Below are positions 1 to 37,565 of a stretch of DNA of 37,565 bases, one piece after another; the first letter of the stretch is position 1; the number at the start of each line of letters is the position of its first letter. The stretch is from Candidatus Woesearchaeota archaeon. Lineage in GTDB: Archaea; Nanobdellota; Nanobdellia; Woesearchaeales; JAGVYF01. Both the position numbers and the translations under genes were made by a program. A model generated the notes under the pieces. That model saw nothing but the letters and a program-made list of their open reading frames with translations, did not search any database and was not told the DNA's origin. Location of the stretch: contig JAGVYF010000012.1 in the NCBI GenBank assembly GCA_018303425.1, forward strand, positions 1 through 37,565. The letters run 5' to 3'.

Positions 1-94
1 TGGACACACTATTATAATTTTGAGAGAATACATCAATCTCTCAATTATGAGACACCCGCACATATATATTTAGGTGTAAACTCAATATAGGATA
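1..94 (+). mobile_element. 3' end of a second IS481-like element (cut by window edge)
   Basis: Bases 1-94 are identical to 2317-2410, the last part of the complete insertion sequence downstream, including the last 29 transposase codons, the stop at 88-90 and the right terminal repeat ending in GGATA. Identity stops at 95. The rest of this copy lies left of the window. Both copies point the same way, so they bracket 95-1447 as direct repeats. Perfect identity suggests recent transposition or gene conversion (inference). Confidence 0.93.
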
Positions 95-154
95 GAACAA
101 TAAATTTTAGAACGTTAGGTTTATAAAGGGTTAATTTATTCTAAATCTAGTTCT

Positions 155-363
155 GTGGGGGTAGCAAAGTCTGGTCAAATGAAGCGAGGCTTCAAATGTC
201 AGAAACTACGTTTCAGACCAAATGCGCAGGACTTAAGCAGCTTATGGACACTGGGGTCTTAGGCCTTGGATATCCTGTCCTTTAGTAGGTTCAAGGGTTC
301 GAATAGACTTACTGGCGTTCGTAGATTTTGAATTCAGTGTCTTTGAAATTCCCTTCCCCCACA
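155..363 (+). tRNA. tRNA-Leu (anticodon UAA) with three introns
   Basis: The acceptor stem is GTGGGGG (155-161) paired with CCCCCAC (356-362), with discriminator A363. Removing three blocks leaves an 86-nt class II tRNA. The D stem is GCA/TGC with GG in the loop. The anticodon stem is CAGGA (227-231)/TCCTG (273-277) with loop CTTAAGA, anticodon TAA (234-236). The variable arm is 278-292 (CCT/AGG). The T arm is AAGGG (293-297), TTCGAAT, CCCTT (351-355). Intron 1 lies in the D loop, about 179-221 (43 nt; ends ambiguous inside a repeated CAAATG). Exon TGGTC (172-176) pairs with intron GACCA (216-220), leaving 3-nt bulges at both cuts. Intron 2 is at the canonical 37/38 site, 238-271 (34 nt). Intron 3 is in the T loop, 304-349 or 305-350 (46 nt), with exon TTCGA pairing to intron TTGAA. 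No CCA is encoded. The fold was done by eye. Confidence 0.85.
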
Positions 364-395
364 TTTACTTTTTTATTCAATATAGTAAATGGGTT

Positions 396-420
396 GCCTC
401 AGTGGCTTAGTGATATTGCG
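396..420 (+). pseudogene. Degenerate 5' half-copy of tRNA-Thr
   Basis: This stretch matches the first 25 nt of the intact tRNA-Thr gene at 488 with two or three substitutions, covering the acceptor 5' strand and the D arm. It then runs into an AT-rich perfect inverted repeat (TAAACTT at 421-427 with AAGTTTA) and never reaches a T arm or an acceptor 3' strand. It is a remnant or partial duplication. A split-tRNA 5' half is possible but unsupported. Confidence 0.6.
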
Positions 421-487
421 TAAACTTTTACAAAAAGTTTAATCAAAAGATGGCGAGCTATGCTCACCTAAAAAAAGAAATAAATCC

Positions 488-578
488 GCCTCAGTGGCTT
501 AGTGGTATAGCGCGGCCTTGGTATATTTAGAAATATCCAAATAGGCCGAGGTCGAGGGTTCAATTCCCTCCTGAGGCT
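488..578 (+). tRNA. tRNA-Thr (anticodon GGU) with one anticodon-loop intron
   Basis: The acceptor stem is GCCTCAG (488-494)/CTGAGGC (571-577), discriminator T578. The D arm is GCTTAGTGGTATAGC. The anticodon stem is CGGCC (513-517)/GGCCG (544-548), anticodon GGT at 520-522. A 19-nt intron at 524-542 sits at the canonical 37/38 position. Exon TTGG (518-521) pairs with intron CCAA (537-540), and the intron makes its own TATTT/AAATA hairpin, as expected for a bulge-helix-bulge. The T arm is GAGGG-TTCAATT-CCCTC. The mature length is 72 nt. The U discriminator fits archaeal tRNA-Thr. Confidence 0.9.
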
Positions 579-590
579 TTTACATTCAGA

Positions 591-610
591 GTTCAATGCC
601 TCTCCGAGGC
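591..610 (+). pseudogene. Degenerate 3' half-copy of tRNA-Thr
   Basis: The sequence resembles the last part of the intact tRNA-Thr (T loop GTTCAAT and acceptor 3' strand GAGGC followed by TTTTA) but with a weakened T stem and a mismatch in the acceptor. With the 5' half-copy at 396-420 it frames the intact gene. This is what an old tRNA gene interrupted by a second copy, or attachment-site duplication by an integrating element, would leave (inference). Confidence 0.5.
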
Positions 611-763
611 TTTTATAAAACAAATAGTAATGGGGTTTGGATCCCATTCATTTTTTCAATTGGGTCTTTATTATTCAATATTCTTTTTTTCAAATACTTT
701 ATTATCCAAAACTCTATTTTCCAAGATGTGAATATTATTAAATGTTCAATTTTTTATATTATT

Positions 764-1072
764 ATGGCAACAAATATGGGAGAAGATAGGCTTATTAAAA
801 ATCTTATAGAAGTATTAAGAGAAGAATTTAAAAAAGTAAATGTATCTATTAATATGGTTGAATTTGTTAGTGGTTGTCCTGAATATTTAACTTATAGGGT
901 AAATTTTGAACATGGTTTAGGAAACCCCCTGAAAAGTGAATCTATTTTAGTTGAAACTTTAATGGGGGAGGATTACCCTTATTCAATTGATAATACACTT
1001 ACCAAATATGGGAAAAACTATAATGATGAATTAGAAGATTATGGATACATGATTTTTGATGCTTATAGATGA
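764..1072 (+). CDS. Hypothetical protein, about 102 residues
   Basis: I do not recognise this family. The frame is open from 596, but the upstream part starts inside the tRNA remnant and is hydrophobic and low-complexity, so the ATG at 764 (or 776) is the likelier start. An AT-rich stretch (TTTTTTATATT) lies just upstream. The protein begins MATNMGEDRLI, is mixed alpha/beta in composition with an acidic C-terminus, and has no membrane segment or metal motif. It lies between two IS481-like copies with no partner gene, so it may be accessory cargo or a decaying gene. Confidence 0.45.
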   Translation: MATNMGEDRLIKNLIEVLREEFKKVNVSINMVEFVSGCPEYLTYRVNFEHGLGNPLKSESILVETLMGEDYPYSIDNTLTKYGKNYNDELEDYGYMIFDAYR

Positions 1073-1447
1073 TGTTTATAGTTATTCTTAATATACCGTT
1101 TAATCTTAATTGGGCGGATTAGAACAGTGAAATTTTAGAAAAATAAAAGTATATTTTATTTTTGGGGAGTTAGATCATTATTAGTCTTATTGCCAGTTTG
1201 TGTATAAACATTTATTATTTTAGTGGTCTAAATCCCGCAGTTTGATATGGTTGGAATTTTTATTATAACAAATGACTCGTTTAATTTATGTTTAGATATT
1301 GTATTTGAATTCAGAAATATTATTAGCGAAACTTAAATTTTGTAAATAATTTAAAGACTTAATCATTGCATAAAAATGCTATATATTCCAAATATCATTT
1401 ATGGGGGAAGATATACCTTAGGTTTATCACAACCAATAAATATCTAC
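1073..1447. other. Intergenic stretch with no gene seen
   Basis: The region is AT-rich with no convincing ORF, no tRNA T-loop signature and no promoter that clearly serves a gene. The only structure is an AT-only inverted repeat (AAAAATAAAA at 1139-1148, TTTTATTTTT at 1154-1163). It may be decayed sequence between the two IS copies. Confidence 0.6.
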
Positions 1448-1468
1448 TATCCTGAATTAGGTTTACAC
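1448..1468 (+). repeat. Left terminal inverted repeat of the IS
   Basis: TATCCT followed by GTTTACAC-type sequence is mirrored at the right end (2390-2410). This marks the transposase-recognised tip of the element. Confidence 0.85.
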
Positions 1469-1507
1469 TTTTTTTATTTGTGCAACAAAATATAAGCGAG
1501 GTTGCCA

Positions 1508-2406
1508 ATGATAAAGAAAATGTATGTTAATAATAGCAATAAACTGAGTAAATCTGAAAGATTTACGATTATCCAATGCTGGAACAATGGATGGAAAACA
1601 ACCAGAATCGCTTTGCGATTCTCTGTTTCCAGAACTACAATCTACAAAATAATTAGTAGATACAAATCAGATGGAGTATTTGGCCTTCAAGACCACCTTC
1701 CGGGCAAATTGAGAATTCCATTAAATCCCAATTTCTATGCTAATGTGGTCAATATAAGAGAAAAAACCGGCTGGGGAGCTTGTAGAATCGAAAGATATTT
1801 CAAAATAAAAGGTTTTTCAGTAAGTCATAATAAGATTAATCAAGTTATCCAATACGAAAATCTAACTAGAAAAAAATGGGCAAAAAAAGGAAACCTAAAT
1901 ATGTAAGCTATGAGGCAGATAACATTAATGACCAGTGGCATATTGATTGGAGTATTGATCCAATGTCCAAGAAAAAGTTGCTTGCAATTATAGATGATAA
2001 ATCAAGATTTATCGTTTATGTAGGATTATTTGATGAAGCTACAGCAGAAAATTCTGCTGTAGGTTTGCAAAAAGCCATAAATACATATGGCGCGCCAAAG
2101 GAACTAATCAGCGATAATGGACTTCATTTCAAGAAATCACATAAAAATAAAGTACCCTGTGCACCATTAAAAATCGTCGAAGAAAAATATAGCGTAAAGC
2201 ACATTTTTATTCGTCCATATTATCCACAAAGTAACGGTAAAATAGAGAGATGGTTTGGGTCATATAAAGGTGAATTTCCATTAATGAATCATCCAGATGT
2301 TAAGGATTTGCACACTTGGACACACTATTATAATTTTGAGAGAATACATCAATCTCTCAATTATGAGACACCCGCACATATATATTTAGGTGTAAACTCA
2401 ATATAG
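1508..2406 (+). CDS. IS481-like transposase, probably made by -1 frameshifting
   Basis: The first frame (1508-1906) carries a helix-turn-helix region (around CWNNGWKTTRIALRFSVSRT) followed by a second DNA-binding stretch. The second frame (from 1876) carries the DDE integrase core: HIDWS (first Asp), LISDNGLHF (second Asp) and NGKIERWFG (Glu). The frames overlap by 31 nt and differ by -1. The overlap contains A7 runs, and 1882-1888 reads A AAA AAA G in the zero frame, a standard slippery heptamer. Slippage joins WAKK to RKPKYVS and gives a product of about 300 residues, the usual family length. The ATG at 1508 follows GAGG (1498-1501) and is preferred over TTG 1502. The second frame also has its own ATG at 1876, so a separate product is possible. 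Confidence 0.85.
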
Positions 2407-2410
2407 GATA
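2390..2410 (-). repeat. Right terminal inverted repeat of the IS
   Basis: This is the complement of the left tip (17/21 match). It overlaps the last transposase codons, and the stop codon lies within it at 2404-2406. The same tip is present at 74-94 in the other copy. Confidence 0.85.
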
Positions 2411-2500
2411 CTTATATACTGGAGACTATACTTTTATTTTAGAATAACAGCGTGTAAGTACAATGTAGAGAGTGGCTGTTATAAATGGAGAAAATACAAA

Positions 2501-2707
2501 ATGAGAGATTTTAACAAAGGAGGAGACCGTGGTGGTTTCCAAAACAGAGGCGGCTTTCAAAATAGGAGTTTTGATGGTCCAAGAGAAATGCATAAAGCAA
2601 CATGTTCAGAATGTGGTAAAGAGTGCGAAGTGCCTTTTAAACCTACTGAAGGAAAACCGGTTTTTTGCAGAGAATGTTTTCAAAAGAAAAGACCTAAAAG
2701 ATTTTAA
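2501..2707 (+). CDS. CxxC-x17-CxxC zinc-ribbon mini-protein, 68 residues
   Basis: A Gly/Arg/Phe-rich N-terminal tail (about residues 1-25, with repeated GGFQNR) precedes a compact zinc-binding unit. CSEC and CREC are separated by exactly 17 residues, including the typical VPFKPT stretch. This matches the CxxC-x17-CxxC domain family common in small-genome archaea and CPR bacteria. The RGG-like tail suggests nucleic-acid binding (inference); the family function is unknown to me. GGAG at 2487-2490 is a plausible ribosome site, and a TATA-like CTTATATACT lies at 2411-2420 immediately after the IS end, so the IS has landed at or near its promoter. Confidence 0.85.
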   Translation: MRDFNKGGDRGGFQNRGGFQNRSFDGPREMHKATCSECGKECEVPFKPTEGKPVFCRECFQKKRPKRF

Positions 2708-2767
2708 TTATTGATAGTTAAAATTCTTAGAAATTTAATTTATTTTTTATTTATTTTTTAGGCGCAA

Positions 2768-2800
2768 GACACATTAACCGATTTAAGGTTTTTTTGTGTC
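2768..2800. terminator. Nested hairpin between convergent genes
   Basis: GACACA (2768-2773) pairs with TGTGTC (2795-2800), with AACC/GGTT inside and a T7 run. It sits between the convergent genes ending at 2707 (+) and 2783 (-) and overlaps the last codons of the minus-strand gene. A bidirectional terminator role is inferred. Confidence 0.4.
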
Positions 2801-3316
2801 ATCTTTGCCTAATAATCCCCCGTGATAATTACTGATGTATGGATTGGCATTGCCTTCTATAGTGTAAGAGATTAAATTTGCTATTCTTGAACCAAGTTCC
2901 AATGTGAAAGGCTTATTTGTTAGGTTGATTAAACCAGCAGTAAGTTCACCTGAATATCCTGGATCTACCAGCCCTGATAATAAAAGCAATCCTGACCTAA
3001 ACAATGTTGTTCTGGAAATTATGATGCAAGCGATTTCTTTAGGGAGATTTACTTTTTCAATTGTTTTTACAATATAGTATTCATTTGGATAAAGAGTTAC
3101 TTTAGCAGGGTTATTTTCTTCGTATTTTCCTAGTAAATGTGTTGAGGGTGTTTTAGTTTCATCAATAAATAAAAATCCTTTTCCAGTAAATTTATGTATT
3201 TCCCCAATTCTCAAGTCAAATGAAACGCCGCCTTTTTTATTAAGCTCTTTTTCACTTATTTTTTCAATCAATTTTTGTTGAGTTACAAGTTCCTGGAGTT
3301 TATCAAAGCCGAGCAT
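2783..3316 (-). CDS. dUTPase / dCTP deaminase superfamily protein, 177 residues
   Basis: This trimeric-type beta fold cleans the nucleotide pool by dUTP hydrolysis or dCTP deamination. Visible motifs are GVSFDLRIGE (motif 1, about 30-39), ISRTTLFRSGL (motif 2), GLVDPGYSGELTAGLIN (motif 3) and LGSRIANLISYTI (motif 4). Motif 3 has the Asp of dUTPases. The Glu that deaminases carry a few residues later (as in LEL or FEF) is replaced by an AGL stretch, so the protein looks more like a dUTPase than a deaminase, although overall length and layout are dCTP-deaminase-like. It is divergent from the transporter at 3394, with 77 bp shared upstream. I am sure of the superfamily, unsure of the reaction. 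Confidence 0.75.
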   Translation of the reverse strand: MLGFDKLQELVTQQKLIEKISEKELNKKGGVSFDLRIGEIHKFTGKGFLFIDETKTPSTHLLGKYEENNPAKVTLYPNEYYIVKTIEKVNLPKEIACIIISRTTLFRSGLLLLSGLVDPGYSGELTAGLINLTNKPFTLELGSRIANLISYTIEGNANPYISNYHGGLLGKDDTKKP

Positions 3317-3360
3317 ATTTATTTAATTTTGTCAGATGTTATTAATATTTGTGTCCAAAG

Positions 3361-3370
3361 ATATATAAAT
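3361..3370 (+). promoter_or_regulatory. TATA box for the symporter gene
   Basis: ATATATAAAT is centred about 28 nt upstream of the ATG at 3394, the spacing expected for a leaderless archaeal transcript. Confidence 0.6.
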
Positions 3371-3393
3371 TCTAAAATTAATAATCTTATAAA

Positions 3394-4701
3394 ATGAAAC
3401 GTGAACATTGGTCATCAACATTAGCATTCATATTTGTAGCAGCAGGTTCAGCTGTTGGTTTAGGCAATGTTTGGAGATTTTCGTATATTGTTGGTCAAAA
3501 CGGCGGCGGCGCTTTTTTGATACCTTATACATTATCTGTAATTTTAGTTGGAATTCCTATCATGTTATTAGAGTTGGGGATTGGTCGGTATTATGGTGGG
3601 GGTATAATCTCAAGTTTAGCCAAAATAAAACAATATAGATGGTTAAAATATCTTGGTTATGTACCTGTTATAATTGTTTTTTGCATATTAAGTTATTATG
3701 CCGTTATAATGGGCTGGACTTTAGCATATACTGTTTTTTCATTAATTGGTATTGAAATTATATTTACACAATTTTCAGCAGGATATTTACCGCTATTATT
3801 CTTGTTTATCGTGATTATTATTATTATGTTCATTCTTCAAAAAGGCATTAAAAATGGTATTGAAAAAACGTGTATAGTTTTGATGCCGCTATTGTTCATA
3901 TTTTTATTTTTATTAATATTAAAAAGCGTTACATTGCCAAATGCAATGGATGGCATAAAATATTTTTTAACTCCTGATTTATCAGTTTTGTTTAATTTGA
4001 ATATTTGGTTAATTGCAATTGGACAAACTTTATTTTCTTTATCTGCTGGCGCAGCTATTCTGATCACTTATGGTTCATACATGTCCCGGAAAGAAGAAAT
4101 TGTGGGTTCAACAGTTATTGTTGCATTGACTGATACAATTTTTGCATTAATGGCTGGTTTTGCTATTTTTCCAATGATATCGTCATTCAATTTAGACTCT
4201 ACTGCAGGTCCAGAACTTGCTTTTATTACATTACCTAAAGTCTTTGCATTGTTACCATTTGGTAATTTATTTGCAACTTTATTTTTTTTAATATTGTTTT
4301 TTGGTGCATTAACCTCAGCCATTTCATTATTGGAAGTAGTTATTACGGCAATTTCAGATGAATTTGGTTATTCAAGAAACAAATTAATTTTAAGTTTTGG
4401 TGCCTTAACTTTTTTATTAGGGATACCTTCTGCTTTAAGTTATACTAGTTTGGCCATTTATATATTTGAAATGCGTTTTTTAGATTTTATGGATACTTTA
4501 TTTGGTACAATACTTTTACCAGTAAGCGCATTAATTATCATTATAGGTTTTGTGTGGTTTAATCATAAAGATAAAATATTGGCGGAAATAAATAAAGGTA
4601 CATCGTTCAAGATAGGCAAATATATGTTCAGTCTTTGGAAATATGTGATTCCAGTTGTTCTTATTGTTCTGCTGGTTGACTTGATTGTGTCTATTTTTTG
4701 A
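3394..4701 (+). CDS. Neurotransmitter:sodium symporter (SNF) family transporter, 435 residues
   Basis: This polytopic membrane protein probably carries an amino acid in with Na+. The family hallmark is in TM1 and the following loop: GSAVGLGNVWRFSY then QNGGGAFLIPY (about residues 18-45), which form the sodium and substrate site. About 11-12 hydrophobic segments follow, and the length is typical of prokaryotic members such as LeuT-like and MhsT-like proteins. It has its own TATA box and ends in TGA at 4699-4701. The downstream gene at 4806 has its own promoter, so this is likely a single-gene unit. The substrate cannot be told from sequence alone. Confidence 0.92.
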   Translation: MKREHWSSTLAFIFVAAGSAVGLGNVWRFSYIVGQNGGGAFLIPYTLSVILVGIPIMLLELGIGRYYGGGIISSLAKIKQYRWLKYLGYVPVIIVFCILSYYAVIMGWTLAYTVFSLIGIEIIFTQFSAGYLPLLFLFIVIIIIMFILQKGIKNGIEKTCIVLMPLLFIFLFLLILKSVTLPNAMDGIKYFLTPDLSVLFNLNIWLIAIGQTLFSLSAGAAILITYGSYMSRKEEIVGSTVIVALTDTIFALMAGFAIFPMISSFNLDSTAGPELAFITLPKVFALLPFGNLFATLFFLILFFGALTSAISLLEVVITAISDEFGYSRNKLILSFGALTFLLGIPSALSYTSLAIYIFEMRFLDFMDTLFGTILLPVSALIIIIGFVWFNHKDKILAEINKGTSFKIGKYMFSLWKYVIPVVLIVLLVDLIVSIF

Positions 4702-4772
4702 AGCTTAATTACTACTAATTTATTTGTTGATAATTACGTTTCATTTTGCAAAAGCATCACAGTAAAACGTAA

Positions 4773-4782
4773 CATATTTAAG
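4773..4782 (+). promoter_or_regulatory. TATA box for the 4806 gene
   Basis: CATATTTAAG is centred about 28 nt upstream of the ATG at 4806. Confidence 0.5.
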
Positions 4783-4805
4783 CAGCATATAATCTTATCA
4801 ATAAT

Positions 4806-5105
4806 ATGGATTACAAAGTAAAAAGCGTATTAGTGTGCAGGAAAAAAGATCCTTTGGCAGATGTTGAGGGAGATATGCCATATATGGTGGAGATTAAATT
4901 GTTTAATGTTAATGATCCTCATAAAACAATTGAGGTGCCATTTTTACATTTAGAGTATAATAATGTAATGAGTGTAGTGTTTAAAGGGTTAGAAGTTAAG
5001 TATCTTCCCCGGGGATCTGATTTAGTTCTTAATGACTTGGAAAAAGTTTCAATTAGCAAAGTTCGTTCTAAAGTGCACAATAATTATAAGATTGTAATTG
5101 AGTGA
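4806..5105 (+). CDS. Hypothetical protein, 99 residues
   Basis: I do not recognise this family. It is a soluble, beta-rich small protein (MDYKVKSVLVCRKKDPLADV at the start, KVHNNYKIVIE at the end) with many alternating hydrophobic residues and no signal peptide, membrane segment or metal motif. The start is supported by a TATA box about 28 nt upstream, implying a leaderless mRNA. It is monocistronic and convergent with the surface-protein gene ending at 5268, from which a hairpin terminator separates it. Confidence 0.7.
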   Translation: MDYKVKSVLVCRKKDPLADVEGDMPYMVEIKLFNVNDPHKTIEVPFLHLEYNNVMSVVFKGLEVKYLPRGSDLVLNDLEKVSISKVRSKVHNNYKIVIE

Positions 5106-5163
5106 GTTTTACCCTCGTTTGTTTTTGGTCAAGCTCACAAGAAATGCCAAAACCTTTCTGTGT

Positions 5164-5186
5164 CCTGAACTAAGTTCAGGGGTTTT
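5164..5186 (+). terminator. Hairpin plus T-tract terminator
   Basis: CCTGAAC (5164-5170), loop TAA and GTTCAGG (5174-5180) form a 7-bp hairpin followed by GGTTTTTT. An outer AACCTTT/AAAGGTT pairing may extend it. It lies 59 nt after the 4806 gene. Confidence 0.6.
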
Positions 5187-5267
5187 TTAAAAAAGGTTGG
5201 TGCATATTGCTTATAAGACATTGATTGAGTAATTTAAATTATTAATTAAAAAAATTATAGAAAATAT

Positions 5268-6449
5268 CTATTTTCTTTTTTTAAATGCAAATACTAGCGC
5301 GCCCAATACAATTATAGCACCTAAAACATAAATTAGCATGTCTATTGGGCTAATATCTCTAAGCGCCCCTATTACTGCACCTGTGATTGAATTACCATTA
5401 TTTTGACTTGTACTTGCTTCTGTGTTTTCATTATTATTTAATATTCCTGTTAATATTTGCGCATATAAGTTAACGCTGTTTTCATTAACTGTGTTTATTC
5501 TTACTTGTAAATCATTAATACCATCTTCATTTAAATCAAATCTTTTAATATCTCCTGAACTTAATTTTGCTAATTGCGGAGTACTTTGCACTACTAATGT
5601 AACAGAATCTTTACTTAATTCTATGATTTTTATTGTGTGTGATTCAGAACCAAAATTAAAGTTTAAATTATCCCCTACTGATAAGCTAGTGTCAAAACCA
5701 TTGATTAGCTGTGCTTCACTTAAGCTGATGATTTTAGTTTCATCTTTATTTTTATTTTCTGTTAAAGCAGTTTCATCATTTAATATTGTTCCAATAGTTG
5801 AAACGCCTAAACCACTTCCTACAGAATTAGTTGTAGCTTGGATTTCTATAGTTATTGATAATGGATTTTTGTTTAAATATGTAAATTTAATATCATTATT
5901 TTCAAGACCGGCGATTCCTGATTCTATGCTATGGGTTCCGGCTGATAATTTCGTTTTATCAACTTTAAAATAGATTATTACTTCTCCGTCTGTTGATACA
6001 TCGGTTGTATAACCATTGTATCCATATCCATAATTATACCCATAGCCATATGTGTTCCATACTGTGTTAACTGTTTGATAAGAATTTCCATATCCATAAC
6101 CATAGCCGTATCCATAAGTGTTTGAATATACAGCTTTATTTTCTATACTCGTAATTGTTACTGAATCACATTTAGCGCTTGCATTTGATAATGGTGATTC
6201 ACTTAAATCATTGATTTTGAAATAACAGTTTTCACCATCTATTTTAACATTAACTAATTCTAATGGTATTTGATCATTTGTGTGGATATCTACTATAGTT
6301 TTATAATTTACAATGTTTCCAGAAACAGATTCTTGTATTAATCCTACTGATACTGCACTTGCTGGACCAGCTAATAATAATATCCCTATAATAAAAATAG
6401 TAAATATTGTTGAATATCCATTTTTTGATAGTCTTTTTTGTTTAAACAT
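5268..6449 (-). CDS. Secreted, membrane-anchored surface protein with a Gly-Tyr tract, 393 residues
   Basis: A signal peptide or anchor spans about residues 12-33 (IFTIFIIGILLLAGPASA). A beta-rich ectodomain follows, interrupted at residues 108-147 by a Gly-Tyr/Asn-Tyr repeat tract (YGYGYGYGYG and YGYGYNYGYGYNGY). A second beta domain (about 240-335) includes a DLNEDGINDLQV segment resembling a calcium-binding DxNxDGxxD loop. A Thr/Ser/Asn-rich linker, a C-terminal transmembrane helix (about 368-388) and KKRK end the protein. This is the architecture of a cell-surface or S-layer-associated protein in small archaea. Only two Cys residues (75, 94) are in the first domain, possibly a disulfide. 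The adjacent downstream cluster makes glycosylation enzymes, so this could be a substrate (inference). Confidence 0.75.
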   Translation of the reverse strand: MFKQKRLSKNGYSTIFTIFIIGILLLAGPASAVSVGLIQESVSGNIVNYKTIVDIHTNDQIPLELVNVKIDGENCYFKINDLSESPLSNASAKCDSVTITSIENKAVYSNTYGYGYGYGYGNSYQTVNTVWNTYGYGYNYGYGYNGYTTDVSTDGEVIIYFKVDKTKLSAGTHSIESGIAGLENNDIKFTYLNKNPLSITIEIQATTNSVGSGLGVSTIGTILNDETALTENKNKDETKIISLSEAQLINGFDTSLSVGDNLNFNFGSESHTIKIIELSKDSVTLVVQSTPQLAKLSSGDIKRFDLNEDGINDLQVRINTVNENSVNLYAQILTGILNNNENTEASTSQNNGNSITGAVIGALRDISPIDMLIYVLGAIIVLGALVFAFKKRK

Positions 6450-6727
6450 TTTAGGATTAATTAGTTTTTAATGCTATTCTTATTTACTTTAAATGCTAGT
6501 ATTTAAAGGTTGCGGAATAGTTGATTTTATTTACATTGAATGATTTAAAAATCAGTTAAAGATGAAAACGAACCGGGTGCATTTGTAAAGGCAATGGTAT
6601 TGTGGAATAATCTGCAGGCACAACGAATCTTTGGAAATGTAAATATTACTGTTTAATTATTAAAAATCCAATTATCTCATTTTACAGATACTTTTATAAA
6701 CTCTTATTTTCCGCAATATATATTACA
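6450..6727. other. Intergenic stretch with a possible coding remnant
   Basis: This divergent spacer lies between the surface protein and the glycosylation cluster. At 6549-6656 one plus-strand frame reads like the tail of a protein (DENEPGAFVKAMVLW ... RIFGNVNITV, stop) but has no upstream start, only an ATG at 6594, and a stop directly before. It may be a decayed gene end. The right end carries the promoter for 6728. Confidence 0.4.
6692..6701 (+). promoter_or_regulatory. TATA box for the glycosylation cluster
   Basis: TTTTATAAAC is centred about 31 nt upstream of the ATG at 6728. It is the only obvious promoter ahead of the overlapping genes that follow. Confidence 0.55.
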
Positions 6728-7684
6728 ATGGTTAAATTAATTGTAATGATTCCGGCATTTAATGAAGAGGGCGTGATAGCTAACGTTATCAGAAATATTC
6801 CGCGAAATGTTAGTTCTATAAAATCGGTAGAAGTTCTTGTAATGGATGATAAATCTACTGATAATACTGTTAAAGTATCTAAAAATGCTGGGGCTGATTA
6901 TGTAATAACCAATGAAGTCAATCAAGGACTTGGTCAGAATTTTAAAAAAGGCATTAATCACGCATTAAGGCTTGGTGCTGATATCATTGTTAATATTGAT
7001 GCAGATGGTCAATTTAATTCTAAGGACATACCTAAACTGATTCAACCAATATTAAATAAAGAAGCTGATGTAGTTACTTGTTCAAGATTCATAGATCCAT
7101 CAATTGTAAAGAATATGCCTTTTAGGCGAAAAATTGGCAATTTATTATTTGCTAATATTATTAATAGGATTACTGGGCGTTCTTTAACTGATGTTTCATG
7201 CGGATTTAGGGCATATTCACGTGAAGCTGCACTTAGATTAAACTTATTTGGCAGTTTTACATACACACATGAATCAATAATTGATTTAACTAATAAAAAT
7301 ATGAGGATTAGTGAAATTGCTTTGCCTGTTGTTTATTTTGAAGAACGCAGGTCACTTATATCTGGAAATTTAATTAGTTATGGAGTTAGAAGTTTGAACA
7401 TTATGATTCGGGCTACAAGGGACACACAGCCTTTATCTTTCTTTGGACGTCCTGCTTTGTTATTATTATTTATTGGTTTAATAGGTATTGCTTTTTCATT
7501 TGGTTATTGGTTAATATATCATGCAACAACTCCTGTTCGTTTCCTGTTTCAGGTTTCTGTATTCTTAGCGGTCTTTGGAATTAGTCTTGGAATACTTGCT
7601 TTACTTGCAGATATGCTAAAGACGATTAAAATGAATCAGGAAGAGATGATTTATAGAATGAAAAAGGGAGAGTATGGGGGATGA
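6728..7684 (+). CDS. GT2-family glycosyltransferase, polyprenol-phosphate sugar synthase type, 318 residues
   Basis: The GT-A fold is recognisable from IPAFNEEGVI (about 8-17), MDDKSTDNT (nucleotide site) and the metal-binding DADGQF (about 96-101), followed by CSRF and CGFRAYSRE. Two transmembrane helices end the protein (about 237-262 and 272-300). This matches dolichol-phosphate mannose synthase-like enzymes that charge a lipid phosphate carrier on the cytoplasmic face. It heads the cluster, and its stop overlaps the start of the next gene by ATGA (7681-7684), a sign of translational coupling. The activated lipid-sugar would serve the multi-membrane-span transferases at 8832 and 11483 (inference). 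Confidence 0.88.
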   Translation: MVKLIVMIPAFNEEGVIANVIRNIPRNVSSIKSVEVLVMDDKSTDNTVKVSKNAGADYVITNEVNQGLGQNFKKGINHALRLGADIIVNIDADGQFNSKDIPKLIQPILNKEADVVTCSRFIDPSIVKNMPFRRKIGNLLFANIINRITGRSLTDVSCGFRAYSREAALRLNLFGSFTYTHESIIDLTNKNMRISEIALPVVYFEERRSLISGNLISYGVRSLNIMIRATRDTQPLSFFGRPALLLLFIGLIGIAFSFGYWLIYHATTPVRFLFQVSVFLAVFGISLGILALLADMLKTIKMNQEEMIYRMKKGEYGG

Positions 7685-8835
7685 AACGGGTTTTTATAAT
7701 TCAAAATACTCCATTAAATGAACCATTACCTCTTTCAATTTATTTAACTGGTTTACTTAGTAATTTCAAAAGTGATGATAAATTTGAAATTAATTTGATA
7801 GTTGCAAAATCAAAATCAATTTCTACAAATATTAAGAATATTTGTAATACAATTTTTCAAATAAAAAGTTCTACCTATTCTATAAAAGATAATATTAAAT
7901 TTAGTTTGAAAGTTAGTTCAATTCTTAAAAAAGAGAATTTATTAAAAAAAATAGATATAGTACATTGTTTGTATCCTAATTCTTCATTGATGGGGGCTGT
8001 TTTGTTTAAGATATTGAATAATCGCAAGTTAAATCTGATTTATGATGTTAGAAGTCCATGGATTGATATGAGCATACAACGAGGATTTATTAATTCTTAT
8101 TTTTCAGAAATATTTCGAAAGTTGGTATATCTCCAAGAAAAAATTTTATGTAAATGTGTAGATAAATTTATTTTCATTAGCGAAGGATTAAAAAAATATT
8201 ATTCCCAAAACATTTCAATGAATAAATACCAAAAAGTTTTTATCAGTCCTTCAGGAGTTGATTTAAACTTATTTAAGAGAGTTAAAACAAATATTAGACA
8301 AATCCATGGAGTTAAAAAAGACGAGGTGTTGATTGGTTCAGTTGGGGGAATAGCAAAAGTAAGAAAACTAAATGAGTTTTTACATCTCTTTAAAGACTTA
8401 GTTACAAAAAATAAAAAAGTTAAACTAATGTTTGTTGGTGGTGGAGACGATTTAATTAACTTAAAGCAATTAACTAAAAAACTAAATTTAGAGAGTTATG
8501 TTATATTTACTGGACAGGTTGAACATAAAGAAGTGCCAAAATATATCTCTGCATTTGACTATGGTCTATCTCATATACCTAATATATTTATTTATGAAAA
8601 TAGTTTTCCGTTGAAAGTATTGGAATATTTAGCATGTGGTGTTCCTGTGCTAGCATCAGAATTGAAAGCGCATAGAGAGATAAGTAAACAATTGAAAGGA
8701 ATTTATGTTTATAGAAATTCTGACGACATTTTAGGTTTTATTAAAACTACTAGAACTTTGATTAGACAAGACATGAGTAGATGGGACTGGGTATATCTCG
8801 CAAATTTATATAAAAATAATTGGGAGTTCTTATGA
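7681..8835 (+). CDS. GT4-like (GT-B fold) glycosyltransferase, 384 residues
   Basis: The C-terminal Rossmann domain shows SPSGVDLNLF, then GSVGGIAKVRKLNEF and ENSFPLKVLEYLACGVPVLA (about 305-324), the nucleotide-sugar-binding block of the GT4/Glyco_trans_1_4 group. The classical first Glu of the EX7E motif is displaced by one residue, as in many FPLK-type members. The N-terminal acceptor domain is divergent. There are no membrane spans. It is coupled to its neighbours by ATGA overlaps on both sides (7681 and 8832). It probably adds a sugar to a lipid-linked or surface glycan; donor and acceptor are unknown. Confidence 0.85.
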   Translation: MKRVFIIQNTPLNEPLPLSIYLTGLLSNFKSDDKFEINLIVAKSKSISTNIKNICNTIFQIKSSTYSIKDNIKFSLKVSSILKKENLLKKIDIVHCLYPNSSLMGAVLFKILNNRKLNLIYDVRSPWIDMSIQRGFINSYFSEIFRKLVYLQEKILCKCVDKFIFISEGLKKYYSQNISMNKYQKVFISPSGVDLNLFKRVKTNIRQIHGVKKDEVLIGSVGGIAKVRKLNEFLHLFKDLVTKNKKVKLMFVGGGDDLINLKQLTKKLNLESYVIFTGQVEHKEVPKYISAFDYGLSHIPNIFIYENSFPLKVLEYLACGVPVLASELKAHREISKQLKGIYVYRNSDDILGFIKTTRTLIRQDMSRWDWVYLANLYKNNWEFL

Positions 8836-10586
8836 AAAAAGAAAAATTAATATTATTATTACTTTTTATTATTTTATTAGGGCTTTTTTCTTTTTTATTT
8901 AGTGTAAACAATAGATATATTCTTTCGGAAGATTTGCCTAATCTAATTGCAAATGCTAAAGCATTAGATGATTTTTCATCACCAGCAAAATCTCCTTTTT
9001 TTGAAAATGGTGAACCTGATTTTCATGCAACTTATACTACTGCTATAATCTCACTGTTGGGAAAATGGGATATAACTTTTATATCAATTAAGGATAAATT
9101 TTATTTTTTAAATTCGGAGTCTTTAGAACTACTATTAAATTATATTTTTTTTGGCATTTTTAGCATTATATTATTTATTTTGTCTGCTTATATTTTTGCT
9201 GCTAAATATTTTAACAATTTTAAAAAGGCAATTCTATTCCTGATTATTCTAATTTTTATAGTAGAAGTTCCTTTAGTTAGGTGGAGTGGTATTTTCTCAT
9301 TGCATGGAATTAGCTTTGGTGCATTTTATTCGCAATTGTTTAGCATTTCTTTTCTATTTTTAACATTTTATCTCATTTTAAATTATAATCGGGATCATAC
9401 TTTTTCTAATTTATTGTTAATACCTTTTTTTTTATTTATTAGTTTTATATCCCATCCATTGACAGGATTAATCTCGTTTAGTTTAACTATATTTTACTTT
9501 TCTCTACAACATTTTAAATCACGGAATAATCAATATTGCGCAGTTCTAATTTTAATATTCTTATCATTTTTTTTGAGTAATTTTTGGATTTATGTCTCTT
9601 TTTTTAAAGTAATTAACTCAATTATGCCATATCCATTAGTTTTAATAATTTTCATATTTATTATTTTACTCAATTATTTATTTTGGAATTTTAAAGGATA
9701 TTTCCAAAAAATAGGATTTAAACTAATAGATAGTCAAAAAATTGTTAAAATGGGAATATTTTTAACTTTTATTATATATGTTTATTCAATTTTTTATTTT
9801 AAACAATATATCTATAAAGATATGGTATATTATTGGTTAATTAGCTTTTTTCCATTTATATACGCAGGTATATTTCTTTCTTACAATTATTGGGTAGATT
9901 ATTTAAATGATATAAGAGACAATTTTTCTTTGTTACTTATAATTTGGTTTTGGGCTTCTTTAATGTTATTTATTATTGGTTTAATTGGATTTCCAGTAAA
10001 AGTTTTTTGGAGATTTTTATTTTTAATAAAAATTCCTTCTTCCATATTTATAGCTGATTCTGTTTATAGTTTTCTAAAAAATAAAGCCAACTTGTTTTAT
10101 ATTGGACTTGCTATTATGATTATTGTTTTGTCTACTATGAACATGTTTTCTGTAATCTTAAGTTCAGATACTGCAAAATATTTTAGAGAAGTTCCACCAG
10201 AATTTAAATTGAGTGGGATGATTACTTCAGAAAATGGGATTATTTTATCTGATCAATATACTAGTTATTTTATTTCTTCTTTAACAAATAATTATGTATT
10301 AGCAATTCCGTCTGATAGAATAAGTGATTACGAGCAGGAAAGAAATTCTAAGTTTATCAATATAATTCAATTTCTTTTTTCTAATAATGCTACATGTACT
10401 GACTTTCAAAAATACAATATTTCTCAAATCATACTTAATAAATTTATTAGGCTAGATGGTGAAAGGGTTGCAAAAGCTATTGATTATTCAGAGATGAAAT
10501 ATAATCTGGTGAAAAATTGTAATTTTAAACTAAATAAAGAAGATGCAAATTTTATAATAATTGGAAAAAATGAAACCCTCAATTAA
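8832..10586 (+). CDS. Large polytopic membrane protein, glycosyltransferase-like (PMT/GT-C style), 584 residues
   Basis: About 12 hydrophobic segments fill the first 450 residues. An acidic, His-containing first extracytoplasmic loop (ENGEPDFHATYTTAI) follows TM1, and a soluble C-terminal domain follows (about 455-584). This is the layout of GT-C transferases that use lipid-phosphate sugars, but I see no definitive DE or DxD signature, so the enzymatic role is inferred from shape and neighbours. I chose ATG 8832 because GGGAG (8822-8826) precedes it and it overlaps the upstream stop as ATGA; an in-frame ATG at 8820 would remove that ribosome site. Its end overlaps the next gene by 17 nt. Phe/Ile/Asn are very frequent, reflecting low GC. 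Confidence 0.7.
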   Translation: MKKEKLILLLLFIILLGLFSFLFSVNNRYILSEDLPNLIANAKALDDFSSPAKSPFFENGEPDFHATYTTAIISLLGKWDITFISIKDKFYFLNSESLELLLNYIFFGIFSIILFILSAYIFAAKYFNNFKKAILFLIILIFIVEVPLVRWSGIFSLHGISFGAFYSQLFSISFLFLTFYLILNYNRDHTFSNLLLIPFFLFISFISHPLTGLISFSLTIFYFSLQHFKSRNNQYCAVLILIFLSFFLSNFWIYVSFFKVINSIMPYPLVLIIFIFIILLNYLFWNFKGYFQKIGFKLIDSQKIVKMGIFLTFIIYVYSIFYFKQYIYKDMVYYWLISFFPFIYAGIFLSYNYWVDYLNDIRDNFSLLLIIWFWASLMLFIIGLIGFPVKVFWRFLFLIKIPSSIFIADSVYSFLKNKANLFYIGLAIMIIVLSTMNMFSVILSSDTAKYFREVPPEFKLSGMITSENGIILSDQYTSYFISSLTNNYVLAIPSDRISDYEQERNSKFINIIQFLFSNNATCTDFQKYNISQIILNKFIRLDGERVAKAIDYSEMKYNLVKNCNFKLNKEDANFIIIGKNETLN

Positions 10587-11493
10587 ACACCTAATAACAA
10601 CAACTATCCTCTTCGCAATAATCCTACTTCTGTTCAATTATCTGAAAAACAATTTAAGTGATTTCAAGCAATTAACTCTTGTAAATCCACTTTATTTATT
10701 TGTTTTAGTATTGATATTTATGGCCGGCATGATTTTGAACGGATTTCTTTTAGATTATCTGATGCGTCCGTTTGGCTTAAGGTTGAATCTAAAAGAAATA
10801 ATAGGTCTGCCTATAATAACCAATTTTTATAACTTAATCACTCCATTTAGGGGCGGTGCAGGTATTAGGGCAGTATATCTAAATAAAAAGCATAATTTCC
10901 CGTATGTGCATTTTCTTGCAACGCTTGGGGCAATATATGTAATTTTATTTTTAGTAAATGGCTTAGGGGGTATACTCAGCATGATTTATATCTGGCTAAG
11001 TTATAACATATTTAATTGGATAATTTTTTTAGCATTTACAGTTTTTACTTTATTTTTAATTGTAATAATAATTCTATCCCCTAAATTGCCTAAAAGCAAA
11101 AATAGTCTAATAAATAAATTTATCAAAGTAATTAACGGCTGGCACTTGATTAAAGATAATAAACAAGTATTGTTTATCACAACTATAATCGGTTTAGTGC
11201 AGTTAATATTAGGCGCTATCAATACTATGATTACATATAATTTATTTAGTATCCAGATAGATTTTTTTAAAGCATTATTTATTGCATCAGTAGGTTCACT
11301 ATCAATACTTGTTGCAATCACTCCCGGAAATCTAGGCGTTGGCGAAGCAATAAGCATATTCTCTGCAAATTTAATCGGAATACCATTAACAGAAGCAATT
11401 GCTGCAACTATTTTATTAAGAGCAATAAATCTTGCAGTAATTTTAATCTTAGGACCTATCTTCTCATATATATTAATCAAACATGAAAAATAG
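10570..11493 (+). CDS. Flippase-like / lysylphosphatidylglycerol synthase TM-region family protein (UPF0104), 307 residues
   Basis: About 8 transmembrane helices carry family features: NLITPFRGGAGIRAVYLNK near residues 80-98 and ITPGNLGVGEAI near 252-263. This family (AglD/YbhN-like region of MprF) is common next to glycosyltransferases and is thought to act in lipid-linked saccharide handling or flipping. ATG 10570 is preferred over an upstream TTG at 10561. The frame overlaps the gene before by 17 nt and the gene after by 11 nt, so it is embedded in the operon. Confidence 0.83.
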   Translation: MKPSIKHLITTTILFAIILLLFNYLKNNLSDFKQLTLVNPLYLFVLVLIFMAGMILNGFLLDYLMRPFGLRLNLKEIIGLPIITNFYNLITPFRGGAGIRAVYLNKKHNFPYVHFLATLGAIYVILFLVNGLGGILSMIYIWLSYNIFNWIIFLAFTVFTLFLIVIIILSPKLPKSKNSLINKFIKVINGWHLIKDNKQVLFITTIIGLVQLILGAINTMITYNLFSIQIDFFKALFIASVGSLSILVAITPGNLGVGEAISIFSANLIGIPLTEAIAATILLRAINLAVILILGPIFSYILIKHEK

Positions 11494-13030
11494 CATAAAA
11501 GAAATTGTAGGAAAAAGCTTTTACCAGTTATTGCTAGTTTATTCTGCATTGATACTGGCAATTAGTTTAAACCTGTTCTGGAAATATACTTATCATTTTG
11601 AACTTTTTGCTTTAATTATTGCTATTCTTGGAACTTTTGAAATAAGAAGATTAAACACTAAAAGTATAGATAAGAGATTATTATATTCATTATTTATTTT
11701 AGCTATAGTTTTAATCTTGCTAACAAGAATAATTCCCTATTTAGATAACAATATACCAATTGGTTATGATGCGGGGATTTACAAATATGGAATAGAATCT
11801 TTTGCAAAGGATTTTTTTAATGCAGATTCATGGGTAAAAGGCGCATTAGAACCGGGATTTTTATACCTAACAACTTTATTAAAATTACTTTTTAACACAC
11901 AAACCATCCTAATTAGTTTTTTTATATTATGTAATATTTTACTTGGTTTTTCAATATATAAAGCTGCAAAAGAATATTTTAATGAAACTTCTGCAATTAT
12001 TGCATTAATGCTCTATTCGGTTTCATCAATACAATATTTGGTTTTTACTTATCTATATTATAAAAATATATTAGGATTAAGTTTTATGCTGTTTGCATTT
12101 TATTTTTTAAAAAGAGAAGATAATCTAAGATTTATTATCTTCGGAATATTAACCGGGATAATCCATAGACCAACCTTTTATTTATTTGGACTGTCATATT
12201 TAACATATACAATTTATGATTATAATAACATTAAACAAAATATAAAAAATGGGATATCAATTTTAATCTTTACAGCAATATTTTATATCGGCTTTTTTAA
12301 AGAATCAATATTGCCATTGATTAAGCCAGTTGCAGAATCTTTTATTTCTCCTGGTTCTTCAGCAGGCACATTTATTAATTTTTTTACTTACCAGTATTCA
12401 ACTTTAGCATATCTTGCATTTTCAATATTGGGATTTTTTTATCTTATTCAATTTAATAAGTTTAACATATTAACATTTTATACTGGAATCACCGCAATAA
12501 TAGTTTATTTTCAGTTATTTTTCTTTAATAGATTTATCATTCATCTTGATATTGCGTTGATTATTCTTGCAGGTGCCGGTTTTAACCAGATTATAACCCG
12601 AAAATTAGGTTTCTTAATTACTCTAATTTTACTTTTTAGCGCAGGTTTTGTTACAATCAATCACGCTATAAGTACAAATTCTTTAATAAATCAAAATGAA
12701 TTAGAAACGATAGTACATGTATCAACATTAGAAAAAGATGCTTATATAATGACTACTAATTCAATTTATTCACCATGGGTCTTAGGATATTCAACTAGAA
12801 AAACGATTGCGCCAGGACTTTTTAATTATAATCTGCATAATAAAGAAGAATGGACTGAGTTCTGGACAGCCGATAATCAAACAAAACTAAATGAATTTAT
12901 GGACAAATATGAGCAACCTTTATATATCTTTATTGGGGAACAACAAAAAGATAACTTAAAACAGTTTGATAATTGTATGCTGCCAGTTTATGAAAAAGAA
13001 TCAAACGTAATTTACAGGTATATTTGTTAA
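11483..13030 (+). CDS. Polytopic membrane glycosyltransferase-like protein (PMT/GT-C style), 515 residues
   Basis: About 11-12 transmembrane segments precede a soluble C-terminal part (about 410-515, including YSPWVLGYSTRKTIAPG and FIGEQQKDN). The first outer loop contains the GYDAGIYKYGIESF stretch with an acidic residue where GT-C enzymes place the catalytic Asp/Glu (about residue 97). HRPTFYLFGLSY in the middle resembles the conserved His-Arg of this class. It probably transfers sugars from a polyprenyl-phosphate donor outside the membrane (inference). The start overlaps the flippase-like gene by 11 nt. It ends 4 nt before the RhuM fragment. Confidence 0.75.
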   Translation: MKNSIKEIVGKSFYQLLLVYSALILAISLNLFWKYTYHFELFALIIAILGTFEIRRLNTKSIDKRLLYSLFILAIVLILLTRIIPYLDNNIPIGYDAGIYKYGIESFAKDFFNADSWVKGALEPGFLYLTTLLKLLFNTQTILISFFILCNILLGFSIYKAAKEYFNETSAIIALMLYSVSSIQYLVFTYLYYKNILGLSFMLFAFYFLKREDNLRFIIFGILTGIIHRPTFYLFGLSYLTYTIYDYNNIKQNIKNGISILIFTAIFYIGFFKESILPLIKPVAESFISPGSSAGTFINFFTYQYSTLAYLAFSILGFFYLIQFNKFNILTFYTGITAIIVYFQLFFFNRFIIHLDIALIILAGAGFNQIITRKLGFLITLILLFSAGFVTINHAISTNSLINQNELETIVHVSTLEKDAYIMTTNSIYSPWVLGYSTRKTIAPGLFNYNLHNKEEWTEFWTADNQTKLNEFMDKYEQPLYIFIGEQQKDNLKQFDNCMLPVYEKESNVIYRYIC

Positions 13031-13034
13031 AATA

Positions 13035-13322
13035 ATGGAAAAAAACTTAGCAATACGGAACTCAACATCAGAATTTTTAATCTTTACAGTTAAAGCTAAT
13101 GACGATTCCATAGAAGTAAAATACGCAGATGACAATGTTTGGCTTACTCAAAATATGATTGCTAAACTCTTTGATAAGGGCAGAAGCACCATAACAGAAC
13201 ATTTAAGTGCTATTTATTCGGAGGGAGAATTAGATAAAAATTCAACTTGTCGGAATTTCCGACATACTGCTTCAGATGGTAAGGAGTATAATATTAAATT
13301 CTACACAAAAAATGAAAACTAA
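13035..13322 (+). pseudogene. Truncated RhuM-family protein (N-terminal 95 residues only)
   Basis: The text EFLIFTVKANDDSIEVKYAD, VWLTQNMIAKLF and ITEHLSAIYSEGELD is the start of the RhuM (virulence-associated RhuM) family, whose members are normally about 300 or more residues. It stops abruptly at IKFYTKNEN, where full proteins continue past KFYNLD. The frame end overlaps the next gene by 11 nt. It sits inside an otherwise uniform glycosylation cluster and breaks the membrane-protein run, so it is probably a leftover of an inserted gene. An HTH-like half may still fold, so a short DNA-binding product is not excluded. Confidence 0.8.
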
Positions 13323-13899
13323 AAAATTAAAAACAAATAAGCTAGTATTAATTATTGGACTGATTCCCTTAGTATTAATTTTATACTTAGTTAGTCAAAA
13401 CTATATATTCTCTCATGAGATAGAGTATTTATATGATATTGGAAATGGAAATGAAAATTATTTATCTCCTGTTGATAGAATTTCTGAACCGATAAATACT
13501 GAATATCGGGAATTACAGGCAGATTTAGTCTATTTTGATGCGGAAGTGCCAAAAAACGCAGAATCAATTACAGTAACAACAAAATTAAAGAATATTAAAA
13601 ATCAAAAGATTAGTCTTGGCGCAAAAGATAAAGAAGAGTGGCATTATACTTACAAACCGCTTGAAAATTATTTAATTGAGACACAAACTATAACTCGTAA
13701 TGGGAAAACTTATGTTTCAATATCTTCTGATTCAAATATATGGTATGTTGTAGATACAATTTTTAATTTAGAGCAGGATAAACTATTCATTAAGGACAAT
13801 AAGTTAAGTTTAGTATATCATGTTCCTAAATTAGTAAAGACAAATAGCATACCAATTGACTGGATAAATATTAAAATAAAAACGAAAGGAATAATTTAA
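13312..13899 (+). CDS. Single-pass membrane protein with beta-rich outer domain, 195 residues
   Basis: I do not recognise this family. A basic tail (MKTKKLKTNK) and one transmembrane helix (about 11-28, LVLIIGLIPLVLILYLV) precede a soluble, probably extracytoplasmic domain rich in beta-prone sequence (around TVTTKLKNIKNQKISLGAK and LSLVYHVPKL). An in-frame ATG at 13276 lies inside the RhuM fragment, so ATG 13312 is preferred. The stop overlaps the start of the next gene (TAATG). Small anchored proteins at this position in archaeal glycan clusters are often accessory; no function can be assigned. Confidence 0.65.
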   Translation: MKTKKLKTNKLVLIIGLIPLVLILYLVSQNYIFSHEIEYLYDIGNGNENYLSPVDRISEPINTEYRELQADLVYFDAEVPKNAESITVTTKLKNIKNQKISLGAKDKEEWHYTYKPLENYLIETQTITRNGKTYVSISSDSNIWYVVDTIFNLEQDKLFIKDNKLSLVYHVPKLVKTNSIPIDWINIKIKTKGII

Positions 13900-14282
13900 T
13901 GAAACCAATATTTAAGAAAAACAGTGCCGAAATTGTAAATTCTTTATTTCAGTCTTTGTTAGTTACATATTTAATATTATTATTAATTGAAGAATTACAA
14001 AAAGGTTTTGTTTCAATTTATTTAAATTTAAATTATTTATTAATTCTTGTAATAATTGCAGGCATTTTAGATGTATTTTCAGAACAGCCAAAGCTAAAGA
14101 AAGAAAAAGCCACTAAAAAAGATTATGCATTAATTATATTTTTAGGTGTTTTAGGTTTTGCTATAATTAAGTATAAGACCTATGCTTTAGGTTGGATATC
14201 ATGGTTAATTTCAGCAATAGCAGGAATATTAATAATATTATTATCATTTTTGGTGCTTGAAGAAGATGAAAAAAAACCATAA
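13899..14282 (+). CDS. Small integral membrane protein, 127 residues
   Basis: Four hydrophobic helices are visible (about 17-35, 42-60, 73-90, 97-120), with short basic and acidic loops (EEDEKKP at the end). I do not recognise a named family. The start overlaps the previous stop by one base and the end overlaps the next gene by 17 nt, so it is translated with the cluster. Confidence 0.65.
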   Translation: MKPIFKKNSAEIVNSLFQSLLVTYLILLLIEELQKGFVSIYLNLNYLLILVIIAGILDVFSEQPKLKKEKATKKDYALIIFLGVLGFAIIKYKTYALGWISWLISAIAGILIILLSFLVLEEDEKKP

Positions 14283-14685
14283 AACTATTTTAAAAATAGT
14301 ATTAATTATTTTATCAACCTTATTTATATTAAGTTTAGTAATTTTATTTTTTTCAAAATTAGATCTAATTAGTTCTTTTAGGATTGTTTTTGGTTCAGTT
14401 TATGTTTTGTTCTTGCCTGGATTTTTAATATCGTATTTATTTTTTCCAAAAACATCCGAATTAGAAAAAAAAGGATCAATCGATTGGATTGAGAGAATAG
14501 CTTTATCTTTTGCTTTATCAATTGCAGTTGTGCCTTTATTTATATTTTATTTAAATCTTTTAGGCCTGAAAATTACTGCATTAAATTCAGTTATTGTAGT
14601 TTTAATTATTATTTTACTTAGTTTAGGGATTATTTTTAGGAAAAAGAAATTAGAAAAAGTTCTTGCCTCTTCTCTTAAATACTAG
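14266..14685 (+). CDS. DUF1616-like membrane protein, 139 residues
   Basis: Three to four transmembrane segments surround a conserved stretch FRIVFGSVYVLFLPGFLISY then LFFPK, followed by IDWIERIALSFALSIAV, which is typical of the DUF1616 region found in archaeal surface-glycan loci. Longer DUF1616 proteins carry a large outer domain after this; here only the membrane part is present. The ATG at 14266 is chosen over TTG 14257. It is the last gene of the cluster, and its final codons form one arm of a long inverted repeat. Confidence 0.7.
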   Translation: MKKNHKTILKIVLIILSTLFILSLVILFFSKLDLISSFRIVFGSVYVLFLPGFLISYLFFPKTSELEKKGSIDWIERIALSFALSIAVVPLFIFYLNLLGLKITALNSVIVVLIIILLSLGIIFRKKKLEKVLASSLKY

Positions 14686-14727
14686 GGGGTATTATGAGAT
14701 AAAGAATTCTTTAAGGCAAGAACTTTT
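14655..14727. repeat. Perfect 14-nt inverted repeat around the end of the cluster
   Basis: AAAAGTTCTTGCCT (14655-14668) is exactly complementary to 14714-14727. The 45-nt loop contains the DUF1616 stop codon. It may act as a long stem-loop terminator before the convergent ftsZ gene, or mark an insertion end. Confidence 0.5.
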
Positions 14728-14754
14728 ATAAAAATTATAAAAAAAAGTAAGGGT

Positions 14755-15834
14755 TTACCTTACTATTTCTATGCCTAATTCTCTACCGAATTCAGCGCGC
14801 GTAGCAGCGGCTTGTTTTTTATCCATTTTACCTAATATCCATGGTGATTTAACACCAGTTATAATAGTCATAACAATTAATCTGCCTTTTAGATTGTCAG
14901 AAACCCTTGCGCCCCAAATAACGTTTGCATCATCATCTAATGATTCAGTTACTAGTTCACCAACTCTATTTATATCTTCAAGAGTCATGTCCGGACCTCC
15001 AGAGATATGGATTAAAGCGCCAGTTGCACCTTCATAACTAATATCTAACAATGGATTGCTTAATGCCCCTTTAACGGATTCTTCAACTCTGTTATTTGTA
15101 TCAGATGAACCTACTCCTATTGAAGCAACACCGCCAGAGGTCATTATTGCTTTAACGTCTGCATAATCTAAGTTAACTAATGATGGAATTGCGATTGTTT
15201 CAACAATACCTTTAATCATAGTGGCAACTAATTCATTTGCAACAGCAAAAGCTTGTTGTACAGGCAGGTTACCCGCAATTTGAACAAGTCTGTTGTTATC
15301 GATAACAATAACTGTATCAGATACTTGTCTTAACTGTTGTAATCCAAATTCAGCTTTATCAACTCTTGCCCTTTCAATTTTAAAAGGCATTGTAACTGTT
15401 CCGATAACAATTGCACCAGTATCTTTTGCTACTTGCGCAACAACTGGAGCTGAACCTGTGCCTGTTCCTCCGCCCATTCCTGCGCATACAAATACCATAT
15501 CAGCGCCTTTTAAAGAATCTTTAATTTCAGCTATACTTTCTTTAGCTGATTCAGCACCTTTTTCAGGGAAACCCCCGCAACCTAAACCTCTTGTTAAATC
15601 TTTACCGATTAAGAATTTTCTATCTGCCTCAGTAATATCTAAGTGTTGTTTATCTGTGTTGCATGCAATAATTTCTGCACCGCGAATCCCTTTTTTGTAT
15701 AACCAACTAACCATATTGTTACCGCCGCCTCCTGCGCCAATAACTTTAATATTAGCTTGTCCAACATTGAATCCAGATAAATCTGTACTGTTTTTCATAG
15801 CGTTTTCCACCATAAATTCCATCATTTTTTCCAT
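14755..15834 (-). CDS. ftsZ: Cell division GTPase FtsZ, 359 residues
   Basis: The tubulin-like GTPase forms the division ring at midcell. The nucleotide loop GAGGGGNN is at 33-40, the tubulin signature GGGTGTG at 121-127, and the catalytic T7-loop region falls around residues 210-225 (NLDYADVKAIM). The C-terminal domain runs through NVIWGARV to LGIEIVR, and a long C-terminal tail is lacking, as in many archaeal FtsZ proteins. An N-terminal extension of about 25 residues precedes the fold. AAGGGGG directly abuts the ATG at 15834, too close to serve it well. The in-frame ATG nine bases later (residue 4) has better spacing, so the true start may be 15825. It is convergent with the glycan cluster and divergent from the solenoid gene. 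Confidence 0.96.
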   Translation of the reverse strand: MEKMMEFMVENAMKNSTDLSGFNVGQANIKVIGAGGGGNNMVSWLYKKGIRGAEIIACNTDKQHLDITEADRKFLIGKDLTRGLGCGGFPEKGAESAKESIAEIKDSLKGADMVFVCAGMGGGTGTGSAPVVAQVAKDTGAIVIGTVTMPFKIERARVDKAEFGLQQLRQVSDTVIVIDNNRLVQIAGNLPVQQAFAVANELVATMIKGIVETIAIPSLVNLDYADVKAIMTSGGVASIGVGSSDTNNRVEESVKGALSNPLLDISYEGATGALIHISGGPDMTLEDINRVGELVTESLDDDANVIWGARVSDNLKGRLIVMTIITGVKSPWILGKMDKKQAAATRAEFGRELGIEIVR

Positions 15835-16189
15835 CCCCCTTAATTCTATTTTGTTTGAGCTTGAATAGTCCAGTATAGTAAAATTTATATATTACTAATA
15901 CAACTATCTTAGTAGAAACAGTTTTTAAGATCGCCAAATCTTACTTACGCCAAGAATCAACTTTGTTAAAATTTTCAAATCGCCAAATTTGAAAAATTTA
16001 ATATTTGTTTAAAAGTTAAAATTCTTATCTTTTTTTAAGTTGTTCTTATATTTAAATCTTTTTATTTTATAAAATTTTATTTTGTTATCATTTTTATGTA
16101 GCAGTTTTAACATTTTATTAATCTATTCTCAAGTGTTAGTTTAGTTTTTTTAGAACATTTTAAATATTCATATTCTTTACGTTTTTATA
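15835..16189. other. Divergent spacer between ftsZ and the solenoid gene
   Basis: This AT-rich region has no ORF. It holds an inverted repeat TTTTCAAAT (15972-15980)/ATTTGAAAA and two copies of CGCCAAAT (near 15932 and 15981), which could be regulatory for ftsZ. The promoter for 16190 is at its right end. Confidence 0.4.
16158..16165 (+). promoter_or_regulatory. TATA-like element for the solenoid gene
   Basis: TTTTAAAT is centred about 28 nt before the ATG at 16190. Confidence 0.4.
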
Positions 16190-17032
16190 ATGGTCCAAAT
16201 TATTAAAAAAAATATGGATTCTGGTTCAAATGAACAAGGAAATTCTGCAGGGGTAAATGCATTACTTCGGGGCGGGTCGCCACAACAACATTTTTTAGGT
16301 TCATTATGGGATAATTTAAAGTCATTTAACCCCTTTAAAGAAAAATATGAGATTCTTAATGATAATTTTATTATTTATAATGGCAAAAAATTGTATCAGA
16401 TAAGGGCTCTTTATGATTTTTTATCTGTAAAAAAAGGGAATCTTGGAGGATATGTTGAATCGAAATTAAACCTTTCGAATAGTGGGACTTGCTGGATATA
16501 TGATAACGCAAAAATTATGGGTGGCGCACAGGCATTTGGCAATGCCCAAATCTTAGATAATGCTGTTGTTTTTGATGGAGCATCAATTTCAGACAATGCT
16601 AAAATTAGTGGTGAGGCATCTGTTTATGAGTTAGCTGTTGTTTATGGTAATTCAGAAGTGGCTGATAATGCTGAAGTTTATGGAAATGCTCATGTATATA
16701 AAGAAAGCAAAATTTTCGGGCATGCTAAAGTTTGGGGAAATGCGGAGATATATGGTGAGTTGCCTGAAGGTGTAAAAATACATGGTTTTGCTAGTGTATA
16801 TGGCGGGGCAAAGGTTTATGGCATGGCAAAAGTTTATGGAAAGGCCCTGGTTTATGGTTTTAAGGTTGAAATAATGGGCTTGGCAAAAGTTTATGGTGGT
16901 GCTGAAGTTTCCGGCAGAGCTTTGATATATGATGAAGCAGAAGTTTTTGGTTCTGCGCGTATTTTAGGCCATGCAAAAATTCATGGAAAAGTTAAAATCA
17001 ATAAAGGTAATGTTACTGAAGAGATTTATTGA
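16190..17032 (+). CDS. Beta-solenoid (hexapeptide-repeat-like) protein, 280 residues
   Basis: After a polar N-terminus (1-45) comes LYQIRALYDFLSVKKGNLGGYVES (about 66-90), then roughly 30 short repeats of the form x-A-x-V-Y-G-N/D (for example GNAQILDNAVVFDGASISDN). This is the left-handed or stacked beta-helix layout of YdcK-like and phage- or bacteria-associated polymer-forming proteins, and the leading RALxDF...KKGxLGGYVES block is a known prefix of that group. There is no signal peptide or membrane segment. Its function is unknown; possibilities include a structural scaffold. The bacterial or phage flavour suggests horizontal acquisition (inference). The 3' end overlaps the convergent 17013 gene by 20 nt. 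Confidence 0.8.
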   Translation: MVQIIKKNMDSGSNEQGNSAGVNALLRGGSPQQHFLGSLWDNLKSFNPFKEKYEILNDNFIIYNGKKLYQIRALYDFLSVKKGNLGGYVESKLNLSNSGTCWIYDNAKIMGGAQAFGNAQILDNAVVFDGASISDNAKISGEASVYELAVVYGNSEVADNAEVYGNAHVYKESKIFGHAKVWGNAEIYGELPEGVKIHGFASVYGGAKVYGMAKVYGKALVYGFKVEIMGLAKVYGGAEVSGRALIYDEAEVFGSARILGHAKIHGKVKINKGNVTEEIY

Positions 17033-19085
17033 TTAATTTTGCGTTCTTAACTTGGTAAATGCCGGTGCACTCGTTTTCCATAATTTTTTTAGCGTCATTA
17101 ATTTCTAGTTTTTTCGTGAAGTTTGGCCCGTCAATAACTAATGATTCAAATTCACCGCCTTCACCTGCAACATTTATCCCGGGTATTTTTGCTAAATGGT
17201 CTATGAATTCATTTGTTATTTCTCTACCCAAGTCTTCTTTAGTCAAACCTTCTGCAGCAATTGAGCCAATTATAACCTTAAATCCTTCATTTATCAGTTG
17301 TCTCATTTCAACTTCTTGATTCATATGCCATAATGGAGAAAAGCTCTTTAGGCCAATTTTATCGCAGATTTGTTCAATACGTTCTCTTTGGTAGTTTGAA
17401 AATAATGCCCCTGTTACAATACCTTCAATTTTATATCGTTTTTTAGCTTTATTTAATGCCTTTTCAAGATCTTTAAGTTCATTTTCTTTTTTGCCTTCTG
17501 TTTTTTGTTCTATAATCGGTATTTGAAGTGATTCGGATTGTAATTTTGCAAGATTTATGTTTGGCGTATGAAACATATATGATTCTTTATTGCTGCTTAT
17601 TATAGTAATCAGACATTCTATCTTATAATTTTGTTGCTGCATTACATATAAAGCATAGGCGCTATCTTTGCCTGAGCTGAATAATGCGCCTAATTTTAGA
17701 TTGTGTTTTGGATAGAACTTTCTTAAATATTCGGAAATATATTTTAATTTGGCCTGCTTTGTTAATTTTTTTAATGCTTTGTTCATGTTGCTTCCATACT
17801 GGGCAGCCCGTTTTTTTCTCATTGCATATTTTTCAGGCAGGCCCATTTTTAGCGCCGTTTCCCTTAGTATCAGTTTAGTAATCTCTCCTTTTATCTTATA
17901 TTTTGAAGGTATCCTTATAGCATATTTAACAAGTTCAAGATTAAGGAAAGGTATCCAATTTTCTAAAGTATTATACAGTGCAATTACATTGTCCCTGTAA
18001 AGATCTCTTTCATATATTTTAAGCAATCCTGATAAACATTCTTTGTTAATATCATTTGATTCTTTATGTCTTTGATATCCGGCAAATATTTCTTCTGAAC
18101 CTAAACCGCTGACAATAATATAACATTTATCTTTGCTTGCTTGTTTGCACGCTGAAAAAAAAGTCAATGCAACTCCAACTTTGGTTGTGTCTGTTGATTC
18201 TATAAGGGGCACTATTTCCTTTAAAAGTTTAGGAATTTTTGATGTTTTAATTTTTATTATTTTGTGATTTAAATTTAGTTCTTTTGCAAGCTCAACCGAA
18301 TACTTTAAATCTTCTGGCTCTTTGAGGTTTTTATCGTCTAACACTGTAGTGTAACATTTAAAATTCGCACCTGCCTTTTTTAGCATGAGCGCAAGTAAAC
18401 TTGAATCAATGCCTCCTGAGAGCAGCAGGCCAATTTTCCTTTTTTTGTCAAGTCTTTCAACGAACGCTTTTTCCAATAGGGGGATTAATTTTTGTATTAT
18501 TTTTTCTTTGGTATCTTTAATTTCAGGTTTTATATCTAAGAATAACCTTTTTTTGAACTTTACAATTTTAGTTTTATGGTTATAGATTAAAATCTGTCTT
18601 GGATTTAATTCTTCAATGTTAATATATCCTAATTTTTCTAATGCTTTTTTTTCAGAAGCAAATGCAAGACCATTATGCGTAGAATACCAGATTGGGAGTT
18701 CTCCAATTATGTCTCTTGCAAGGTATAATGTTGTGTTGTTTAAGTATGAAAAAGCATAAACTCCCTGAAACTCGTTTATTGCATTTATACCTTTTTTATC
18801 AAGTAAAATATGCATCATGTCTGAATCATTTCGGGGTTTTACATTATATTTTAGGGCTAGTTCTTTCCAGTTATACACTTCGCAATTTGCTGCAAATACT
18901 GAATTTTTTCTTATCAGCGGTTCTTTTACAAAACCAATCATTGCATATAAACAATGGCCGATTGCGTAGTCATCTTTATTGTAAACACCCCTGGCGTCTC
19001 GGCCTCTATACTCAATTAAGTCTAATCCCTGATTTGCGAGTTTTTTTGCTTCTTTATTTCCAAATATGCCAATGATTCCGCACAT
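17013..19085 (-). CDS. Fusion of glutamine-dependent asparagine synthetase (AsnB) and diphthamide synthetase (Dph6), 690 residues
   Basis: There are three parts. Residues 1-175 are a class II glutamine amidotransferase with nucleophile Cys2 (MCGIIGIFGN), RGRDARG at 27-33, an NCEVYNW version of the usual NGEIYN loop (67-73) and NDSD. Residues 195-440 are an asparagine-synthetase PP-loop domain with SGGIDSS at 223-229 and SGLGSEEIFAGY at 326-337. Residues 462-690 are a second PP-loop domain with SSGKDS at 470-475 and the Dph6 signature EGGEFESLVIDGP at 642-654, which belongs to diphthine-ammonia ligase, the last step of diphthamide synthesis on translation factor 2. Joining a glutaminase to Dph6 suggests glutamine-derived ammonia could feed diphthine amidation (inference); alternatively the AsnB half makes asparagine independently. 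The start is MCG at 19085. The frame is continuous, with no sign of assembly error. Confidence 0.9.
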   Translation of the reverse strand: MCGIIGIFGNKEAKKLANQGLDLIEYRGRDARGVYNKDDYAIGHCLYAMIGFVKEPLIRKNSVFAANCEVYNWKELALKYNVKPRNDSDMMHILLDKKGINAINEFQGVYAFSYLNNTTLYLARDIIGELPIWYSTHNGLAFASEKKALEKLGYINIEELNPRQILIYNHKTKIVKFKKRLFLDIKPEIKDTKEKIIQKLIPLLEKAFVERLDKKRKIGLLLSGGIDSSLLALMLKKAGANFKCYTTVLDDKNLKEPEDLKYSVELAKELNLNHKIIKIKTSKIPKLLKEIVPLIESTDTTKVGVALTFFSACKQASKDKCYIIVSGLGSEEIFAGYQRHKESNDINKECLSGLLKIYERDLYRDNVIALYNTLENWIPFLNLELVKYAIRIPSKYKIKGEITKLILRETALKMGLPEKYAMRKKRAAQYGSNMNKALKKLTKQAKLKYISEYLRKFYPKHNLKLGALFSSGKDSAYALYVMQQQNYKIECLITIISSNKESYMFHTPNINLAKLQSESLQIPIIEQKTEGKKENELKDLEKALNKAKKRYKIEGIVTGALFSNYQRERIEQICDKIGLKSFSPLWHMNQEVEMRQLINEGFKVIIGSIAAEGLTKEDLGREITNEFIDHLAKIPGINVAGEGGEFESLVIDGPNFTKKLEINDAKKIMENECTGIYQVKNAKLINKSLQ

Positions 19086-19478
19086 TAGAAATAATTATAT
19101 GGAGATTTGTATAAAAAGGTAATGGTTATAAATAATAAATTATATCATTATTGCACGTGGCATAATATTCTTAATTTAATCGGCAATACGCATGGCATTA
19201 AGATTGGCGGTGTTTATGTTAGAATCTTGAATGTACAACTAAATGGGTAAGAACTTGCATATACTTTTTTTAAACTAAACCGCACCAATGTTGCTTTTGT
19301 ATCTGTATAAAGACTTTTAGCTTGATTTTTATCATTGCCATTTTGTATCATCCGAATAAAAAGCGCACATCACTGAATTTATTACTACCGTAACATAATT
19401 ACGGTTTAGAACATTTTGATTATATCATAATTCTCATTCTTGAGAATTCCAAAACCTTTTCTTCAGTTATGATTTTTT
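19086..19478. other. Non-coding spacer containing one long direct repeat
   Basis: I see no gene here. The right part holds the first 97-nt repeat (19315-19411). The remainder is AT-rich, with a possible promoter for the fusion gene just downstream of its start (ATTATATGGAG region on the plus strand). Confidence 0.5.
19315..19411 (+). repeat. 97-nt direct repeat, copy A
   Basis: It matches 21046-21142 at 94 of 97 positions in the same orientation. It starts TTTTAGCTTGATTTTTATC and ends with a 6-bp hairpin CCGTAA-cataa-TTACGG followed by TTTAGAA. It marks the left edge of the HEPN/MNT island. A small-RNA, MITE-like or attachment-site origin is possible. Confidence 0.9.
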
Positions 19479-19979
19479 TCATTTGAATAATAATTCCTCT
19501 GTTTTATTGACAAAATCTAAAACTTTAGTTTCATAAATATCTATTGTTTCTTGGCTGAATCTGATGTTTGTCGCATAACTTGCATCATGCCGGTCATCCT
19601 TAAGGTTGGTGTAAAGTTCTGCATCTTCTTTATTTATGGAAAGCTCATTTAATAATATTGCTTCATCTCTGGTTATTGCATATTTTTTTATTAGAATAAG
19701 AATTGTTGCATAATGATTTTTTGAGTAATAATTTTTATTTGTGATTAGTGCTAAAGCAGAATGATATAATGAATAGTATAAAGTTACAATAAGCCAGTCA
19801 TTGAATTTTTTATATCTTTTGTTTAATTTGTAAAATTCTAAATTAGGTCTTGCTTTTTTTAGATGTGATTTTATTAGTTCCGGGTTATTTTTGATTAGTT
19901 TTATATGTTTTTTAGTTATAAAGAAATTTATCTCTTTTTCTAAATATCTTTGGTCTAAGAATAATTTATCAATATTCAT
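19479..19979 (-). CDS. HEPN-domain protein (toxin partner), 166 residues
   Basis: This all-helical protein shows HEPN-type spacing: FNDWLIVTLYYSLYHSALAL (about 65-84) is the first conserved helix, and DDRHDASYAT (about 133-142) is the conserved C-terminal segment in the R-x-D-A-x-Y style of the PF05168-type branch. The catalytic RX4-6H motif of RNase HEPNs is not present in that form, so nuclease activity is uncertain. It overlaps the end of the upstream nucleotidyltransferase gene by 11 nt. A HEPN/MNT pair is an established two-gene toxin-antitoxin arrangement in prokaryotes, in which the nucleotidyltransferase can modify or neutralise the HEPN partner. Confidence 0.82.
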   Translation of the reverse strand: MNIDKLFLDQRYLEKEINFFITKKHIKLIKNNPELIKSHLKKARPNLEFYKLNKRYKKFNDWLIVTLYYSLYHSALALITNKNYYSKNHYATILILIKKYAITRDEAILLNELSINKEDAELYTNLKDDRHDASYATNIRFSQETIDIYETKVLDFVNKTEELLFK

Positions 19980-20538
19980 CTAACATTACCTCGTAAAAGT
20001 TTTGTTCTTTATAAATTGGAAAGCCTGTCTTTCTTGCCTGTATAATTACATCATCTTTATTTTTTAGGAATTGTTCTATTGTTGCTTGAAATAGTGAGAT
20101 TGGATGTTTTGAGGTTATTTCTGCTTCTTTTTTGTTATTGATCAAGTTTATTTTATTAGCTATTACTAAAATGTCTATATCACTTCTTTTTTGTTCTTCT
20201 TTTCGGGATGCAGAGCCAAATAAGATTATAGTGTATGTCTCTTTTGGAATATTGTTTAAGAAGTTTCTGAGGGGTGTTTTAATTCCAATGTTTAAATCAT
20301 TGAATTTTTGCATTGCTATTTCTGAAAATTTTAAAGCAAAGAGTTTTTTGTTATTTATTTTGTAGAAAGTGTTTGATTTGGTTTTTTCTTGGGTTAATGT
20401 GTTACTTTTTGTTAGTTTGTTTAATGTATTTGTTAAAGAGCTGTCTGAGAGTTTTGATAATCCTTTTATTTCATTAAAATATAAGCTATTTTTTTTACTT
20501 TCAAAATACGCTTTGTAAATCTTATCTTCTGGCTTCAT
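19969..20538 (-). CDS. Winged-helix plus minimal nucleotidyltransferase (MNT) protein, antitoxin partner, 189 residues
   Basis: Residues 1-70 look like a winged helix (ISLKSL-type turn, LSDSSLTNTLNKLTKSNTL), and residues 95-185 are a pol-beta-fold nucleotidyltransferase with GSASRKEEQKRSDIDILV (about 107-124), giving the GSxxR and DxD metal site. In HEPN/MNT systems this protein adds nucleotides to, or otherwise blocks, the HEPN toxin. The DNA-binding domain suggests autoregulation. Two tandem 18-nt repeats sit directly upstream of its TATA box, a good operator candidate. It overlaps the HEPN gene by 11 nt, so the two are co-expressed. Confidence 0.87.
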   Translation of the reverse strand: MKPEDKIYKAYFESKKNSLYFNEIKGLSKLSDSSLTNTLNKLTKSNTLTQEKTKSNTFYKINNKKLFALKFSEIAMQKFNDLNIGIKTPLRNFLNNIPKETYTIILFGSASRKEEQKRSDIDILVIANKINLINNKKEAEITSKHPISLFQATIEQFLKNKDDVIIQARKTGFPIYKEQNFYEVMLDEY

Positions 20539-20561
20539 TTTACTTATTGTTAATGCCCAAC

Positions 20562-20571
20562 ATTTATAAAT
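20562..20571 (-). promoter_or_regulatory. TATA box of the HEPN/MNT operon
   Basis: On the minus strand ATTTATAAAT lies about 28 nt upstream of the MNT ATG at 20538, giving a leaderless transcript. Confidence 0.6.
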
Positions 20572-20609
20572 GCTTCTGTTTTTGGAGTTATTGCTTCTGT
20601 TTTTGGAGT
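20571..20609 (-). promoter_or_regulatory. Two tandem 18-nt operator-like repeats upstream of the HEPN/MNT TATA box
   Basis: TGCTTCTGTTTTTGGAGT occurs at 20571-20588 and again at 20592-20609, a 21-nt period equal to two helical turns. The repeats start immediately upstream of the TATA box, where a repressor or activator of the operon would bind. The winged-helix domain of the MNT protein is the obvious candidate ligand (inference). Confidence 0.55.
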
Positions 20610-20700
20610 GGGGATTTATTATGCTTTAGCTTCGACAGGAACTCTTATATCGTAGGACATCGAATGTAGGTGTTTACGTAACCAATTTAACTAGAGAATT

Positions 20701-20720
20701 CCCCATCGCTTGCGGTGGGG
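20701..20720 (+). repeat. Strong hairpin resembling an IS200/IS605 right end
   Basis: CCCCATCG (20701-20708), loop CTTG and CGGTGGGG (20713-20720) give an 8-bp GC-rich stem in AT-rich DNA, flanked by AGAATT and TTATTCAT. This style of subterminal hairpin is familiar from IS200/IS605 ends, where it is bound by the TnpA transposase and overlaps the guide RNA of TnpB. No TnpA or TnpB gene is present, so it would be a solo end or a non-autonomous element. A plain terminator or small RNA is the alternative. Confidence 0.45.
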
Positions 20721-20824
20721 TTATTCATAGAAATTCGGATTAGTACATTTAACGCCTGAACGAACATTAAAAAGAACTGTTGGGGGTTTAATATTAATTT
20801 TGAGGGGTTGAGCGGGTAAAGTAA

Positions 20825-20968
20825 ATGAATGATCTAAAATTTTATATGAACGTGGATAGTGCAAGTAAAAAAGCTATTTATCTGAAAGCAACTGCAGATG
20901 AAGTTATAGAGTATAAGGATTGGATGGAGATGGTGAGGAAACTTCAAAGCGTAAGGAATTATGAGTGA
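20825..20968 (+). CDS. Possible 47-residue protein
   Basis: The frame MNDLKFYMNVDSASKKAIY...RNYE is open for 47 codons with an ordinary amino-acid mix (acidic, helical, WMEMVRKLQ near the end). It starts directly after a TAA, and GAGGGGTTGAGCGGG lies 8-20 nt upstream. I recognise no family. It lies inside the repeat-bounded island and may be a remnant or a small accessory protein. Confidence 0.35.
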   Translation: MNDLKFYMNVDSASKKAIYLKATADEVIEYKDWMEMVRKLQSVRNYE

Positions 20969-21045
20969 TGGATTTTTATTACTTCTTTCCGAATTTTAGA
21001 AATATATTCCGCTGGCATAATGCCTAAATTTATCGCTTTTAAGAA

Positions 21046-21142
21046 TTTTAGCTTGATTTTTATCATTGCCATTTTGTATCATCCGAATAAAAAGCGCACA
21101 TTACAGAATTTATTACTTCCGTAACATAATTACGGTTTAGAA
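21046..21142 (+). repeat. 97-nt direct repeat, copy B
   Basis: This is the second copy of 19315-19411, offset 1731 nt, with three substitutions (two in the CACATTACAG segment and one before CCGTAA). It ends about 100 nt before the dehydrogenase start and closes the HEPN/MNT island on the right. Confidence 0.9.
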
Positions 21143-21244
21143 TAGTATTACTTTTTTTCATTAACTTTATAAAGTTTAATTTCTTAATTTTTGGTTGTTA
21201 GATTTGATTATTAGAGGCATTAAATTATATGAGGTGAATTATAA

Positions 21245-22351
21245 ATGGTAGAATTTGATGATTTTGGTCCTGAAATGATTATTGAATATTATCATCCTCG
21301 ACTTAAGTTTCATGCTGTAACTGTCATTGATAATACTGCGCTTGGTCCGGCAAAAGGCGGAATAAGAATGACCGGATATGTTGGGGTTGATGAAGTTTCT
21401 AGACTTGCAAGGGCAATGACTTGGAAATGCGCTTTAGCCAATTTACCTTTTGGTGGGGGGAAATCCGGAATTATGGTAGATAGTAAAAAGATTACATTTC
21501 AAAAAAAGAAGGAGATTGTTGAAGCTTTTACTGAATATTTGAGTAGGATAGCCCCTAAATATTACGTTGCTGCACCTGATATGTATATGGCTGAACAAGA
21601 AATGGAGTGGATAGCAAAAAAAGCCAATAATAAGAATATTGTTACAGGTAAACCTAAAAAGTTAGGCGGAATTCCGCATGAACTTGGAAGTACAGGTTTT
21701 GGTGTTTATCATTCAACACTCGTAGCGTTACAGCATATGGGTCTTGATCCGAAAAAAGTGACATTTGCGGTTGAAGGGTTTGGCAATGTTGGATGGTTTG
21801 CCGCTAAATTCATGTGCGAGAAAGGGGCAAAAATGGTGGCAGTATCAGATTCTAAAGGAGTATTAATTAATCATACCGGCATTGATTTTAAAAAACTTGC
21901 AACTCTAAAGAAAAAAAGCGGTTCAGTTATAAATTATGGTTCAGGTAAAGTGAGAAAGCCTGAAGTTATACTTGAGGTTAATGCTGATGTGTTGATTACT
22001 GCTGCTTTGCCTGATTTAGTTCAGCCTAAGCATGTAAGAAAAATGAAGTTTAAGTTAATTGTTGAAGGTTCAAATATCCCCATGTCGCATAGCACTGAAT
22101 ATTTATTGCATCAAAAGAGGATATTAGTTGTGCCGGATTTTGTCGCTAATGCTGGCGGAGTGATTAGTTCATATGTAGAATATATTGGCGGAACAACAGA
22201 CCGAATGTTTCAACTTGTAGAAGGCAAGGTCCGAAAAAATACTCGCGAAGTTCTTGAATTGGCAGCTAATAAAAAAATTGCGCCAAGGCAAGCCGCAATG
22301 ATAATTGCTAAAGACCGAGTATTGAAGAAATGTAAGAGATGCAGGGTCTGA
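21245..22351 (+). CDS. Glu/Leu/Phe/Val dehydrogenase family enzyme, probable glutamate dehydrogenase, 368 residues
   Basis: NAD(P)-dependent oxidative deamination of an amino acid. The N-terminal catalytic half shows GPAKGGIRM (34-42), WKCALANLPFGGGKSGI (60-76, with the catalytic lysines) and APDMYM (110-115). The Rossmann half shows GFGNVG (178-183) and NIPMSHSTEYLL with FVANAGGVISSY near 285-310. At 368 residues it lacks the roughly 40 N-terminal residues of standard hexameric glutamate dehydrogenases, so it is compact and could be a leucine-type enzyme. AGGTGAATTATAA precedes the ATG at a usable ribosome-site distance. It runs alone, convergent with the GDPD gene 2 nt away. Confidence 0.9.
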   Translation: MVEFDDFGPEMIIEYYHPRLKFHAVTVIDNTALGPAKGGIRMTGYVGVDEVSRLARAMTWKCALANLPFGGGKSGIMVDSKKITFQKKKEIVEAFTEYLSRIAPKYYVAAPDMYMAEQEMEWIAKKANNKNIVTGKPKKLGGIPHELGSTGFGVYHSTLVALQHMGLDPKKVTFAVEGFGNVGWFAAKFMCEKGAKMVAVSDSKGVLINHTGIDFKKLATLKKKSGSVINYGSGKVRKPEVILEVNADVLITAALPDLVQPKHVRKMKFKLIVEGSNIPMSHSTEYLLHQKRILVVPDFVANAGGVISSYVEYIGGTTDRMFQLVEGKVRKNTREVLELAANKKIAPRQAAMIIAKDRVLKKCKRCRV

Positions 22352-22353
22352 TT

Positions 22354-23061
22354 TTATTTATTTTTTATTAATTTTTTCGCAAATTTAATTTGCTCTATTG
22401 TGTCAAGCATTAAAAAATCAATTTGGTTATTAATTGCTTTAATGATTTCAATATTTTTTTTGAAATAGAATCCTACGACTTTTAAATTTAACGCATGTGA
22501 TTTTTTAATAAATGATTTTTTTAAAAGAGGCGCAGGCACTTCAATGTATTTTGCCTTCAGTTTTACAGCTTTCCGCGGAAAGAAAAAAGTGTAGAACGGA
22601 TACCAGAGAATGCCTTTCCATGTTTTGTTTATGAATGGGGCTGCGCAGTCTAAATTTGGAGCAATTTCCCTGAACTTTTTAGTAACTTTGGGTAAAAATG
22701 AGTCAATTACTACATATTTTTCCATTTTATGTTTCTTGATAAGGCTTAGTATTTCTTGTTCTGCGCCAGTTACTTTAATGTCAAGGAATATTTTGTTCTT
22801 GCCCCAAAATTTAAATATTTCATCCAATGTTGTGATATTGATTAATTGTTTCAATTCTTTTAATGTTAACTGGTCAATGTAATAACCTTGGTTGCCGATG
22901 ATAAATTCTCTATTGTGGTGCAGTACAATTTGGTTATCTTTAGTTTTTCTTAGATCAATCTCAAGGACATTTATTTTATATTTTAATGCATTTTTAACAG
23001 AATCAAGACTATTTTCTTTGATATTATCTTGAACCAAACCACGGTGCGCAACTATTTCCAT
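22354..23061 (-). CDS. Glycerophosphodiester phosphodiesterase (GDPD) family, 235 residues
   Basis: It hydrolyses glycerophosphodiesters to glycerol phosphate (or glycerol-1-phosphate-linked archaeal headgroups) and an alcohol. The TIM-barrel signature is complete at the N-terminus: AHRG (5-8), KENSLDS (16-22), LEIDLRKTKDNQIVLHHN (about 35-52), which gives the catalytic His pair and the Glu/Asp metal ligands. IFLDIK and YIEVPAPLL follow. There is no signal peptide, so it acts in the cytoplasm. It is convergent with the dehydrogenase and divergent from the hydrogenase operon. Confidence 0.9.
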   Translation of the reverse strand: MEIVAHRGLVQDNIKENSLDSVKNALKYKINVLEIDLRKTKDNQIVLHHNREFIIGNQGYYIDQLTLKELKQLINITTLDEIFKFWGKNKIFLDIKVTGAEQEILSLIKKHKMEKYVVIDSFLPKVTKKFREIAPNLDCAAPFINKTWKGILWYPFYTFFFPRKAVKLKAKYIEVPAPLLKKSFIKKSHALNLKVVGFYFKKNIEIIKAINNQIDFLMLDTIEQIKFAKKLIKNK

Positions 23062-23147
23062 ATTTGTTTTATAGGGATAAGGTTTTATAAATATTGCTAA
23101 ATCTTGGAATATTTTTAGGGGGTTTTTCTATTTGTCATTTTCCTCAA

Positions 23148-23157
23148 TATTTATATA
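23148..23157 (+). promoter_or_regulatory. TATA box for the hydrogenase operon
   Basis: TATTTATATA is centred about 22 nt before ATG 23174 and 28 nt before the in-frame ATG 23180. This spacing slightly favours 23180 as the real start. Confidence 0.55.
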
Positions 23158-23173
23158 GTTAATTATCATTAAA

Positions 23174-23878
23174 ATGGCCATGGTAAAAAAAAAGCTCCGT
23201 ATTGGTTTTTTTTCGTTTACTTGTTGTCAGGGCTGTCAATTTACCATTTTGTTCATTGACAAAATTCTGGATATATTACAACAGCTGGATGTGGGTTATT
23301 TCCATTTATTAAAAGATAAAGACAGAAGCAAAGAAGATTTTGATATTGCGTTTATTGAAGGGGCAATCACCACTAAACGAGAAGTTCGAAAGTTGAAGAA
23401 TATTAAAAACAAGTCTAAATTTGTTGTTGCAATTGGCGCCTGCGCAGTTAATGGCGGGATTCCATCAATGAGGAATTATATGGAAAATCGAGAACTTGAA
23501 AAATATGTATATAACCAAAAAATGCTGAAAGATTCAATTGAGGTTGAACCATTAGATTGTTTTATTAAGGTTGATTATCATATGAGGGGGTGTCCTATTA
23601 TTAAAGAGGAATTTGTTAGTTTTTTGGCGAATTATGCAAAAGGCAAGGTTATTACAGAGTTTAAAGGATCAGTATGTGACCAGTGTTCGAAAAGAGGTAA
23701 AGATTGTTACCTTGGAAAAAAAATAGTTTGCCTTGGAGCAATAACACATGGAGGATGTGACGCAATATGTACCAAAGATAATATTCCATGTATTATGTGC
23801 AGGGGGCCATTATCTTCCAGTAATTTTCCTGCGGAAGTAAGGCTATTCAAATCATGGGGTTTGAGTGATATGCAATAA
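23174..23878 (+). CDS. NiFe hydrogenase small subunit (group 3-like), 234 residues
   Basis: The iron-sulfur electron-transfer subunit. The proximal-cluster cysteines are in FTCCQGCQ (15-22), GACAVNGG (about 94-101) and RGCPI (about 138-142). A C-terminal region then carries eight or more cysteines (CDQCSKRGKDC, GGCDAIC, CIMC), enough for two further clusters, as in the small subunits of sulfhydrogenase or F420-non-reducing hydrogenase (MvhG-like). It has no Tat signal, so it is cytoplasmic. The usual partner subunits of group 3 enzymes (diaphorase or ferredoxin-like) are not in the window. An in-frame ATG at 23180 fits the promoter spacing better than 23174. Confidence 0.9.
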   Translation: MAMVKKKLRIGFFSFTCCQGCQFTILFIDKILDILQQLDVGYFHLLKDKDRSKEDFDIAFIEGAITTKREVRKLKNIKNKSKFVVAIGACAVNGGIPSMRNYMENRELEKYVYNQKMLKDSIEVEPLDCFIKVDYHMRGCPIIKEEFVSFLANYAKGKVITEFKGSVCDQCSKRGKDCYLGKKIVCLGAITHGGCDAICTKDNIPCIMCRGPLSSSNFPAEVRLFKSWGLSDMQ

Positions 23879-23879
23879 G

Positions 23880-23963
23880 ATGAGCAAGTTTGCCGATATT
23901 AGTTTAAAAGACCAGAAAGCGTGTGGGTTATTGGAAGATGGAATGCAAAAAAAATCAAAATAA
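23880..23963 (+). CDS. Possible 27-residue leader or remnant frame
   Basis: An ATG one base after the small-subunit stop opens MSKFADISLKDQKACGLLED and ends at 23963, overlapping the start of the cysteine-rich gene in another frame. The overlap runs through A-rich sequence (CAAAAAAAATC), so a frameshift into the next frame is conceivable. I see no homologue. It could be translational linkage or chance. Confidence 0.25.
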   Translation: MSKFADISLKDQKACGLLEDGMQKKSK

Positions 23964-24123
23964 AAAGAATTGTAACAGTCCATATGGTTTATGTTTAAAG
24001 AAAGGTTTATGTTGTGAACATATAATATATCATAGAAAGAATAAGGAATTATCTGTTAGTTATTTTCACTGTAATGTGGAAAAAACATATGATTATGGTA
24101 TTGAGAGGTTCAAAGTGTTATGA
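23938..24123 (+). CDS. Cysteine-rich DUF6485-like protein, 61 residues
   Basis: The pattern MEC...NC...YGLCLKKGLCCEHIIYHRKNKEL...YFHCNVEKTYDYGIERF matches the small DUF6485 family as I remember it, with conserved Cys residues plus the YHR and TYD...F blocks. It probably binds zinc or an iron-sulfur cluster (inference). ATG 23938 follows GGAAG, and a GTG at 23923 is a weaker alternative. The stop overlaps the hydrogenase large-subunit start as ATGA (24120-24123), so the two are translationally coupled, which suggests a role in hydrogenase assembly or electron transfer. Confidence 0.75.
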   Translation: MECKKNQNKKNCNSPYGLCLKKGLCCEHIIYHRKNKELSVSYFHCNVEKTYDYGIERFKVL

Positions 24124-25352
24124 AAACAATAAAACTCAATCAGGTAACAAAAATTGAAGGGCATGCTAAGCTGCATATCATAGTTGATAATGGCATAATT
24201 AAAAAAGCATCATTAAAAAAGTGGGATGATCTTCCTCATATCACTTCAAGGATTTGCGGTATTTGTTCGCCGGTGCATGCCATTACTTCAGTAAGGGCTG
24301 TTGAAGATGCTTTCAATGTTAAGGTCAGTAAACAGTCAAGACTCTTACGCGAGTTAGTATTAATTGGAGGAACTTTACAGAGCCACGTTTTACATTTATA
24401 TTTTCTTACATTGCCCGATTATATTGGATATAATAATGCTTTGGAAATGTTGCCTAAGTACAAACCTGAAATTGAAAGGGCGTTAAGGATTAAAAAAATG
24501 GGAAATATGCTAGTTGATTTTTTAGGGGGTAGGGACATACACCCCATTGCAGTTGTGCCCGGGGGATTGTCAAGGATTCCGGAACAAAAAGTTGTAAACG
24601 ATTTATTAAAACATTTAAATTTAATAAAGAAAGATGCAAAAGCAACAGTTGAATTGTTTACATCGTTAAAATATCCTGAGATGAGCCATAAGAAATTGTT
24701 AGCGGCCTTATCCGGTGGGCATTATTTTGATTCAAACAAAATTATCATGTGCGACGATAAGCAGTGTTACCCTAGCCGTGATTATGAACAACATTTTAAC
24801 GAATTTTTTCAAAAAGGGTCAACAGCTGAATTTGTGCAGATAGATGGCAAAAGTTATATGGTCGGCGCGCTTGCAAGGATGGTTAACAATTTTAATGCAT
24901 TGTCAGGGTTTTCACAAAAATTAGTTAAAAAACATTTAATTGATAAAACTTCTCCTTATATGAACAATGTTGCTCAGGCAATCGAAATATATGAAGGTAT
25001 TTTAAGATGCGTACATATACTTGAAAATCTGCAATTGAAAAATGAAAAGCTTAAGCCTATTAATGTAAGGCCGGCTGTTGGTATAGGCGCGGCTGAAGCG
25101 CCTAGGGGAATTTTGTTTCATAAATATAGTTTTGATAAAAAAGGTATTTGCGTTTCAGCTAACATTACAACTCCAACATCGCAAAACTTATTAAATATAC
25201 AGGAAGCGATTAAGCAAAGGTTGCCTGCGATACTTAAATATAGTGAAGAAGAGATTAAGCTTGAGATTGAAAAGCTAATTCGCGCTTATGATCCTTGTAT
25301 CAGCTGTTCTACCCATTTTTTGGAAATGAAACTGGAAAAAAATGATGAATAA
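24120..25352 (+). CDS. NiFe hydrogenase large subunit (group 3-like), 410 residues
   Basis: The catalytic subunit holding the Ni-Fe(CN)2CO centre. The L1 motif RICGICSPVH is at about 43-52 and the L2 motif DPCISCSTH near the C-terminus, giving all four Cys ligands. TKIEGH (about 10-15) retains the Glu of the proton path. An 11-residue C-terminal extension after the L2 His (FLEMKLEKNDE) is what a maturation endopeptidase would remove; such a protease is encoded at 27829-28146. Oddly, between the KIEGH strand and L1 the protein lacks about 15-20 residues that normally carry the pRgFE...lxGR block, so the N-terminus is shortened. It is coupled to the DUF6485-like gene by ATGA. Confidence 0.9.
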   Translation: MKTIKLNQVTKIEGHAKLHIIVDNGIIKKASLKKWDDLPHITSRICGICSPVHAITSVRAVEDAFNVKVSKQSRLLRELVLIGGTLQSHVLHLYFLTLPDYIGYNNALEMLPKYKPEIERALRIKKMGNMLVDFLGGRDIHPIAVVPGGLSRIPEQKVVNDLLKHLNLIKKDAKATVELFTSLKYPEMSHKKLLAALSGGHYFDSNKIIMCDDKQCYPSRDYEQHFNEFFQKGSTAEFVQIDGKSYMVGALARMVNNFNALSGFSQKLVKKHLIDKTSPYMNNVAQAIEIYEGILRCVHILENLQLKNEKLKPINVRPAVGIGAAEAPRGILFHKYSFDKKGICVSANITTPTSQNLLNIQEAIKQRLPAILKYSEEEIKLEIEKLIRAYDPCISCSTHFLEMKLEKNDE

Positions 25353-25360
25353 GTATTTAA
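25353..25360 (+). promoter_or_regulatory. TATA-like element for the secreted protease-like pair
   Basis: GTATTTAA is centred about 27 nt before the ATG at 25384. It starts right at the large-subunit stop, so the pair may be expressed separately from the hydrogenase. Confidence 0.45.
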
Positions 25361-25383
25361 TAGTGTGATATATATTATATTTT

Positions 25384-26202
25384 ATGAGCTTATTAAGAAG
25401 AATTGCTTTGAGCATGGCTTTAACGGTTTCAAGCATTGCCAGGGGAGAACCTGTTCAATCTGTTTATCCTGATAATACTTATATGAATAATAAGATTGAA
25501 CAATATTTTCAAAGACATCCCGGAAAGAAATATTCTATGGATAATGAGGTTTTTTTAGTTGCTGATGGACGCAATTCTGTAGGATACCGGGCGCTTGAAG
25601 AGAGAGTTTGGACACCTGAGGCTTTAAGTGAATTTTTGCAGAAAAATCAACATTATGCTACTGATGAAATTGACGGGCATGTTGGTACTGATTATATGGA
25701 ATCGCCTCTTGAATTTTATTTGTCAGGAGGAGGAGATTGTGAAGATTTTGCGAACTTTGCAAATCATATGTTATTGAATAATGGGTATGATACTTCTATA
25801 ATGCTTTTGCGTTCAGTTGAAGAAGCGCATGCGGTTTGTTATGTTTATCTTGGAGACAGGCATGCATATATTGATAATACCGGTTATTATGAATTTGAAA
25901 ATGTAAAAGACTTGAGGGACTATGCAAGCAATATATTTGCATTAAAAAAATGGGTAGTTGGTGGGTTAATATGTCCAGATTATTCTGTTAGTAATGGATA
26001 TGTTGTTAGTGAAGGTTTTCAAAATCCGGAGATTTTAGATGATATTTGCGAATTAATTGAAAATTTTCCTGTTGATGATAATGAAGTAATGGAGATTCTT
26101 AAAAATACTCCTGTTGATGATAATGGGGCCACGGATATTTTTAAAAATAATTTATCTGATGATAATGAAGTAATGGATATCCTTAAAAATCTTAAATTTT
26201 AA
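25384..26202 (+). CDS. Secreted transglutaminase-like cysteine protein, 272 residues
   Basis: A signal peptide spans about residues 1-21 (RRIALSMALTVSSIARG). The middle holds a transglutaminase/papain-like triad: GGGDCEDFANFANH (Cys about 120), EEAHAVCYVYL (His about 147) and HAYIDNTGYYEF (Asp about 161). This suggests peptidase, amidase or crosslinking chemistry outside the cell. The C-terminus ends with three imperfect repeats of the DDNEVMEILKN type (about 234-272). Eight bases separate it from the next gene, which has the same kind of domain, so the two form a pair. The family is clear from the triad but the substrate is unknown. Confidence 0.75.
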   Translation: MSLLRRIALSMALTVSSIARGEPVQSVYPDNTYMNNKIEQYFQRHPGKKYSMDNEVFLVADGRNSVGYRALEERVWTPEALSEFLQKNQHYATDEIDGHVGTDYMESPLEFYLSGGGDCEDFANFANHMLLNNGYDTSIMLLRSVEEAHAVCYVYLGDRHAYIDNTGYYEFENVKDLRDYASNIFALKKWVVGGLICPDYSVSNGYVVSEGFQNPEILDDICELIENFPVDDNEVMEILKNTPVDDNGATDIFKNNLSDDNEVMDILKNLKF

Positions 26203-26209
26203 TATTACG

Positions 26210-27832
26210 ATGAAAAAAAATAAATTAACTTCAATCGTACTTGGATTAACTTTACCTCTTATGAATTTAATGTATCAACCAATTAGTGTATATTCTGGGC
26301 CTATTTTATCAAATGATAAAGCAGTAGAAAATAATGAGTTAGAAAATAAAGGGTCTGAAAATAATGGATTAGAAAATCAAGCATCAAGAACTAATGAGTC
26401 CGAAAACAAAGGATTAGAAAATAATAAAAATGTTGAATTTGTCAAAAGTTTAGATTTAGAGAAACTGAATAATTTAATTGGCAAGATGCAATATGTGCCA
26501 TTTAAGGAATACAACCAGATTAAGCCTGCCCAGGGTAATGTAGATACTTCGGACTTAGAAAATCTCATAAAATTAACTGATTTATATGACTTTAAAATCA
26601 GTAATATAGAAAAATTAATTCAGAACAAAGAGAGTTTTTTTGAACAAATTATGAAAACTTCTAAAGCATTACATTATAAAAATCATCATGAGTGGGACAT
26701 TTCCGGATTTATCAGGTGGAGTACTAATTTGGTGCGGTTTTGGTCAAGTTATAATTATGAAATGGTTACGCCTTCTGTAGGTATCGGATTGGACATTGAT
26801 AATGATGGTATTGGTGATATGATTAATAAGAAATATTACTTAAGTTTGGGAAAAGGTATTAAGAAAAAGGCGTGTAAAAACCCGAGAGAGTTTGTAAAGT
26901 CTGCCAAGGAACTTGCCTATAAAATTGATCAAACTTCGCTTGATGCCCAGCTGAAAGAAGTTGGGGGCAAAGAAGGAAAATTAAAGTTAGTCTGTAGAAA
27001 TTTGGCTATGTTAAATCAATTGGTATATGAGACAAGTAAACATCTTAACTTCAGCAGTAAAAATACATTTTGTTTTAGAGTTTCAAATGATGAGCATATG
27101 TGGAATATATTTGCCACGGTTAATGAACAGGGGGTATTCTACACATCAGTAGATCCTACGTTTGCAGATAATGGTAAAAATAATTTTTCATTGAAAACAG
27201 AACTAGATTTCAGCAGTCCGTCACATAAAGAATTTTTATGGAGAGAAAATCAGGTTTATCTTTTTGCAGGGACTGTATTAAAAAATGAGTCTGCTTTTTT
27301 TGATGCATTTAGTGTTTATAATAAGGCTCTTAAAAAGAATCCTCTTATCTACAAAAGCGAGTTGCCAATGGCAATGGCAGATTTATATTCTGAGATGGGT
27401 ATGAAACGGGTTGCTGTTGCTTTTTATAAAATCAGCAATCATGCATATTCTAAATATCAATTGGGATATCTTTTGCATGAACAAGGGAATTTCTTGGAGT
27501 CTAATGGCGCTTTAAGTTCACTGCTTAATCTTTATGATGAAGGTAATTCAGGAAAGTATGAGGATAATCCTTTTTTTGATGAAGCGTTGCCATTAAGCGG
27601 GCTAAATTATTTTAGTATTAAAAAATATACTAAAGCAATAGAGGCGTTTGAATTGAGTTTAAAAATAAACCCGAGATATAGGGGGTTGTCGGCTTATTGG
27701 TTAGCTAAATCATATTTGGCGCAATCTGATATCCCTAATTCGGCGGCTGCGCTGAAATTATTGGAAAAAGAAAACTCGGATTTTGATCCGGCTGAAACGT
27801 TATTCCTTTTAAAAAAAGATTATTGGTATTAA
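26210..27832 (+). CDS. Secreted protein: transglutaminase-like domain plus TPR repeats, 540 residues
   Basis: The first 30 residues form a signal peptide (SIVLGLTLPLMNLM). A low-complexity Asn/Glu region follows (about 40-78, with repeats of the ENKGLENN kind). A transglutaminase-like fold is suggested by KLVCRNLAMLNQL (Cys about 264), DEHMWNIFAT (His about 302) and VDPTFADNG (Asp about 319). A TPR solenoid occupies about 370-530 (KALKKNPLIYKSELPMAMAD, then AIEAFELSLKINPRY). The combination suggests a protein-binding extracytoplasmic enzyme. It follows the smaller transglutaminase-like gene by 7 nt. Its 3' end overlaps the convergent maturation protease gene by 4 nt. Confidence 0.7.
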   Translation: MKKNKLTSIVLGLTLPLMNLMYQPISVYSGPILSNDKAVENNELENKGSENNGLENQASRTNESENKGLENNKNVEFVKSLDLEKLNNLIGKMQYVPFKEYNQIKPAQGNVDTSDLENLIKLTDLYDFKISNIEKLIQNKESFFEQIMKTSKALHYKNHHEWDISGFIRWSTNLVRFWSSYNYEMVTPSVGIGLDIDNDGIGDMINKKYYLSLGKGIKKKACKNPREFVKSAKELAYKIDQTSLDAQLKEVGGKEGKLKLVCRNLAMLNQLVYETSKHLNFSSKNTFCFRVSNDEHMWNIFATVNEQGVFYTSVDPTFADNGKNNFSLKTELDFSSPSHKEFLWRENQVYLFAGTVLKNESAFFDAFSVYNKALKKNPLIYKSELPMAMADLYSEMGMKRVAVAFYKISNHAYSKYQLGYLLHEQGNFLESNGALSSLLNLYDEGNSGKYEDNPFFDEALPLSGLNYFSIKKYTKAIEAFELSLKINPRYRGLSAYWLAKSYLAQSDIPNSAAALKLLEKENSDFDPAETLFLLKKDYWY

Positions 27833-28146
27833 TTCATCGGTAAACCAATTATAATCACTTCATTTATTTTGTCTAAACCTTTCATCAGTTTTAAGAAAAA
27901 TTGCAAATCAAAATCGTGACAGGATATAGTTGATCTGTTTTTTAGCATATCAATATTTGTAATTATAGTGGGTTTTTTTAGGCCTTTAACAACATCCATT
28001 ATGCAGATTATGCCTTTTTCTTCAAGGATTTGTTCTATTTTGTCACATTTGATAAATTCTATATTTGGAATTTTTAAATTATCCCCCAGTTCTTTAGCAA
28101 GTTTGTCGTTTTTAATGTATTCATTGCCAAAACAATAGATTTTCAT
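27829..28146 (-). CDS. Hydrogenase maturation protease (HycI/HyaD-like), 105 residues
   Basis: It clips the C-terminal extension of the large subunit after nickel insertion. Family marks are YCFGNEYIKNDKLAKELG (about 4-21; Glu is the first metal ligand), CIMDVVKGL (Asp, about 50) and SCHDFDLQFFLKLM (His, about 75-88), ending IIIGLPMN. At 105 residues it is shorter than the usual 150 or so, but the three Ni-binding positions are present. It overlaps the lipoprotein gene by 4 nt, so it belongs to the minus-strand operon HypA-PEBP-protease that faces the hydrogenase operon. Confidence 0.8.
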   Translation of the reverse strand: MKIYCFGNEYIKNDKLAKELGDNLKIPNIEFIKCDKIEQILEEKGIICIMDVVKGLKKPTIITNIDMLKNRSTISCHDFDLQFFLKLMKGLDKINEVIIIGLPMN

Positions 28147-28643
28147 TTGCTAAATAATCCAATTAACTCTGCTTTTTCAATTACATGAGGTTGCATTGCC
28201 TGTTCAAGGCCTGCTTTGGTTGATGTTTTAGGAAGATTTAATGTTGTATCAAGCGCATAAAGTTTGAAGAAATATCTGTGTGTTCCTGAGGGGGGGCAAG
28301 GGCCAATGTAATTTGTTTGGTTTGCACTGTTTGTTCCCTGCATGCTTCCTCCAGGCACTGAGTTTTCATATATTTTTTCTGTGATTGGTATGTTCCATAC
28401 TATCCAGTGCACCCAAGTTCCTCTTGGCGCGTCAGGATCGTCCATGATTAATACTAATGATTTAGCTTTTACAGGAATATTCTCTATTTCCAAGCCTGGA
28501 TTAAAATTATTGCCTTTACATGTAAATTTTTCTGGAATCTTTTGATTATTTTTAAAGTCTGGGCTTGTAAGTTTCATCATATTTACTTCTCTTGCGCATC
28601 CTGCAATTATTATTAGCAGGATAAATAATATTATTTTTTTCAT
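28143..28643 (-). CDS. PEBP-family (YbhB/YbcL-like) lipoprotein, 166 residues
   Basis: A signal peptide with lipobox ends LIIIAGC, with acylated Cys about 16. The PEBP fold follows with MDDPDAPRGTWVHWIVWNI (about 67-85) and GPCPPSGTHRYFFKLYALD (about 114-132), the ligand-pocket residues of the phosphatidylethanolamine-binding / Raf-kinase-inhibitor-like family. It is anchored outside the membrane. The role of these proteins in prokaryotes is unclear; an unknown small-molecule ligand is likely. It sits between HypA and the maturation protease, which may be operon hitchhiking. Confidence 0.87.
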   Translation of the reverse strand: MKKIILFILLIIIAGCAREVNMMKLTSPDFKNNQKIPEKFTCKGNNFNPGLEIENIPVKAKSLVLIMDDPDAPRGTWVHWIVWNIPITEKIYENSVPGGSMQGTNSANQTNYIGPCPPSGTHRYFFKLYALDTTLNLPKTSTKAGLEQAMQPHVIEKAELIGLFSK

Positions 28644-28688
28644 TTCTTTATAGGCTGAATATCCGAAACTTTGCTCTGAATAGGATTT

Positions 28689-29009
28689 TTATTTTATCTT
28701 TACTTCTGTCAGGATAAGTTCATCGCCTTCTATAACTTTAGGTTTATTTTCACATCTTGGGCAAGTATAAAGTACATTTTCATGATTTTTTTCAATTATT
28801 TTGGGTTCACCTTCATAACCGCACCCGCATTTGATATTTGATGGTTTTATGGTGAAGTTTACTATCCAGCCCGTTAATTCCTCAATTCTGCCTTTTATAT
28901 CATGATCATGAAGGTCGCAAAGTTCACCCATTTCAATAGAAATTTCTTTAATTTCGCCATGTTTTTTTGCTTCTTCAATTATGCGCTGTACTGCGAATAA
29001 ATCATGCAT
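28689..29009 (-). CDS. hypA: Hydrogenase nickel incorporation protein HypA, 106 residues
   Basis: It delivers nickel to the large subunit. The N-terminal MHD and acidic segment (EISIEMGELCDL) give the nickel site (His2), and the zinc domain carries KCGCGYEG and YTCPRC (about 57-80). The C-terminus ends with GDELILTEV, as in archaeal HypA. The Cys pattern is CxC plus CxxC, slightly different from the usual two CxxC knuckles. It heads the minus-strand maturation operon. HypB, C, D, E and F are not in the window, so they must lie elsewhere. Confidence 0.9.
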   Translation of the reverse strand: MHDLFAVQRIIEEAKKHGEIKEISIEMGELCDLHDHDIKGRIEELTGWIVNFTIKPSNIKCGCGYEGEPKIIEKNHENVLYTCPRCENKPKVIEGDELILTEVKIK

Positions 29010-29083
29010 AGAGTTTAACCATATTTATGAGTATAAATAAATTTCTATTATATATGATAGATTGAAATAGCGGTATTAATTTC

Positions 29084-29092
29084 TATAAATCT
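29084..29092 (+). promoter_or_regulatory. TATA box for the HerA-Mre11 operon
   Basis: TATAAATCT is centred about 31 nt before ATG 29120 and 34 nt before ATG 29123. Confidence 0.5.
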
Positions 29093-29119
29093 TTAAAAAA
29101 GGCATTAGTCTGAAACGTT

Positions 29120-30643
29120 ATGATGACGAAAGCATTAATTATTTCTGGTGAACTTGGAAAAATAGTGGCCAGGCAGAAATCCAGCAAATCATTGGAAATT
29201 GGTGAGTTGCTTGTAACAGAAGACGGCAGTTCAAGGATCATATATGAGGTTACGGATTTGCTTTTTGGGTCACAAATTTCGCAACAAAATTTAGAATTAA
29301 TGTCCGGATTAAAACTTGAACATGATTTGGATAACGATCTGGAATTGCTTGATGCAGACTTAAGAATGTACGGGCTTGCGCTGCTTAAGCCTCTTCTATA
29401 TATAAATGGGCCTAATGTCACATTGTGTAAAACTTTGCCTAAATTTTTTGCAGAAGCGCGCGAGTTAAGGAAGGAAGATTTAGAATTCCTTTCCAAACCT
29501 GAAAACAGTTTATGCTTTGGTAAACTTCGTTCTGGTTCAAAGCAAGTTGATGTTGATATTTATTTGCCGGGGAAAGAGGTTTTTTCTCACCATATTTTAG
29601 TTTCAGGCACAACCGGCAGGGGTAAATCTGTGTTGATGTCAAATTTATTATGGGACACTATCGACAAAGATTATTGCGGAATCTTAATCCTTGACCCCCA
29701 CGATGAATATTATGGCAGAAATAAGTTTGGGTTGAAAGATCACCCCAAAAAAGAAAATGTGTTATATTATACGCATAATCATGCACCGGTAGGGGCGAGA
29801 ACTTTAAGGATAAATATTAATTGTTTAAACCCGTCACATTTTAACGGGGCTGTATTTTTTTCAGATGCGCAGAAACAAGCAATGAACGCTTATCATAAAA
29901 GGTATCATGATAATTGGATCGAGGCAATAGTATTAGAAAAACCTTTAGATGTCAGTTTTCAGGAGGCTACAATTGGCGTAGTGAAAAGACGACTATTGAA
30001 TTTACTTGATCTTGATTTTAATGGTTCACAGTTGTTCTGCAACGGGGTTTTTTCTCTTAATACCGGTGAAACAACTGTGGGGGATATATGCAATGAGCTT
30101 GAATTGGGGAAGAAGGTGGTGATAGATACATCTTCTTTTTCAGGTTCTGTTGAAATTTTAATAGGGTCGTTAATTACTTCAGAAATTTTTTATAAATATA
30201 AACGGCACAAAATTCAGGGAGCATTAGACGAGAAACCAGTTATTTCTATCGTGCTGGAAGAGGCGCCTCGTGTCTTAGGCAAAGAAGTTCTTGAGCAAGG
30301 TCCGAATATATTCAGTACGATTGCCCGTGAAGGCAGAAAGTTTAAAATTGGTTTGACCGCAATTACTCAGCTCCCTTCTTTAATTCCCCGGCAGATATTA
30401 GCAAATATGAACACTAAAGTAATCATGGGTATTGAAATGGCAGCTGAACGTCAAGCCATCATTGAAAGCGCTTCGCAAGATTTAAGTTCCTCATCTCGTT
30501 CAATTGCATCTTTAGACAAAGGCGAAGCGATTGTTACTTCAAATTTTAGCAAGTTTGCCGTGCCTGTAAAGATTCCAATGTTTACTCGCGAACAAAAAGA
30601 AGTTAAGAGGGAGACATTAAGTTTTTCCGGGGTAGGGTTATGA
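29120..30643 (+). CDS. herA: HerA-type DNA translocase ATPase, 507 residues
   Basis: A hexameric FtsK-HerA motor that works with Mre11/Rad50/NurA in DNA end resection. The N-terminal HAS-barrel-like domain spans residues 1-115. Walker A is GTTGRGKS (163-170), LDPHDEYYG (191-199) is the family-typical strand after it, Walker B is VLEEAPR (378-384), and [20 protein letters not shown] (about 397-416) carries the sensor and Arg-finger region. The length is typical. The start MMTK at 29120 or 29123 follows the TATA box closely. The stop overlaps a 16-codon frame as ATGA, then Mre11 follows 49 nt later. Confidence 0.93.
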
Positions 30644-30690
30644 AACAAGAAAAGTTTTCTTTTTTTAAGCTTCAAATTGGGGCAGTTTAA
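30640..30690 (+). CDS. Possible 16-residue peptide between HerA and Mre11
   Basis: ATG 30640 overlaps the HerA stop (ATGA) and the frame reads [16 protein letters not shown], ending TAA two bases before the Mre11 ATG. Its position ties HerA and Mre11 translation together, so it may be a coupling leader. No homologue is known to me, and it could be chance. Confidence 0.3.
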
Positions 30691-30692
30691 AA

Positions 30693-31901
30693 ATGAAGTT
30701 TGCTCATTTTGCTGATTGCCATATTGGTTCCTGGAGAGACCCAAAATTGAGGGGTATAAGCACTGAAGTTTTTATTAAAACCATTGATGAATGTATAAAG
30801 AGAGAGGTTGATTTTGTTTTAATCGCAGGAGATTTATTTAATACATCGTTGCCTGCAATTGAATTATTAAAAGAAGTTGTTGTTAAACTTAAACATTTGA
30901 AAGAAGCCGGGATTCCGGTGTATATCATTGCAGGCAGCCACGATTTTTCTCCATCCGGCAAAACTATGTTAGATGTGTTAGAAGGTGCCGGTTTAGTTGT
31001 CAATGTTGTTAAAGGTTCAGTGGAAGACGGAAAATTAAAACTTAATTTTACAGTTGATATTAAAACAGGTGTAAAAATTACAGGTATGCTGGGTAAAAAA
31101 GGCATGCTTGATAAAGCTTATTATGAAAATTTAGAGCATTCAAATTTAGTGAAAGAAGGAGGTTATAAAATTTTTATGTTTCATACTGCATTGACTGAGT
31201 TTAAGCCGGCGGAGTTTGAAAATATGGAATCTCAACCCCTGTCTTTGCTGCCTAAGGGTTTTAATTATTATGCCGGCGGCCATGTTCATTACATCTTTGA
31301 AAAAGATGAGCCAGAGTATGGCAAGATTACATATCCAGGGGCTTTATTTCCTGCAAATTTTGGAGAACTTGAAAAATATGGAAATGGCGGATTTTACATT
31401 GTAACTGAAAATAATCATGAGTGGGTGCCAATTTCAGTTTTGAACACTTTTAATATTTCAGTTGATTGTGATCATAAAACTCCTGAGCAAGTAACACATA
31501 AAATTAATTCATACATTGAAGGTATAGAGTTTAATAATACAATTGTTATTTTAAGGGTTTATGGCACTCTTGAATCCGGAAAAATTTCAGATATTAACTT
31601 TAATTCGATTTTTAAATCTCTTTATGATAAGTCTGCATATTTTGTAATGAAGAATACTTCAGGCATTAAGACTAGTGAATTTGAAGAAGTGAAAGTTGCA
31701 GTTCAGGATGTTGATAAGATTGAAGAGCTAATGATTAAGGAACACGCAGGTAAGATTAAAGTTGATGAAATGGATATTGATAAAGAAAAAAGTTTAGTAA
31801 ATAGTTTGTTAAATATCTTATCATTAGATAAACAAGAGGGCGAGAGGGTATCAGATTTTGAGTCCCGTTTAAAACAAGAATTGGGGGGTTTGTTATGGTA
31901 G
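30693..31901 (+). CDS. mre11: Mre11-type DNA repair exonuclease, 402 residues
   Basis: A metallophosphoesterase nuclease for double-strand break ends. The motifs are FADCHIG (DxH, residues 7-12), IAGDLFN (44-50), AGSHDFSPSG (80-89), MFHTALTEF (His) and GGHVHYIFE. The Asn of the usual GNHD is Ser here, one of the metal-site residues, while the following HD is intact. The capping domain spans about 215-400. GGGGC (about 30679-30683) upstream could serve as its ribosome site. It overlaps the next small gene by 7 nt. Rad50, the normal ATPase partner, is not next to it, which is unusual for the herA-mre11-rad50-nurA order in archaea. Confidence 0.92.
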   Translation: MKFAHFADCHIGSWRDPKLRGISTEVFIKTIDECIKREVDFVLIAGDLFNTSLPAIELLKEVVVKLKHLKEAGIPVYIIAGSHDFSPSGKTMLDVLEGAGLVVNVVKGSVEDGKLKLNFTVDIKTGVKITGMLGKKGMLDKAYYENLEHSNLVKEGGYKIFMFHTALTEFKPAEFENMESQPLSLLPKGFNYYAGGHVHYIFEKDEPEYGKITYPGALFPANFGELEKYGNGGFYIVTENNHEWVPISVLNTFNISVDCDHKTPEQVTHKINSYIEGIEFNNTIVILRVYGTLESGKISDINFNSIFKSLYDKSAYFVMKNTSGIKTSEFEEVKVAVQDVDKIEELMIKEHAGKIKVDEMDIDKEKSLVNSLLNILSLDKQEGERVSDFESRLKQELGGLLW

Positions 31902-32173
31902 AAAATTGGTCCGGTTTATCATTGAACGAAAAAAAGAAGATTGCGCGGGGAAGGTTAGAAGAAAGATTAGCCGGTTCAGAGCGAGAACTTGAGATTGATC
32001 AAATTGATGTCATAGCTGGATCTCGCATGAATTCTTTAGAGTATAATTGTCATCATGGTTTTGAACAGAAAGCCAGAGAGGCTTTAGAGTTTCTTATTCC
32101 CTATTGCAGAGACACTGGAAAAGAAAAAATGTTGGAAAGAGCAAGAAGTCTTTATGAGAAAAGTTTTAAATAA
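31895..32173 (+). CDS. Small helical protein co-transcribed with Mre11, 92 residues
   Basis: I do not recognise this family. It is charged and predicted helical (LNEKKKIARGRLEERLAGSE, then a Cys/His-containing middle YNCHHGFEQK and PYCRDTGKEK). There is no signal peptide. ATG 31895 lies inside the end of the Mre11 gene (ATGG with 7-nt overlap), where rad50 would normally begin, so it belongs to the repair operon. A DNA-repair accessory role is inferred from position only. Confidence 0.65.
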   Translation: MVENWSGLSLNEKKKIARGRLEERLAGSERELEIDQIDVIAGSRMNSLEYNCHHGFEQKAREALEFLIPYCRDTGKEKMLERARSLYEKSFK

Positions 32174-32174
32174 T

Positions 32175-33473
32175 TCAGGGTTTATATCTTAACATAGTTC
32201 TAGGGAATGCGATTGCGTCTTTGATTGAGTCCAGTCCGCAGATCCATGCAATGATTCTTTCAACACCCATACCAAATCCGCCATGTGGCACTGAGCCATA
32301 TCTCCTAGTGTCTAAATAGAATTCATATTCTTCTATCTTTTCTCCGTCTTCAATAAGACGTTTTTTAATTTTTTCAATATCCGCTTCTCTTTCAGAACCC
32401 CCAATGATTTCGCCGTAACCTTCTGGCGCAATAAAATCGCAACCTTTTACAGTTCTTTGGTCTTCTTCATCTTCTTTCATGTAGAATGCTTTTACAACTT
32501 TAGGGTAATTTGTAACAATAATGGGCGTATCATAAAGTTTTGATAATTTATCTTCTTCGATTGTTCTAAGATCTTTACCCCACTCAACATCCATTTTACA
32601 TTTATCTTTTAATATTTTTATTGAATCGGTATATGTCATTCTAGGAAATGGTTTTTTCACGCTTGCTTCTAATGTTTTAGTATTTCTTTCAAGAATTTTT
32701 AGTTCGTCTTGTCTTTCTTCGAGAACTTTTTTAATTACATGTTTAATCATTGATTCGCCAAAGTCCTGGATTTCTTTAAAAGTGATCCATGATGCTTCCA
32801 TTTCCATCATCCAAAATTCTGTAAGGTGTCTTGAGGTTTTAGATTTTTCAGCTCTAAATGCCGGACTAATTGTATATATTTTATCAAGCGCAAAGATTGC
32901 AGGTTCTGCATAAAGCTGCCATGTTTGCGCGAGGAATACTCCTTTTTTACCGAAGTAAGGCACAGAAAACAAAGTTGAACCCCCTTCACATTGTATACTT
33001 TGAAAAATGGGAGAATGATATTCATAATAACCTTGACCACTACAATATTCACGTATTGCGCTGAATATTGCGCTTCTGAGCTTCATAATCGCAATCATTT
33101 TTTGACTTCTTAACCATAAATGTCTTTTATCTGCAAGAAATTCAACGCTTTGATCTTTTGTAATTGGATATTCATGTGATTCGCCTATAACTCTAAAATC
33201 ATCAACTTGGATTTCAAAGCCTGTTGGGGCTCTTTCATCAGCTTTAATAGTGCCATTAAGTGTTAAAGAAGTTTCAACCTGCATTTTATCTGCAATTTCA
33301 AACTTTGCATCACCAACTATTTCTTTTTTGATAACACATTGGATTATTTGAGTAGAATCCCTTAATACCACAAATTTAAACTTGGAACTGCCACGTTCTC
33401 TATACACCCAGCCCCTAATTGAAACTTTGCCAGTTCCTTTTTCCATCGCTTCTTTAATTGTAAGAAATTTCAT
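32175..33473 (-). CDS. asnS: Asparaginyl-tRNA synthetase, 432 residues
   Basis: It charges tRNA-Asn. The N-terminal OB-fold anticodon domain (1-110) includes VSIRGWVYRERGSSKFKFVV. The class II core shows DKRHLWLRSQKM (typical of AsnRS), motif 2 ISPAFRAEKSKTSRHLTEFW and motif 3 GGFGMGVERIIAW, and ends in AFPRTMLRYKP, which favours AsnRS over AspRS. The length is normal for archaea. It is convergent with the Mre11 operon with a 1-nt gap. With AsnS present, charging of tRNA-Asn can be direct, so the AsnB half of the 17013-19085 fusion can supply free asparagine. Confidence 0.9.
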   Translation of the reverse strand: MKFLTIKEAMEKGTGKVSIRGWVYRERGSSKFKFVVLRDSTQIIQCVIKKEIVGDAKFEIADKMQVETSLTLNGTIKADERAPTGFEIQVDDFRVIGESHEYPITKDQSVEFLADKRHLWLRSQKMIAIMKLRSAIFSAIREYCSGQGYYEYHSPIFQSIQCEGGSTLFSVPYFGKKGVFLAQTWQLYAEPAIFALDKIYTISPAFRAEKSKTSRHLTEFWMMEMEASWITFKEIQDFGESMIKHVIKKVLEERQDELKILERNTKTLEASVKKPFPRMTYTDSIKILKDKCKMDVEWGKDLRTIEEDKLSKLYDTPIIVTNYPKVVKAFYMKEDEEDQRTVKGCDFIAPEGYGEIIGGSEREADIEKIKKRLIEDGEKIEEYEFYLDTRRYGSVPHGGFGMGVERIIAWICGLDSIKDAIAFPRTMLRYKP

Positions 33474-33572
33474 GATAGAGTGGGAGAATTTAGAACTTTT
33501 TAAAGGTTGTGCTTAAAAATTTAATTTTGTCTTGAGATATGGTTATATTATATTGTATTTGGGCGTTTAAAT

Positions 33573-33710
33573 TCATTTTTGGGCTATTATGAAACCAGCG
33601 CCTAAAATACCTGCGAGAAAAAATAATAAAAGGCATTTTAGCCATGATGGTGTAGGTTTATCGTAATTTGGTGTTATAAACTGCCTGAGCGAAGGGATTT
33701 CATATTTGGT
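33573..33710 (-). pseudogene. In-frame continuation after TGA: 45-codon tail with one membrane helix
   Basis: Directly after the TGA (33711-33713) that ends the 102-residue gene, the same frame continues for 45 sense codons to a second TGA (33573-33575). The tail reads TKYEIPSLRQFITPNYDKPT, then a hydrophobic helix (WLKCLLLFFLAGILGAGFII) and AQK. No ATG, GTG or TTG occurs before the helix, so it cannot easily be its own gene. It looks like the original membrane anchor of the upstream gene, separated by a nonsense mutation, a sequencing error or programmed readthrough. Confidence 0.6.
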
Positions 33711-34019
33711 TCATTTTTTATAAAGTTCATATATTGATTTAAATCCGCCCAATAAATCTTCCACTTTTGGAGTTCTCCATTTTTCTTTTGTTTCTTTTCT
33801 TATTTTAAGTTCCTGTTCAATGAGCTCGTAAAATATTGGCCAGTAAGCCAGTTTTTGATGGGCTGATGTGCTTATTGTCAAATATGCGATTAATAGGTCT
33901 GTATGTAATTCTTTTACTTTAATTATTTTTAATTCTTCATTAACTGCATCAAAGTTTCCATCAAGAAAGTTATCATCAATTCTATCAAAGATTTCGTCAA
34001 TTTGTCTGTCTATGCTCAT
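33711..34019 (-). CDS. Hypothetical helical protein, 102 residues (possibly with a read-through tail)
   Basis: I do not recognise this family. The protein is all-alpha (MSIDRQIDEIFDRIDDNFLD, LIEQELKIRKETKEKW) and acidic, like a TPR-type helical pair, ending SIYELYKK before TGA. Combined with the downstream in-frame tail it would be about 148 residues with a C-terminal membrane anchor. It is a single gene divergent from the pilin-like gene at 34175. Confidence 0.7.
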   Translation of the reverse strand: MSIDRQIDEIFDRIDDNFLDGNFDAVNEELKIIKVKELHTDLLIAYLTISTSAHQKLAYWPIFYELIEQELKIRKETKEKWRTPKVEDLLGGFKSIYELYKK

Positions 34020-34144
34020 ATTGGAAATTATATAACTTGTTTATTTATTAAATTTGTTATTTATTAATTTATTATTATTTAGATAAAAAGGTATGTGTTA
34101 ATTAGAAAAAAGTAATTATCCGATACAGCACGCAAAAGGAATAA

Positions 34145-34152
34145 TTTATATA
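34145..34152 (+). promoter_or_regulatory. TATA box for the pilin-like gene
   Basis: TTTATATA is centred about 26 nt before ATG 34175 (32 before ATG 34181). Confidence 0.6.
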
Positions 34153-34174
34153 CATATCTAAACTTTATTATTAT

Positions 34175-34672
34175 ATGAATATGGATAAAAAAGGTTCAAT
34201 TGGCGAATTGATAGTAATAGTTTTTGTTATGTTATTAATTGGAGGGGCTAGTTTTTACATTTCTATGAACCGGAATTATACAAAAGCAGAAGTTGATGAG
34301 CGACTGAGTAAATTTAATGAAAAATTAAACAGCAAATCAGACAAACCTGCATGTAAACTTGTAGAAGTTGATTTTCAAAAAGATGCTAACAAAAACGATT
34401 TTGATATATGCAGTAGTATTAATAGGGAACCTTTATTAAGAATAATCTCTAAAGATATAACCTATTATAAGGGTCCCGGTGGTTCTTCTATGATAACTAA
34501 GTTCTGTTCTGCTGAAAGGCTCGTATCTAGTCAATCTATAACGGAGACTACAAAATCAAATATTGGGGCAAGCATATCGCTGCCATATAACGGAGATTGT
34601 TCTGTTAAAGATCCTTTAAATGGCGTGGCTGAAAATATTAAGATTAATCAAATCGATATTCTTTGCTGCTAA
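34175..34672 (+). CDS. Type IV pilin-like or membrane-anchored secreted protein, 165 residues
   Basis: The N-terminus MNMDKKGSIGELIVIVF... has a short basic leader, KKGS, then a hydrophobic helix with Glu at position +4 or +5 after the Gly. This resembles archaeal prepilin signals (KKG followed by Q/S, I and E). The ectodomain (about 35-165) has six cysteines (including C54, C72 and a terminal CC), suggesting disulfides. I do not recognise the ectodomain. It has its own TATA box and appears monocistronic. A plain signal-anchor protein is the alternative. Confidence 0.6.
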   Translation: MNMDKKGSIGELIVIVFVMLLIGGASFYISMNRNYTKAEVDERLSKFNEKLNSKSDKPACKLVEVDFQKDANKNDFDICSSINREPLLRIISKDITYYKGPGGSSMITKFCSAERLVSSQSITETTKSNIGASISLPYNGDCSVKDPLNGVAENIKINQIDILCC

Positions 34673-34694
34673 TTGTCAAAATCTTACGAGGGTA

Positions 34695-34711
34695 CCATCA
34701 CAGGCTGATGG
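34695..34711 (+). terminator. Weak hairpin after the pilin-like gene
   Basis: CCATCA (34695-34700), loop CAGGC and TGATGG (34706-34711) form a 6-bp stem 22 nt after the stop, with T-rich sequence further on. The remaining spacer to 34910 shows no gene. Confidence 0.35.
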
Positions 34712-34875
34712 CATGCTCACTCTTTGGGTTCTTTAACTTACTATAAATAAATTTTTGATGCCGAATAAACTCCATTCAAAAACTAGTAGAAAATTAGTGT
34801 ATTTTCTTATTAAATAATCAAACAATAAACCTTCAGTGAAATACACCTGTGGAAAATGAGATTTTAACTAGGAAC

Positions 34876-34885
34876 CTTTATAAAT
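34876..34885 (+). promoter_or_regulatory. TATA box for the translin-family gene
   Basis: CTTTATAAAT is centred about 30 nt before ATG 34911. Confidence 0.55.
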
Positions 34886-34910
34886 AAAGTAGTTTAATTT
34901 ATATCTTGGA

Positions 34911-35483
34911 ATGTTAAACGCAAAAGAGTTTAATGAAATGAAGAAAGATGTTCTAAAGTTTGATGAACAAAGAGAGTTGCTTATTAAGAAATCAAGGGAC
35001 GTATTAAAACTTTCAAAGCAAGTAATTTATGCGGTGCATCGTTCGGATTTATCCATGGCGGAAAAATTGGTTAAGGATATAAAAGGAGAATTAAAAGAGC
35101 TTGACCAATATGTTTCAAAAAATCCTAAAATGTATCATCAAGGGTCATATAAAGTTGCTGTTCAAGAATATGTTGAAGCATTGTTATTTTTTGGTTATGA
35201 AAAAGAAAGAAAGATTTATTCTAAAAAAGAGCTTAATGTTGATACTGATTATTATTTATTAGGAATAGCAGATTTATCAGGTGAACTTGTTAGAAGGGCA
35301 ATATTGGATGCAACAAAAGGGGATTATCAAAGTCCATTCAAAGCTAAAGAATTGATATCTGAAATATATGAGTGGTTGTTAGAATTTGATATCCGTGAAA
35401 GTGAATTAAGAAAAAAGTTTGATGGCATTAAATATGATTTGAGGAAACTTGAAGATTTATGTTTTCAGTTAAGCCAGAAATAA
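34911..35483 (+). CDS. Translin-family protein, 190 residues
   Basis: This all-helical nucleic-acid-binding protein resembles translin/TRAX. The marks are YAVHRSDLSMAEKLVKD (about 38-54), VQEYVEALLFFGYEKE (about 83-98), YLLGIADLSGELVRRA (about 113-128) and YEWLLEFDIRESELRKKFD followed by IKYDLRKLE (about 150-178). Archaeal translin-like proteins assemble into octameric shells and some have RNase activity; here the catalytic acidic residues cannot be assigned with confidence. The start fits a leaderless promoter. The YdjM-like gene follows after 7 nt and is probably co-transcribed. Confidence 0.85.
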   Translation: MLNAKEFNEMKKDVLKFDEQRELLIKKSRDVLKLSKQVIYAVHRSDLSMAEKLVKDIKGELKELDQYVSKNPKMYHQGSYKVAVQEYVEALLFFGYEKERKIYSKKELNVDTDYYLLGIADLSGELVRRAILDATKGDYQSPFKAKELISEIYEWLLEFDIRESELRKKFDGIKYDLRKLEDLCFQLSQK

Positions 35484-35490
35484 ATAAACA

Positions 35491-35928
35491 ATGTTATTTA
35501 CCACGCATATTTTATCTGCCCTATTATTAGGGAAGTATTTGGGTCATACCGGAGCAATTGTATTAGGTTCAACTTTAATCGACTTTGACCATATTTTTGA
35601 TATGATCGTGAAGGGTAAAAAACATGGGTTTCGGAGGACACTTGAAGTTCTTTTCACTCCTTATCCTGAAGAAGACGAATCAAGAACCGTTTTTCATTCA
35701 ATACTCGGGTGGTTAGTAATATCCGCAGTTTTATATGCAATTATGCCTTCATTTGGAATATATTTTAGCGCAGGTTATTTGTTGCATTTAGTGCTTGATT
35801 CTTTAGACACTTCAAGACTTCGTCTTTTTTATCCGCAAAAATATGATATACGGGGATGGGTTGAATATAATTCGTTAACAGAATATATATTAGCAATTAT
35901 TATGTTTATTATTTATTTTTTCTTTTAA
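35491..35928 (+). CDS. YdjM-like membrane-bound metal-dependent hydrolase, 145 residues
   Basis: Three to four transmembrane helices carry the family's His/Asp pattern: THILSALLLGKYLGH (His6), LIDFDHIFD (about 29-37), FHSILGWL (His about 68) and HLVLDSLDTSRLRLFYP (about 98-114). This matches the YdjM/DUF457 type of inner-membrane metal-dependent hydrolase. The substrate is unknown; membrane-lipid or stress roles are suggested for some members. It lies 7 nt after the translin-family gene. Confidence 0.8.
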   Translation: MLFTTHILSALLLGKYLGHTGAIVLGSTLIDFDHIFDMIVKGKKHGFRRTLEVLFTPYPEEDESRTVFHSILGWLVISAVLYAIMPSFGIYFSAGYLLHLVLDSLDTSRLRLFYPQKYDIRGWVEYNSLTEYILAIIMFIIYFFF

Positions 35929-35960
35929 GATAGTGGCCAATAATTATTTGAAACCGAAGC

Positions 35961-35970
35961 TTTTATAAAT
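35961..35970 (+). promoter_or_regulatory. TATA box for the three-paralogue membrane operon
   Basis: TTTTATAAAT is centred about 29 nt before ATG 35995. Confidence 0.6.
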
Positions 35971-35994
35971 AAAATCTACCATTAAACTTGGTAT

Positions 35995-36594
35995 ATGGTA
36001 CAAGAAAGTGTATTTAGAGGTGTTTTGACATTTTTAGATAAAATAGGGGTTTATGATGTAATCCTTCCTTTTTTACTTGTTTTTACTATAATGTTTGCAA
36101 TTTTTGAAAAGACAAGAGTTTTAGGTGAGGATCATGATTCTAACAAAAATACTTATTCAAAGAAAAATTTAAACTCAATTGTAGCCTTTGTCATTGCATT
36201 TTTTGTTATTGCATCAACAAGGCTGGTAGCATTGATAAACGAAGCAATGGCTAACGTTGTAGTGCTTGCTTTAGTTGGTATAAGTGTTTTAATGTTGTTA
36301 GGAGTTTTTTATGGCAAAGAAGGACTTTCATATAGTGAATTAAAAAATTCATACACTTTAATGTTTTTTACAGCGTTTATGGTTTTAGGTGTTTTATTGA
36401 TATTTTTTCATGCGGTTCCGCTTGCTTCAGGGCAATCAATGCTTGAATGGTTCTATGAATTTATGGTAGATCATTGGGATGATGAGGCAGTTGGAGCTAT
36501 AATTTTATTAGGGGTAATAGCATTATTTATGTGGGGTATAACGGCGGGAGACAAAAATAGAACAAATGATCAAGCAAGAACAGGTGGTTCATAA
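35995..36594 (+). CDS. Integral membrane protein, paralogue 1 of 3, 199 residues
   Basis: About five transmembrane helices. The shared block YDVILPFLLVFTIMFAIFEK (about 19-38) followed by a charged loop and NLNSIVAFVIAFF (about 59-71) defines a small family with the two genes that follow. I recognise it as a recurring type in DPANN genomes but know no function. It ends on a polar tail (GDKNRTNDQ...). Its stop overlaps the next start by one base (TAATG). Confidence 0.7.
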   Translation: MVQESVFRGVLTFLDKIGVYDVILPFLLVFTIMFAIFEKTRVLGEDHDSNKNTYSKKNLNSIVAFVIAFFVIASTRLVALINEAMANVVVLALVGISVLMLLGVFYGKEGLSYSELKNSYTLMFFTAFMVLGVLLIFFHAVPLASGQSMLEWFYEFMVDHWDDEAVGAIILLGVIALFMWGITAGDKNRTNDQARTGGS

Positions 36595-37178
36595 TGGCAA
36601 TTTTTGAAAATGCAATTTATACTTTAGAAAGGATGGGTGTGGCAGACGTAATTTTGCCGTTCTTGTTAGTATTTACAATTTCGTTTATGGCGCTTAAACA
36701 AGTGCCTGTATTATCTTCAAACAAGCATGTTCCTACTATTATAGGTTTAGTTTTAGGACTTTCAGTTGTATTTCCGCACGTTACTGGCAATTATTCATAT
36801 AGTTATGGGCAGGATGTTGTGAATATTATTAATGAGTCATTACCATCAGTGGGTTTAATATTGGTGATAATAATTTCAATATTGCTGCTTGTAGGATTAT
36901 TAGGTTTTGATCTGGCAAGTTTTGGAGGCTCTGCTCTTGGAGGAGGGCTTGTTATAGTTTCATTATTAATTGTAAGCGCAATATTTGGGGAATCTGCAGG
37001 ATGGTTTGAAAATTTTCATCTTTTTGATTGGGTTAATCCTGAAGTACAAGGATTATTAGTAACAGGTGCAATGTTTTTCATATTTATAATGTTAATTACC
37101 GGAAATTCTAATCCTACAAAGACATGGGTGGATTCAATTGCAGATTTTTTAAGAGAATTAACAAAAAAGAAACCCTAA
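36594..37178 (+). CDS. Integral membrane protein, paralogue 2 of 3, 194 residues
   Basis: Same layout as the gene before: ADVILPFLLVFTISFMALK (about 17-35), then a loop and HVPTIIGLVLGLSVV (about 44-58), with five to six helices, a Gly-rich segment FGGSALGGGL (about 119-128) and a basic C-terminus (LRELTKKKP). The charged loop is shorter than in paralogue 1. It overlaps the upstream gene by one base, and paralogue 3 starts 3 nt after its end, so the three are one operon. Tandem duplication and divergence suggest subunits of one membrane complex (inference). Confidence 0.7.
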   Translation: MAIFENAIYTLERMGVADVILPFLLVFTISFMALKQVPVLSSNKHVPTIIGLVLGLSVVFPHVTGNYSYSYGQDVVNIINESLPSVGLILVIIISILLLVGLLGFDLASFGGSALGGGLVIVSLLIVSAIFGESAGWFENFHLFDWVNPEVQGLLVTGAMFFIFIMLITGNSNPTKTWVDSIADFLRELTKKKP

Positions 37179-37181
37179 AAA

Positions 37182-37565
37182 ATGCCAACGTTCCTAGACC
37201 TCGGATTATTGGAATATGTTCAAATTATTTTGGGTTGTTACATATTCAGTTTTAGAATGGCGGGAGATACTGGGTAAAAATCGAAATTTGCACGCTATCA
37301 TTGCATTTGTTTTAGCTATGATGTCTTTATTTTCTCCGCCAGTGATTGCTATTATAAAATACATGACACCCTGGTTTTCAATGTTGTTGATATTTGCATT
37401 GTTTTTGCTAATGTTTTTTAAGTTTTTTGGAATTAGCGATGAGGCAATTACTTCATTTTTTTTAGCAGGAGAATACAGGTATGTAGTAAATTATTGGATA
37501 TTATTAACATCTTTATTAGTTTTAGGTTTAGCAATTGGCCAGGTTTTTTTTGCCGGTCCATCAGT
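37182..37565 (+). pseudogene. Integral membrane protein, paralogue 3 of 3, frameshifted and cut by window edge
   Basis: ATG 37182 opens MPTFLDLGLLEYVQIIL, the start of the same family, but this frame ends at 37275-37277. The family sequence continues in the +1 frame: VVTYSVLEWREILGKNRNLH from 37234, then HAIIAFVLAMMSLF and on to the window end. Removing one G from the GGG at 37232-37234 would restore a single frame. A mutation, an assembly or read error, or a +1 frameshift are all possible. About 130 codons are visible, and the gene runs off the right edge. Confidence 0.7.

What the first reader, a model, noticed from the sequence alone, without database searches (positions are those of the whole stretch)
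155..363. tRNA-Leu(UAA) gene carrying three introns, in the D loop, anticodon loop and T loop
Removing 43, 34 and 46 nt leaves a textbook class II tRNA of 86 nt with every stem paired, GG in the D loop and TTCGAAT in the T loop. Each junction can be drawn with an exon-intron helix next to short bulges. Several introns in one tRNA at non-canonical positions are established in Thermoproteales; in a DPANN-like genome this would be unusual and would imply a splicing endonuclease with broad specificity.
Basis: partly seen in the sequence, partly recalled or inferred. Interest (0 to 1): 0.8.

Follow-up and report, generated by a model that had tools for sequence, protein, structure and literature searches.

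The report
Transfer RNA gene with three introns
A leucine transfer-RNA gene of an uncultured Woesearchaeota archaeon really is interrupted by three short introns, and most transfer-RNA genes of this organism and of some relatives are cut up in the same way although the genome shows only the simple one-gene splicing enzyme, so the case tests the idea that such introns need a special enzyme.

Summary
Confirmed. Window 155-363 is the only tRNA-Leu(UAA) gene found in a 96%-complete Woesearchaeota genome; TTA is about half of the leucine codons tested. Introns lie in the D loop (43 nt, 179-221), anticodon loop (34 nt, 238-271) and T loop (46 nt, 304-349). Removing them leaves the 86-nt tRNA that relatives encode with 0, 1 or 2 introns. 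The D junction is a strict bulge-helix-bulge, the T junction near-strict, the anticodon junction relaxed. It is no lone oddity: I found 34 tRNA genes with 53 introns (about 1.6 per gene), 23 at T-loop position 59/60, and four triple-intron genes. In another family 15 detected genes hold 31 introns. One relative's tRNA-Leu(UAA) has four predicted introns; papers read give three as maximum. The genome has RtcB and one 176-aa EndA gene without the loop or second subunit tied to broad specificity, so splicing of relaxed sites is an open, testable point. Multi-intron tRNAs are known from Thermoproteales, Asgard archaea, N. equitans and ARMAN, so the kind is known. One intron family also has free-standing copies, some flanked by direct repeats, hinting at mobility. 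No RNA data.

The parts
120..127 (+). TTTATAAA, TATA-box-like, 28-35 nt before the gene
   Evidence: read in the sequence; not tested
155..178 (+). exon 1: acceptor 5' strand (155-161), T8 A9, D stem GCA (164-166), D loop to GGTCAA
   Evidence: uninterrupted and identical in relatives
179..221 (+). intron 1, 43 nt, D loop (21/22); strict bulge-helix-bulge GGTC AA^A TGAA...TTCA GACC AA^A TGC
   Evidence: homologous intronless genes; helix present in the fold of the unspliced RNA; related to the D intron of tRNA-Leu(UAG), z 7.9
222..237 (+). exon 2: end of D arm TGC (223-225), anticodon stem 5' strand CAGGA (227-231), loop CTTAAG (232-237), anticodon UAA 234-236
238..271 (+). intron 2, 34 nt, canonical position 37/38; relaxed motif (central helix CTTA/TTGG, 3 of 4 pairs)
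   Evidence: same site filled in most relatives
272..303 (+). exon 3: A38, anticodon stem 3' strand (273-277), variable arm (278-292), T stem 5' strand AAGGG (293-297), TTCGAA (298-303)
304..349 (+). intron 3, 46 nt, T loop position 59/60; central helix TTCG/TGAA 4 of 4, bulges AA^T and AT^T
350..363 (+). exon 4: T60, T stem 3' strand CCCTT (351-355), acceptor 3' strand CCCCCAC (356-362), discriminator A363
488..577 (+). neighbouring tRNA-Thr(GGU) with a 19-nt anticodon intron; the Leu-Thr order is conserved in G011 and G012
395..468 (+). 25-nt copy of the tRNA-Thr 5' end (395-419) followed by a hairpin element (about 420-468) resembling the dispersed intron family
   Evidence: family membership rests on shared motif and shape, not on a significant profile hit

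Best explanation
The locus is the functional tRNA-Leu(UAA) gene of a Woesearchaeota archaeon. The precursor folds so that exon and intron form bulge-helix-bulge or near-bulge-helix-bulge motifs at three places (21/22, 37/38, 59/60). The archaeal splicing endonuclease EndA, here most likely an alpha homotetramer from one gene, cuts both bulges of each motif, and RtcB joins the exons, giving an 86-nt tRNA. Shown by computation: exons, junctions, pairing, single copy, genome-wide pattern, presence of EndA and RtcB. Inferred: transcription, cleavage, ligation, the alpha4 assembly, and that EndA accepts the relaxed junctions.
For: Uninterrupted or singly interrupted homologues with the same exons across the order. 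Junction pairing far above shuffles. Spontaneous fold of the precursor. ARAGORN recognises 31 of 31 spliced genes with the expected isotype but 8 of 31 unspliced, two of those mis-typed. My intron-aware finder separates genes from shuffled genomes: strict version, genes >=19.3 against shuffle maximum 14.2; looser version, shuffle maximum 18.2 against 19.8 for this gene. TTA is 325 of 662 Leu codons in 13 window ORFs and no second tRNA-Leu(UAA) was found. EndA. RtcB. TATA-like box upstream.
Against: No RNA evidence. The anticodon junction is imperfect (3 of 4 pairs, U-U mismatch) and many other junctions in the genome are relaxed, which alpha4 enzymes are reported not to cut (PMC4033280, PMC6379350). 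The genome is a 96%-complete draft, so an uninterrupted copy or a second EndA subunit could lie in the missing part, although nearly every relative also has just one PF01974 gene. tRNA-Trp and some other isoacceptors were not found in this genome.
Confidence: 0.9

Rival explanations
1. The gene is a decayed tRNA (pseudogene) broken by insertions, and UUA is read by another tRNA.
For: Degenerate fragments of the neighbouring tRNA-Thr lie nearby, so tRNA decay does occur here.
Against: Exons are undamaged and match relatives; junctions obey the splicing motif; no other UAA-anticodon gene was found while UUA is the commonest Leu codon tested; 30 of the 34 tRNA genes found are interrupted and would have to be pseudogenes too.
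Confidence: 0.03
2. The three segments are introns, but spliced with the help of an unrecognised broad-specificity activity (a divergent second EndA subunit or another RNA-processing enzyme) rather than by the single alpha EndA alone.
For: Relaxed junctions exist, and relaxed motifs are reported to need (alpha-beta)2 or epsilon2 enzymes (PMC6379350).
Against: Only one PF01974 and one PF02778 gene in the genome and one PF01974 gene in nearly all relatives; the N. equitans second subunit is similar enough to be detected (3iey_B, E 1.9e-12).
Confidence: 0.15
3. The inserts are group I or other self-splicing introns, or artefacts of assembly.
For: Group I introns are common in DPANN rRNA genes (PMC6125680).
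Against: Inserts of 34-46 nt are far too short for a ribozyme; no Rfam group I or II match; the same positions are filled with different sequences in other genomes, which an assembly error would not give.
Confidence: 0.01

Closest known systems
Multiple-intron tRNA genes of Thermoproteales (Pyrobaculum; Sugahara 2008, Fujishima 2010, as cited in PMC4090602, PMC4033280, PMC8450103)
   Same: Up to three bulge-helix-bulge introns per tRNA, canonical plus non-canonical positions including 59/60, similar intron sequences shared by different tRNAs
   Different: Crenarchaea have an (alpha-beta)2 EndA with a specific loop; here a single alpha-type EndA, about two thirds of genes with the T-loop 59/60 intron, and a relative with four introns
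Asgard Atabeyarchaeia and Freyarchaeia tRNA genes (PMC11291895)
   Same: 92-95% of tRNA genes with introns, over half with several, often non-canonical; similar load
   Different: Unrelated lineage; EndA type not compared here
Nanoarchaeum equitans and ARMAN tRNA genes (PMC4033280)
   Same: DPANN lineages with non-canonical or multiple tRNA introns
   Different: N. equitans has (alpha-beta)2 and ARMAN epsilon2 EndA; the nanoarchaeon Nst1, with alpha4, is said to be limited to canonical introns

Membership tests
Archaeal bulge-helix-bulge tRNA intron | removal restores a standard tRNA | tested here: met
Archaeal bulge-helix-bulge tRNA intron | 4-bp exon-intron helix with 3-nt bulges at the splice sites (strict, or the described relaxed forms) | tested here: met
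   D junction strict; T junction 4/4 helix with a small offset in the intron helix; anticodon junction relaxed, 3/4
Archaeal bulge-helix-bulge tRNA intron | excision by EndA and ligation by RtcB | not testable with these tools
   both genes present; no RNA or enzyme data
Multiple-intron tRNA with broad-specificity EndA (Thermoproteales, N. equitans, ARMAN type) | two or three introns in one tRNA, canonical and non-canonical | tested here: met
   three here; 19 genes with two or more in the genome
Multiple-intron tRNA with broad-specificity EndA (Thermoproteales, N. equitans, ARMAN type) | (alpha-beta)2 or epsilon2 EndA, with a specificity loop | tested here: not met
   one 176-aa gene with both domains; gap of about 10 residues where A. 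pernix alpha has the crenarchaeal loop; no second subunit found. The ARMAN loop was not tested directly
Split (trans-spliced) tRNA | halves at separate loci | tested here: not met
   all exons of this tRNA lie in order within 209 nt
Group I intron | ribozyme core of 200 nt or more | tested here: not met
   34-46 nt inserts; no Rfam match

The most novel reading that the evidence does not exclude
In Woesearchaeota a single-gene alpha-type EndA without the known specificity loops removes relaxed introns at D-, anticodon- and T-loop sites, allowing up to four introns per tRNA. In this genome the intron load is fed by a small mobile structured repeat that also stands free beside tRNA genes and in the start of a tRNase-Z-like gene, flanked by 17-30-nt direct repeats. 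Because the T-loop word TTCGAA is its own complement, a target duplication there would by itself supply the TTCG/CGAA splicing helix, which would explain why 59/60 is the favoured site.
Probability: 0.25. Interest if true: 0.85.

Novelty: new variant of a known kind. Interest (0 to 1): 0.6.

Why it matters
If the single alpha EndA does the work, the accepted link between enzyme type and tRNA intron diversity needs revision. Standard tRNA finders miss most tRNA genes of such genomes (10 found by ARAGORN against at least 34), so DPANN genomes may be wrongly scored as lacking tRNAs. The free-standing relatives of the introns give a concrete handle on how tRNA introns arise.

Tried and rejected
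ARAGORN with introns allowed and Rfam miss this gene. ARAGORN mis-typed two unspliced genes, calling tRNA-His Tyr and initiator Met Ser. A first generic D-loop motif search gave off-by-one junctions for Leu(UAA) because its range excluded the last loop base; the spliced D loop printed prefers the same one-base-shorter junction, whereas the junction given here was read by hand, agrees and restores the homologues' length. An automatic spliced alignment merged two introns of G006 into one; it was re-read with the motif rule and with the parallel intron of G063. A targeted search for tRNA-Trp and rarer isoacceptors in G000 found nothing credible. A regex for the GGC-stem-ACC motif of the repeat was unspecific. 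An EndA alignment from unoriented loci failed and was redone with oriented ones. Literature searches naming Woesearchaeota, Woesearchaeales, Pacearchaeota, Micrarchaeota or DPANN found no description of Woesearchaeota tRNA introns, but only open-access papers are searchable.

Full report
WHAT IS THERE. Window 155-363 reads as a class II tRNA once three segments are removed: 179-221 (43 nt), 238-271 (34 nt) and 304-349 (46 nt). The mature form is GTGGGGGTAGCAAAGTCTGGTCAAATGCGCAGGACTTAAGATCCTGTCCTTTAGTAGGTTCAAGGGTTCGAATCCCTTCCCCCACA, 86 nt, anticodon UAA. The unspliced gene is invisible to ARAGORN and Rfam; a spliced version is called tRNA-Leu.

HOMOLOGY TEST OF THE JUNCTIONS. The exons were found in relatives of the same order. 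The first 40 nt of the mature tRNA, which span the D intron here, are contiguous and identical in G014 and G071. I parsed 97 tRNA-Leu loci, mostly UAA, a few of them repeated fetches of one locus, with a spliced alignment: 24 without intron, 54 with the anticodon intron only, 5 with D plus anticodon, 4 with anticodon plus T loop, 4 scored as D plus anticodon plus T, and a few other combinations. The introns recur at the same positions with different sequences, as real introns do.

SPLICING MOTIFS. At the canonical site the rule is: positions 32-35 pair with the four intron bases that precede the last two. At 59/60 the equivalent is TTCR with the same four bases. The rule was applied to junctions placed from tRNA structure alone. 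Across the genome 3.57 of 4 pairs form for 23 anticodon introns and 3.73 of 4 for 22 T-loop introns; shuffled introns give about 1.7, with maxima of 2.4 and 2.5 in 2000 rounds. For this gene the D motif is strict (GGTC/GACC, two AAA bulges, then TGAA/TTCA), the T motif has a 4/4 helix and 3-nt bulges, and the anticodon motif is relaxed (3/4). The minimum-energy fold of the unspliced RNA shows the D and T motifs unprompted.

GENOME-WIDE PICTURE. I assembled all 39 contigs from fetched stretches and wrote an intron-aware tRNA finder. With additions (Thr(UGU) and Cys from ARAGORN; Gly(GCC) and Gly(CCC) by eye) there are 34 genes and 53 introns: 24 anticodon, 23 T-loop, 6 D-loop; 30 of 34 genes are interrupted. 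The tally, 33 genes and 52 introns, lacks Gly(CCC). Triple-intron genes: Leu(UAA), Leu(UAG), Lys(UUU), Arg(UCG). All 31 scripted genes are recognised by ARAGORN after splicing, 8 before. G012, of another family, gave 15 genes and 31 introns with five triple-intron genes in 535 kb. Genes the finder misses are not counted, so both densities hold for the detected sets only. For comparison Pyrobaculum calidifontis has 71 introns in 46 genes and Thermoproteales average 0.84 per gene (PMC8450103); Asgard Atabeyarchaeia and Freyarchaeia have 92-95% interrupted genes (PMC11291895). So the load is extreme but not unique. In 60 relatives the number of tRNAs that Rfam can see ranges from 5 to 42, so the load varies widely in the order.

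FOUR INTRONS IN A RELATIVE. G006:C7 (locus L135) tRNA-Leu(UAA) is best read with four introns: 49 nt at 21/22, 41 nt at 30/31 (CGCA GG^A CTC...GAG TGCG AA^A, a strict motif), 22 nt at 37/38 and 31 nt at 59/60. The spliced product is a perfect 86-nt tRNA. G063 (L229) independently has a 30/31 intron with the same motif. Papers I could read give three as the maximum.

ENZYMES. The genome has one EndA gene (C3:26100-26630, 176 aa, both domains). It is closest in solved structures to N. equitans NEQ205 and M. jannaschii EndA and lacks the loop of about 10 residues of A. pernix alpha that is tied to broad specificity. The matched relatives are of the same size and come from MAGs named Woesearchaeota, Nanoarchaeota or Nanoarchaeia, which also places the organism. 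RtcB is present. Reviews state that alpha4 enzymes cut only canonical motifs (PMC6379350, PMC4033280). Many junctions here deviate from strict, so either this EndA is broader than the rule or the fold of the full precursor helps; this is inference.

INTRON FAMILIES AND POSSIBLE MOBILITY. Twelve intron pairs are clearly related (z > 6). The T-loop intron of tRNA-Leu(UAG) matches the anticodon intron of tRNA-His (z 27), so introns have moved between genes and positions, as described for Thermoproteales. A 90-nt T-loop family (Gly, Ser(GCU), Ile(UAU), Ala(GGC)) shares its first 32-60 nt with five free-standing copies in the genome. Four of six free-standing sites tested, counting window 395-487, have flanking direct repeats above background; two do not. 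A pattern for the core finds the free copies in this genome and one in G042, right at the 3' end of a tRNA-Leu, and none in 97 other relatives. This suggests a young mobile repeat but its mechanism is unknown; the target-duplication idea is a hypothesis.

VERDICT. New here, as far as the searchable literature shows, are the lineage, the dominance of the T-loop site together with a plain alpha-type EndA, the four-intron relative, and the free-standing kin of the introns.

Noticed in passing
window 395-419 and 588-610: Degenerate copies of the 5' end (25 nt) and of the 3' end (about 24 nt) of tRNA-Thr(GGU) flank the intact gene at 488-577.
   Followed up: partly
G000 C3:25850-25940 (minus strand): Free-standing member of the intron-like repeat in the start of a tRNase-Z-like gene (MELTFLGTSSMVPT..., named by eye), flanked by a perfect 30-nt direct repeat that includes the start codon.
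   Followed up: partly
L349 (G042:C47:16790-16825): The same repeat core begins directly after the 3' end of a tRNA-Leu gene in a different family of the order.
   Followed up: partly
L135 (G006:C7): tRNA-Leu(UAA) with four predicted introns, more than the maximum of three given in the papers read.
   Followed up: yes
G000 C6:7588-7787 (minus strand): tRNA-Ile with anticodon UAU, two introns, beside two separate CAU (Met) tRNAs.
   Followed up: no
window 17013-19085: ORF that looks like an asparagine-synthase-type protein fused to a diphthine-ammonia-ligase-like domain (read by eye from the translation).
   Followed up: no
window 23174-25352 and 28689-29009: Genes that look like NiFe hydrogenase small and large subunits and HypA (by eye from the translation) in a small DPANN genome.
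   Followed up: no
window 1502-2406: Two overlapping ORFs that look like an insertion-sequence transposase (helix-turn-helix plus integrase core) split by a frameshift (by eye).
   Followed up: no
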